From: Enterobacter sp. R1(2018)
GTDB taxonomy: Bacteria; Pseudomonadota; Gammaproteobacteria; Enterobacterales; Enterobacteriaceae
Length of the DNA: 50,897 nucleotides
Reading direction: 5' to 3'
Assembly: GCF_003628475.1 (NCBI RefSeq)
Contig: NZ_RCAA01000006.1
Location: 171,704-222,600 of the forward strand
Positions within the stretch are counted from its first letter, which is position 1, and every line of letters begins with the position of its first letter. Made by a program: the position numbers and the translations under genes. Shown here piece by piece: positions 1 to 50,897 of the stretch. The notes under the pieces were generated by a model that was not told where the DNA came from, did not search any database, and saw only the letters and a program-made list of their open reading frames with translations.

Positions 1-1
1 G

Positions 2-445
2 CAGATAAAAACCGCCGAGCGCGCTGAAAAAGAGCAGCATTCCGCGCTGGACGATATCCCTGAAGCTTTGCCCGCCTTAATGCGCGCGCAAAAAATACAG
101 AAGCGCTGTTCGTCCGTTGGCTTCGACTGGCATTCTCTCGGCCCGGTGCTGGATAAAGTGCATGAGGAAATCGACGAGGTGATGCACGAAGCGCAGCAGG
201 CGGTGGTGGATGAAGCGAAGCTTGAAGAAGAAGTCGGCGATTTGCTGTTCGCCACGGTGAATCTGGCGCGCCATTTAGGCACCAAAGCCGAGATCGCCTT
301 ACAAAAAGCCAACCGTAAATTTGAGCGTCGTTTCCGCGAAGTTGAAAGCATTATTGCCGCGCAGGGTCTGGAAATGCAGCGCGCAACCCTCGAACAGATG
401 GAAAACGCCTGGCAGCAGGTTAAACGCCAGGAAACTGATATCTAA
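2..445 (+). CDS. mazG: Nucleoside triphosphate pyrophosphohydrolase MazG (3' part)
   Basis: C-terminal part of MazG, which hydrolyses nucleoside triphosphates to monophosphates and pyrophosphate and in E. coli affects (p)ppGpp levels. The frame is open from base 2, so the start lies outside the window; a TTG at 68 is internal. The second MazG domain is visible, with EEIDEV, KLEEEVGDLLFA and the helical NRKFERRF segment, matching the E. coli C-terminal half almost residue for residue. It lies upstream of pyrG, as in E. coli. Identity is secure; only about 147 codons can be judged. Confidence 0.95.
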   Translation, partial: QIKTAERAEKEQHSALDDIPEALPALMRAQKIQKRCSSVGFDWHSLGPVLDKVHEEIDEVMHEAQQAVVDEAKLEEEVGDLLFATVNLARHLGTKAEIALQKANRKFERRFREVESIIAAQGLEMQRATLEQMENAWQQVKRQETDI

Positions 446-576
446 CGCGTTTTTGCGATCAAGCGCGTTGAACGAACATTTCGATTTAACAAGCGCTTGA
501 TTTGCGTCAAAAACATTTCTGGCAGACCCGCTATTTTCTCAGCCCTGACAAAGCGCGAGGTCAGGCTGGCGGGTGA

Positions 577-3684
<3,108 letters not shown>

Positions 3685-3714
3685 TTACTTACTGTCGCTT
3701 TATATTCTGATAAA

Positions 3715-3737
3715 ACCCGCGCGAGCGGGTTTTTTTA
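3715..3737 (+). terminator. Rho-independent terminator of eno
   Basis: Stem ACCCGC (3715-3720) with GCGGGT (3725-3730), loop GCGA, followed by a run of seven Ts. On the other strand the same hairpin is followed by four Ts, so it may also stop transcription coming from the convergent RpiR gene. Confidence 0.85.
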
Positions 3738-3772
3738 TGCCCGAAATTCGGGCATGGCGGGAATTTCCCGCC
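3737..3772. repeat. Two adjacent perfect palindromes
   Basis: Palindrome 1 pairs 3737-3745 with 3747-3755 (ATGCCCGAA/TTCGGGCAT). Palindrome 2 pairs 3756-3763 with 3765-3772 (GGCGGGAA/TTCCCGCC). With the eno terminator they form three consecutive hairpins in the 92 bases between the convergent eno and RpiR genes. They probably isolate the highly transcribed eno from its neighbour. Confidence 0.6.
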
Positions 3773-3776
3773 CGTT

Positions 3777-4613
3777 TCAGATAAGCAGCGGTAACGTCGC
3801 GCTTGCGGTTTGCTGGCTTGCGGCGCTATAGCGGCCGTCATGGGAAACCAGCTCCCCGATCAGCACCTCCACCAGCAGCATTGCGCCGACTTTGGCGTTC
3901 AGCGAGCCTGCGCTAAGCGGGCCTTCCGGTTTTGCCGCCACCAGCAGAAGATCGGCCAGATCGGCCAGCGGGCTGCGAAGCGTATTACTCAGCAGCAGCA
4001 CGCGCGCCTTGCGCTTTTTGGCGAGCTTCACCACGTGCAGTAAATCTTTCGTCGAGCCGGAGCTGGAAATCGCCACTACCAGATCGCGTTCGCCGAGGGT
4101 GGCGGCATTCATCGCCGCACGGTGCATATCGCTGAAAAGCTGCGCCGATTTACCCAGCCGCAGCAGCTTATAGTGCAGGTAGTCGCCCATTATGGCGCTG
4201 GCGGCAACGCCGTAAATCTGTACGGATGTCGATTCGTGAAGCGCGAGACCTGCCTGCATCAGCACATCGCGATTGATGAGCTTCCCGGTATCCCGCAGCG
4301 CCTGCACGGACTCTTCCACCAGCTCGTCAATGCTGTCTTCGCTGGCCGCAGCGGCGGGCTGGCTTTGCTGAATATCCAGCGCCAGCGCCATTTTGAACTC
4401 GGTGTAGCCTTTACAGCTTAAATGACGGCACAGGCGAGTGACGCTTGCCTCGCTGGTTTCGCTTTCCCGCGCCAGTTCGGTAATCGTCAGATACAGCACC
4501 TTTTGCGGCTGGGTAAGGATGAAATCCCCCAGTTTTTGCAGCGTCGGGCTATAGCCCGGCAAACCCTGACGCAGATGCAGCAATATATTTTCATTTTCCG
4601 TCATCGAACCCAT
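3777..4613 (-). CDS. RpiR/MurR-family transcriptional regulator with SIS domain
   Basis: 278 aa with the family architecture. An N-terminal helix-turn-helix (about residues 1-80, including LTITELARESETSEASVTRLCRHL) is followed by a C-terminal SIS sugar-phosphate-binding domain (about 115-255, including ISSSGSTKDLL). Such regulators sense phosphosugars and control neighbouring sugar genes. ATG 4613 is preferred over the internal ATG 4604 because GAGGA lies six bases upstream. It is divergent from the PTS EIICB and nanE genes with about 165 bases between them, so it most likely controls them. The effector is inferred to be a phosphorylated amino sugar such as ManNAc-6P. Family certain, specificity inferred. 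Confidence 0.85.
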   Translation of the reverse strand: MGSMTENENILLHLRQGLPGYSPTLQKLGDFILTQPQKVLYLTITELARESETSEASVTRLCRHLSCKGYTEFKMALALDIQQSQPAAAASEDSIDELVEESVQALRDTGKLINRDVLMQAGLALHESTSVQIYGVAASAIMGDYLHYKLLRLGKSAQLFSDMHRAAMNAATLGERDLVVAISSSGSTKDLLHVVKLAKKRKARVLLLSNTLRSPLADLADLLLVAAKPEGPLSAGSLNAKVGAMLLVEVLIGELVSHDGRYSAASQQTASATLPLLI

Positions 4614-4681
4614 CCCGCTTCCTCATTAAAACTGCGCCTAGTGTGGCGGAAAGCCCCCGCGCTGTGCCAGCAGATTCGATT

Positions 4682-4703
4682 AAATGTGATCCCGATCGTA
4701 ATG
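4682..4703 (+). promoter_or_regulatory. CRP-like site upstream of the PTS operon
   Basis: 22 bases whose first ten match the CRP consensus (AAATGTGATC) exactly and whose right half is degenerate (GATCGTAATG). The position in the divergent RpiR/PTS region fits catabolite control of a sugar operon. One half-site is weak, so this is a candidate only. Confidence 0.45.
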
Positions 4704-4707
4704 ATGA

Positions 4708-4753
4708 TGGAAATTTTCAGTATTGCGTGTTTATTATGGTAAAAATTTTCACC
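4708..4753. promoter_or_regulatory. Two palindromic candidate RpiR operators
   Basis: TGGAAATTTTCA (4708-4719) and GGTAAAAATTTTCACC (4738-4753) are both near-perfect palindromes around an AAATTTT core. Their centres are 32 bases apart, about three helical turns, on the same DNA face. They sit between the CRP-like site and the EIICB ribosome binding site, where a repressor would block the operon. Assignment to the adjacent RpiR protein is inferred. Confidence 0.5.
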
Positions 4754-4779
4754 ACAATAAGAGGGCGGGGAGAAAATTT

Positions 4780-6337
4780 ATGTCAGTATTTAGCGGAGCA
4801 TCATCAGGGGGCTGGTTCGAGAAAGCCCAGCGCTTTGGAAAATCCTTTATGCTGCCGGTTGCGGTATTGCCCGCGGCGGGTTTGCTACTGGGCATCGGCG
4901 GCGCATTGTCCAATCCCAACACTATTACGGCCTACCCGTTTCTTGACGTCGCATGGCTGCAGGGTATTTTCACCATCATGGCGAGCGCCGGATCTATTGT
5001 GTTTGCCAACCTCGCGGTTCTGTTTGCGGTGGGCGTCGCGGTAGGGCTGGCGAAAGGCGATAAGGGCACCGCCGGACTGGCCTCGCTGCTGGCTTATCTG
5101 GTGATGAACGCAACCATCAACGCCTTGCTGACGCTCAGCGGCGCGCTGGCGGCAACGAATCCTGGCGCGGTGGGACAGGGCATGGCTCTTGGTACCCAGA
5201 CGCTGGAAACCGGCGTGTTCGGCGGCGTGGTCATTGGACTGGTTACCTCCCTGCTGCATAACAGGTATAACAAAATCGCCCTGCCGCAGTTTCTCGGCTT
5301 TTTTGGCGGGTCGCGTTTTATTCCTATCGTCAGCTCGCTGGCGGCCATCGTGGTCGGCGCGGTAATGACCGTCGTCTGGCCGCATTTCCAGAAGCTGATT
5401 TTCGGCATGGGCGGGCTGGTGGACGCCACCGGTTACTTCGGCACCTTTATCTACGGCTTTGTCCTGCGCATGCTCGGCCCGTTCGGCCTGCACCATATTT
5501 TCTATCTGCCGTTCTGGACCACCGCTTTAGGCGGCACTGAGATGATTAACGGCCAGCTGGTCGAAGGCACGCAGCGCATTTTCTTTGCCCAGCTTGCCGA
5601 TCCCAACACTCAGCAGTTTTACGTCGGCACCTCAAGATTTATGTCCGGGCGCTTCATTACCATGATGTTTGGCCTGCTGGGTGCCTGCCTTGCGATGTAT
5701 CACACCGCTAAGCCGGAAAACCGCGGGCGCGTAGCCGGGCTGTTAAATCTCCGCGGCGCTGACCTCGTTCTTAACCGGCATCACCGAGCCGATTGAGTTC
5801 TCGTTCCTGTTTATCGCGCCGGTACTCTATGTGATTCACGCGGTATTCGACGGGCTGGCCTTTATGCTGGCGCATATGCTGCACATCACCATCGGGCAGA
5901 CTTTCTCCGGCGGTTTTATCGACTTCATTCTGTTCGGCGTGCTGCAGGGCGAGGCGAAAACCAACTGGATGTTTGTGCCGCTGGTCGGTATCCCGTGGTT
6001 CTTCCTTTATTACTTCACCTTCCGTTTCGTTATCACGCGTTTCAACTTTAAAACGCCCGGTCGCGAAGAGGTTACGGCGCAGAGCGAGCAGATGGCCGTG
6101 GGCGAACGTCCTCAGCAGGTCGTCGTCGCTCTGGGAGGTAAAGAGAACATTGTGGAGCTGGACTGCTGCGCCACACGGCTGCGCGTCACGCTGCACGACG
6201 GCACGCTTCTCGACGAAGCTTTGCTCAAAGAAACCGGCGCGCGAGCGGTTATCCGCCGCGGGAACGGCGTTCAGGTCATTTACGGTCCGCACGTCACCAT
6301 TATCAAAAATGAAGTAGAGGAGATTCTTGTCCCATGA
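4780..6337 (+). pseudogene. PTS system glucose/N-acetylglucosamine-family EIICB component (frameshifted)
   Basis: Membrane sugar permease of the phosphotransferase system. ATG 4780 (MSVFSG) has GGGGAG upstream. The IIC part has multiple hydrophobic segments and the motifs FGLHHIFYLPFW and GGTEMI. The IIB domain is at the end, with the phospho-cysteine motif CATRLR. The first frame stops at 5796. The family sequence [18 protein letters not shown] continues in another frame from about 5747. One extra A in the AAA at 5745-5747 explains the break, since removing it reads [10 protein letters not shown] and gives about 518 aa. No IIA domain is present, so it would rely on another EIIA (for example Crr). 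The stop overlaps nanE by 4 bases, which points to N-acetylmannosamine or a related amino sugar as substrate. The frameshift could be real or a homopolymer sequencing error. Confidence 0.85.
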
Positions 6338-7032
6338 AACCTTCCATGCTGTCGCTGATTGAAGGAAAACTCATCGTCTCCTGTCAGGCGCTGGATAACG
6401 AACCGCTGCACAGCCCGTTTATTATGTCGCGTATGGCGCTGGCCGCAGCTCAGGGCGGTGCGTCGGCTATCCGTGCCAACAGCCTGATCGACGTAAAAAC
6501 CATTGGGGAAATCGTGGATTTACCGATTATCGCCATTATTAAACGCGACTATCCTGGCAGCGATGTTTACATCACGCCGACCCTCAAAGAGGTGGATGAA
6601 TTAATGGCGGCGGAACCGGCGATGATCGCTATGGACGCCACCGGCCATCAGCGTCCGGGCGATCTGGATTTGCGTGCGCTGGTTGAAGCGGTTCGCAAGC
6701 GTTATCCCGGGCTGCTGCTGATGGCGGATATCGCCACGGTCGAGGAGGCGCGCTACGCCGCACAGATCGGTTTTGACTGCGTTGGCACCACGCTGCACGG
6801 CTACACGACGGAAACCAAAAGTCAAATCCTGGCGGATAACGACTGCCGGTTCCTGCGCGAAGTGCTGGCGGCGATTAAGGTGCCGGTGATTGCGGAAGGC
6901 AATGTGGAAACGCCTGAAATGGCGGCGCGCTGTTTGGCGCTGGGCGCTCATGCGGTGGTGGTCGGCGGAGCGATAACTCGCCCGCAGCAGATCACTCGCC
7001 GCTTCGTAAACGCCATGGTTACGCCCGTGTAA
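6334..7032 (+). CDS. nanE: N-acetylmannosamine-6-phosphate 2-epimerase
   Basis: 232 aa TIM-barrel epimerase of the NanE family, which converts ManNAc-6-phosphate to GlcNAc-6-phosphate for entry into the Nag pathway. Visible family segments are [31 protein letters not shown], the phosphate-binding region IAEGNVETP and VVGGAITRP. It overlaps the PTS gene (ATGA) and is probably translationally coupled. No nanA, nanK or nanT is adjacent, so this copy most likely serves a PTS that delivers the sugar already phosphorylated, bypassing NanK. The family call is strong; the exact substrate of the module is inferred. Confidence 0.88.
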
Positions 7033-7145
7033 TCATGGCGGTGACCGGCTCGATCGCCCCCCGATTGAGCCGGTCACCCCTTTAAACATGATCTCAGCAC
7101 CGAGTTCTGCGATAATTAATCTTTACGACTATTACAGAGATGATT

Positions 7146-7817
7146 ATGCAGTACCCGATTAACGAGATGTTCCAGACCCTGCAAGGGGAGGGCTATTTTA
7201 CTGGTGTGCCCGCCATCTTTATTCGCCTGCAGGGGTGCCCGGTGGGCTGCGCCTGGTGCGATACCAAACACACCTGGGATAAACTCGCGGATCGTGAAGT
7301 CTCTCTGTTTAGCATTCTGGCCAAAACCAAAGAGAGCGATAAATGGGGCGCGGCAAGTCCGGAAGACCTGCTGGCGGTGATGCAGCGCCAGGGCTATACC
7401 GCCCGTCATGTAGTCATCACCGGCGGCGAGCCCTGTATTCACGATCTCCATCCTTTAACGACGCTGCTTGAGCATCACGGCTTTAGCTGCCAGATTGAAA
7501 CCAGCGGCACGCATGAAGTGCGCTGCACGGCAACGACCTGGGTGACGGTTTCGCCGAAGGTGAATATGCGCGGCGGCTACGATGTGCTCTCGCAGGCGCT
7601 GGAACGGGCGGATGAAATTAAACATCCGGTCGGGCGTATGCGGGACGTGGAAGCCTTAGATGAGCTGCTGGCGACGCTTAGCGATGATAAAAGCCGTATT
7701 ATCGCGCTGCAGCCTATCAGCCAGAAAGAGGACGCGACCCGTCTGTGCATTGAAACCTGTATCGCCCGCAACTGGCGGCTTTCGATGCAGACGCATAAGT
7801 ATCTGAATATCGCTTAA
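7146..7817 (+). CDS. queE: 7-carboxy-7-deazaguanine synthase QueE
   Basis: Radical-SAM enzyme that converts 6-carboxy-5,6,7,8-tetrahydropterin to 7-carboxy-7-deazaguanine in queuosine biosynthesis. 223 aa, the E. coli length, almost identical. The cluster-binding cysteines are in CPVGCAWCDTKHTW (C-x3-C-x2-C), preceded by the N-terminal QTLQGEG motif. GGEP forms part of the SAM site. Start ATG 7146 (MQYPIN) matches the family; an ATG two codons upstream is also possible. queD lies just beyond on the other strand, so two consecutive pathway steps are convergent neighbours. Confidence 0.96.
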   Translation: MQYPINEMFQTLQGEGYFTGVPAIFIRLQGCPVGCAWCDTKHTWDKLADREVSLFSILAKTKESDKWGAASPEDLLAVMQRQGYTARHVVITGGEPCIHDLHPLTTLLEHHGFSCQIETSGTHEVRCTATTWVTVSPKVNMRGGYDVLSQALERADEIKHPVGRMRDVEALDELLATLSDDKSRIIALQPISQKEDATRLCIETCIARNWRLSMQTHKYLNIA

Positions 7818-7820
7818 AAC

Positions 7821-7849
7821 AAAAAAGGCACCCTGGAGGTGCCTTTTTT
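7821..7849. terminator. Bidirectional terminator between queE and queD
   Basis: Perfect 12-bp stem AAAAAAGGCACC/GGTGCCTTTTTT with loop CTGGA. The A-run and T-run flank the GC stem, so it can terminate queE on the plus strand and queD on the minus strand. Confidence 0.85.
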
Positions 7850-7856
7850 CCGCATG

Positions 7857-7885
7857 TTGGTCGGTAAGCGTCGCGCCACCCGACA
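7857..7885. repeat. REP-like extragenic palindromic element
   Basis: The sequence GTAAGCGTCGCGCCACCCGAC with an upstream GGTCG resembles the enterobacterial REP/BIME unit in which TCGGGTAAGCG-type and CGCCACCCGA arms pair. It lies between the convergent queE and queD ends, a usual REP location. A single copy here; genome-wide multiplicity cannot be judged. Confidence 0.5.
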
Positions 7886-7896
7886 TCGCCGCGCAA

Positions 7897-8256
7897 TTAA
7901 CCTTTGTACACGCATCCGGCGGTACAGGTTTCTTTTACCATCACCGCGGAAAGCAGCGGCACAACCGGTTTCATCTGCTCCCAAATCCATTTTGCCAGCA
8001 CCTCGCTGGTTGGATTCTCAAGGCCTGGAATATCGTTCAGATAGTAGTGATCCAGCCTGTCATAGGTTGGCTTAAATGCGGCTTTCAGCTCGGAAAAATC
8101 CATAATCCAGCCCGTATGCGGATCGACCTCGCCGGTGATTTCCAGGCGCACCATAAACGAGTGGCCGTGCAGGCGACCGCACTTATGACCTTCCGGCACG
8201 TGCGGCAGGCGGTGAGCGGCTTCGAAGGTAAAATCTTTAAACAGGGTGGTTGCCAT
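7897..8256 (-). CDS. queD: 6-carboxy-5,6,7,8-tetrahydropterin synthase QueD
   Basis: 119 aa, nearly identical to E. coli QueD. It makes 6-carboxytetrahydropterin from dihydroneopterin triphosphate, the step before QueE. Zinc-binding histidines are in AAHRLPH and CGRLHGHSF, with the catalytic Cys in CGRLHGH; the C-terminal VKETCTAG segment is also conserved. It reads away from cysJ and shares the divergent region 8257-8571 with it. Confidence 0.95.
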
Positions 8257-8571
8257 TATTGCAGTCTCAGTAGGGCGAAAAACCGCCGCATAGTACCGGA
8301 ATCCACTATTTTACGCATTAACTAAAACTATCATCTTCGTCTAATCGCCGCCGCCCGGCGTTTTTATGTGATAAATACATTTAATATCAATAAGTTGTTT
8401 AATCGTTTTTAATGCTATGTATTACCCGAAAAAGCGGTTAGTCATTTTGGTTATTTGTTATTTCCATCCCTTCTTTAATTGTTATTATCCCGCTGGTTAA
8501 CCTTACGCTATCAATGCTTTTTACCGTTGAATGACGAAAACGGACCTTTTGCTACTGGAACCCAATCAAGC
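8257..8571 (+). promoter_or_regulatory. Divergent queD/cysJ control region, probable CysB-dependent cysJ promoter
   Basis: Gene-free 315 bases, very AT-rich from about 8365 to 8490. In E. coli this interval holds the CysB-activated cysJIH promoter. A possible -10 hexamer TATTAT is at 8483-8488 without a good -35, as is usual for CysB-dependent promoters. Exact CysB sites cannot be placed by eye because the motif is loose. No ORF in it looks real. Confidence 0.5.
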
Positions 8572-10377
8572 ATGACAACTCAGGCCCCACCGACCGCTTT
8601 GCTGCCGCTTACCCCGGAGCAACTGGCACGCCTCCAGGCGGCGACAACCGACTTCTCGCAGACCCAACTGGCCTGGCTATCCGGCTATTTCTGGGGAATG
8701 ATTAATCAACAGCCGGGCACGGTTGCGACGGCGCAGCCGCCTGCGGCTGAAGCGCCGGTTATCACTTTGATTTCCGCATCCCAGACCGGCAATGCCCGTC
8801 GTGTTAGCGAACAGCTGCGTGACGATCTGCTGGCGGCAAAGCTGAACGTCAACCTGATTAACGCCGGCGAATATAAATTCAAACAAATCGCTCAGGAAAA
8901 GCTGCTGGTCGTTGTGACCTCCACCCAGGGCGAAGGCGAGCCGCCGGAAGAAGCGGTGGCGCTGCACAAGTTCCTGTTCTCGAAAAAAGCGCCAAAGTTC
9001 ACCGACACCGCGTTTGCCGTGTTCAGCCTTGGCGATACCTCCTACGAATTTTTCTGCCAGTCCGGCAAGGATTTCGATTCTAAACTCGCGGAGTTGGGCG
9101 GCGTTCGCCTGCTTGACCGCGTGGATGCAGACGTGGAATTCCAGGCTGCCGCCCAGGAGTGGCGCGGCAAAATCGTTGAGGTGCTGAAAACCCGCATACC
9201 AGCGGAAACCCCGGCCCAGGCTGCGTTAACCGCAACCGGCGTGGTGAACGAAGTCTTCACCAGCCCCTATACCAAAGAAGCGCCGCTGACGGCGACGCTT
9301 GCGGTTAACCAGAAAATCACCGGTCGCGATTCTGAAAAAGACGTGCGCCATATCGAAATTGATCTCGGCGATTCCGGCCTGCGCTACCAGCCCGGCGATG
9401 CGCTGGGCGTCTGGTATCAAAACGATCCCGCGCTGGTAAAAGAGCTGGTGGAGCTGCTGTGGCTGAAAGGCGATGAAAGCGTAACGGTCGACGGCAAGAC
9501 GCAGCCGTTGAGCGAAGCGCTGCAGTGGCATTTCGAGCTGACGGTCAACACGACCCATATCGTCGAAAAATATGCCCAGCTTACCCGCAGTTCGGCGCTG
9601 CTGGATCTGGCGGGTGATAAAACCAAGCTGCAGCATTTTGCCCAGAACACGCCGATTGTCGATATGGTGCGTTACGCCCCGGCTGAGCTGACGGCTGAAC
9701 AGCTGATTGAGCTGCTGCGTCCGCTCACGCCGCGCCTGTACTCTATCGCCTCTTCGCAGGCCGAAGCCGAAAGCGAAGTGCATATCACCGTCGGCGTCGT
9801 GCGTTACGAAATCGAAGGCCGCGCCCGCACCGGCGGCGCTTCCGGTTTCCTGGCCGACAGGCTGGAAGAAGACGGCGAAGTGCGCGTATTCATTGAGCAT
9901 AACGACAATTTCCGCCTGCCGGCCAACCCGGAAACGCCGGTCATCATGATCGGCCCCGGCACCGGCATCGCGCCGTTCCGCGCCTTTATGCAGCAGCGTG
10001 AAAATGATGGCGCAACCGGCAAAAACTGGCTGTTCTTCGGCAACCCGCACTTTACCGAAGATTTCCTGTATCAGGTGGAGTGGCAGCGCTACGTCAAAGA
10101 CGGCCTGCTGACGAATATCGACCTCGCCTGGTCCCGCGACCAGCAACATAAAATATACGTACAAGATAAACTGCGCGAAAAAGGCGCGGAGCTGTGGCGC
10201 TGGATTAACGAAGGCGCCCACATTTATGTCTGCGGCGATGCCAATCGTATGGCGAAAGACGTTGAGCAGGCGTTACTGGAAGTGGTAGCCGAATTCGGTG
10301 GCATGGATACCGAGTCGGCCGATGAATTTTTAAGTGAGCTGCGCATTGAGCGCCGTTATCAGCGAGATGTCTACTAA
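8572..10377 (+). CDS. cysJ: Sulfite reductase (NADPH) flavoprotein alpha subunit
   Basis: 601 aa against 599 in E. coli. It passes electrons from NADPH through FAD and FMN to CysI for six-electron reduction of sulfite to sulfide. The FMN flavodoxin domain starts at about residue 65 ([22 protein letters not shown]). The connecting/FAD domain has RLYSIASS, and the NADP-binding domain has [14 protein letters not shown]. The C-terminus ends RRYQRDVY as in the family. ATG 8572 (MTTQAPP) matches the known start; the frame is open 31 codons further upstream without homology. The stop overlaps the cysI start by one base (TAATG), so translation is coupled. Confidence 0.97.
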
Positions 10378-12089
10378 TGAGCGAAAAACACCCTGGACCT
10401 TTAGTGGTGGAAGGAAAACTGGCTGACGCCGAGCGCCTGAAGCTTGAAAGCAATTACCTGCGCGGCACTATTAAAGAAGATTTGCAGGACGGGCTGACCG
10501 GCGGCTTTCGGGGCGATAACTTCCTGCTGATCCGTTTCCACGGCATGTATCAGCAAGACGATCGCGATATTCGCGCCGAGCGCGCCGAGCAGAAGCTTGA
10601 GCCGCGCCACGCCATGATGCTGCGCTGCCGCCTGCCGGGCGGCATTATCACCACCCAGCAGTGGCGCGCCATTGATAAATTTGCCGCAGATAAAACCATT
10701 TATGGCAGCATCCGTCTGACGAACCGCCAGACTTTCCAGTTCCACGGCATTCTGAAAAAGAACGTGAAGCCGGCGCATGAGATGCTGCATGAGGTTGGTC
10801 TGGACGCGCTGGCCACCGCCAACGACGTGAACCGTAACGTGCTGTGTACGTCAAACCCGGTCGAGTCGGAACTGCACCAGGAAGCGTATGAATGGGCGAA
10901 GAAGCTTTCCGAGCATCTGCTGCCGCGTACCCGCGCTTACGCCGAGATTTGGTGGGATCAGGAGAAAGTTGCTACCACCGACGAAGAGCCGATTCTGGGG
11001 CCGACCTATCTGCCGCGTAAGTTTAAAACCACGGTGGTAGTGCCGCCGCAGAACGACGTCGATCTTCATGCCAACGACATGAACTTCATCGCCATAGCCA
11101 AAGACGGCAAGCTGGTGGGCTTCAACCTGCTGGTGGGCGGCGGCCTGTCCATCGAACACGGCAACAAAGCGACCTACGCCCGTACCGCGAGCGAGTTTGG
11201 CTATATCCCTCTTGAGCATACGCTGGCGGTGGCGGAAGCCGTGGTCACCACGCAGCGCGACTGGGGCAACCGTACCGATCGTAAAAACGCGAAGACCAAA
11301 TACACCCTTGAGCGCGTTGGCGTCGATGTGTTCAAAGCGGAAGTTGAACGTCGCGCGGGCATTAAATTCGAGCCGATCCGTCCTTACGAATTCACCGGTC
11401 GTGGCGATCGTATCGGCTGGGTAAAAGGCATCGACGACAAATGGCACCTGACGCTGTTTATCGAAAACGGCCGTATCCTGGATTATCCGGGCCGCCCGCT
11501 GAAAACCGGTCTGCTGGAAATCGCAAAGATCCACAAGGGCGATTTCCGACTGACCGCTAACCAGAACCTGATCGTGGCTGGCGTACCGGCGAGCGAGAAG
11601 GCGAAAATCGAGAAGCTCGCCAAAGACCACGGGCTGATGAACGCGGTGAAGCCTCAGCGTGAAAACTCCATGGCCTGCGTGGCGTTCCCGACCTGTCCGC
11701 TGGCGATGGCCGAAGCAGAACGCTTCCTGCCGCAGTTTGTGACTAAGGTTGAAGACGTGCTGGAGAAGCACAACGTGCCGGATGAGCATATCGTGACGCG
11801 CGTAACCGGCTGCCCGAACGGCTGCGGCCGCGCGATGCTGGCGGAAATCGGCCTGGTGGGCAAGGCGCCCGGGCGCTACAACCTGCATATCGGCGGGAAC
11901 CGTATCGGCACGCGTATTCCGCGCATGTACCGCGAAAATATTACTGAGCCGGAGATTCTGGCTTCGATAGATGAACTGGTGGGCCGCTGGGCGAAAGAGC
12001 GCGAAGAGAATGAAGGCTTCGGCGATTTCACCATCCGTGCCGGGATTATCCGCCCGGTGCTCGACCCGGCAAGAGATCTGTGGGATTAA
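10377..12089 (+). CDS. cysI: Sulfite reductase (NADPH) hemoprotein beta subunit
   Basis: 570 aa, the same length as E. coli CysI. It carries siroheme and a 4Fe-4S cluster and reduces sulfite to sulfide with electrons from CysJ. The four cluster cysteines sit in [12 protein letters not shown] and [11 protein letters not shown] near residues 430-490. Anion-binding arginines are expected in the NRQTFQFHG segment. It is the second gene of cysJIH and starts within the cysJ stop. It is followed by about 99 bases containing REP-like hairpins before cysH. Confidence 0.97.
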
Positions 12090-12098
12090 CGATAGAAC

Positions 12099-12128
12099 GG
12101 CGGGCGGCGCTTTGCCAACCCGCCCTAC
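12099..12128. repeat. REP-like palindrome between cysI and cysH
   Basis: GGCGGG (12099-12104) pairs with CCCGCC (12119-12124) around a GGCGC-containing loop, followed by CTACG. This is the arrangement of Enterobacteriaceae REP units, and it lies inside an operon. Such elements often stabilise upstream mRNA or reduce downstream expression. Confidence 0.5.
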
Positions 12129-12134
12129 GACGAG

Positions 12135-12161
12135 GGTGGATAAGCGTCGGCGATATCCACC
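12135..12161 (+). repeat. Hairpin just upstream of cysH
   Basis: An 8-bp perfect stem GGTGGATA/TATCCACC with an 11-base loop. Together with the preceding REP-like unit it makes a double stem-loop in the cysI-cysH gap. No T-run follows, so it is not an intrinsic terminator. Confidence 0.55.
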
Positions 12162-12188
12162 TCTTGTTCACCAACAAGCGAGGCATCT

Positions 12189-12920
12189 ATGTCCGTACTC
12201 GATCTAAAAGCGCTGAATGAGTTACCGAAGGTCGAACGCGTGATGGCGCTGGCCGAGACAAACGCTCAGCTCGAAAAGCTCAGCGCTCAGCAGCGCGTGG
12301 GCTGGGCGCTGGAAAACCTGCCCGGCGAGTTTGTGCTGTCCTCAAGTTTCGGCATCCAGGCGGCGGTAAGTCTGCATCTGGTCACCCAGCTGCGCCCGGA
12401 TATTCCGGTGATCCTGACTGATACCGGCTATCTGTTTCCGGAAACCTACCAGTTTATCGACGAACTGACGGAGAAACTGAAGCTGAACCTGAAGGTCTTC
12501 AGCGCCAGGGAAAGCGCGGCGTGGCAGGAAGCGCGCTACGGCAAGCTGTGGGAGCAGGGCGTTGAAGGCATTGAGAAGTACAACGAGATTAACAAAGTTG
12601 AGCCGATGAACCGCGCGCTGCAGGAGCTGGGCGGACAGAGCTGGTTTGCGGGCCTTCGCCGCGAGCAGTCCGGCAGCCGGGCGAACCTGCCGGTGCTGGC
12701 GATTCAGCGCGGCGTATTTAAAATTTTGCCGATCATCGACTGGGACAACCGTAAGGTTTACCAGTATCTCACCGAGCATGGTCTGAAATACCATCCGCTG
12801 TGGGATCAGGGCTATCTGTCGGTGGGCGATACCCACACCACGCGGAAGTGGGAGCCGGGCATGGCGGAAGAAGAAACGCGCTTCTTTGGCCTGAAACGCG
12901 AATGCGGCCTGCACGAGTAA
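12189..12920 (+). CDS. cysH: Phosphoadenosine phosphosulfate (PAPS) reductase
   Basis: 243 aa against 244 in E. coli. It reduces PAPS to sulfite using thioredoxin. The PP-loop-type nucleotide region [10 protein letters not shown] is near residue 55, and the catalytic cysteine lies in the C-terminal ECGLHE. The paired cysteines of iron-sulfur APS reductases are absent, so this is the PAPS-specific class. GAGG precedes ATG 12189. It is the third gene of cysJIH, ending at a hairpin and only 34 bases from convergent iap. Confidence 0.96.
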
Positions 12921-12928
12921 GCTTCTTT

Positions 12929-12950
12929 ATTCCCCGCTTGCGCGGGGAAT
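12929..12950. terminator. Terminator hairpin between cysH and iap
   Basis: ATTCCCCGC (12929-12937) pairs with GCGGGGAAT (12942-12950), loop TTGC. It lies in the 34-base gap between convergent genes. T-runs are short on both sides, so it may be a modest bidirectional terminator. Confidence 0.65.
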
Positions 12951-12954
12951 AGGG

Positions 12955-13995
12955 TTATTTCCCCGCCTTAGCCAGCTCTTTCACCAACGGCAGCATTACG
13001 CGCACCACGTCGCGGCTGCGTTTCTCAATGCGTCCCGGCAGCCATTTATCCAGATACTGCTGGTTGTCGAGCAGCGCATAATGCCAGCTCGAACCCTGCG
13101 GGAAGGCTTTGCTTTTTGCGCGCTGCTGGTAGCCGTCTTTATTGCCCAACGACCAGTTGGTTGCTTCCACGGACAGCACGGGAATCCCCGCTTTATCAAA
13201 AGGCTCTGCGTCGTTACAGCAGCCGGTGCCTTTCGGGTATTTTGCATTAAGACCCGGATTCATCGCGGCCTGGATGCCCAGCTGACGAGCAAGCTTCAGC
13301 GCCCGATCGCGGGTGAGCTTACGCACCGCCGCAGGCGTGTTTTTACCGCTGTTAAAATAGAGCTTATCGCCGGTGACCAGATTATCGAGATTAATGACCA
13401 GCAGGGTGTTTTTCTTTTCGCGTTCGCTCATGCGCTTGAGGATATTTTCCGCGCCGAGTGAGCCCATCTCTTCACCGCTGGTGGCGATAAAACGGATACC
13501 GTAGCGCGTCGGCACCGTTTGCAGGCGCTGCGCCAGCTCCAGCATGACGCCGAGGCCGGAAGCATTATCATCCACGCCCTGAAGCGTCAGCCCGCCGAGA
13601 TTATCATTCACGTCGTTATCTGTTAACGGCGTATAGGTATCCAGATGCGCCATGATAACGATCTGCTGCGGAACGGTGCCTTCCCGGGCGGCAATCACCT
13701 GGCTTGCGCTGACGTTGTGCCAGTTCTGGTGGCCGTCTTTAGTGGTATACAGATAGCGCGTGTTAAAGCGGCGAATGTCGCTGTGATAGCCATAAAGCGC
13801 GAACTGCTGCTGGAGATAATCCGCGGCTAGCATCTCGGCCGGGCTGCCGGTCATGCGTCCGGGAAAAACGGTGGCGATGTGACGAGTCTGCAAATTAGCG
13901 GTTTCACCCAAATGCGCGGGAGCGGCATAAGCGGTAAAGGTAAAACCTACGCCAAGCGCCAGGCAAACGGCACAGCGGCGCAATGCGGAAAACAT
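12955..13995 (-). CDS. iap: Alkaline phosphatase isozyme conversion aminopeptidase
   Basis: 346 aa, about the E. coli Iap length (345). A periplasmic M28-family zinc aminopeptidase that removes N-terminal Arg from alkaline phosphatase subunits. A signal peptide is clear at residues 1-24 (LALGVGFTFTAYA then APAH). Metal-binding motifs are MAHLDTY, the bridging DDNASG and the catalytic SGEEMGS. AAGGA precedes the ATG at 13995. In E. coli the type I-E CRISPR-Cas locus separates cysH from iap; here they are adjacent. Confidence 0.94.
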   Translation of the reverse strand: MFSALRRCAVCLALGVGFTFTAYAAPAHLGETANLQTRHIATVFPGRMTGSPAEMLAADYLQQQFALYGYHSDIRRFNTRYLYTTKDGHQNWHNVSASQVIAAREGTVPQQIVIMAHLDTYTPLTDNDVNDNLGGLTLQGVDDNASGLGVMLELAQRLQTVPTRYGIRFIATSGEEMGSLGAENILKRMSEREKKNTLLVINLDNLVTGDKLYFNSGKNTPAAVRKLTRDRALKLARQLGIQAAMNPGLNAKYPKGTGCCNDAEPFDKAGIPVLSVEATNWSLGNKDGYQQRAKSKAFPQGSSWHYALLDNQQYLDKWLPGRIEKRSRDVVRVMLPLVKELAKAGK

Positions 13996-14269
13996 AGTGA
14001 GTCCTTTTTATTTTCAGTAATTTTTTTTGCCTACGTAGTATGAAACTGTGATCGGGGTTACACAATTCCAAATCGTCCTAAACTCCCGATAAATAGCCCG
14101 TTAAGCACATTTTGTAATTTGCAAATCCATGCCGTTATTCCTTTACGGAACTAGTCATTCCAATTCGTAATTTCATAAGAAATATACCCGCGTCTTATAG
14201 TCCCCTTTAATTTCATTTAAACGGCAGGGCCACGACCCGCCGTGCCAATCGCAGCTTTAAGGGAAGGTT
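13996..14269 (+). promoter_or_regulatory. iap/cysD divergent region with probable CysB-activated cysD promoter
   Basis: AT-rich 274 bases. A -10-like TATAGT is at 14196-14201 with no recognisable -35 at the proper spacing, consistent with activator dependence. The stretch 14135-14190 resembles the CysB-binding region of E. coli cysD in position and composition. I looked for CRISPR repeats here and found none. Confidence 0.5.
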
Positions 14270-15178
14270 ATGGACCAAAAACGACTCACTCACCTGCGGC
14301 AACTGGAGGCTGAAAGCATCCATATTATCCGCGAGGTCGCAGCCGAATTTGCAAATCCGGTGATGATGTATTCGATCGGCAAAGATTCCTCGGTGATGTT
14401 GCATTTGGCGCGTAAGGCCTTCTATCCGGGAACGCTGCCGTTCCCGCTGCTGCATGTGGATACCGGCTGGAAATTCCGCGAGATGTATGAATTCCGTGAC
14501 CGAACCGCGAAGAATTACGGTTTTGAGCTGCTGGTGCATAAAAACCCGGAAGGCGTGGCGATGGGCATCAACCCCTTTGTTCACGGCAGCGCCAAACACA
14601 CCGACATCATGAAAACCGAAGGCCTGAAGCAGGCGCTGAGCAAATACGGCTTTGATGCGGCTTTCGGCGGCGCGCGTCGTGACGAAGAAAAATCGCGCGC
14701 CAAGGAGCGTATCTATTCGTTCCGTGACCGTTTCCACCGCTGGGATCCGAAAAACCAGCGTCCTGAGTTGTGGCATAACTACAACGGCCAGATTAACAAA
14801 GGCGAAAGCATTCGCGTGTTCCCGCTCTCCAACTGGACCGAGCTGGATATCTGGCAGTATATCTACCTGGAAAATATCGAAATAGTTCCTCTGTACCTTG
14901 CCGCGCCGCGTCCGGTGCTGGAGCGCGACGGCATGCTGCTGATGGTTGACGACGACCGCATTGACCTGCAGCCGGGCGAAGTTATCGAGCAGAAAATGGT
15001 GCGTTTCCGCACGCTGGGCTGCTGGCCGCTGACCGGCGCCGTTGAATCCGAAGCGCAAACGCTGCCGGAAATCATCGAAGAGATGCTGGTTTCCACCACC
15101 AGCGAGCGTCAGGGACGAGCGATCGACCGCGATCAGGCCGGTTCGATGGAACTGAAAAAGCGTCAAGGGTACTTCTGA
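14270..15178 (+). CDS. cysD: Sulfate adenylyltransferase small subunit
   Basis: 302 aa, the E. coli length. The catalytic ATP sulfurylase subunit makes adenosine 5'-phosphosulfate (APS) from ATP and sulfate, driven by GTP hydrolysis on CysN. The PP-loop-like motif [14 protein letters not shown] is at about residue 35, and [15 protein letters not shown] and the C-terminal KKRQGYF are conserved. GGGAAGG precedes the ATG. First gene of cysDNC, 10 bases from cysN. Confidence 0.97.
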
Positions 15179-15188
15179 GGACCGCATA

Positions 15189-16616
15189 ATGAATAATGCA
15201 ATTGCACAACAAATCGCGGAGCAGGGCGGCGTTGAAGCTTACCTGCACGCCCAGCAACACAAAAGCCTGCTGCGCTTTCTGACCTGCGGCAGCGTGGACG
15301 ACGGTAAAAGCACCCTGATTGGCCGCCTGCTGCACGACACGCGTCAGATTTACGAAGACCAGCTTTCTTCACTGCATACCGACAGCAAACGCCACGGCAC
15401 CCAGGGCGAGAAGCTGGATCTGGCCCTGCTGGTGGACGGCCTGCAGGCCGAGCGCGAGCAGGGGATAACCATCGACGTGGCCTACCGCTATTTCTCCACC
15501 GAGAAGCGTAAATTTATTATCGCCGACACGCCAGGACACGAGCAGTACACCCGTAATATGGCCACCGGCGCTTCCACCTGCGAACTGGCGATACTGCTGA
15601 TCGATGCCCGTAAGAGCGTGCTCGATCAGACGCGTCGCCACAGTTTTATCTCCACGCTGCTGGGAATCAAACATCTGGTGGTCGCGGTCAACAAAATGGA
15701 TCTCGTCGGCTTTAGCGAGGAGACCTTTGAGCAGATCAAACAGGATTACCTGACGTTCGCCGAACAGCTGCCGTCGGATCTGGATATTCGTTTTGTGCCG
15801 CTTTCCGCCCTGGAAGGCGATAACGTGGCGACGCAGAGCGCAAATATGCCTTGGTATACCGGACCTACACTTCTGGAACTGCTGGAAACGGTAGAGGTGA
15901 AGCGCATCGTGGATCGGCAGCCGATGCGTTTCCCGGTTCAGTACGTAAACCGCCCGAATCTGGATTTCCGCGGCTACGCGGGCACGCTTGCCTCAGGTTC
16001 AATCAAAGTCGGGCAGCGGGTAAAGGTTTTACCTTCCGGCGTTGAGTCCGCCGTCGCACGAATCGTAACCTTTGATGGAGATTTGCAACAAGCTGCTGCG
16101 GGCGAAGCCATCACTCTGGTGCTCAAGGACGAAATCGACATCAGCCGGGGCGACCTGCTAGTGGATGCAGAAGATACGCATCCGGCCGTGCAGTCCGCGA
16201 AAGTCGACGTGGTATGGATGGCGGAGCAGCCGCTGGTGCCGGGTCAAAGCTACGATATTAAAGTCGCCGGTAAGAAAACCCGCGCCCGCGTTGATAATAT
16301 TCATCATCAGGTGGAGATTAATACCCTGACGCAGCGCGTGGTGGAAAGCCTGCCGCTGAACGGTATCGGGCTGGTTGATTTAACCTTTGATGAACCCTTG
16401 GTGCTGGATAAATACCAGGAGAATCCGGTGACCGGCGGGCTGATTTTCATCGATCGCCTGAGCAACGTAACCGTTGGAGCCGGCATGGTGCGCGAGCCGC
16501 AGGAGGAAGTCTATCAGGAACCTTCCGCTTACAGCGCGTTCGAGCTGGAGCTGAACGCTCTGGTACGCCGCCACTTCCCGCACTGGGGCGCCCGTGATTT
16601 GCTGGGAGGCAAATAA
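15189..16616 (+). CDS. cysN: Sulfate adenylyltransferase subunit 1 (GTPase)
   Basis: 475 aa, matching E. coli. A translation-factor-type GTPase that drives APS synthesis by CysD. G1 is GSVDDGKST at about residue 34, the switch/G3 [12 protein letters not shown] at about 112, and G4 NKMD at about 167; beta-barrel domains follow. The stop overlaps cysC by one base (TAATG). It acts as a CysDN complex in the cytosol. Confidence 0.97.
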
Positions 16617-17221
16617 TGGCTGAGCACGACGAAAACGTCGTCTGGCATCCGCACCCCGTCACGCAGGAGCAGCGTGAACGGCTCCATCAGCACCGTGGCG
16701 CGGTGCTGTGGTTCACCGGTTTGTCCGGCTCCGGTAAATCCACCGTGGCCGGCGCGCTTGAAGAAGCGCTGCATCAGCTTGGCGTAAGCACCTATCTGCT
16801 CGACGGCGACAACGTGCGTCATGGGCTGTGCAGCGATTTGGGATTTAGCGATGAAGACCGAAAAGAGAACATTCGCCGCGTGGGCGAAGTCGCCAGCCTG
16901 ATGGTGGACGCAGGCCTGGTGGTGGTGACGGCTTTCATCTCTCCGCACCGCGCAGAACGCCAGATGGTGCGCGAGCTTGTGGGTGAAGGGCGCTTTATCG
17001 AAGTGTTTGTCGATACCCCGCTTGAGATTTGCGAAGCGCGCGATCCGAAGGGATTGTACAAAAAAGCCCGCGCCGGCGAGCTGCGCAATTTTACGGGTAT
17101 TGATGCAGTTTATGAGTCGCCGCTCACCCCGGAAATCCACCTGGACGGCGAACAATTGGTAACAAATTTGATTGCGCAATTATTAGACCTGCTGCGCCGT
17201 GACGATATTATCAAATCCTAA
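16616..17221 (+). CDS. cysC: Adenylylsulfate (APS) kinase
   Basis: 201 aa, the E. coli length. It phosphorylates APS to PAPS, the substrate of CysH. The P-loop is GLSGSGKST at about residue 36, with [10 protein letters not shown] and FISPHRAER as substrate-binding segments. Last gene of the cysDNC operon, starting inside the cysN stop. ygbE follows after 53 bases. Confidence 0.97.
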
Positions 17222-17274
17222 AGACAGGACCTGGCGCATAACCGCGCCCGGTCATTCAGGTCACTGGATTCGTT

Positions 17275-17598
17275 ATGCGCAACAGCTCGAACATTGTAAT
17301 CACACAGGCTGAACCCAGCCCGTCAGCCGAAGACACCACCTGGTCTTTACCAGGGGCGTTTATCGGCTTTTTGTCGTGGCTGCTGGCGCTGGGCATTCCT
17401 TTTTTGGTGTACGGTCCTAATACGCTGTTCTTCTTCCTTTATACCTGGCCTTTCTTTCTTGCGCTGATGCCGGTCGCGGTAATCGTGGGCATTGCGCTTC
17501 ACTCGCTGGCGCGCGGAAGGCTGCACTACAGCTGCGTTGCCACCCTGCTGACGGTCGCCCTGATGTTCGGCGTTTTATTTATGTGGCTTATGGGTTAA
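17275..17598 (+). CDS. ygbE: DUF3561 inner-membrane protein YgbE
   Basis: 107 aa of unknown function. After a polar N-terminus of about 25 residues there are three hydrophobic stretches (about 28-45, 48-70 and 83-105), so it is a small integral inner-membrane protein. It resembles E. coli YgbE in size and hydrophobic pattern and lies at the same position between cysC and ftsB. Confidence 0.85.
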   Translation: MRNSSNIVITQAEPSPSAEDTTWSLPGAFIGFLSWLLALGIPFLVYGPNTLFFFLYTWPFFLALMPVAVIVGIALHSLARGRLHYSCVATLLTVALMFGVLFMWLMG

Positions 17599-17780
17599 TG
17601 CCGTCAGCGGATGAAACTCAGCAGGCTTATCATGTCCCGATTGCAGCTAAACCTCCCGCAAACGCGCATGTCGTCGCGATTTGTGATAAATTCTGCCGCA
17701 AATTTGCCGACTCTTCAGGGCAACCAGGTAGAGTCCGACATAAAGTTGTGGGATGATTGTGCCGTTTTTCAGGGGGCAGG

Positions 17781-18095
17781 ATGGGTAAACTAACGCTGCT
17801 ATTGCTGGCCTTGTTGGTCTGGCTGCAATATTCGCTGTGGTTCGGAAAAAACGGCGTACATGACTACACGCGCGTTAATGAAGACGTGGCCGCGCAGCAG
17901 GCGACTAACGCTAAGCTGAAGGCTCGCAACGATCAGCTGTTCGCTGAAATCGACGATCTTAACGGCGGCCAGGAGGCCATCGAAGAGCGCGCGCGTAACG
18001 AGTTAAGCATGACCAGGCCCGGCGAAACCTTCTACCGTCTGGTGCCCGATACCTCCAGGCGCGCAGGCAACAATGCCCCGCAGAATAATCGATAA
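17781..18095 (+). CDS. ftsB: Cell division protein FtsB
   Basis: 104 aa bitopic division protein. One membrane segment near the N-terminus ([20 protein letters not shown]) is followed by a periplasmic coiled coil (about residues 30-70). It joins FtsL and FtsQ in the divisome. ATG 17781 gives the family N-terminus MGKLTL and has AGGGGGCAGG just upstream. The 182 bases before it probably carry its promoter; no strong hexamers stood out. ispD follows after 20 bases. Confidence 0.95.
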
Positions 18096-18115
18096 CCAGG
18101 CGTAAGTGATAATAC

Positions 18116-18826
18116 ATGGCAGACTCCTCTCCGGACGTAATTGCCGTGGTGCCGGCGGCCGGTATCGGCAGCCGCATGCAAACGGAATGTCCAAAGCAAT
18201 ACCTGCAAATCGGCGGTAAAACTATCCTTGAACACGCGGTCGCGAGCCTGCTGGCTCATCCGCGGATCGGTCACGTCATCATCGCTATCAGCCCAATGGA
18301 TTCCTGGTTCGCCTCATTGCCGCTGGCCTCAAACCCCAGGGTCACCGTGGTGAACGGGGGAGGGCTGCGCGCTGACTCTGTTCTTGCCGGCCTGCAGGCC
18401 GCGGACGGGGCGCAATGGGTGCTGGTGCACGACGCCGCTCGTCCCTGCCTGCATCAGGCTGATTTAGCTAACCTGCTGGCCATCACGCACACCAGCAAAA
18501 CAGGGGGCATTCTGGCGGCGCCGGTGCGCGACACCATGAAGCGCGGCGAGCCGGGCAAACCTCTTATTGCACATACCGTCGAGCGCGAGGACCTCTGGCA
18601 CGCGCTGACCCCTCAGCTGTTCCCGCTCGAACTGCTGCGCAGCTGCCTGCTTCGCGCGCTGAACGAAGGAGCCACTATTACCGATGAAGCGTCTGCGCTC
18701 GAATATTGTGGTTTCCATCCGGAATTAATCAGCGCCCGCGCCGATAATATAAAAGTTACTCGTCCTGAAGATCTGGCGCTCGCGGCGTTTTACCTCACGC
18801 GGTTAACCCACACGGAGAATTTATAA
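18116..18826 (+). CDS. ispD: 2-C-methyl-D-erythritol 4-phosphate cytidylyltransferase
   Basis: 236 aa. The third step of the MEP isoprenoid pathway: CTP plus MEP gives CDP-methylerythritol. The nucleotide-binding motif [18 protein letters not shown] is at about residue 11, VHDAARPC at about 103 and TDEAS toward the C-terminus. It shares one base with ispF (TAATG), so the two pathway genes are translationally linked. Confidence 0.97.
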
Positions 18827-19305
18827 TGCGTATCGGACATGGTTTTGATGTACACGCTTTCGGGGGCGCAGGCCCCATTATCATTGGCGGCGTACGTGTC
18901 CCGTTCGAAAAAGGGTTGCTGGCCCATTCTGATGGCGACGTTGCCCTGCACGCATTAACCGACGCTCTGCTCGGCGCCGCAGCGCTTGGCGACATCGGCA
19001 AACTTTTCCCGGACACCGATGCGGCCTACAAAGGCGCGGACAGCCGCGAGCTGCTGCGCGAAGCCTGGCGTCGTATTCAGGCCAAAGGCTATACGCTCGG
19101 CAACGTCGACGTCACGATCATCGCCCAGGCGCCAAAAATGGCTCCGCATATCCCGCAGATGCGCATTTTCATCGCGGAAGACCTCGGTTGCCATATGGAT
19201 GACGTAAACGTCAAAGCGACCACTACGGAAAAGCTCGGCTTTACCGGACGCGGCGAAGGTATTGCCTGCGAGGCGGTCGCGTTACTGCATAAGGCCCGTA
19301 CGTAA
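18826..19305 (+). CDS. ispF: 2-C-methyl-D-erythritol 2,4-cyclodiphosphate synthase
   Basis: 159 aa, the E. coli length. It cyclises CDP-ME 2-phosphate in the MEP pathway. Metal ligands are visible as GHGFDVHAF (Asp8, His10) and [14 protein letters not shown] (His42), with a conserved [14 protein letters not shown]. It overlaps ispD at its start and truD at its stop by one base each. Confidence 0.97.
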
Positions 19306-20351
19306 TGGATATGCAAAATCTGACCTGGCTGCACGGTAAGCCAGAAGGAACCGGATTAATAAAGGCCAGTCCGGAAGATTTTGTGGTGATCGAAGACCTC
19401 GGCTTCGGGCCGGACGGCGAGGGGGAGCACCTGCTGCTGCGTATCCTGAAAAAGGGCTGCAACACGCGTTTTGTGGCGGATGCGCTGGCCAAATTTCTTA
19501 AGGTGCACGCCCGCGAGGTAAGCTTTGCCGGACAGAAGGACAAACACGCGGTCACCGAACAGTGGTTTTGCGTGCGTCTGCCGGGCAAAGAGATGCCGGA
19601 CATGAGCGCCTTTAGTCTGGAAGGGTGCCAGGTACTGGAGTACGCCCGCCATCGCCGCAAGCTGCGTCTCGGAGCGCTGCAGGGCAATAATTTTACCCTC
19701 GTGCTGCGCGAGGTGAGCCATCGCGAAGAGCTGGAACGGCGTCTGAGCGCTATTTTAAACGACGGCGTGCCGAACTATTTCGGCAGCCAGCGTTTTGGCA
19801 TCGGCGGTAATAACCTGCATCAGGCGCGTCGCTGGGCGCAGAGCAATTCACCGCTGCGCGATCGCAATAAGCGTAGTTTTTATTTGTCGGCGGCCCGCAG
19901 CGCATTGTTTAATCAAATTGTTAGCCTTAGACTGAAAAAACCAGACTTTAATCAAGTTGTTGATGGCGATGCGCTACAATTGGCAGGACGCGGCAGCTGG
20001 TTTGTGGCGACGCGGGAAGAAATCCCTGTTTTACAACAACGTGTGGATAACGGCGAGCTGCTGATTACGGCGCCGTTGCCGGGCGATGGCGCCTGGGGCA
20101 CGCAAGGCGCCGCGCTGGAATTTGAGCAACGCAGCGTTGCAGAAGAGACTGATTTGCAAACATTACTGGTGCGCGAGCGCGTTGAGGCTGCTCGCCGCGC
20201 CATGCTGGTGAAACCAGAAGAATTACGTTGGAACTGGTGGGATGATGTGACGGTTGAGGTGAGCTTTGGGCTGCCGGCCGGGAGCTTCGCCACCAGTGTT
20301 GTAAGGGAACTTATGAATACGCCGGGTGACTATGCGAATATTGCTGAGTAA
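19305..20351 (+). CDS. truD: tRNA pseudouridine(13) synthase
   Basis: 348 aa against 349 in E. coli. It isomerises U13 in tRNA-Glu. The catalytic Asp is in [11 protein letters not shown] (about residue 80), with YFGSQRFG and RDRNKRSF also conserved. The N-terminus [13 protein letters not shown] is variable in the family. Starts inside the ispF stop; its 3' end overlaps surE by 20 bases. Confidence 0.96.
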
Positions 20352-21093
20352 CGATGACGGAATCCATGCGCCGGGCATTCAGGCGCTGGCTAAAGCATTA
20401 CGGGAATTTGCCGAGGTGCAGGTCGTGGCCCCGGACCGTAATCGCAGCGGCGCATCAAACTCGCTGACGCTTGAATCTTCCCTGCGTACGTTTACTTTGG
20501 CAAACGGCGATATCTCCGTGCAGATGGGCACGCCGACGGACTGTGTTTATCTGGGCGTTAACGCCCTGATGCGTCCGCGTCCGGACGTCGTGGTGGCCGG
20601 CATTAACGCCGGGCCTAATCTGGGTGACGATGTAATCTATTCCGGCACCGTCGCCGCCGCGATGGAAGGGCGGCATTTGGGTTTCCCGGCGCTGGCCGTT
20701 TCGTTAAATGGCTATAAGCATTACGACACCGCCGCCGCCGTTACCTGCTCGATTTTGCGCGCGTTATCACGCGAACCGCTGCGTACGGGACGTATTCTCA
20801 ATATCAACGTGCCAGATTTGCCGCTTGAAGAAATCAAAGGGATCCGCGTGACGCGCTGCGGCAGCCGCCATCCTGCGGACAAAGTTATTCCGCAAGAAGA
20901 TCCGCGGGGCAACACGCTGTACTGGATTGGGCCGCCGGGCGACAAGTTTGACGCGGGTCCGGATACCGACTTTGCGGCCGTTGACGAGGGGTACGTTTCG
21001 GTGACGCCGCTGCACGTCGACTTAACCGCGCACGGTGCGCATGAAGTGGTGAACTCGTGGTTAACCAAAGCGGGAGTCGCCGGGCAATGGTAG
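20332..21093 (+). CDS. surE: 5'/3'-nucleotidase SurE
   Basis: 253 aa, the E. coli length. A metal-dependent phosphatase acting on nucleoside 5'- and 3'-monophosphates, linked to stationary-phase survival. The N-terminal metal site LLSNDDG and the loop [11 protein letters not shown] are intact. ATG 20332 (MRILLS) is preferred to the GTG two codons upstream because it matches the family. It overlaps truD upstream and pcm downstream by 7 bases. Confidence 0.96.
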
Positions 21094-21716
21094 TGAGCAA
21101 ACGCGTAGAGGCCCTTCTCACACAGCTTCGTGCCCAGGGCATTAAAGACGAACAGGTCCTTGATGCGATTGCGCAGGTGCCGCGGGAAAAATTTGTCGAC
21201 GAAGCGTTTGAACACAAGGCCTGGGAAAATACGGCGTTGCCGATTGGCTCGGGCCAGACTATTTCGCAGCCCTATATGGTTGCGCGTATGACCGAATTGC
21301 TCGAACTAACGCCCGAGTCCCGCGTGCTGGAAATCGGTACCGGTTCGGGATACCAGACGGCAATTCTTGCCCATCTGGTCCATCATGTTTGCTCTGTTGA
21401 ACGTATTAAAGGGCTGCAATGGCACGCAAGACGCCGTTTGAAACAGCTCGATCTGCATAATATTTCTACCCGCCACGGTGATGGCTGGCTGGGCTGGCAT
21501 GCCCGTGCGCCATTTGACGCTATCATTGTTACGGCGGCTCCGCCTGAGATCCCGACGGCGCTTCTGGCTCAGCTGGACGAGGGCGGGATTCTGGTGCTTC
21601 CGGTGGGCGAAGATCGGCAGTTTTTGAAACGCGTTCGTCGTCACGGTAGCGAATTCATTATTGATACGGTAGAAGCCGTTCGTTTTGTCCCCTTAGTGAA
21701 GGGCGAACTGGCATAA
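21087..21716 (+). CDS. pcm: Protein-L-isoaspartate O-methyltransferase
   Basis: 209 aa against 208 in E. coli. It methylates isoaspartyl residues in damaged proteins. The SAM-binding motif [13 protein letters not shown] is at about residue 80, [15 protein letters not shown] before it, and VTAAPPEIP after. ATG 21087 (MVVSKRV) overlaps the surE stop; an in-frame start at 21057 would extend it by 10 unrelated residues. Repair gene next to surE, nlpD and rpoS as in E. coli. Confidence 0.96.
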
Positions 21717-21821
21717 CCTGGACATTTCCTGTTTTTTTAATGGGATATTGGCGTAACTTAGCCAACGCAAATTCTGCCGTACTTCATAAGCATGCAGTTG
21801 TTTTTCATTTTTGGGGGATAC

Positions 21822-22967
21822 ATGAGCGCGGGAAGCCCAACTTTTACCTTACGCCGGATGGCGACGTTATCGCTGGTGAGCCTGTGGCTGGCCGGCTGTA
21901 GCAATAATGACACGCAGGCACCCATCAGCTCGGTCGGTGGCAACAGCAACGCGAGCAGCAGCGCTTCTGGCGGCATGTTAGTGACCCAGCCGCCGCAAAT
22001 GTCCGCGCCGGTCCAGTCCCCGCAAATTCAGCCTGTACAGCAGCCGGCCATCCAGCCGATGCAAAGCCAGCCGGTACAAACGCAGCCGGTTATCCAGTCG
22101 GAACCTGTACAAACACAAAATGGCCGTATCGTTTATAACCGCAAGTATGGGAACATTCCGAAAGGCAGCTATGCCGGCGGTAGCACGTATACCGTAAAAC
22201 GCGGCGACACTTTGTTCTACATCGCATGGATAACCGGGAATGATTTTCGTGACCTGGCCCAGCGTAACAACGTGCCGGCGCCGTATGGCCTGGAGGTTGG
22301 TCAGACGCTGCAGGTTGGTAACGCATCCGGTACGCCAATTACCGGCGGCAATGCGGTAACCGCCGCTGACGCAAATGCTCAAGGCGTAATCAATCCCGCT
22401 GCGCAAAACTCAAGCGCCATGGTTGCTTCTAAACCAACAATTACGTATTCTGAAGATTCAGGTGAACAGAGTGATACCAAAATGTTGCCGAATAATAAGG
22501 GGACTGCGACAATCGTCACAGCGCCCGTTACGGCACCTGTGGTTAGCTCTACAACTACTGTACCGACAGCCAGCAGCACGTCCGATAGCGCGCCGATTTC
22601 GACCTGGCGTTGGCCGACTGATGGCAACATTATCGAAAACTTCTCTGCTACTGAGGGTGGCAATAAGGGGATCGATATTGCAGGCAGTAAAGGACAGGCT
22701 ATCGTCGCGACCGCTTCAGGCCGCGTGGTATATGCCGGTAACGCACTGCGCGGTTACGGTAATCTAATCATCATCAAACACAACGATGATTACCTGAGTG
22801 CCTACGCCCATAACGATACAATGCTGGTCCGGGAACAAGAAGAAATTAAGGCGGGGCAGAAGATAGCTACCATGGGTAGCACCGGAACCAGTTCAACAAG
22901 ATTGCATTTTGAAATTCGTTACAAGGGGAAATCCGTAAACCCGCTGCGTTATTTGCCGCAGCGATAA
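21822..22967 (+). CDS. nlpD: Murein hydrolase activator NlpD
   Basis: 381 aa outer-membrane lipoprotein that activates amidase AmiC during cell separation. The lipobox LAGCS is at residues 23-27. It is followed by a Pro/Gln-rich low-complexity linker with repeated PVQ and QPQIQP-like units (about 50-110). A LysM domain (about 125-170, [14 protein letters not shown]) and a C-terminal LytM/M23 domain follow. The M23 metal site is degenerate (GNKGIDIAG instead of an HxxxD-type site), as expected for an activator rather than an enzyme. ATG 21822 (MSAGSP) matches the family. In E. coli the main rpoS promoter lies within this gene. Confidence 0.96.
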
Positions 22968-23026
22968 AACGGGCAAACGCTTCATCAGAAGCGGTTTGTC
23001 CAGGGATCACGGGTAGGAGCCACCTT

Positions 23027-24019
23027 ATGAGTCAGAATACGCTGAAAGTTAATGAGTTAACCGAAGACGCGGAATTTGATGAGAACGGAGTTGAGGCTTT
23101 TGATGAAAAAGCCCTTGTAGAAGAGGAGCCCAGTGATAACGACATTGCCGAAGAGGAGCTGTTGTCACAAGGCGCCACACAGCGTGTGTTGGACGCGACT
23201 CAGCTTTATCTTGGGGAGATCGGCTATTCCCCATTATTAACAGCCGAAGAAGAAGTCTATTTTGCTCGTCGCGCCCTTCGTGGGGATGTAGCCTCCCGCC
23301 GTCGCATGATCGAAAGTAACCTGCGTCTGGTGGTGAAGATTGCCCGTCGTTACAGCAATCGTGGTCTGGCGTTACTGGACCTGATTGAAGAGGGTAATCT
23401 GGGGCTGATTCGCGCGGTTGAGAAGTTCGATCCGGAACGCGGATTCCGTTTCTCAACCTATGCCACATGGTGGATTCGTCAGACCATTGAACGGGCGATA
23501 ATGAACCAAACCCGTACAATTCGCCTGCCGATTCATATTGTGAAAGAGCTGAACGTTTATCTGCGTACCGCTCGAGAACTCTCCCACAAGCTGGATCATG
23601 AGCCAAGCGCGGAAGAGATCGCCGAGCAGCTGGATAAACCTGTTGATGACGTCAGCCGCATGCTGCGTCTCAACGAACGCATTACCTCAGTAGACACCCC
23701 GTTGGGTGGAGATTCTGAGAAAGCGCTGTTAGATATCCTTGCGGATGAGAAAGACAACGGCCCGGAAGACACCACGCAAGACGATGATATGAAGCAAAGC
23801 ATCGTGAAGTGGTTGTTTGAACTGAACGCTAAGCAGCGTGAAGTGCTGGCTCGTCGTTTCGGTCTGCTGGGTTATGAAGCTGCGACACTGGAAGATGTAG
23901 GCCGTGAAATCGGTCTGACTCGTGAACGTGTTCGTCAGATTCAGGTTGAAGGCCTGCGTCGTCTGCGTGAAATTCTGCAGACTCAGGGGCTGAATATCGA
24001 AGCGCTGTTCCGCGAATAA
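23027..24019 (+). CDS. rpoS: RNA polymerase sigma factor RpoS (sigma S)
   Basis: 330 aa, the E. coli length. Master sigma factor of stationary phase and general stress. Acidic N-terminal region 1.1 (1-50), region 1.2 ([11 protein letters not shown]), region 2 ([37 protein letters not shown]), and region 4 helix-turn-helix ([19 protein letters not shown]). The leader just upstream (GTAGGAGCCACC before ATG) is the same as in E. coli and contains the ribosome binding site that hairpin formation and DsrA/RprA control there. No truncation, although rpoS is often mutated in stocks. Confidence 0.98.
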
Positions 24020-24033
24020 TCGACTCTTCAAAT

Positions 24034-24065
24034 AAAAAGCGGTGATTAAAATCACCGCTTTTTTT
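24034..24065. terminator. Bidirectional terminator between rpoS and mutS
   Basis: A 14-bp stem AAAAAGCGGTGATT/AATCACCGCTTTTT with a two-base loop, flanked by A- and T-runs. It serves the convergent rpoS and mutS transcripts. Confidence 0.85.
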
Positions 24066-24079
24066 ATGTCCGGAATTTC

Positions 24080-26659
24080 TTACACCAGACTCTTCAGACG
24101 ATAAATCCACTCCAGCGCCTGACGTGGCGACAGAGAGTCCGGATCTAATGCTTCCAGCGCCTCTACCGCAGGCGAGGTTTCCTCTGCGACGGACAGTAAC
24201 GACATCTGCGTACCGTCCACCTGGGTAGCCGCCGTGTTGCTGGAAACCGTCTCAAGCTCCCGCAGCTTCTGCCGCGCGCGTTTAATCACGTCTTTTGGCA
24301 CGCCCGCCAGCGCGGCAACGGCCAGGCCGTAGCTTTTACTCGCCGCGCCATCCTGAACGGTGTGCATAAAGGCGATAGTATCGCCGTGCTCAAGCGCGTC
24401 CAGGTGCACGTTTGCCACGCCCTCCATTTTCTCCGGCAGCGTGGTGAGTTCGAAATAGTGCGTAGCAAACAGCGTCAGCGCTTTAATGCGGTTCGCGAGG
24501 CTTTCAGCACAGGCCCATGCCAGCGACAGGCCGTCATAAGTAGATGTGCCGCGTCCGATCTCATCCATCAGCACCAGGCTGTGCTCCGTGGCGTTGTGCA
24601 GGATATTAGCGGTTTCGGTCATCTCCACCATAAAGGTCGAGCGGCCGGAGGCCAGATCGTCCGCCGCGCCTACGCGGGTAAAAATACGATCTATCGGCCC
24701 GATTTCCGCCTGCTGCGCCGGCACAAAGCTGCCGATATAGGCGAGCAGTACGATCAAAGCAGACTGGCGCATATAGGTACTTTTACCGCCCATGTTCGGG
24801 CCGGTAATAATCAGCATCCGGCGCTGCGGCGCAAGGGTCAACGGGTTGGCGATAAACGGCTCGCTCAGCACTTTCTCAACTACCGGATGGCGGCCGCCGA
24901 CCACCTTGATGCCGGGTTTATCGGTAAGCTGTGGGCAGGTGTAATTCAGGGAATACGCGCGTTCAGCGAGGTTCACCAGCACGTCTAATTCCGCCAGCGC
25001 GGTAGCGCTGTTTTGCAGCGCTTCAAGATGCGGCAGCAGCATGTCAAAGAGCTGGTCGTAGAGCTGTTTCTCAAGCGCCAGCGCTTTACCTTTCGAGGTC
25101 AGAACTTTATCTTCATACTCTTTCAGTTCCGGAATAATGTAACGCTCGGCGTTTTTCAGCGTTTGGCGGCGAACATAGTGGATAGGCGCATGCTGGCTCT
25201 GACCGCGGCTGATCTGAATGTAGTAGCCGTGCACGGCGTTATAGCCGACCTTCAGCGTATCCAGCCCCAGCTTTTCACGTTCGCGAATTTCCAGCCTGTC
25301 CAGGTAATCCGTGGCGCCATCCGCCAGCGAGCGCCACTCGTCCAGCTCTTCGTTGTAGCCTGGAGCAATTACACCGCCATCGCGCACCAGGACAGGCGGG
25401 GATTCGATAACCGCACGTTCAAGCAGCTCGCGCAGCTCGGTGAATTCGCCCATCTTTTCACGCAGCGTTTGCACATAATCCGTCGGCACATCGGCCAGCA
25501 TTTCGCGTAGTTCAGGCAGCTGCTGGAAAGCGTAACGCATGCGCGCCAAATCACGCGGACGCGCGGTACGTAGCGCAAGACGCGCAAGTATACGTTCCAG
25601 ATCGCCCACCTGGCGCAGCACCGGCTGAATTTCCGCCGTTCTGTCCTGCAGCGCAGCGATGGTCTGCTGACGCTTTTGCAGCGTATCGACATTACGAATC
25701 GGCATATGCAACCAGCGTTTCAGCATGCGGCTGCCCATGGGCGTCACCGTGCAGTCCAGCACCGAGGCCAGCGTATTTTCGAAACCGCCAGCCAGATTCT
25801 GGGTGATCTCCAGGTTACGGCGCGTGGCGGCATCCATAATGATGCTGTCCTGCTGCTTGTCCATGGTGACGGAGCGGATATGAGGCAGGGAAGTGCGCTG
25901 GGTATCTTTCACATACTGCAGCAAACAGCCCGCAGCGCACAGGGCGCGATGGGCGTTTTCGACGCCAAAACCGGTTAAATCGCGGGTGCCAAACTGCATA
26001 TTCAGCTGCTGACGCGCCGTTTCGATTTCGAACTCCCAAAGCGGGCGACGGCGCAGGCCGCGGCGGCCTTCAATCAGGCGCGTCCCGGCAAAATCTTCGG
26101 CATACAGCAGTTCGGCAGGATTGGTACGCTGCAGCTCGGCTGCCATGGTTTCCGCATCTTCCGGTTCGCTAAGGCGAAAACGGCCAGAGCTGATGTCCAG
26201 CGTCGCGTAGCCGAAACCTTTGCCGTCCTGCCAGATGGCGGCCAGCAGGTTATCCTGGCGCTCCTGCAGCAGCGCTTCATCGCTGATGGTGCCGGGCGTA
26301 ACGATGCGCACAACTTTACGTTCTACCGGGCCTTTGCTGGTGGCGGGATCGCCAATCTGTTCGCAGATAGCCGCGGATTCACCCAGATTAACCAGCTTCG
26401 CCAGATAGTTTTCCACAGCATGATGCGGCACGCCCGCCATCGGGATGGGTTCGCCGGCGGAAGCGCCGCGTTTGGTCAGGGAGATGTCGAGCAGCTGCGA
26501 CGCGCGTTTCGCGTCGTCATAAAACAGCTCGTAAAAGTCGCCCATACGGTAAAAAAGCAGGATCTCAGGATGCTGCGCCTTCAGGCGCAGATACTGCTGC
26601 ATCATGGGGGTGTGGGAATCTAAATTTATATTGTCAGCCATAGATTTAATCTTAGTCAT
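24080..26659 (-). CDS. mutS: DNA mismatch repair protein MutS
   Basis: 859 aa from ATG 26659, or 853 aa (the E. coli length) from the internal ATG 26641. AAGGA lies just before 26659 and nothing precedes 26641, so the longer start is chosen. The mismatch-binding Phe-x-Glu is in [16 protein letters not shown], the ATPase P-loop is [13 protein letters not shown] and the signature region [13 protein letters not shown]. It recognises base mismatches and recruits MutL. Intact, so no hypermutator phenotype is predicted from it. rpoS and mutS are direct neighbours here, without the ygb genes and pphB found between them in E. coli K-12. Confidence 0.97.
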
Positions 26660-27290
26660 CCATTCCTTTCTCTCCCGCTATACTAGCCCAGCGACTGATA
26701 AGCTGTCACAGGTAAAAATTGGAAGCTTGCCGCAAATTTTGCTTGCGATACCAGGGGCAAAGTTGCAGGAGTTAAAGCAAATCTGGAATGAAGAACATAG
26801 CCTCGCCAGCGAACCAGAAGAGGAGAAACAAGCAAGTATGGTAAATGGGCCAAACGGCTGCGTTGACTGACGAAAGTTGGGGATCTTATATCAAAATATA
26901 TTACTCCCGTAAAAATTGAGCGCGGCCTTAGCCCGGTGACATTTGGAGTGTGATTAAATGGCGAATACGGGTGTCTTTGTAATTAAATGTTATAACAAGC
27001 AAATATATTAAACAGGTGGCGTGGTAAGAGCCCTGAACACCTGTTATGAATAAAATGGTTATCAATAAGTAATGAGGTCTGGCTTAGGCAAATAACCTGA
27101 CATACGGCCTGGCCGTGACAGGGTAAACAATGCTGCAAATAGTAGCGCAATAGAATTTTTTCCGTTGTTAATAATTCTTGTTATCAGATATGAATTTTTT
27201 AATAAGCTCCCAATGTGACTCTCTTATTTTACAATGAATATCAAATTAATAATGTCTTTGTAAGTGATATATATTTGTTCAGAGATGTCA
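26660..27290. other. Long gene-poor AT-rich spacer upstream of mutS
   Basis: 631 bases with no convincing gene. At 26690-26870 an open plus-strand frame (KLSQVKIGSLPQILLAIPG... ending in a stop at 26870) has a protein-like look but no supported start and no recognised family, so it may be a gene remnant. An inverted repeat AACAGGTG (27011-27018)/CACCTGTT (27038-27045) has a 19-base loop and no T-run. The rest is AT-rich. It marks the edge of the idn island. Confidence 0.4.
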
Positions 27291-27764
27291 TCAAAATGAT
27301 GGCGCTTTGATTTTTATAACTGCTTTTCTCAGCATATAGCAAACATCTAAGCTGCAGGCAGGCTTATGCCATTCGCCAGGATAGAAGATAACTAGCCCAC
27401 CCGGAGGTATAGTAAACCACGTTTCAGCATATTTTTCATGTGGCTCGGCAAAACCAATATCTTTGTCAGTATCAAAGGGGGCAATAATCGTCATTCTGCT
27501 TTTCCCATTAATATACCCCAAAACTTCTGGTCCACTTAATGGAATATGAATATCGATATAATTCTGATGCACTTCATATGGTTTTGCTGGAGGGTGGGAA
27601 AGCTCTCTGTCCATTATCTTAATAATGACCTCGTCATGTATTAAGGGATATTCACCAGGTTCCAGGGAAAAAAGATCAACGGCCAGAATGCGATCGATAC
27701 TCTCTAGTAAATCCTGTCTAAGCCCGACGTGCTGTCTAATTGTTTGAAGAGAATCAATAAGCAT
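27291..27764 (-). CDS. YhcH/YjgK/YiaL (NanQ-type) cupin-like protein
   Basis: 157 aa of the DUF386 family. The family motifs are present: HQNYIDIHIPLSG with metal-ligand His, a central acidic patch, and the late FYPGEWHKPAC with the second His. The best studied member, E. coli NanQ (YhcH), is a sialic-acid anomerase encoded beside nanT. Here the gene is last in the minus-strand idn cluster, about 80 bases after the RraA-like gene. Inferred role: interconverting anomers or cyclic forms of an imported sugar acid. Family confident, substrate unknown. Confidence 0.8.
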   Translation of the reverse strand: MLIDSLQTIRQHVGLRQDLLESIDRILAVDLFSLEPGEYPLIHDEVIIKIMDRELSHPPAKPYEVHQNYIDIHIPLSGPEVLGYINGKSRMTIIAPFDTDKDIGFAEPHEKYAETWFTIPPGGLVIFYPGEWHKPACSLDVCYMLRKAVIKIKAPSF

Positions 27765-27846
27765 AATACTACCCCATTACAATATAGGACATAGGGGCGA
27801 TCCGGAGATCAACCCCTGTCTTTTTTGGTTAGCGAAAAAGCATTAC

Positions 27847-28542
27847 TTAAAAGTAAACGTCATCAATAACGTCGACGTTTTTGGTAGCAAACAGCTTGTC
27901 AATCCATGTACGTTCAAGCGCACCTGTTTTTGCCAGTTCAAAATTGCGTTCATCAATAATTAAATATTGCTGCGCTTCTTCCAAAATTCTTGCCGCATCC
28001 AGCCGCGGAATAATAATGACGCCATCCGAGTCACCCAGAATAATGTCACCAGGGCAGACATGAATTTTACCACAGGAAATCGGTACATTAATTTCACCCG
28101 GACCGTCCTTAAACGGGCCTCCCGGAGTATGACCAACCGCATATAGCGGGAAAGTCATTTTGGATATGCCTTCAATATCACGAATTGGAGCATCAAGAAC
28201 AATGCCCTCAATGCCACGATATTGTGCGTAGGTGGTCATTACCTCACCCATCAAAGATTGACTGCGGTCGCCTTCATTCGACACGACAATCACATCATCT
28301 TTACCTGCGATATCCATAGCCTTATGCAGCATTAAATTATCGCCGGAGCGGGCTTTAACCGTAACGGCCAGACCACACATGATCGGTTTCTTGGGCGAGC
28401 TCATCAATTTAATTTCTGATGATAGCGCTGGCAGACGGCTCATACAGTCCGCCACAACGGCTGCAGGTAACTGACGAAAAGCTTCGAGATAGGGTAAAGC
28501 ATCCTGCGGTTTTTTCAAAAATACACGATTACCAATTGCCAT
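27847..28542 (-). CDS. RraA/HMG-CHA aldolase family protein
   Basis: 231 aa with the RraA-like fold signature. GEVMTTYAQYRG is followed by the conserved Asp and Arg-Asp pair in IVLDAPIRDIEG, and GDIILGDSDGVIIIP near the C-terminus. Catalytic relatives cleave pyruvate-releasing 4-hydroxy-2-oxo acids, while RraA itself inhibits RNase E. The RD motif and sugar-acid context favour the enzymatic class (aldolase or decarboxylase). GAGGA precedes the ATG, with 23 bases to the transporter gene upstream. Not a component of known idn operons; its reaction here is unknown. Confidence 0.75.
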   Translation of the reverse strand: MAIGNRVFLKKPQDALPYLEAFRQLPAAVVADCMSRLPALSSEIKLMSSPKKPIMCGLAVTVKARSGDNLMLHKAMDIAGKDDVIVVSNEGDRSQSLMGEVMTTYAQYRGIEGIVLDAPIRDIEGISKMTFPLYAVGHTPGGPFKDGPGEINVPISCGKIHVCPGDIILGDSDGVIIIPRLDAARILEEAQQYLIIDERNFELAKTGALERTWIDKLFATKNVDVIDDVYF

Positions 28543-28565
28543 TTTTTATTCCTCGAATTCATTAA

Positions 28566-30074
28566 TTACTTGTGCAAATTTTCCGCCAGGGCAATTTGCT
28601 CCGGTGTAGTTTTTTTCGTAAATGCGCCTTGTAACGGCGTACCATCAACGGCATCGTAATAACGTACTGCTTCTGGTTTAATCCAGCGCTGGAATCGGGA
28701 CGGCATATCCAGTCCGATGAGTAAAATAACCACAAATGTCAGACTAAATGACAGTCCACTGAGCGCGGTTCCCAGGCTGAAATTTTGGGCGATAGATGCG
28801 CCTAACACTGGCGCCAGCGCCCCTCCCATTGATCCAATGTTATAGATAAAGCCCAGGTTGGCTGCGCGCTGGTCGGTATCAAAATAGCCGCTGATTAATT
28901 TCGCCAGCAGGCCGCCGACTCCCTGACTGAACATTTGTTGCAAGAAAATCAGGACGCATAACAGCCAGACACTGCCGCCAGTAAGAGCAAATACGGGGAT
29001 AATAATGACTTGTGCTATTAGTAAGCTAAGGACATAGGTTTTACGTGTGCCGAGATAATCTCCCGCTATACCCGCGAAACAACAACCCAACCCCATCCCC
29101 AGACGACTGAATGAGAATACCAGCGCGACAGTTTCGGGCGTATAATGCAGCTCGGTTTTTAAATAAGTTGGTAATAATGCATGAATAGGCCAGCCGTATA
29201 AAAAGACGCATAGAATAATGACAGTTAGCATCAGACTGGTAGGCCATCTTTTCCCGCCGCTTTGGATAAGGAATGAAATGAAAATTAACGCAGCGATCAC
29301 ACCTAATACTGCAACCAGGGCCGTAGGTCTACTATGATCGAAGCAGAAATAGAGCGCGACGGCAGCGACTATCGACATCACTATATTCATTGAGCTTTTA
29401 GCCGTATTACCATTACGATATAAAAGATCAACCATGGTAAATACAGGTTTCGTGTCTTTAGCCCGATTCTTTGCCCATTCTTCAGCTTCTGGTATGGCCC
29501 GGCGTAGCCATAATGCGTACATAATAGGAATTATGCCGACATAAAACAGTACACGCCAGCCCCATAAAGGCACGATTATGCTATATGCCAATACAGAAAG
29601 AATCGCTCCTGCGGAGAAGCCTGAGTTGAGAAATGCACTGGCCTTATTACGCATATCCTTCGGCCATGTTTCGATAACATATGCTGAACTGGTGCCGTAT
29701 TCTCCTGCCATCCCGACGCCAACCAGTACCCTGGCGATAAATAACCAAGTGTAATTGGGGGCCAGACCGCAGGCTACTGTACCGCCAGCAAACATAATAA
29801 TACTGGTGATCATGGCACTCTTTCTGCCAAGCCTATCTCCCATGGCACCTAATGCGAGACCGCCAAACCAACGTAAAATAAATGCTGCGGAGACTAAGCC
29901 AGCGGCTTCAATAGTAGGAATATTAAACTCCGCCATTATTTCTGTTAATACCAGAGTGATAATGACAAAATCAAAACCATCCAGCATATAGCCGATCCAC
30001 GCCGCCCAGAATGCTTTCCATTGTGGGCGCGTAATTCTTCGGCTCCAGTGTAAGGACGAGGACTGATTGTTCAT
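28566..30074 (-). CDS. MFS transporter, NanT-like (sialate/sugar-acid:H+ symporter family)
   Basis: 502 aa with about 12-14 membrane segments. MFS motif A appears as [12 protein letters not shown] after the second helix. The sequence follows E. coli NanT along its length, including the N-terminal [18 protein letters not shown] and the C-terminal [11 protein letters not shown]. It occupies the place that idnT (GntP family) holds in E. coli idn operons, so the likely cargo is L-idonate, a ketogluconate or a related acid rather than sialate. GAGG precedes ATG 30074. It lies 44 bases downstream of the dehydrogenase gene. Family strong, substrate inferred. Confidence 0.82.
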
Positions 30075-30118
30075 GGTTTACCTCATGACATTTACGGTCA
30101 ATAAATATTTAAAATATA

Positions 30119-31072
30119 TTAATGTAAGTGAAGGTCAGTAATTGCTTTTCCTGTCGTAAAATAGTGATCGAGATTATCGAAAACATTTTTCGCCATTTCC
30201 TGGCGAGTTTCAAATGTTGCACTGGCGATGTGTGGCGTAAGTATTACGTTCTCCATAGGTAAAAAAGCATTGTTAATTTTTGGCTCATCCTCATAAACAT
30301 CAAGCGCTGCAGATTTAATAATCCCTGATTGCAATGCTTCAATTAAGTCAACTTCATTAACTAATGCACCGCGCGCAATGTTAATAAGCGATCCATGCTC
30401 ACCCAATGCACGTAATATATTAAGGTTGATAACCCCTTTGTTTTGATCGCCACCGGGTATTGCTAATACCAGGAAATCGGAGAAATCAGCCAGGTCAATT
30501 AGATTGGAGAAATATTGATAATCAACGTTACTAATTTTTTTACTGTCACAATAGCCAATATCCATATCAAAGGCATGAGCTCTTTTAGCAATAGCTTTGC
30601 CAATTTTACCTAACCCGAGAATACCAATTTTTTTACCAGTCAACTTACTTGCTAATCGAGGTGGGGTAGTTAACCATTTTCCACTGCGAGCAAATTTATC
30701 CTGATATTGCAAGTCGCGTGATAGCGCCATAATAAATGTTAAAGCCAGATCCGCGACATCCGCCGTGAGAATATCTGAGGTGATAGTAACTTTGATATTA
30801 CGCTCTGCCGCTTTAACCAGATCAATACCATCAGTTCCCACGCCAAATACTGAAATTATTTCAAGGTTGGGTAATTTTTCCATTATGTCAGATGAAAGAC
30901 CAACATCACCCCGCGTTGCCACACCGCGAATCTTGTCGCCATGAAGTTTTAAATAGCTATCAATATCTTCACACTGATATAAATTATGACAAATAAAACG
31001 ATTAGCAATTTTCTTCGCCAATCCTTCCATTAATGGTTGTATAACAAGTATATGAATAGCCTGGTCGTTCAT
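30119..31072 (-). CDS. D-isomer-specific 2-hydroxyacid dehydrogenase (2-ketoaldonate reductase-like)
   Basis: 317 aa. The nucleotide-binding GILGLGKIGKAIAKR is at about residue 145. Catalytic Arg is in NIARGALVNE, Glu in the DVYEDEP region and His in TPHIAS, so the enzyme looks complete. GhrB/TkrA-like relatives reduce 2-keto-D-gluconate, 2-keto-L-gulonate and 2,5-diketogluconate with NAD(P)H. ATG 31072 (MNDQAIH) is preferred to the far upstream 31165 because AAAGAGA precedes it and the extension would run into idnR. Between idnR and the transporter. Inferred role: 2-keto-L-gulonate to L-idonate, feeding IdnD. Confidence 0.8.
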   Translation of the reverse strand: MNDQAIHILVIQPLMEGLAKKIANRFICHNLYQCEDIDSYLKLHGDKIRGVATRGDVGLSSDIMEKLPNLEIISVFGVGTDGIDLVKAAERNIKVTITSDILTADVADLALTFIMALSRDLQYQDKFARSGKWLTTPPRLASKLTGKKIGILGLGKIGKAIAKRAHAFDMDIGYCDSKKISNVDYQYFSNLIDLADFSDFLVLAIPGGDQNKGVINLNILRALGEHGSLINIARGALVNEVDLIEALQSGIIKSAALDVYEDEPKINNAFLPMENVILTPHIASATFETRQEMAKNVFDNLDHYFTTGKAITDLHLH

Positions 31073-31100
31073 AATTATCTCTTTGATGTTGAATGATGAT

Positions 31101-32093
31101 TTAAATGGTTTCGCCGCTGAAAATCTTAAACCCCAGATCAAAACTTTTAATGTGATGCGTACCATTCATTTTGTTAATAATCACTTCTGCCGATTTTTTG
31201 CCAATTTCAAATCGTGGAGTGATTACGCTTGCCAGCGTAGGAGTTACTGCTTTACCAATATCAAGACCATGAAAACCAGCAATAGCCATATCTTGCGGAA
31301 CACGAATTCCAAGCCGTAAACATTCCTGTAAGGCACCTACAGCGATATCATCATTAGTACAGAATATCCCGTCTGGCTTCCTTTCTTCACGCAGTACTAC
31401 CTTAAGCATGGTAGCGCCGAGAGAAAAAGACGAAATGCTGTTTGGTGTCATGCGGCGCGGAGGCAGGTTGTATTCCTGCATCGCCGTGCGATAACCCATA
31501 TATCGTTGATTATCACGTTGATCATTCCGTGAACCAAAATAATAGATGTTACGCTTGCCACTGGTAATCATCATATTCACCATATGGTATGCAGCTAATT
31601 TATTATCGAAGCCGATTTCGATATCTAATTGCGAATCAAGCGTGTCCATGATTTCAATAACCGGAATCTTTTGCGATCGTAAGTAACTTTGTGCGCGTAA
31701 CGTATGGTTTTTTTCACATAGCACCAGTCCCTCAATATCATAAGAAAGCAAATTGAGAATCTGTTTTTCCTCTTTTTCACGAGAATAATTATATTCCGAG
31801 ATTAAAAGCTGATAGCCATGCTGATTGGTAACAAACTCCAGCCCGGATAAAATGTCAGAAAATACTTGATTCTGAAATGAAGGGATCAGTACGCCTATAG
31901 AATTACTTTTTGCGCTCGCCATCATATTAGGCGCACGACTGGGCACATAATTCATTTCATCAAGAATTTCTGCTATTTTGATTCTTGTATCCGATGCCAC
32001 TTTTCTGGAATCGCGTAAATATCGGCTTACTGTCATTTTGCTGACACCAGCAAGACTGGCAATATCTTGTAAACTGATCCGATTATTACGCAT
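31101..32093 (-). CDS. idnR: LacI-family regulator, IdnR-like
   Basis: 330 aa. The N-terminal LacI helix-turn-helix (ISLQDIASLAGVSKMTVSRYL, residues 6-26) is followed by a periplasmic-binding-protein-like sensor domain. It resembles E. coli IdnR along its length, for example GILIPSFQNQ-type and LASVITPRF segments. E. coli IdnR with its inducer activates the idn genes and can repress gntKU. The gene lies within the operon after idnO, as the regulator does in other idn loci. GAAGG precedes the ATG. It probably binds the palindrome at 34051-34062. Confidence 0.85.
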   Translation of the reverse strand: MRNNRISLQDIASLAGVSKMTVSRYLRDSRKVASDTRIKIAEILDEMNYVPSRAPNMMASAKSNSIGVLIPSFQNQVFSDILSGLEFVTNQHGYQLLISEYNYSREKEEKQILNLLSYDIEGLVLCEKNHTLRAQSYLRSQKIPVIEIMDTLDSQLDIEIGFDNKLAAYHMVNMMITSGKRNIYYFGSRNDQRDNQRYMGYRTAMQEYNLPPRRMTPNSISSFSLGATMLKVVLREERKPDGIFCTNDDIAVGALQECLRLGIRVPQDMAIAGFHGLDIGKAVTPTLASVITPRFEIGKKSAEVIINKMNGTHHIKSFDLGFKIFSGETI

Positions 32094-32130
32094 GTTCTAC
32101 CTTCAATTTCGTTTTATTATGAATATATAG

Positions 32131-32895
32131 TTAGACTGCGACTAACATTCCGCCGTCAACAAACAGTAGATGACCATTTACAAAATCGGATGCTTTTGAC
32201 GAAAGAAATACGGCCGCGCCGATCAATTCTTCTGGGTTTCCCCAGCGTGCCGCTGGAGTACGTTTACATAACCAGTCGGTAAACTCACGATTGTCTACCA
32301 AAGCCTTTGTCATTTCAGTTTTGAAATAGCCGGGTGCAATGCCATTAACCTGAATATTATGGCGGGCAAGCTCAACACACATACCACGCGTGAGCATTTT
32401 GACTGCCCCTTTCGATGCGGCATAAGGCGTAATAGTATCTCGGCCCAATTCACTTTGCATGGAACAGATATTGATCACTTTTCCGGCCTTACGTTCAACC
32501 ATGCGACGAGTGACCGCCTGCGATACCAGAAAAACTGCGGTCTGGTTTACAGCAATAACATCATTCCACTCCTGTTCCGGGAATTCATTGAACGGGTGGC
32601 GACGTTGAATACCAGCATTATTTACCAGCACGTCAATAGGGCCTACTTGCTCTTCAATACTTGCAATGGCGGTATCAATTTCAGTTTTTTGGGTCACATT
32701 AAACGGCGCAGTTACGGCGCGAATATCTGCAGCGCGCAGCTTATCGACGGCAGCGTTGGCCTTTTCCTGATTAATATCATTAACGATAATTTGCGCGCCG
32801 TACTTTCCAAGACCTGTTGCCAACAGATAACCAATACCCTGTGCGGAGCCGGTAATCAGCACATTCTTACCTGCCAAAGAAAAGAGATCATTCAT
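32131..32895 (-). CDS. idnO: Gluconate 5-dehydrogenase (5-keto-D-gluconate 5-reductase)
   Basis: 254 aa short-chain dehydrogenase, close to E. coli IdnO over its whole length (LFSLAGKNVLITGSAQGIG at the start, FVDGGMLVAV at the end). The NAD(P) motif is TGSAQGIG, and the catalytic Ser and Tyr-x3-Lys appear in ICSMQSE and PYAASKGAVK. It reduces 5-ketogluconate to D-gluconate. AAGGA precedes the ATG; 24 bases from idnD. Confidence 0.93.
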   Translation of the reverse strand: MNDLFSLAGKNVLITGSAQGIGYLLATGLGKYGAQIIVNDINQEKANAAVDKLRAADIRAVTAPFNVTQKTEIDTAIASIEEQVGPIDVLVNNAGIQRRHPFNEFPEQEWNDVIAVNQTAVFLVSQAVTRRMVERKAGKVINICSMQSELGRDTITPYAASKGAVKMLTRGMCVELARHNIQVNGIAPGYFKTEMTKALVDNREFTDWLCKRTPAARWGNPEELIGAAVFLSSKASDFVNGHLLFVDGGMLVAV

Positions 32896-32919
32896 TGTTT
32901 TGTTCCTTATCCTATTACA

Positions 32920-33951
32920 TTAAAAAACGAGCTGAACTTTAGCAGCCTTGGTTTTATCACCCGCGAATTCCAGCGCCTGCTCAAGCTCGGTAAAGGAGTA
33001 TTCACCACTTAGCAGAGGCAATGGATTCACTACGCCGTTTGCCAGCCAGGAGACGGCTGTATCGAACTCGGTGGTAAACCGGAATGAGCCTTTCAGACTA
33101 ATTTCTTTGGCAATCAGCATCATCATTGGGAAGTCGGGCACCGTCCCCCCCATGCCCACTTGTACCATCACCCCTTTGGCTTGGGTGACTTCAAGACAGG
33201 TATGGATCGAAGTGGGGTTGCCAGAAACTTCAAAGCTGATATCGAAATAACCTTTTTCAGCTTTCCATGGCGTTAAGTCGGCGTTACGAGGATCGATAAG
33301 CGTATCTGCCCCCATTTTCTGAGCCAGATCCAGCGAACGCGGACTAATATCTGCACAGACGATTTCTGCTGCACCTAAGGTTTTCACCGCACTGACAATC
33401 AGGCAGCCAATAGGACCGACACCGGAAATAAAGACACGTTTTCCTTGTAAATTACCAGCCTGGTGAGCGGCGTGGATAGCTACTGCCAGCGGCTCGGCAA
33501 AAGCCATTGTTTTGGCATTCGCATCCGCAGAAAAAGGGATACATTGCGCATTGTCCACCACTTTAAAGCGAGTAAAACCGCCATCAACGTGTGGGAAATA
33601 CATGGCGCTTCCAAAAAATCGCATTTCAGTACATTGGTTTTCATTATGTGCCAGACAATATTTACAATGACCACATGGTTTTGAAGGATTAATGGCAACC
33701 GTCTGGCCAATTTGTAATTTTTCAGAATCTGTCTGGACGATTTTACCGATCACTTCATGGCCTAAAATCATCGGTGCTTTAACAGAAAAATTACCTACTT
33801 TACCTTCCTGATAATAATGCAGGTCGGAGCCGCAAATACCACCACGTGTTATTTGTACCAGCGTTCCTTTATTATTCCATTCAATTTCCTGGGCGGTAAC
33901 GTCAACACTTTTTTTGCCTGCTACAACGCAGGATTGGGTTTTAATCTTCAT
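32920..33951 (-). CDS. idnD: L-idonate 5-dehydrogenase
   Basis: 343 aa zinc-dependent medium-chain dehydrogenase, clearly orthologous to E. coli IdnD. The catalytic zinc site is GGICGSDLHYYQEG with GHEVIG. The structural zinc cysteines are in PSKPCGHCKYCLAHNENQC, and the NAD-binding region is ISGVGPIGCLIV. It oxidises L-idonate to 5-ketogluconate. First gene of the minus-strand operon, divergent from idnK across 214 bases carrying CRP and IdnR-type sites. Confidence 0.94.
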   Translation of the reverse strand: MKIKTQSCVVAGKKSVDVTAQEIEWNNKGTLVQITRGGICGSDLHYYQEGKVGNFSVKAPMILGHEVIGKIVQTDSEKLQIGQTVAINPSKPCGHCKYCLAHNENQCTEMRFFGSAMYFPHVDGGFTRFKVVDNAQCIPFSADANAKTMAFAEPLAVAIHAAHQAGNLQGKRVFISGVGPIGCLIVSAVKTLGAAEIVCADISPRSLDLAQKMGADTLIDPRNADLTPWKAEKGYFDISFEVSGNPTSIHTCLEVTQAKGVMVQVGMGGTVPDFPMMMLIAKEISLKGSFRFTTEFDTAVSWLANGVVNPLPLLSGEYSFTELEQALEFAGDKTKAAKVQLVF

Positions 33952-34011
33952 ATTTTCTCTTCGGTCAGGATATGGCGTAGAAGGATTTAAGCGTTTTTTT
34001 TAGCGTAGAAT

Positions 34012-34027
34012 TGTGACTTGGGTCACA
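34012..34027. promoter_or_regulatory. CRP-cAMP binding site in the idnD-idnK region
   Basis: TGTGACTTGGGTCACA has both perfect half-sites TGTGA and TCACA with the canonical 6-base spacer. It lies about 60 bases upstream of the idnD ATG on one side and of the idnK -10 on the other, suitable to activate both. Known idn and gnt genes are catabolite-controlled. Confidence 0.85.
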
Positions 34028-34050
34028 TGAAAAAACTGTTACATTGCAGT

Positions 34051-34079
34051 GTTACGCATAACGTGATGCGCACTATAAT
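34051..34079 (+). promoter_or_regulatory. IdnR/GntR-type operator and idnK -10 box
   Basis: GTTACGCATAAC (34051-34062) is a palindrome with one mismatched pair and resembles the gluconate-family operator core (GTTAC...GTAAC). TATAAT at 34074-34079 is a perfect -10 for idnK, and the palindrome overlaps where its -35 would be. Regulator assignment is inferred from the neighbouring idnR. Confidence 0.65.
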
Positions 34080-34165
34080 TTTGTTCAATTGGCGAAAAAA
34101 AAAGTAAACCTCCTTTCTGACGCAGAGTATTATCCGCCGAATTAAAATTAACAGAGGTAGGTTAA

Positions 34166-34696
34166 ATGAACGGAGAAAGTTATATTTTAATGGGCGTATC
34201 AGGTAGCGGAAAATCTCTGGTGGGTAGTAAAGCAGCAGCATTACTCTCTGCAAAATTTATTGATGGCGACGATCTGCATCCTGCAAAAAATATTGATAAA
34301 ATGTCTGCCGGCATTCCATTAACTGATGAAGACAGAATACCCTGGCTGCAACGATTAAATGATGTCTCTTACAGCCTTTATAAAAAGAATGAAACCGGTT
34401 TGATTGTTTGTTCCGCATTAAAAAAAAGCTATCGCGAATTTTTACGCAAAGGCAGCCCTAACGTCCGTTTTCTATGGCTTGATGGCAATTACGATACGAT
34501 TTTAGCCAGACTACAAAAACGGAAGGGCCATTTCATGCCAGTTGAGTTACTGAAAAGTCAGTTTGCCGCTCTCCAGTGTCCGGAAGGCGAAAAAGACGTC
34601 CTGCGCATTGATATTAACCATGACATTAATAATGTTGTTGACCAGTGTGTACAGGCTGTTGTGCTGATGCGAAGTGAAAATGCGTGTCATAATTAA
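34166..34696 (+). CDS. idnK: Thermosensitive-type gluconokinase IdnK
   Basis: 176 aa. It phosphorylates D-gluconate to 6-phosphogluconate for the Entner-Doudoroff or pentose phosphate route. The P-loop is GVSGSGKS at about residue 10, followed by FIDGDDLHPAKNIDKM, which is typical of the GntK/IdnK family. The sequence follows E. coli IdnK closely, including YSLYKKNETG, and differs more from GntK. AGAGG precedes ATG 34166. It is divergent from idnD as in E. coli and completes the pathway. Confidence 0.9.
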   Translation: MNGESYILMGVSGSGKSLVGSKAAALLSAKFIDGDDLHPAKNIDKMSAGIPLTDEDRIPWLQRLNDVSYSLYKKNETGLIVCSALKKSYREFLRKGSPNVRFLWLDGNYDTILARLQKRKGHFMPVELLKSQFAALQCPEGEKDVLRIDINHDINNVVDQCVQAVVLMRSENACHN

Positions 34697-35016
34697 TTGA
34701 ATGGTCCCTGTTTGTGCTTAAAAATAATGTTCTGGCGCTTATTTTCGGGGGCCATTATTAGTGATTTCGAAATTAAAATATCGCGTTCAGGTAAGGTGCT
34801 GTTTTCCTTTTGCAGCGCCGCTTCTATGAAGATTATAAAAACAGGAGTGCCAATTTAGGTAAGCTTGTTGCAATCCGCGTATCGGCAGAGCTGGCGCGTG
34901 GTTCGGATAGCAATAAAAATGTTCCCTCCTCAAGGCCAGAGTCTGTTACCAGCGCTGGGTTTTTGATTTACCATAAGAGCTAACTTTTCTGGTCAGACAT
35001 ACGGACGTTCCAGCAC
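34697..35016. other. Intergenic region between idnK and mltB
   Basis: 320 bases with no convincing gene. No clear terminator follows idnK. The last 30 bases before mltB are AT-rich and may hold its promoter, but no good pair of hexamers stood out. This is the right-hand junction of the AT-rich idn island with the GC-richer backbone. Confidence 0.4.
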
Positions 35017-36090
35017 ATGCGTTACACAGCCGCGTTACTCCCGCTTCTTGTTTTGTTATCCGCCTGTAGCAGCAAACCGAAAACCGAAACGCCAGCCCAG
35101 ACTGCGGGCGCTTCCTCCGGCGGTTTCCTGCTCCAGCCGCAACATGACGTTTTCATGCAGACCGGGGATTTCGCCTATAACCCGGAAGCCGAAAAATTCA
35201 TCGATAAGATGGTGAACAAGCATGGCTTTGACCGCCAGCAGCTGCATGAAGTGCTGTCTCAGGCGAAGAGACTGGATTACGTGCTGCGCTTGATGGACAA
35301 CCAGGCGCCGACTACGGCGCCGCCTGCCGGACCGAACGGCGCATGGTTACGTTATCGCGGGAAGTTTATCACCCCGGATAACGTGCAAAATGGCGTCGTG
35401 TTCTGGAATCAGCATGCTGACGCGCTGAAACGTGCCTTTCAGGTTTACGGCGTGCCGCCGGAAATCATCGTCGGCATTATCGGCGTGGAGACTCGCTGGG
35501 GCCGCGTGATGGGTAAAACCAGAATTATTGACGCCCTGGCGACGCTTTCCTTTGCCTATCCGCGCCGTGCGCAGTATTTCTCCGGCGAGCTGGAAACCTT
35601 CCTGCTGATGGCACGTAATGAAGGCGACGATCCGCTGGCGCTGAAAGGATCTTTCGCGGGCGCGATGGGCTACGGCCAGTTTATGCCGTCTTCCTTTAAA
35701 GAGTACGCGGTAGATTTTAACGGCGACGGCCACGTGAACCTGTGGGATCCGGAAGACGCCATCGGCAGCGTGGCGAACTACTTTAAAGAGCATGGCTGGG
35801 TAAAAGAGGATCTGGTGGCGGTACCGGCAAATGGCCAGGTGCCGGGGCTGGCGAACGGCTTTAATACAAAATACTCTGTCTCTGCCTTGCAGCAGTCTGG
35901 TTTAAGCCCGCAAGGCTCGCTGGGAAACCATCAGGAAGCCAGCCTGCTGCGTCTGGATATGGGCGATCGCTATCAGTACTGGTACGGCTTGCCAAACTTT
36001 TATGCCATCACTCGCTACAACCACAGCACCCATTATGCGATGGCGGTGTGGCAGCTGGGTCAGGCCGTTGCGCTGGCCCGCGTTCAGTAA
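35017..36090 (+). CDS. mltB: Lytic murein transglycosylase B (lipoprotein)
   Basis: 357 aa outer-membrane lipoprotein that cleaves peptidoglycan between MurNAc and GlcNAc to give 1,6-anhydro ends. Signal peptide and lipobox LLSACSS are at residues 1-19. The catalytic Glu is in GVETRWGR (about residue 160), with GAMGYGQFMPSS and the Ca-binding-like DFNGDGHVNLWDPEDA loop. Length matches the family (361 in E. coli). Ends at a terminator. Confidence 0.95.
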   Translation: MRYTAALLPLLVLLSACSSKPKTETPAQTAGASSGGFLLQPQHDVFMQTGDFAYNPEAEKFIDKMVNKHGFDRQQLHEVLSQAKRLDYVLRLMDNQAPTTAPPAGPNGAWLRYRGKFITPDNVQNGVVFWNQHADALKRAFQVYGVPPEIIVGIIGVETRWGRVMGKTRIIDALATLSFAYPRRAQYFSGELETFLLMARNEGDDPLALKGSFAGAMGYGQFMPSSFKEYAVDFNGDGHVNLWDPEDAIGSVANYFKEHGWVKEDLVAVPANGQVPGLANGFNTKYSVSALQQSGLSPQGSLGNHQEASLLRLDMGDRYQYWYGLPNFYAITRYNHSTHYAMAVWQLGQAVALARVQ

Positions 36091-36097
36091 AAGAATG

Positions 36098-36122
36098 GCG
36101 GGTTAACGACCCGCTATTTTTC
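36098..36122 (+). terminator. Rho-independent terminator of mltB
   Basis: Stem GCGGGT (36098-36103)/ACCCGC (36109-36114), loop TAACG, followed by TATTTTT. Confidence 0.8.
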
Positions 36123-36131
36123 TCAGTCTCA

Positions 36132-36154
36132 ACACTTCGCTTTAAGCGAAGTGT
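36132..36154. repeat. Perfect 23-base palindrome between mltB and the Zur-type promoter
   Basis: Arms ACACTTCGCTT and AAGCGAAGTGT pair completely around a single central T. A second small inverted repeat GTAAAT (36153-36158)/ATTTAC (36164-36169) overlaps its end. No T-run follows, so it is not a typical terminator. It lies just upstream of the -35 element and could be a binding site or an insulating hairpin. Confidence 0.55.
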
Positions 36155-36164
36155 AAATCAGAAA

Positions 36165-36204
36165 TTTACAAACCGCTCAAGTTGCTTTATGTTATGTTAT
36201 AACA
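36165..36204 (+). promoter_or_regulatory. Promoter with overlapping Zur box
   Basis: TTTACA (36165-36170), 17 bases, then TATGTT (36188-36193) form a plausible sigma70 promoter. TGTTATGTTATAACA (36190-36204) differs from the Zur consensus TGTTATANTATAACA at one base and covers the -10. Zinc-loaded Zur would therefore block transcription, predicting expression of the following operon under zinc limitation. Confidence 0.75.
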
Positions 36205-36224
36205 AATCAACTTGAGTGCTTAGT

Positions 36225-36344
36225 ATGTCCGTCTCTCCCGATCGTACATTATTCACCGCATCGGCTCTGCTACGCTGCGGCGGCGTTCTGCTTCTATTGT
36301 CGCTCTTATGGTCGATGATTCTCTGGGCGATAGCTTTGCCATGA
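36225..36344 (+). CDS. Small putative membrane protein (39 aa), first cistron of the Zur-box operon
   Basis: A 39-codon ORF beginning 20 bases after the Zur box. It ends in a TGA that overlaps the ATG of the ABC ATPase gene (ATGA). The product is polar at first (MSVSPDRTLFTASALLR) and then strongly hydrophobic, with VLLLLSLLWSMILWAIALP able to span a membrane once. The Shine-Dalgarno is weak (GAG about 8 bases upstream). Same overlap type as the two downstream junctions of the operon, which supports real translation. I recognise no family. It could be a membrane microprotein acting on the transporter or a leader whose translation couples to the ATPase gene. Confidence 0.5.
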   Translation: MSVSPDRTLFTASALLRCGGVLLLLSLLWSMILWAIALP

Positions 36345-37036
36345 TTACCCTCGAAAATCTGGAGGCTGGTTATTATGGCAGGGCGGTAACGCGGCCTGTA
36401 AGCGGCACATTTACCACTGGCAGTATGACGGCGGTTATCGGCGCCAACGGCACAGGAAAGTCCACGCTTCTGAAGACTCTGCTGCGATTGCAGCCTCCCG
36501 TTTCCGGACGGCTCACTTTTGCTGGCGGCGTCGCCCCTCGCGCAGCCTGGCTGCCGCAGCTTGCTGAGATGGATCGCCAGTTTCCTGCGACCGTCTACGA
36601 TGTGGTTTGCATGGGCAGCTGGCCCGCTCGCGGTCTGTTTGCCGGGCTCGGCCGCAAACATCGCCTGCGGGTTTGTGAAGCCATTGAGCGCGTCGGCTTA
36701 AATGAGCTGCGCGGCCAGCCCATTGAAACGCTTTCCGGCGGGCAGTTTCAGCGCATGCTTTTTGCGCGTTTGCTTGTCCAGAATGCGCCGTTGGTGCTGA
36801 TGGATGAACCCTTCACCGGCGTTGACGCCCAGACAAGCCGCTTTCTGATGAGCCTGATTTGTCAGATGCATGAAGCCGGACAAACGGTGATCGCGGTGCT
36901 GCATGACAACGCGCTGGTGGAATGCCATTTTCCCCAGGTTTTACTGCTCGGCCCGGAATCCTGTCACTGGGGAAGAGCCGCAGATATTTTGCCCCGCTAT
37001 CAGGCTGGAAACTTAAAGCTGGCGCTATCCGCATGA
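36341..37036 (+). CDS. Metal ABC transporter ATP-binding protein (ZnuC-like)
   Basis: 231 aa from ATG 36341. Walker A GANGTGKST at about residue 35, signature LSGGQFQRM, Walker B LVLMDEP and the H-loop His in VLHDN. A start at 36308 would add 11 residues but lacks a ribosome binding site; 36341 overlaps the small ORF (ATGA) and gives MITLENLEAGY, a normal domain start. It energises the permease encoded next, whose start overlaps its stop by 4 bases. Zinc is inferred from the Zur box. Confidence 0.85.
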   Translation: MITLENLEAGYYGRAVTRPVSGTFTTGSMTAVIGANGTGKSTLLKTLLRLQPPVSGRLTFAGGVAPRAAWLPQLAEMDRQFPATVYDVVCMGSWPARGLFAGLGRKHRLRVCEAIERVGLNELRGQPIETLSGGQFQRMLFARLLVQNAPLVLMDEPFTGVDAQTSRFLMSLICQMHEAGQTVIAVLHDNALVECHFPQVLLLGPESCHWGRAADILPRYQAGNLKLALSA

Positions 37037-37917
37037 TTTATCAACTTTTAATTGAACCTTTTATTAATTACGGCTTTATGCGTCGCGCGCTGGTGGCGTG
37101 CCTGGCGCTTTCGCTGAGCACCGCCCCGCTGGGCATTTTTCTTCTGCTGCGGCGGATGAGCCTGGTTGGCGACGCTTTGTCGCACGCCATTTTACCGGGC
37201 GTAGCCGTGGGATATTTACTGGCGGGCATGTCGCTGCTGGCAATGGGCATCGGTGGTTTTATTGCGGGTGTGGTGGTCGCGCTGGTGTCGGGCGTGGTGA
37301 GTGCGCGTACCAACCTGAAGGAAGATGCAAGTTTTGCCGGGTTTTACCTTGGATCCCTGGCGCTGGGCGTGACGCTGATTTCGCTGCGCGGATCCAGTGT
37401 CGATCTGCTGCATTTACTCTTTGGCTCGATCCTCGCCGTTGACGGTCAGGCAACGATCTTCGTCGGCATTATTGCCAGCGTGACGCTGCTGTTGCTGGCC
37501 ATGCTTTACCGCGGCTTCGTCATGGAAACCTTCGATCGCGCTTTTCTGCGCGTGAACAGCCGTCTTGCGCCGCATCTTCTGCACGGCGTGTTCCTCGCGT
37601 TGCTGGTGCTGAATCTGGTCGCTGGTTTTCAAATTCTCGGCACATTGATGTCCGTGGGCCTGATGATGCTGCCCGCCGTTTCTGCCCGCTGCTGGGCGAA
37701 AACGTTACCGGGCGCCATGGTAATCGCGGTGCTTTGCGGCCTGTTTTGCGCATGGCTTGGGCTTGCCTGGTCATTTTATGCCGCTCTTCCTGCGGGACCG
37801 GCCATTGTTCTGACGGCGAGCGGCGCATTTTTTATATCGATTCTGTTTGGTTCACGTAGTGGTTTAGCCTGGAATATTTACCGGGGTAGGCTATCAATCA
37901 GCAAGGGGGTTAAATGA
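37033..37917 (+). CDS. Metal ABC transporter permease (ABC-3 family, ZnuB-like)
   Basis: 294 aa with about eight to nine hydrophobic helices. The family segments LLRRMSLVGDALSHAILPGVA near the start and the AGFQILGTLMSVGLMMLP region are present. ATG 37033 overlaps the ATPase stop and gives MIYQLLIEPF, typical for the family; the frame is also open upstream inside the ATPase gene. The stop overlaps the binding-protein gene by 4 bases. Confidence 0.88.
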   Translation: MIYQLLIEPFINYGFMRRALVACLALSLSTAPLGIFLLLRRMSLVGDALSHAILPGVAVGYLLAGMSLLAMGIGGFIAGVVVALVSGVVSARTNLKEDASFAGFYLGSLALGVTLISLRGSSVDLLHLLFGSILAVDGQATIFVGIIASVTLLLLAMLYRGFVMETFDRAFLRVNSRLAPHLLHGVFLALLVLNLVAGFQILGTLMSVGLMMLPAVSARCWAKTLPGAMVIAVLCGLFCAWLGLAWSFYAALPAGPAIVLTASGAFFISILFGSRSGLAWNIYRGRLSISKGVK

Positions 37918-38792
37918 AACGTTTTGGGATGGCGCTGTCTTTGGTGCTGGCAGTTTCCAGCCAGGCCGCGCTGGCGAAAAATTTGAATGTGGTGACCAGC
38001 TTCACGGTGCTGGCGGATATGGCGAAGCAGGTGGGAGGCGAGCACGTTACCGTCACAAGCCTGGTCGGTCCCGATGGCGACCCGCACAGCTTTGAGCCTT
38101 CGCCGAAGGATAGCGTGGCGCTGAGCCATGCCGATGTGGTGATAGTCAGCGGGCTGGGCATGGAAGGGTGGATGGACAGGCTGGTGAGCGCTTCCGGCTA
38201 TAAAGGAAAGGTGGTGGTGGCCTCACAGGGTATCGATACCCGCAGCATGGTTGAAGACGGCAAAACCGTTACCGATCCTCACGCCTGGAACAGCGCTGAA
38301 AATGGGGCGATATATGCTGCTAATATTATGCAGGCGCTGGTTGCTGCCGACCAGGAGGATGCGCCTGCGATCCGTGAGTCGGGAACAGAATATATTACGC
38401 GCCTGAAGCTTCTCGATAGCTGGGCGAAAACGCGCTTTGCAGCCATTCCAAAAGCGCGACGTCACGTATTGACCAGCCATGACGCCTTCGGCTATTTCGG
38501 CAAGGCGTACGGCGTGACGTTCCTGGCACCCGTAGGATTTTCTACCGAGGCGGAAGCCAGCGCCAGCGATGTTGCAGCCTTAATCAAGCAGCTTAAAGAG
38601 CAGCATATTAAAACCTACTTTATTGAGAATCAGACGGATCCTCGACTTGTGCAGCAGATTGCTAAAGCCAGCGGGGCGCAGCCGGGCGGGGAGCTTTATC
38701 CTGAAGCCTTGTCATCGGCAGATGGCCCTGCCAGCACTTATGAAATGGCATTTAAACATAACGTGGAAACCATTGCCGACAGCATGAAGTAA
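37914..38792 (+). CDS. Metal ABC transporter substrate-binding protein (cluster A-I)
   Basis: 292 aa with a signal peptide cleaved near LA-KNLNVV (residues 1-22). Metal ligands by family alignment are His in GDPHSFEPS, His in TDPHAWNS and His in TSHDAFGYF. The fourth, usually Asp in an LYSDAL-type motif, appears to be Glu here (LYPEALS). Three histidines favour zinc over manganese, whose binding proteins usually carry Glu at the third position. The His-rich loop of classical ZnuA is missing. Last gene of the operon, followed by a terminator. Confidence 0.85.
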   Translation: MKRFGMALSLVLAVSSQAALAKNLNVVTSFTVLADMAKQVGGEHVTVTSLVGPDGDPHSFEPSPKDSVALSHADVVIVSGLGMEGWMDRLVSASGYKGKVVVASQGIDTRSMVEDGKTVTDPHAWNSAENGAIYAANIMQALVAADQEDAPAIRESGTEYITRLKLLDSWAKTRFAAIPKARRHVLTSHDAFGYFGKAYGVTFLAPVGFSTEAEASASDVAALIKQLKEQHIKTYFIENQTDPRLVQQIAKASGAQPGGELYPEALSSADGPASTYEMAFKHNVETIADSMK

Positions 38793-38799
38793 TATTTCC

Positions 38800-38823
38800 G
38801 GCCAGCGTTCGCTGGCCTTTTTT
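38800..38823 (+). terminator. Rho-independent terminator of the metal transporter operon
   Basis: GGCCAGCG/CGCTGGCC stem with a two-base loop, followed by six Ts. Confidence 0.88.
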
Positions 38824-38922
38824 CATTTCCTGAACCCACCTCGACGTTAATGATGTAATCCCCTGAAAACGCGGTAAAGTGCTATCGTGATATTCTGTAA
38901 TATGACTACAATCGGAGCCACT

Positions 38923-39418
38923 GTGACAGAGACAACTTTACGTCAATTGAGCAATCAGGTGGGGGAAGCGCTCGGACGGCTCGGCGCCACTGTTACCACG
39001 GCAGAATCCTGCACCGGCGGGTGGATAGCCAAAGTCATCACCGATATTTCAGGCAGTTCCGCCTGGTTTGAACGCGGCTTTGTTACCTACAGTAATGAAG
39101 CTAAGCATCAGATGATCGGTGTGAGCAGCGCCACGCTTGAAACCTGGGGCGCGGTGAGCGAAGCCGTGGTGCGAGAAATGGCGCAGGGCGCGCTTTACGC
39201 GGCGGCGGCCGACTATGCGGTTTCGGTTAGCGGCATAGCCGGACCGAACGGCGGCAGCGAAGAAAAACCCGTCGGCACAGTGTGGTTCGGCTTTGCTTCA
39301 AGGCACGATGGCATGATCGCCCGCCATCGGCTTTTTAAAGGCGATCGCGACGAAATCAGGCGTCAATCCACGGAATACGCCCTGCAAACACTGTGGGAAG
39401 AATTTCTAAAAAATAAGC

Positions 39419-39432
<14 letters not shown>
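38923..39432 (+). CDS. pncC: Nicotinamide-nucleotide amidase PncC (CinA C-terminal family)
   Basis: 169 aa. It deamidates NMN to nicotinate mononucleotide in pyridine nucleotide recycling. Family motifs TAESCTGGW (about residue 28), GSSAWFERGFVTYSNEAK and SGIAGPNGGSEEKPVGTVWF. GTG 38923 is chosen because CGGAG precedes it and the N-terminus matches E. coli YgaD/PncC length; an upstream ATG at 38887 would add 12 unlikely residues. Lies just before recA, whose LexA box overlaps its stop. Confidence 0.92.
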
Positions 39433-40581
<1,149 letters not shown>

Positions 40582-40588
40582 TTAATCC

Positions 40589-40616
40589 CAGGGGTTGCTA
40601 CGGCAGCCCCTGTTCA
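40589..40616 (+). terminator. Attenuator-type hairpin between recA and recX
   Basis: A 10-bp stem CAGGGGTTGC/GCAGCCCCTG (one G-T pair) with a short T-rich tail. In E. coli a similar hairpin stops most recA transcripts and lets a few percent read into recX. Confidence 0.75.
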
Positions 40617-40672
40617 TTTCTGCCTTAACGCAATACCCTCATACTATTCTCTTCTTCACAGGTTATCTTTTT

Positions 40673-41185
40673 ATGCCTGAATCAAGCCCAACTCCCCGCC
40701 GCAGCGCTTACGCCCGCCTGCTGGATAAAGCTACTCGTATCCTCGCTATGCGCGATCACAGCGAACATGAGCTACGCCGCAAGCTTACCTCTGCGCCAAC
40801 TTTCCCCGGCAGCCATAAAGCCGAACAGCCGGATTTTACTCCCGAAGATATCGAAAAGGTGATTGCCTGGTGCTATGAGCATCGCTGGCTGGACGACGCC
40901 CAGTTTGCCGCCCGTTTTATCGCCAGCCGCAGCCGTAAAGGTTACGGGCCGCAGCGTATCCGCCAGGAGCTGCAGCAAAAAGGCATCGACCGGGCAACGG
41001 GGGAAGCGGCCATGATGGAGAGCGAAGTGGACTGGCAGACAATGGCGCGGGAAATAGCGGAAAGAAAGTTTGGCGACCCGCTGCCGACGGAGTGGAAAGA
41101 GCGCGCCAAAGTGCAGCGTTTTCTTCTGTATCGTGGTTTCTTTATGGAAGATATCCAGGGCATCTACCGAAATTTTAACGATTAG
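40673..41185 (+). CDS. recX: RecA regulator RecX
   Basis: 170 aa (166 in E. coli). It caps and limits RecA filaments. Three-helix RecX repeats are visible ([51 protein letters not shown]). ATG 40673 (MPESSP) with ACAGG upstream is preferred over 40595. Expressed by read-through past the recA hairpin. Confidence 0.94.
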
Positions 41186-41324
41186 GCTCATACGGGATTT
41201 TACTTCCCCGGTAAGAAAACTTATCTTATTCCCACTTTTTTCCAGGTAAACTGGTCGTCTCTTCAGCATCGCTGCGGGTGATGTCTGGTTTACAACTCTT
41301 CGTTAGCTTGATTTCAGGATAATT

Positions 41325-43952
41325 ATGAGCAAGAGCACCGCTGAGATCCGTCAGGCGTTTCTCGATTTTTTCCATAGTAAAGGTCACCAGGTTGTAGCGA
41401 GCAGCTCCCTGGTTCCGAATAACGATCCGACTTTGCTGTTTACCAACGCCGGGATGAACCAGTTCAAAGATGTATTCCTGGGTCTCGATAAGCGTAATTA
41501 TTCCCGTGCCACAACGTCACAACGTTGCGTGCGCGCCGGGGGTAAACACAATGACCTGGAAAACGTCGGTTACACCGCGCGTCACCATACTTTCTTCGAA
41601 ATGCTGGGTAACTTCAGCTTCGGCGACTACTTCAAACACGACGCCATCAACTTCGCCTGGGAACTGCTGACCGGCGAACAATGGTTCAATCTGCCAAAAG
41701 ATCGTTTGTGGGTGACCGTATACGAAACCGACGACGAAGCTTTTGATATCTGGGAAAAAGAAGTCGGCGTTCCGCGCGAGCGCATTATTCGCATCGGCGA
41801 CAACAAAGGCGCCGCCTATGCGTCTGACAACTTCTGGCAGATGGGCGATACCGGTCCTTGCGGCCCGTGCACCGAGATTTTCTTCGATCATGGCGACCAT
41901 ATCTGGGGCGGACCTCCGGGCAGCGCTGAAGAAGACGGCGACCGCTATATTGAAATCTGGAACATCGTCTTTATGCAGTTCAACCGTCAGCAGGACGGCA
42001 CCATGCTGCCGCTGCCGAAACCGTCGGTTGATACCGGTATGGGTCTGGAGCGTATCGCCGCCGTTCTGCAGCACGTTAACTCCAACTATGAAATCGATCT
42101 GTTCAGCAAACTGATTCAATCCGTCGCTAAAGTGACCGGCGCGACGGATCTGGCCAGCAAGTCTTTACGCGTTATTGCCGACCATATTCGTTCCTGCGCC
42201 TTCCTCGTTGCCGACGGCGTGACGCCATCTAACGAAGGCCGTGGCTACGTTCTGCGTCGCATCATTCGTCGCGCCATTCGCCATGGCAACATGCTTGGCG
42301 CGAAAGACACCTTCTTCTATAAGCTGGTGGGTCCGCTGGTAGACGTAATGGGTTCCGCCGGCGACGAGCTGAAAAGCCAGCAGGCGTTGGTTGAGCAGGT
42401 TCTGAAAACGGAAGAAGAGCAGTTTGCCCGTACTCTGGAGCGCGGTCTGGCGCTGCTGGATGAAGAGCTGGCAAACCTGCAGGGCGATACGCTGGATGGC
42501 GAAACCGCTTTCCGTCTGTATGACACCTACGGCTTCCCGGTAGATCTGACGGCAGATGTCTGCCGCGAACGCAACCTGAAAGTAGACGAAGCCGGTTTTG
42601 AAGCCGCAATGGAAGAGCAGCGCCGCCGCGCGCGCGAGTCCAGCGGTTTCGGCGCCGACTACAACAGCATGATCCGCGTGGATTCTGCCTCAGCCTTTAA
42701 AGGCTACGATCTTCTCGATCTGAACGCCAAAGTAACCGCACTGTTTGTTGACGGTAAATCTGTTAACCAGATTGAAGCCGGCCAGGAAGCGGTGGTAGTG
42801 CTGGACGAGACGCCGTTCTATGGCGAATCCGGCGGCCAGGTTGGTGATAAAGGCGCCATCAAAGGTAACGGCATCGATTTCGCCGTGAGCGACACGCAGA
42901 AATACGGTCAGGCGATCGGCCACCTGGGCAAACTGGTTAGCGGCGTGCTGAAGGTAAATGACAGCGTAAAAGCCGAAGTAGATGAAGAACGCCGTGCGCG
43001 CATTCGTCTGAACCACTCCGCTACCCATCTGCTGCACGCCGCTCTGCGCCAGGTTTTGGGCACCCATGTTGCTCAGAAAGGTTCCCTGGTTAACGATAAA
43101 GGCCTGCGCTTCGACTTCTCACATTTTGAAGCGATGAAGCCTGCCGAAGTGCGGGCAGTAGAAGATATCGTCAACGCGCAAATTCGTCGTAACCTGCCAA
43201 TCGAAACCAACGTAATGGATCTCGAAGCGGCGAAAGCGAAGGGCGCCATGGCGTTATTCGGCGAGAAATATGATGACCACGTGCGCGTACTGAGCATGGG
43301 GGATTTCTCCACCGAGCTGTGCGGTGGTACTCACGCCAGCCGTACCGGCGATATCGGCCTGTTCCGCATCGTTGCTGAATCAGGAACCGCTGCCGGTGTG
43401 CGTCGTATTGAGGCGGTAACTGGCGAAGGCGCGCTGGCTAATCTGCATGCCCAAAGCGACCAGCTGCACGACATCGCGCAACTGCTGAAAGGCGACAGCC
43501 AGAACCTGAATGATAAAGTGCGTTCCGTACTGGAACGTACTCGTCAGCTTGAGAAAGAGCTGCAGCAGCTGAAAGAGCAGCAAGCTTCGCAGGAGAGCGC
43601 AAATCTTTCCAGCAAGGCAGTAGAAGTAAAAGGCGTGAAGCTGCTGGTGAGCGAGCTGAGCAACGTTGAACCTAAGCTGTTGCGCACTATGGTCGACGAT
43701 CTGAAAAACCAGCTTGGCTCAGCGGTAATCGTTCTGGCTACCGTATCAGAAGGTAAGGTTTCTCTGATTGCTGGCGTCTCCAAAGACGTGACTGACCGCG
43801 TGAAGGCGGGGGAGCTGGTGGGAATGGTTGCGCAGCAGGTCGGAGGCAAAGGCGGCGGTCGTCCGGACATGGCGCAAGCGGGCGGTACAGACGCAGCGGC
43901 CTTGCCTGGCGCTCTGGCCGGCGTGGAAGCCTGGGTCACGGCTAAACTCTAA
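41325..43952 (+). CDS. alaS: Alanine--tRNA ligase
   Basis: 875 aa (876 in E. coli). Class II catalytic domain at residues 1-460, starting with [17 protein letters not shown]. The editing domain has the zinc-binding [11 protein letters not shown] and [13 protein letters not shown] motifs. The C-terminal domain includes the glycine-rich [15 protein letters not shown]. Highly conserved and intact. A hairpin CGGGCGC (43971-43977)/GCGCCCG (43998-44004) without T-run follows in the spacer before csrA. Confidence 0.98.
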
Positions 43953-44200
43953 GTAAAAATAAAGTGTAAGCGGGCGCAGGCTGCATTTTGTGAGCTGGCG
44001 CCCGAACATTTGCACAGTATCGCTAATGATAAAGTCAGGTTGAAGTTGAGTATATCGGCTAAACTTAGTCATAACAGAATGTAATGCCGTGACTGCTTAC
44101 ACTTTATGTGTTTGTCATCGCTTACTTTTTGGCGTTATATGATGGATAATGCCGGGATACGCCAGAGACCCGACTCTTTTAATCTTTCAAGGAGCAAAGA

Positions 44201-44386
44201 ATGCTTATTCTGACTCGTCGAGTTGGTGAGACCCTCATGATTGGGGATGAGGTGACCGTGACTGTACTTGGGGTGAAAGGCAACCAGGTTCGTATTGGTG
44301 TGAACGCCCCGAAAGAAGTCTCTGTACACCGTGAAGAGATCTACCAACGTATCCAGGCTGAAAAATCGCAACAAACGAGTTACTAA
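44201..44386 (+). CDS. csrA: Carbon storage regulator CsrA
   Basis: 61 aa dimeric RNA-binding protein, matching E. coli. It binds GGA motifs in leaders to control glycogen, motility and biofilm genes. RNA-contact residues are in [10 protein letters not shown] and [12 protein letters not shown]. The leader has AAGGAGC just before ATG, a GGA that could mediate autoregulation. Ends at a strong terminator, before the tRNA genes as in E. coli. Confidence 0.98.
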
Positions 44387-44393
44387 AGTTACT

Positions 44394-44427
44394 GCGTCTC
44401 GCCAGCCATTGGCGAGACGCTCCTTTT
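44394..44427 (+). terminator. Rho-independent terminator of csrA
   Basis: Perfect 11-bp stem GCGTCTCGCCA/TGGCGAGACGC with loop GCCAT, then TCCTTTT. From here to 44618 I see no gene, only AT-rich spacer. Confidence 0.85.
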
Positions 44428-44618
44428 ATCTTTCCTCGCTTCTTTTTATTCCCGCACTCTTATCTGATTCATGCTTATTACTCGCTTCGTTGCGAAAATC
44501 TTTATGCGTCTTTTTTGTGAAAAAGCGATCTTGCCTGTTGATAAAACACTCTTTTTGCCTCCAAATTATGCGAATCGGATGTGATTTGTGCAATCGATAG
44601 CGAGTCGGGAAAAATTGT

Positions 44619-44646
44619 TTGACTTATAAGTCCCAGAAAGTAATAT
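44619..44646 (+). promoter_or_regulatory. Stable-RNA promoter of the tRNA operon
   Basis: TTGACT (44619-44624), 16 bases, TAATAT (44641-44646), followed by a GC-rich discriminator (GTGCGCC) typical of stringently controlled tRNA promoters. The leader to tRNA-Ser is about 55 bases. Confidence 0.75.
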
Positions 44647-44707
44647 GTGCGCCACGCAGCGACGAGAAGCTCTCACGAGTAACTTGAAGCACTCGCAAGA
44701 GGCGTGT

Positions 44708-44800
44708 GGTGAGGTGGCCGAGAGGCTGAAGGCGCTCCCCTGCTAAGGGAGTATGCGGTCAAAAGCTGCATCCGGGGTTCGAATCCCCGCCTCACCGCCA
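44708..44800 (+). tRNA. serV: tRNA-Ser(GCU)
   Basis: 93 bases with acceptor arms GGTGAGG/CCTCACC, anticodon GCT in CTGCTAA, a long class II variable arm, T loop GGTTCGAATCC and encoded GCCA end. It reads AGC/AGU codons. Same place as E. coli serV, after csrA. Confidence 0.96.
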
Positions 44801-44804
44801 TTTT

Positions 44805-44881
44805 GCATCCGTAGCTCAGCTGGATAGAGTACTCGGCTACGAACCGAGCGGTCGGAGGTTCGAATCCTCCCGGATGCACCA
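44805..44881 (+). tRNA. argV: tRNA-Arg(ACG)
   Basis: 77 bases, acceptor GCATCCG/CGGATGC, anticodon ACG in CTACGAA, T loop GGTTCGAATCC, encoded ACCA end. It reads CGU/CGC/CGA after A34-to-inosine editing. Four bases after tRNA-Ser, so co-transcribed. E. coli K-12 has four tandem copies here; only one is present in this window. Confidence 0.96.
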
Positions 44882-45226
44882 TCTTCCTTCTACCTGTACA
44901 ACGGTAGCGTGCCAGAAAGCATAACGCTTTCAGCGAGCACGGAAGAAACGTTGCTTCAGCAACGGCCTGCAGGACACGCATCGATAAGCTATCCTCCCGG
45001 CTGCGCCATATTTCCCCGATTTTCAGCAATGGCAATATGTACCGAAGCAAACCTTCTTCGTCAGCACGATATTTTCCCTTCTTCTCTTCCCTGTTTAGCC
45101 CCCAATCAGTGCTTACCTTCCGTTTACAAATTAATCACCCTCTGTACTAACTCCGTCACAATAAGCGACAATTTTACCTGTTTACGCTAAAGTAACGCCT
45201 CTACATATGGTGATGTGAGGGATGAG
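44882..45226. other. Gene-free spacer between tRNA-Arg and yqaB
   Basis: 345 bases. It contains two small stem-loops (AAAGC/GCTTT and CGTTGC-TTCA-GCAACG at about 44918-44963) that may end the tRNA transcript. A 93-codon open frame (44909-45190) has no supported start or family and I reject it. AT content rises toward yqaB, where its promoter is expected. Confidence 0.4.
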
Positions 45227-45793
45227 ATGTACGAAGGCTACGATGGGCTAATTTTCGATATGGACGGAACCATTCTCGATACCGAGCCAACCCACCGCAA
45301 GGCGTGGCGTGAAACCTTATCGCGTTACGGCATGCAGTTCGACGAGCAGGCGATGGTAGCTCTAAACGGCTCGCCGACCTGGCGAATTGCGCAGGCCATT
45401 ATCGAAAGCCATCAGGCGGACCTCGATCCCCATCGTCTGGCGCTGGAAAAAACCCAGGCGGTGAGGGCTATGCTGCTGGATACCGTGCGTCCGCTTCCTT
45501 TGATTGACGTGGTGAAGTCCTGGCACGGCCGTCGTCCTATGGCGGTCGGCACGGGCAGCGAGAGCGATATCGCCGAAGCGTTGTTAAATCACCTTGGCCT
45601 GCGTCACTACTTCACGGCCGTTGTTGCGGCCGATCATGTCAAAAACCATAAACCTTTTCCCGATACTTTCCTGCTGTGCGCCAGGCTGATGGGCGTTGCG
45701 CCCGAGAAGTGCGTAGTCTTTGAAGATGCTGACTTCGGGCTGGAAGCGGCTCGAGCGGCAGGCATGACCGGTGTGGATGTTCGCCTGCTGTGA
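45227..45793 (+). CDS. yqaB: Fructose-1-phosphate/6-phosphogluconate phosphatase YqaB
   Basis: 188 aa HAD-superfamily phosphatase, the E. coli length. Nucleophile motif FDMDGTILDTEP near the start, motif II Thr in GTGSE, Lys in HKPFPDT and motif IV EDADFGLEAA. ATG 45227 has GAGG six bases upstream, better than the GTG at 45215. The stop overlaps the yqaA start. Confidence 0.93.
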   Translation: MYEGYDGLIFDMDGTILDTEPTHRKAWRETLSRYGMQFDEQAMVALNGSPTWRIAQAIIESHQADLDPHRLALEKTQAVRAMLLDTVRPLPLIDVVKSWHGRRPMAVGTGSESDIAEALLNHLGLRHYFTAVVAADHVKNHKPFPDTFLLCARLMGVAPEKCVVFEDADFGLEAARAAGMTGVDVRLL

Positions 45794-46218
45794 GTGACAT
45801 ACTGTCACTGGCTTCTTTGTTCACCAGCAGTTTTCTTAGCGCCACCTTGCTTCCCGGCAGTTCAGAGGCTGTGCTGGTCGCGCTGCTGGTGGCAGGCGTT
45901 GGCCCGGCCTGGCTGCTTGTCTTAATAGCAACAATGGGTAATAGCCTGGGCGGGCTGACTAACGTTATTCTGGGACGTTTTTTCCCATCGCGTAAGCAGT
46001 CTCGTTGGCAGGGAAAAGCAACCGCCTGGCTGACCCGATTTGGTCCGGCGGCTTTATTACTGAGCTGGATGCCTTTGATTGGCGATCTCCTGTGCCTGCT
46101 TGCCGGATGGCTGCGTCTGGCGTGGGGACCAGTAATTTTCTTTTTGTGCCTTGGCAAAGCGATTCGCTATATCGTTGTTGCGGCTGCAACGGTACAAGGC
46201 ATGGCGTGGTGGCAATAA
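45790..46218 (+). CDS. yqaA: DedA-related inner-membrane protein YqaA
   Basis: 142 aa, the E. coli length, with four hydrophobic stretches. It contains the SNARE-associated/DedA-like segments ATLLPGSSEAVLVALL and GNSLGGLTNVILGR. It starts with GTG 45790, overlapping yqaB by 4 bases. Function is not established; DedA relatives act on membrane lipid homeostasis. Confidence 0.9.
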   Translation: MSDILSLASLFTSSFLSATLLPGSSEAVLVALLVAGVGPAWLLVLIATMGNSLGGLTNVILGRFFPSRKQSRWQGKATAWLTRFGPAALLLSWMPLIGDLLCLLAGWLRLAWGPVIFFLCLGKAIRYIVVAAATVQGMAWWQ

Positions 46219-46294
46219 TTGAGGGCGCGGACATTCATCGCGAGCTTTTACAATTATGCTTAATAAAAATGAATTCGACAGGCGGGAGGTCAAT

Positions 46295-47854
46295 TTGATC
46301 CCGGAAGTATCACAGGCGCTGGCCTGGCTGGAAAAGCATCCTCAGGCAGTAAAAGGCATTCGTCGCGGTCTTGAACGCGAAACATTGCGGGTTACCCCAA
46401 CAGGTGAACTGGCAACCACAGGGCACCCGGAAAGCCTCGGCTCAGCGCTGACACATAAATGGATCACAACGGACTTCGCCGAAGCCCTGCTGGAATTTAT
46501 TACCCCGGTGGAAGGCGACATCAACCATATGCTGACCTTCATGCGCGATATCCACCGCCATGTCGCCCGCGAGCTGGGCGATGAGCGCATGTGGCCGCTG
46601 AGCATGCCGTGCTATATCGACGACGGTCAGAACATTGAGCTGGCGCAGTACGGCTCGTCTAACACCGGCCGTATGAAAACCCTGTATCGCGAAGGTTTGA
46701 AGAACCGCTACGGCGCATTGATGCAGACTATTTCCGGCGTGCATTACAATTTCTCGCTGCCGCTGGAATTCTGGCAGGCGCGCCTTGGCGTGAAGGATGC
46801 GCAAAGCGGTAAGGAAGAGATTTCAGCCGGCTATTTCCGTCTGATTCGTAACTACTACCGCTTTGGCTGGGTGATCCCGTATCTGTTTGGCGCATCGCCG
46901 GCGATTTGCTCATCGTTCCTGCAGGGTAAAGAAAGCTCGCTGCCGTTTGAAAAAACAGAGTGCGGCATGAATTATCTGCCCTATGCGACCTCCCTGCGCC
47001 TGAGCGATCTTGGCTATACGAGTAAATCTCAAAGCAACCTCGGCATCACCTTTAACGATCTGGAAACTTACGTTAAGGGGCTGAAGAAGGCGATTAAAAC
47101 CCCGTCGGAAGAGTTTGCGAAGATTGGGCTGGAAAAAGACGGCAAACGTCTGCAAATTAACACCAACGTGCTACAGATTGAGAATGAGCTCTATGCGCCG
47201 ATTCGTCCGAAGCGCGTGACGAAAAGCGGCGAATCTCCGTCGGACGCGCTGCGTCGCGGCGGCATTGAGTACATAGAGGTCCGATCGCTGGATATCAATC
47301 CGTTCTCGCCTATCGGCATGGACGAGCAGCAGATCCGCTTCCTCGACCTGTTTATGGTCTGGTGCGTGCTGGCCGACGCTCCGGAAATGAGCAGCGACGA
47401 ACTGCTGTGCACGCGCACCAACTGGAATCGCGTAATACTTGAAGGCCGCAAGCCGGGCCTGACCCTCGGCATGGGCTGCGAAACCGCCCAGCATCCGCTG
47501 TCCAAAGTAGGTAAAGATTTATTCGCAGATTTACGTCGCGTAGCGGAAACGCTCGATAGCATTGCCGGCAATGAAGAATATCAACAGGTATGCGATCAGC
47601 TTGTTGCCTGCTTCGACGATCCGGAGTTAACGTATTCAGCGCGCATTCTGCGTTCTATGATTGATAATGGTATCGGTGGCACCGGCCTTGCGCTGGCTGA
47701 GCAGTATCGCCAGATGCTGATTCAGGAACCGCTGGAAATATTGACGGCGGACGTTCTGCAGCAGGAGCATGATGCTTCCTGGCAGCGCCAGCGGGAGATT
47801 GAAGACGGTGATACCGAGCCGTTTGAAACGTGGATTGACAAGCAGTCGCGCTAG
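46295..47854 (+). CDS. gshA: Glutamate--cysteine ligase
   Basis: 519 aa (518 in E. coli). It makes gamma-glutamylcysteine, the first step of glutathione synthesis. The rare start codon TTG 46295 is selected because GGGAGG lies five bases upstream and the product begins with [17 protein letters not shown], as E. coli GshA, which also uses TTG. The ATG at 46256 would add 13 unrelated residues. Conserved GLERETLRV and [13 protein letters not shown] segments are present. The 3' end abuts the micA terminator on the other strand. Confidence 0.96.
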
Positions 47855-47859
47855 AAAAG

Positions 47860-47934
47860 AAAAAGGCCACAATCAATGTGGCCAAAATATTCATCTCTGA
47901 AGACAGGGATGATGATAACAAATGCGCGTCTTTC
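47860..47934 (-). ncRNA. micA: MicA, sigma-E-dependent small RNA
   Basis: 75-base sRNA on the strand opposite gshA and luxS, as in E. coli. The 5' end GAAAGACGCGCATTTGTTAT and the following ATCATCATCCCTG are identical to the E. coli seed region, which pairs with ompA mRNA near its ribosome binding site. The terminator is GGCCACA/TGTGGCC with five Ts; its loop differs from E. coli. It acts with Hfq to repress outer-membrane protein genes during envelope stress. Confidence 0.94.
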
Positions 47935-47939
47935 ATATA

Positions 47940-47968
47940 CTCAGACGCACGTTAAACAGAATGGTTCA
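47940..47968 (-). promoter_or_regulatory. Sigma-E promoter of micA
   Basis: On the minus strand, TGAACC (47963-47968) and GTCTGAG (47940-47946) are separated by 16 bases, matching the sigma-E GGAACTT/TCTGA pattern. The MicA 5' end follows the -10 by five bases. Confidence 0.85.
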
Positions 47969-48006
47969 TTTTATTTTAAAAAAAATCACTTATCGGAGGT
48001 GACCAG

Positions 48007-48522
48007 ATGCCGTTGTTGGATAGCTTCACAGTCGACCATACTCGCATGGGTGCGCCAGCAGTGCGTGTAGCCAAAACAATGCACACGCCGCACGGAGATA
48101 CCATTACCGTGTTTGACCTGCGCTTTTGTGTTCCGAACAAGGAAGTGATGCCGGAAAAAGGGATCCACACCCTGGAGCATCTATTTGCAGGCTTCATGCG
48201 TGACCATCTCAACGGCAACGGTGTCGAGATCATCGATATTTCGCCAATGGGCTGCCGTACCGGCTTCTACATGAGCCTGATCGGCGTGCCGGACGAAACC
48301 CGCGTCGCCGATGCCTGGAAAGCGGCAATGGAAGACGTGCTGAAGGTGAAAGAGCAAAACCAGATCCCTGAGCTGAACGTATATCAGTGCGGTACTTACC
48401 ATATGCACTCTTTGCAGGAAGCGCAGGATATCGCGCGTCATATCCTTGAGCACGGCGTTACCGTCAACAGCAATGACGAGCTGGCGCTGCCGAAAGAGAA
48501 GCTGAAAGAGCTGCATATCTAG
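48007..48522 (+). CDS. luxS: S-ribosylhomocysteine lyase LuxS
   Basis: 171 aa, the E. coli length. It splits S-ribosylhomocysteine into homocysteine and DPD, the autoinducer-2 precursor. Metal site HTLEHL with His/His and the catalytic region [10 protein letters not shown], and zinc-ligand Cys in [12 protein letters not shown] strong GGAGGTGA precedes the ATG. MicA is transcribed antisense just upstream. Confidence 0.97.
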
Positions 48523-48535
48523 TTTGATACGCTAT

Positions 48536-48563
48536 AAAAAGGAGCCAGCCGGCTCCTTTTTTT
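48536..48563 (+). terminator. Rho-independent terminator of luxS
   Basis: AAAAAGGAGCC/GGCTCC stem with loop AGCC, followed by seven Ts. Confidence 0.88.
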
Positions 48564-48609
48564 ATGGCTCGCCTGTGCTATCTTCATCTTTTTATTAAGA
48601 ATTAAAACT

Positions 48610-49374
48610 ATGTCCACCGCCTTGCAGTTCAGCTTTGCCACGCGGCCGCTGGTTCCTTTCGCGCATGACTATCCCCATGGCGCCACGGAGCCCTGGCACA
48701 GCCACGACTGCGCGCAGCTGCTGCACACGCTCAGCGGCGTGGTACGGGTGGAGACCGGGCAGGGATTTTGGATCGTGCCGCCCAGCCGCGGCGTATGGCT
48801 GCCTGCGGGAACGAGACATCGTCTTCAGGCCACGGGACACGTTGCGGCAAGAACGCTGTTTGTCGACCCTTTTGCCCGCGCGGATTTACCTTCGGTCTGC
48901 CAGGTGGTGCAGATTTCCGCTCTGCTGCGCGAACTGATTATCAGCGCGCTTGCGCTGCCGGAGCGCTACGAGCCCGGCAGCCGGGAAGAGCGGATCTACG
49001 AGCTGATCCTTGATGAGATCCGCGTAATGACAATGCTGCCCTTTAATCTTCCGGAACCGAAAGCGTCCGCGCTGCTGGCTTTATGCCGGCAGATTCAGGC
49101 CGAGCCGGGTAAAGCCTGGACTACCTCCATGGCCGCGGCGCAGCTCAACGTAAGCGAGCGAACCCTGCTGCGGCATTTCCGCCAGCAAACCGGACTGGCG
49201 TTCAGCGAGTGGGTACGGCGCGCAAGGCTGATGGAGGCGCTGGATCGTCTTGCTCAGGGACAGTCGGTCCTGCGCGTTGCGCTGGACCTCGGCTATGAAA
49301 GCCACAGCGCGTTCAGCGCCATGTTTCGCCGGATCCTTGGCGTTTCCCCGAGCGATTACTTCCAGGTCGGCTAG
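48610..49374 (+). CDS. AraC-family transcriptional regulator with cupin sensor
   Basis: 254 aa. The N-terminal cupin (residues 15-85) has EPWHSHDCAQLLHTLSG and LPAGTRHRL, where His residues may bind a metal or ligand. The C-terminal AraC DNA-binding domain (about 165-254) has two helix-turn-helices, LNVSERTLLRHFRQQTG and VALDLGYESHSAFSAMFRR. The layout resembles NimR/YdeO-like cupin-AraC regulators that usually control a nearby transporter. Convergent with the leuA-like gene, two bases apart. Target and ligand unknown. Confidence 0.85.
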   Translation: MSTALQFSFATRPLVPFAHDYPHGATEPWHSHDCAQLLHTLSGVVRVETGQGFWIVPPSRGVWLPAGTRHRLQATGHVAARTLFVDPFARADLPSVCQVVQISALLRELIISALALPERYEPGSREERIYELILDEIRVMTMLPFNLPEPKASALLALCRQIQAEPGKAWTTSMAAAQLNVSERTLLRHFRQQTGLAFSEWVRRARLMEALDRLAQGQSVLRVALDLGYESHSAFSAMFRRILGVSPSDYFQVG

Positions 49375-49376
49375 CG

Positions 49377-50897
49377 TTACGGTAGGGCGTTAAGCAAAGC
49401 CTGAAGCGAGGCCCGCGCAACGTCGTTGTCGATACCCACGCCCCAGCGGCTTTCGCCTCTGGCAAAGGTGCAGCGAATATAGGCCGCCGAGCGGCTTTCG
49501 CTGTGCCTGCCAAGGGTATGCTCGTGGTAATCCTCAATGGCAAAGTCAGCGTTGAACCTGCTTTTCAGGGCGTCAGCGGCGGCGGAAAGCAAGCCGTTGC
49601 CTTTGCCCTGCAAAGTTATAATTCCTTCCGCCGTCTGGATACGCGCGTATAGCGAAAGCGCGCCGTCCGCCTGGCTTTCACTGCGATAATCCAGCAGCTG
49701 CCGCCCGGCTATCTGATGAGGTCCGTACAGGGTGCGGAACAGCTGCCAGAGGGCACTCAGCGTCATCTCGTTGCCCTCCCGGTCGGTCTGCGTCTGAACA
49801 TGACGGCTAAAGTCCTGCTGCAGGCCGCGCGGCAGCACCAGGCCGTGATTTTGCTCCAGCATCCAGGCCGCACCGCTTTTGCCTGACTGGCTGTTAACGC
49901 GGATCACCGCTTCATAGCTACAGCCGATGTCGTTCGGGTCGACGGGCAGATAGGGCATCTCCCACAGCGGCGAAGAGGTGTTCTGGCGAGCCGTGAAGCC
50001 TTTTTTAATCGCGTCCTGATGCGAGCCGGAAAAGGCGGTAAAGGCCAGCTTTCCAGCATAGGGATGGCGCGGGTGTACCGGAAGCTGGTTGCATTGCTCG
50101 ACCCGCTCGACAACCTCCTTCATATCGCTGAAGTCCAGCCGCGGCGAAACGCCCTGGCTGTAGAAGTTCATGGCCATGGTCACCAGGCAGACGTTTCCGG
50201 TACGCTCTCCGTTTCCGAACAAACAGCCCTCCACGCGGTCGGCTCCCGCCAGTAACGCCAGTTCGGCGCTGGCGACGCCGCTTCCCCGGTCATTGTGCGG
50301 ATGCACGCTAATGCACACCGCGTCGCGCCGCGAGAAGCGGCGGCAGAAATACTCGATCCGATCGGCATAGACGTTCGGGGTATTCACCTCCACGGTCGCG
50401 GGCAGGTTAATGATCATCGGCCTTTCGGCGCAGGGTTCCCAGACGTCGGCCACCGCCTCGCAGATTTGCAGGGCGAAATCGGGCTCGGTAAAGCAAAACG
50501 TCTCCGGGGAATATTCATAGCTCCAGAACGTCTGCGGGTTTGCTTCACACAACGCCCGAATCTGGCGTGTCGCGCTGACGGCAAGCTGGACGATCTCTTC
50601 TTTGCTCTGGCGGAACACCAGGCGGCGAAAGAGCGGGGCGGTGGCGTTATAAAGATGCACCGTGGCGCGGCTTGCGCCCTCGAGCGCGACAAAGGTTCTT
50701 TCGATGAGGTCGGCGCGCGCCTGGGTCAGCACCTGAATGGTGACGTCCTCAGGTATGCGCCGCTCTTCAATCAGCTGGCGAACAAACTGGAAGTCCGTTT
50801 GCGACGCTGCCGGAAAGGCCACCTCGATTTCTTTGAAACCGCACCTGAGCAGCAGCTCCCAGAAGCGCAGCTTGCGCTCGCCGTCCATCGGCTCGGC
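49377..50897 (-). CDS. 2-isopropylmalate synthase-like protein, long form (5' end cut)
   Basis: 506 residues visible; the frame continues past the window edge through AEPMDGERK, so the start is missing. The HMGL-like catalytic domain includes the metal-binding SVHPHNDRGSG and FGNGERTGN motifs. The C-terminal part (about the last 120 residues) fits the LeuA regulatory dimer domain. The sequence resembles the long actinobacterial-type LeuA more than the 523-aa enterobacterial leuABCD enzyme. It stands outside a leu operon, beside an AraC regulator, so it is probably a second copy with a specialised role. Reaction by family: acetyl-CoA plus 2-oxoisovalerate to 2-isopropylmalate. Confidence 0.8.
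   Translation of the reverse strand, partial: AEPMDGERKLRFWELLLRCGFKEIEVAFPAASQTDFQFVRQLIEERRIPEDVTIQVLTQARADLIERTFVALEGASRATVHLYNATAPLFRRLVFRQSKEEIVQLAVSATRQIRALCEANPQTFWSYEYSPETFCFTEPDFALQICEAVADVWEPCAERPMIINLPATVEVNTPNVYADRIEYFCRRFSRRDAVCISVHPHNDRGSGVASAELALLAGADRVEGCLFGNGERTGNVCLVTMAMNFYSQGVSPRLDFSDMKEVVERVEQCNQLPVHPRHPYAGKLAFTAFSGSHQDAIKKGFTARQNTSSPLWEMPYLPVDPNDIGCSYEAVIRVNSQSGKSGAAWMLEQNHGLVLPRGLQQDFSRHVQTQTDREGNEMTLSALWQLFRTLYGPHQIAGRQLLDYRSESQADGALSLYARIQTAEGIITLQGKGNGLLSAAADALKSRFNADFAIEDYHEHTLGRHSESRSAAYIRCTFARGESRWGVGIDNDVARASLQALLNALP

Follow-up and report, generated by a model that had tools for sequence, protein, structure and literature searches.

L-idonate catabolism is known from the GntII system of E. 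coli, idnK|idnDOTR. The locus described here, in a window of 50,897 nt (the whole stretch of DNA analysed) from Enterobacter sp. R1(2018), likewise has an idnK that diverges from idnD-idnO, across a gap of similar length that holds an identical 13-base operator core, and its IdnD, IdnO and IdnK show 80%, 88% and 75% identity to those of E. coli. However, in place of idnT and an idnR of the E. coli type (53%) there are another idnR lineage and genes for a 2-hydroxyacid dehydrogenase (HADH), an MFS transporter, an RraA-like protein and a YhcH-like protein.

A second likeness is one of reactions. In the D-glucuronate pathway of Aspergillus niger (gluC/gluD-gluE-gluF), as given in the available parts of the sources, 2-keto-L-gulonate is converted to L-idonate by gluC, a D-2-hydroxyacid dehydrogenase, and L-idonate to 5-keto-D-gluconate by gluE (PMC4870679, PMC5306355); a fungal 5-ketogluconate reductase acts next (PMC5814732). 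That pathway is fungal, and those parts do not mention a transporter, RraA or YhcH.

Two bacterial arrangements are also similar. An enterobacterial cluster of the type MFS-HADH-LacI|IdnO-IdnK-YhcH, represented by 11 loci (L040, L042-L050 and L052, the last from the source genome itself), has HADH and an IdnR-like LacI protein in all 11, IdnO in 10, and IdnK and a YhcH match in 8 each. It differs in that the MFS protein of L040 belongs to another family, and there is no RraA or IdnD match and no TGTTAYGCRTAAC site. In clusters of Pantoea plasmids and Alphaproteobacteria, RraA adjoins a 2-hydroxyacid dehydrogenase and a carboxylate transporter, but the dehydrogenases are of other lineages, the transporter is DASS or TctABC, and no idn gene is annotated in those stretches.

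Gene content of the locus

The features of the locus are as follows.

27291..27764, minus strand: YhcH/YjgK/YiaL (DUF386) protein, candidate 2-keto-acid anomerase (PF04074, TIGR00022)
27847..28542, minus strand: RraA-like protein, probable metal-dependent 2-oxo-acid lyase or isomerase (PF03737)
28566..30074, minus strand: NanT-family MFS transporter, clade separate from NanT (NF003024, tree)
30119..31072, minus strand: D-isomer-specific 2-hydroxyacid dehydrogenase (HADH), candidate 2-ketoaldonate reductase (PF02826/PF00389, tree)
31101..32093, minus strand: IdnR-type LacI regulator, G087/Yersinia lineage (NF047913, tree)
32131..32895, minus strand: IdnO, 5-keto-D-gluconate reductase, E. coli-type lineage (NF005983, tree)
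32920..33951, minus strand: IdnD, L-idonate 5-dehydrogenase, E. coli-type lineage (NF007375, tree)
34012..34027, no strand assigned: CRP-like palindrome TGTGACTTGGGTCACA (sequence match)
34050..34063, no strand assigned: IdnR/GntR-type operator TGTTACGCATAACG (sequence match)
34166..34696, plus strand: IdnK, gluconokinase (NF007336)

All eight genes are open reading frames that match known families in profile searches, and the layout reported in an earlier note on this DNA is confirmed: idnK diverges from idnD-idnO-idnR, and the HADH, NanT-family MFS, RraA-like and YhcH-family genes lie on the same strand as the latter three. The span 26660-34696 given there holds for 27,291-34,696, which the genes fill; 26,660-27,290 contains none of the eight. 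Curated cut-offs are exceeded by IdnD (NF007375, 651 bits, cut-off 469), IdnO (NF005983, 513 bits, cut-off 408), IdnK (NF007336, 315.5 bits, cut-off 304) and IdnR (NF047913, 537 bits, cut-off 500). Family models are matched by HADH (2-Hacid_dh_C, 159 bits, cut-off 25.1), the RraA-like protein (PF03737, 150 bits, cut-off 24.5) and the YhcH-like protein (PF04074, 104 bits, cut-off 26.5; TIGR00022, 86 bits, cut-off 45.5). HADH most likely starts at the ATG at 31,072, after AAGAGATAATT; the mechanical ORF start at 31,165 would overlap idnR. IdnT (GntP family) is not found in the island, and the two GntP-family genes of the genome are on contigs C10 and C18, the window being on C52.

Mosaic structure and distribution of the module

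In trees, the operon is a mosaic of two operon types, a point missed by the earlier note. IdnD and IdnO fall with their counterparts from E. coli-type idn operons, and IdnR, HADH and the MFS protein with a different module. A five-gene module (IdnR-type regulator, HADH, NanT-family MFS, RraA-like and YhcH-like genes) stands in place of the idnT-idnR half of the idonate operon. The data speak for a junction close to the idnO 3′ end but do not fix its position. A recombination point inside idnO was considered, as the C-terminal part seemed G087-like, and was rejected because this part is conserved in all six IdnO sequences compared.

The module is found whole, together with idnD, idnO and idnK, in one other genus (G087), and in part in Yersinia, Winslowiella and further Enterobacterales. 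Yersinia proxima has IdnD-IdnR-HADH-MFS-RraA-YhcH, with its IdnO and IdnK in a separate cluster, and Winslowiella has a stand-alone HADH-MFS-RraA trio without idnDO. The 10 module HADHs form a single clade in the tree (support 100/99).

Several loci count against the import and reduction route proposed below. Only five of the 10 module HADH loci have idnD nearby (the window, L039, L064, L066 and L068). Three Erwinia and Pantoea coffeiphila have HADH and RraA with no MFS or idn match other than weak IdnO-like and LacI matches, and no operator. A Pantoea metagenome-assembled genome (L067) has MFS-RraA with neither HADH in the locus nor an operator, and G378 has an RraA 77% identical to that of the window with no HADH or MFS match within 17 kb. 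In Erwinia, HADH is convergent to rraA.

The 2-hydroxyacid dehydrogenase and the proposed route

HADH has Arg, Glu and His residues aligned with those of 3ba1, which we take to be the active-site residues of the D-2-hydroxyacid dehydrogenase family. The GhrB equivalog model NF011938 gives 154.8 bits, short of its cut-off of 492, which rules out that HADH is GhrB itself. The best solved relatives by sequence are hydroxyphenylpyruvate and glyoxylate/hydroxypyruvate reductases, with a "probable 2-ketogluconate reductase" ranking lower, and this counts against a 2-ketoaldonate reductase. It should be noted that the specificity of HADH cannot be read from sequence. The tree connects the module clade (91/89) with one in which the HADHs of the MFS-HADH-LacI|IdnO-IdnK-YhcH clusters are found, and for these a 2-keto reductase role would also fit.

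At a probability of about 0.5, this is an idonate operon whose swapped module imports a 2-keto-aldonate, probably 2-keto-L-gulonate, for reduction to L-idonate and use by IdnD-IdnO-IdnK. We infer the substrate of every step, and for HADH also the direction. The MFS protein would import the 2-keto-aldonate, the YhcH-like protein may open its ring, and HADH would reduce C2 to give L-idonate. IdnD would then oxidise C5 to give 5-keto-D-gluconate, IdnO would reduce this to D-gluconate, and IdnK would phosphorylate the latter to 6-phosphogluconate. A route from 2-keto-L-gulonate to 6-phosphogluconate through these candidate enzymes is coherent. The earlier description of it as broader than the E. 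coli pathway was overstated: a bacterial 2-ketogluconate reductase (the reference is the E. coli yiaE paper) also converts 2-keto-L-gulonate to L-idonate, according to the available part of PMC4870679. New here are the way the genes cluster, the exchange of both transporter and regulator, and the presence of RraA and YhcH genes. No description of the module was found among the literature titles and abstract openings listed; most subscription papers lie outside that scope, and absence from print is not claimed.

The imported compound may instead be 2,5-diketo-D-gluconate or 2-keto-D-gluconate, which HADH would convert directly to 5-keto-D-gluconate or gluconate, with IdnD merely an inherited companion for idonate. 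The related HADHs that cluster with IdnO and IdnK, and without an IdnD match, favour this, as does the reduction and then phosphorylation of 2-ketogluconate in Erwinia, Klebsiella and E. coli (PMC11837542, in the part available). We nevertheless regard it as rather improbable: a cluster of this kind, HADH-LacI|IdnO-YhcH (L052), is already present elsewhere in the genome, and idnD is retained beside the module in the window, G087, Y. proxima, L066 and L068.

The transporter and the YhcH-like protein

The MFS protein scores 739 bits with the sialate:H+ symport model NF003024 (cut-off 604) and 445 bits with TIGR00891 (cut-off 552.9), and its identity to one E. coli NanT is 61.6%. The first score and this identity would fit a sialic acid accessory locus, with the MFS and YhcH-like genes dedicated to sialate or a related compound. 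Such a function is highly improbable, since the MFS protein forms a clade apart from NanT, the source genome encodes a NanT and a NanQ of its own in a nan locus, and nanA above cut-off is absent from three of the five MFS-bearing genomes searched (G087, Y. proxima and Winslowiella). In addition, the YhcH-like protein reaches only 88.7 bits with the NanQ equivalog NF040884 (cut-off 160). HI0227 (1jop) can be aligned with the YhcH-like protein at the HxxYxD and ExHKP stretches of the latter. Through YhcH, a cyclic 2-keto acid becomes available to its enzyme in the open form (PMC8141875, in the part available), and the protein may have this role here.

The RraA-like protein

A purely reductive route leaves the RraA-like protein without a step to carry out; this counts against the import and reduction of 2-keto-L-gulonate and was overlooked in the earlier note. 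The protein's best PDB match by sequence is the HMG/CHA aldolase 3noj, with which its Arg-Asp pair aligns, and it has E-x20-R-D at residues 100-122 (E100..R121-D122). An acidic residue-x20-Arg-Asp is presumably the motif of HMG/CHA-type class II pyruvate aldolases. Named aldolase models all score below cut-off (NF006731, 130.5 against 179 bits; TIGR02798, 118.7 against 304.5; NF009134, 70.5 against 196), as do the models of the RraA regulator of RNase E (NF006875, 76.1 against 136; TIGR02998, 39 against 241.25).

Of 27 loci with RraA, 17 have a 2-hydroxyacid dehydrogenase no more than 2 kb away from it. These dehydrogenases fall in several separate lineages, the transporters vary (DASS, TctABC, MFS), and a glycerate 2-kinase-like gene is present further along in L082. 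Together with the retained motif, these observations would suit a cleaving route, in which RraA acts as a class II lyase on the 2-keto acid after its import (with hydroxypyruvate and glyceraldehyde as the expected products of a 2-keto-hexonate), HADH is a hydroxypyruvate/glyoxylate reductase like its best solved relatives, and the idn genes are a separate branch with a common regulator and promoter. Other RraA-family enzymes use 2-keto-3-deoxy sugar acids or pyruvate aldols (PMC8563752, PMC5065237, in the parts available). Cleavage is unlikely, however: the IdnO-IdnK clusters that carry the neighbouring HADH clade show no RraA match in their loci, the eight genes of the island include neither a glycerate kinase nor an aldehyde dehydrogenase, and among nine further RraA loci the five with DASS transporters lack [DE]-x20-R-D.

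In the proposed route, the RraA-like protein is assumed to act on the same 2-keto acid as HADH. A tentative possibility, of rather low probability, is that RraA-like proteins of this branch catalyse a so far undescribed reaction of 2-keto-aldonates, either retro-aldol cleavage or C3 epimerisation via the same enolate. They would recur as part of an RraA-2-hydroxyacid dehydrogenase-transporter module that has been linked to varying substrates, in this case through the idonate operon.

Operator sequences

Both TGTTACGCATAACG, located between idnK and idnD, and TGTGACTTGGGTCACA have a single exact match in the window. We take the former to be an IdnR/GntR-type operator and the latter a CRP-like site, as judged against the consensus sequences, and IdnR and CRP would control the idnK/idnD promoter region. 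The first 13 bases of TGTTACGCATAACG recur unchanged in E. coli, G067 and G087. The stand-alone Winslowiella trio is preceded by the operator TGTTAYGCRTAAC and a CRP-like site. This operator is common to the trio and to the idnK/idnD gap, and therefore HADH-MFS-RraA is tied to idonate control. The association of the added genes with idonate proposed in the earlier note is thereby strengthened, as it is by the same gene set in G087.

The island and its insertion site

The island is about 8.2 kb long and sits in the mutS-mltB gap. Among five congeners this gap is variable, being empty in three and occupied by other DNA in one; the fifth is unresolved. The AT-richer block seen earlier is evident, with gene GC of 0.38-0.47 and GC3 of 0.31-0.47, below the flanking mltB and mutS (0.57-0.58, GC3 0.68). 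The comparisons of synteny and GC proposed at that time, together with the patchy distribution, bear out horizontal acquisition. In L095 the frame ends 2.7 kb before mltB.

A plasmid origin was rejected, as a megablast search with 26,660-35,016 gave no matches in 72,556 plasmid records. Direct repeats as integration marks were sought between the flanks 26,560-27,290 and 34,697-35,016; the longest, of 9 bases, was equalled in 120 of 200 shuffles. There is no integrase among the eight genes, and two tRNA genes are found at 44.7-44.9 kb. Promoter-like sites (18; shuffle mean 20.2, sd 4.4) and terminator-like sites (11; mean 8.0, sd 2.9) are not beyond chance. No Rfam match reached the gathering threshold in 26,500-35,100. 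For the 82-nt rraA-yhcH spacer, the folding energy is -22 kcal/mol (z -1.68) and 12 of 200 shuffles do equally well, a signal too weak to claim a structured RNA.

Implications

The locus is an example of how exchange of the transporter-regulator half can give a sugar-acid operon a new target. With one operon and one promoter region, it offers a concrete and testable setting for the chemistry of RraA-like proteins, which often adjoin 2-hydroxyacid dehydrogenases. In vitamin C precursor fermentation, loss of 2-keto-L-gulonate to idonate is unwanted. If this is a dedicated bacterial operon for the uptake and reduction of 2-keto-L-gulonate, it would bear on that process.

Gene content and layout

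The eight genes named in the earlier note are all present in the island between mutS and mltB, each with a clear family match.

27,291-34,696; idnK on the plus strand, divergent from the minus-strand genes idnD, idnO, idnR, HADH (D-2-hydroxyacid dehydrogenase), MFS (NanT-family transporter), RraA-like and YhcH-like, in order of transcription

The minus-strand spacers are short (24, 37, 28, 44, 23 and 82 bases, in order), so a single minus-strand transcript is plausible. The 82-base rraA-yhcH spacer (27765-27846) holds a hairpin of -22 kcal/mol (z -1.68), too weak for a control element to be claimed. No IdnT was found in the island; the two GntP-family genes of the genome are on contigs C10 and C18.

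Insertion site and mosaic origin

The mutS-mltB site was compared in six genomes of the genus, own genome included. In G149, G150 and G065, window-matching sequence spans mutS to mltB apart from short unmatched stretches of 183, 341 and 260 bases, respectively, where the window has 8.2-8.3 kb instead. A distance of 6.9 kb separates mutS from mltB in G151, and the intervening DNA carries a different gene set without match to the island. In G152 they lie on separate contigs. The gap (window 26660-34943; loci L091-L096) is thus variable across the genus, empty in three congeners and filled differently in G151. A G152 frame that ends 2.7 kb before mltB resembles, by eye, a type III secretion switch protein. 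IdnD (E <= 1e-60) is found in 3 of the 6 genomes, own included; the other two copies are 48% and 52% identical and lie on contigs other than that of mutS. Island genes have a GC of 0.38-0.47, versus 0.57-0.58 for mltB and mutS. No telling repeats flank the island. The synteny and GC comparisons proposed in the earlier note, both run here, thus bear out its view of horizontal acquisition.

The island is also composite. In trees, window IdnD and IdnO group with E. coli-type operons, including that of G067 (sets of six; support 100/100 and 99/98), and are 90% and 94% identical to the G067 proteins. Window IdnR groups with that of G087, a genome of another genus (100/99; 83% identical), and is 51-53% identical to E. 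coli-type IdnR. At the nucleotide level, G067 is closer (70-89%) than G087 (53-76%) at every 100-base step from 32,500 to 34,500, and G087 is closer (70-80%) than G067 (53-70%) at every step from 31,100 to 32,000. In E. coli, idnT occupies the idnO-idnR gap, and the gap of about 1.46 kb in G067 has space enough for it. From the split in trees and nucleotide steps, together with this placement of idnT, the module (IdnR-type regulator, HADH, MFS, RraA-like, YhcH-like) appears to have replaced the idnT-idnR half of an E. coli-type operon. The putative junction is near the 3′ end of idnO, with support that does not extend to an exact point inside that gene. Taken as a whole, this is a genuine variant of the idonate operon, mosaic in make-up and placed here by horizontal transfer.

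Distribution of the module

Among 149 family genomes, own included, the sole other HADH copy above 50% identity (72%) is in G087, which carries the full set of eight genes in the window's order.

Identity of G087 proteins to those of the window
MFS 92%; RraA 90%; IdnR 83%; IdnO 76%
HADH 71%; IdnK 68%; IdnD 61%; YhcH 54%

A sample of 394 genomes of the order yielded RraA (E <= 1e-60) in five, the own genome among them; in another of the five, G378, neither HADH nor MFS was matched in the 17 kb stretch that holds its RraA (77%). An RraA scan of named genomes gave 27 loci.

Gene arrangements at RraA loci
Yersinia proxima: IdnD-IdnR-HADH-MFS-RraA-YhcH
Two Enterobacterales MAGs: LacI-IdnD-IdnO-IdnR-HADH-MFS-RraA
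Winslowiella: HADH-MFS-RraA
Pantoea MAG: MFS-RraA
Pantoea coffeiphila and three Erwinia: RraA with convergent HADH, no MFS match

The remaining 18 RraA of the scan are 36-44% identical.

Operator and CRP-like sites

Two sites lie in the idnK/idnD gap, each the sole exact match in the window:

34,050; TGTTACGCATAACG, operator-type site
34,012; perfect CRP-like palindrome

The window shares its 13-base operator core base for base with E. coli, G067 and G087. GntR of E. coli is described in a passage of PMC4052901 as binding the IdnR sites at idnK and idnDOTR. A scan with TGTTAYGCRTAAC in both orientations of 57 sequences (967,301 bases) found 12 sites in 11 sequences, against 0 sites in nine of ten first-order Markov simulations and 2 in the other. 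Two of the 12 sites (L066:3305 and L068:3309) fall on a LacI start codon and are perhaps coding. One site, with a CRP-like site, is upstream of the Winslowiella trio, whose 20.7 kb locus has no IdnD or IdnO match and has a distant LacI-type gene (26%) upstream. This site is the best independent link of HADH-MFS-RraA to idonate/gluconate control. Counting against the link, neither the Pantoea MAG nor any of the four Erwinia/Pantoea coffeiphila loci has TGTTAYGCRTAAC, and it is also missing from the related HADH-LacI|IdnO cluster loci.

Dehydrogenase and related clusters

In the tree, the ten HADHs of the module make a single clade (100/99). It joins (91/89) a second clade, of 15 members, with 11 HADHs from clusters of the MFS-HADH-LacI|IdnO-IdnK-YhcH type plus four more. 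Matches to IdnO, IdnK and YhcH occur in 10, 8 and 8 of these 11 cluster loci. A gene for Edd lies further along in one (L042), and Y. proxima has a similar cluster (IdnO 76%, IdnK 59%). Such clusters would fit a 2-keto reductase that supplies IdnO and IdnK. The own genome holds one, L052 (G000:C18:1-12000), arranged HADH-LacI|IdnO-YhcH with no IdnK match; it is a second ketogluconate-like cluster, and its HADH is 44% identical to that of the island.

The island HADH has Arg, Glu and His, the active-site residues of the family, at positions that align with 3ba1. By sequence, the solved proteins closest to it are hydroxyphenylpyruvate and glyoxylate/hydroxypyruvate reductases, and for this reason the substrate is not readable from the sequence.

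IdnO was found in 7/7 genomes searched among carriers of RraA-HADH loci (best E 2.7e-168 to 5.4e-120), versus 35/149 of the family sample at E <= 1e-100, own and G087 included. This link is only suggestive, because three of the seven have IdnO inside the cassette, the family sample is rich in reduced genomes, and not all seven are of this family.

Transporter and YhcH-like protein

Seven module MFS group together (100/100), separate from six nan-locus MFS, own genome's included, with one long branch flagged among the six. A search of nine genomes for nanA above the curated cut-off found it in two. These are the own genome and G528, two of the five searched that carry a module MFS; the other three, G087, Y. 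proxima and Winslowiella, lack it. Queries for NanR, NanA, NanT, NanK and NanQ match in the nan locus of the own genome; NanE, likewise a query, was not placed. E. coli YhcH, as reported in part of PMC8141875, turns the 2-keto acids Neu5Ac and KDN from their cyclic into their open form. Since the window protein falls below the NanQ cut-off, it is a reasonable guess that it handles a different 2-keto acid.

RraA-like protein

The protein does not score as the RNase E regulator by cut-off. Among solved proteins, the HMG/CHA aldolase 3noj is nearest, and the window protein is below the cut-offs of named aldolases. It carries E-x20-R-D at residues 100-122; Arg-123 of the aldolase matters for catalysis (a section of PMC5065237). 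The [DE]-x20-R-D motif is in 22 of the 27 scanned loci (the L082 copy at an apparently over-extended start) and in 4 of 9 further loci (L039, L113-L115); the other five, with DASS-type clusters (L103-L105, L111, L112), miss it. FlDet, an RraA-family protein, is presented in an excerpt of PMC8563752 as a dehydratase/decarboxylase whose substrate is a 2-keto-3-deoxy sugar acid.

In 17 of the 27 loci, and in 8 of the 9 further loci, which were chosen for holding RraA (8/10 counting L102 of G378, with none), RraA has a 2-hydroxyacid dehydrogenase within 2 kb. These are raw counts from four dehydrogenase queries (two from RraA loci, one more from L103), and the loci are related by descent, hence not independent. 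The dehydrogenases fall in several separated lineages, some deep joins being flagged unsure. RraA matches occur in 207 plasmid records; of five inspected, four carry a cluster with an annotated hydroxyacid dehydrogenase and one, from Rhizobium, lacks it. We read the pairing as a genuine functional coupling of a 2-keto-acid lyase/isomerase with a 2-keto-acid reductase. Beyond the RraA-HADH pair of a Rhizobiales cluster (L082:13784-16032) come another 2-hydroxyacid dehydrogenase and a gene resembling glycerate 2-kinase.

In Pantoea coffeiphila/Erwinia and a Spirochaetales MAG (L069, L071, L072, L083), the frame directly upstream of the RraA-like gene is of aminotransferase type. Frames of one cluster sit immediately before rraA in 3 of the 4 Pantoea coffeiphila/Erwinia loci, that of L069, the only one scanned, being aspartate-transaminase-like. 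This position suggests a 2-oxo acid as the RraA substrate.

Proposed pathway

The claim that the island is broader than the E. coli pathway is weak, because a bacterial 2-ketoaldonate reductase capable of the same step is already described in a portion of PMC4870679, with an E. coli yiaE paper as its reference. The route proposed in the earlier note, from 2-keto-L-gulonate (or a diketogluconate) via L-idonate, 5-ketogluconate and gluconate to 6-phosphogluconate, in which RraA has no place, would explain the island most economically; its odds are about even.
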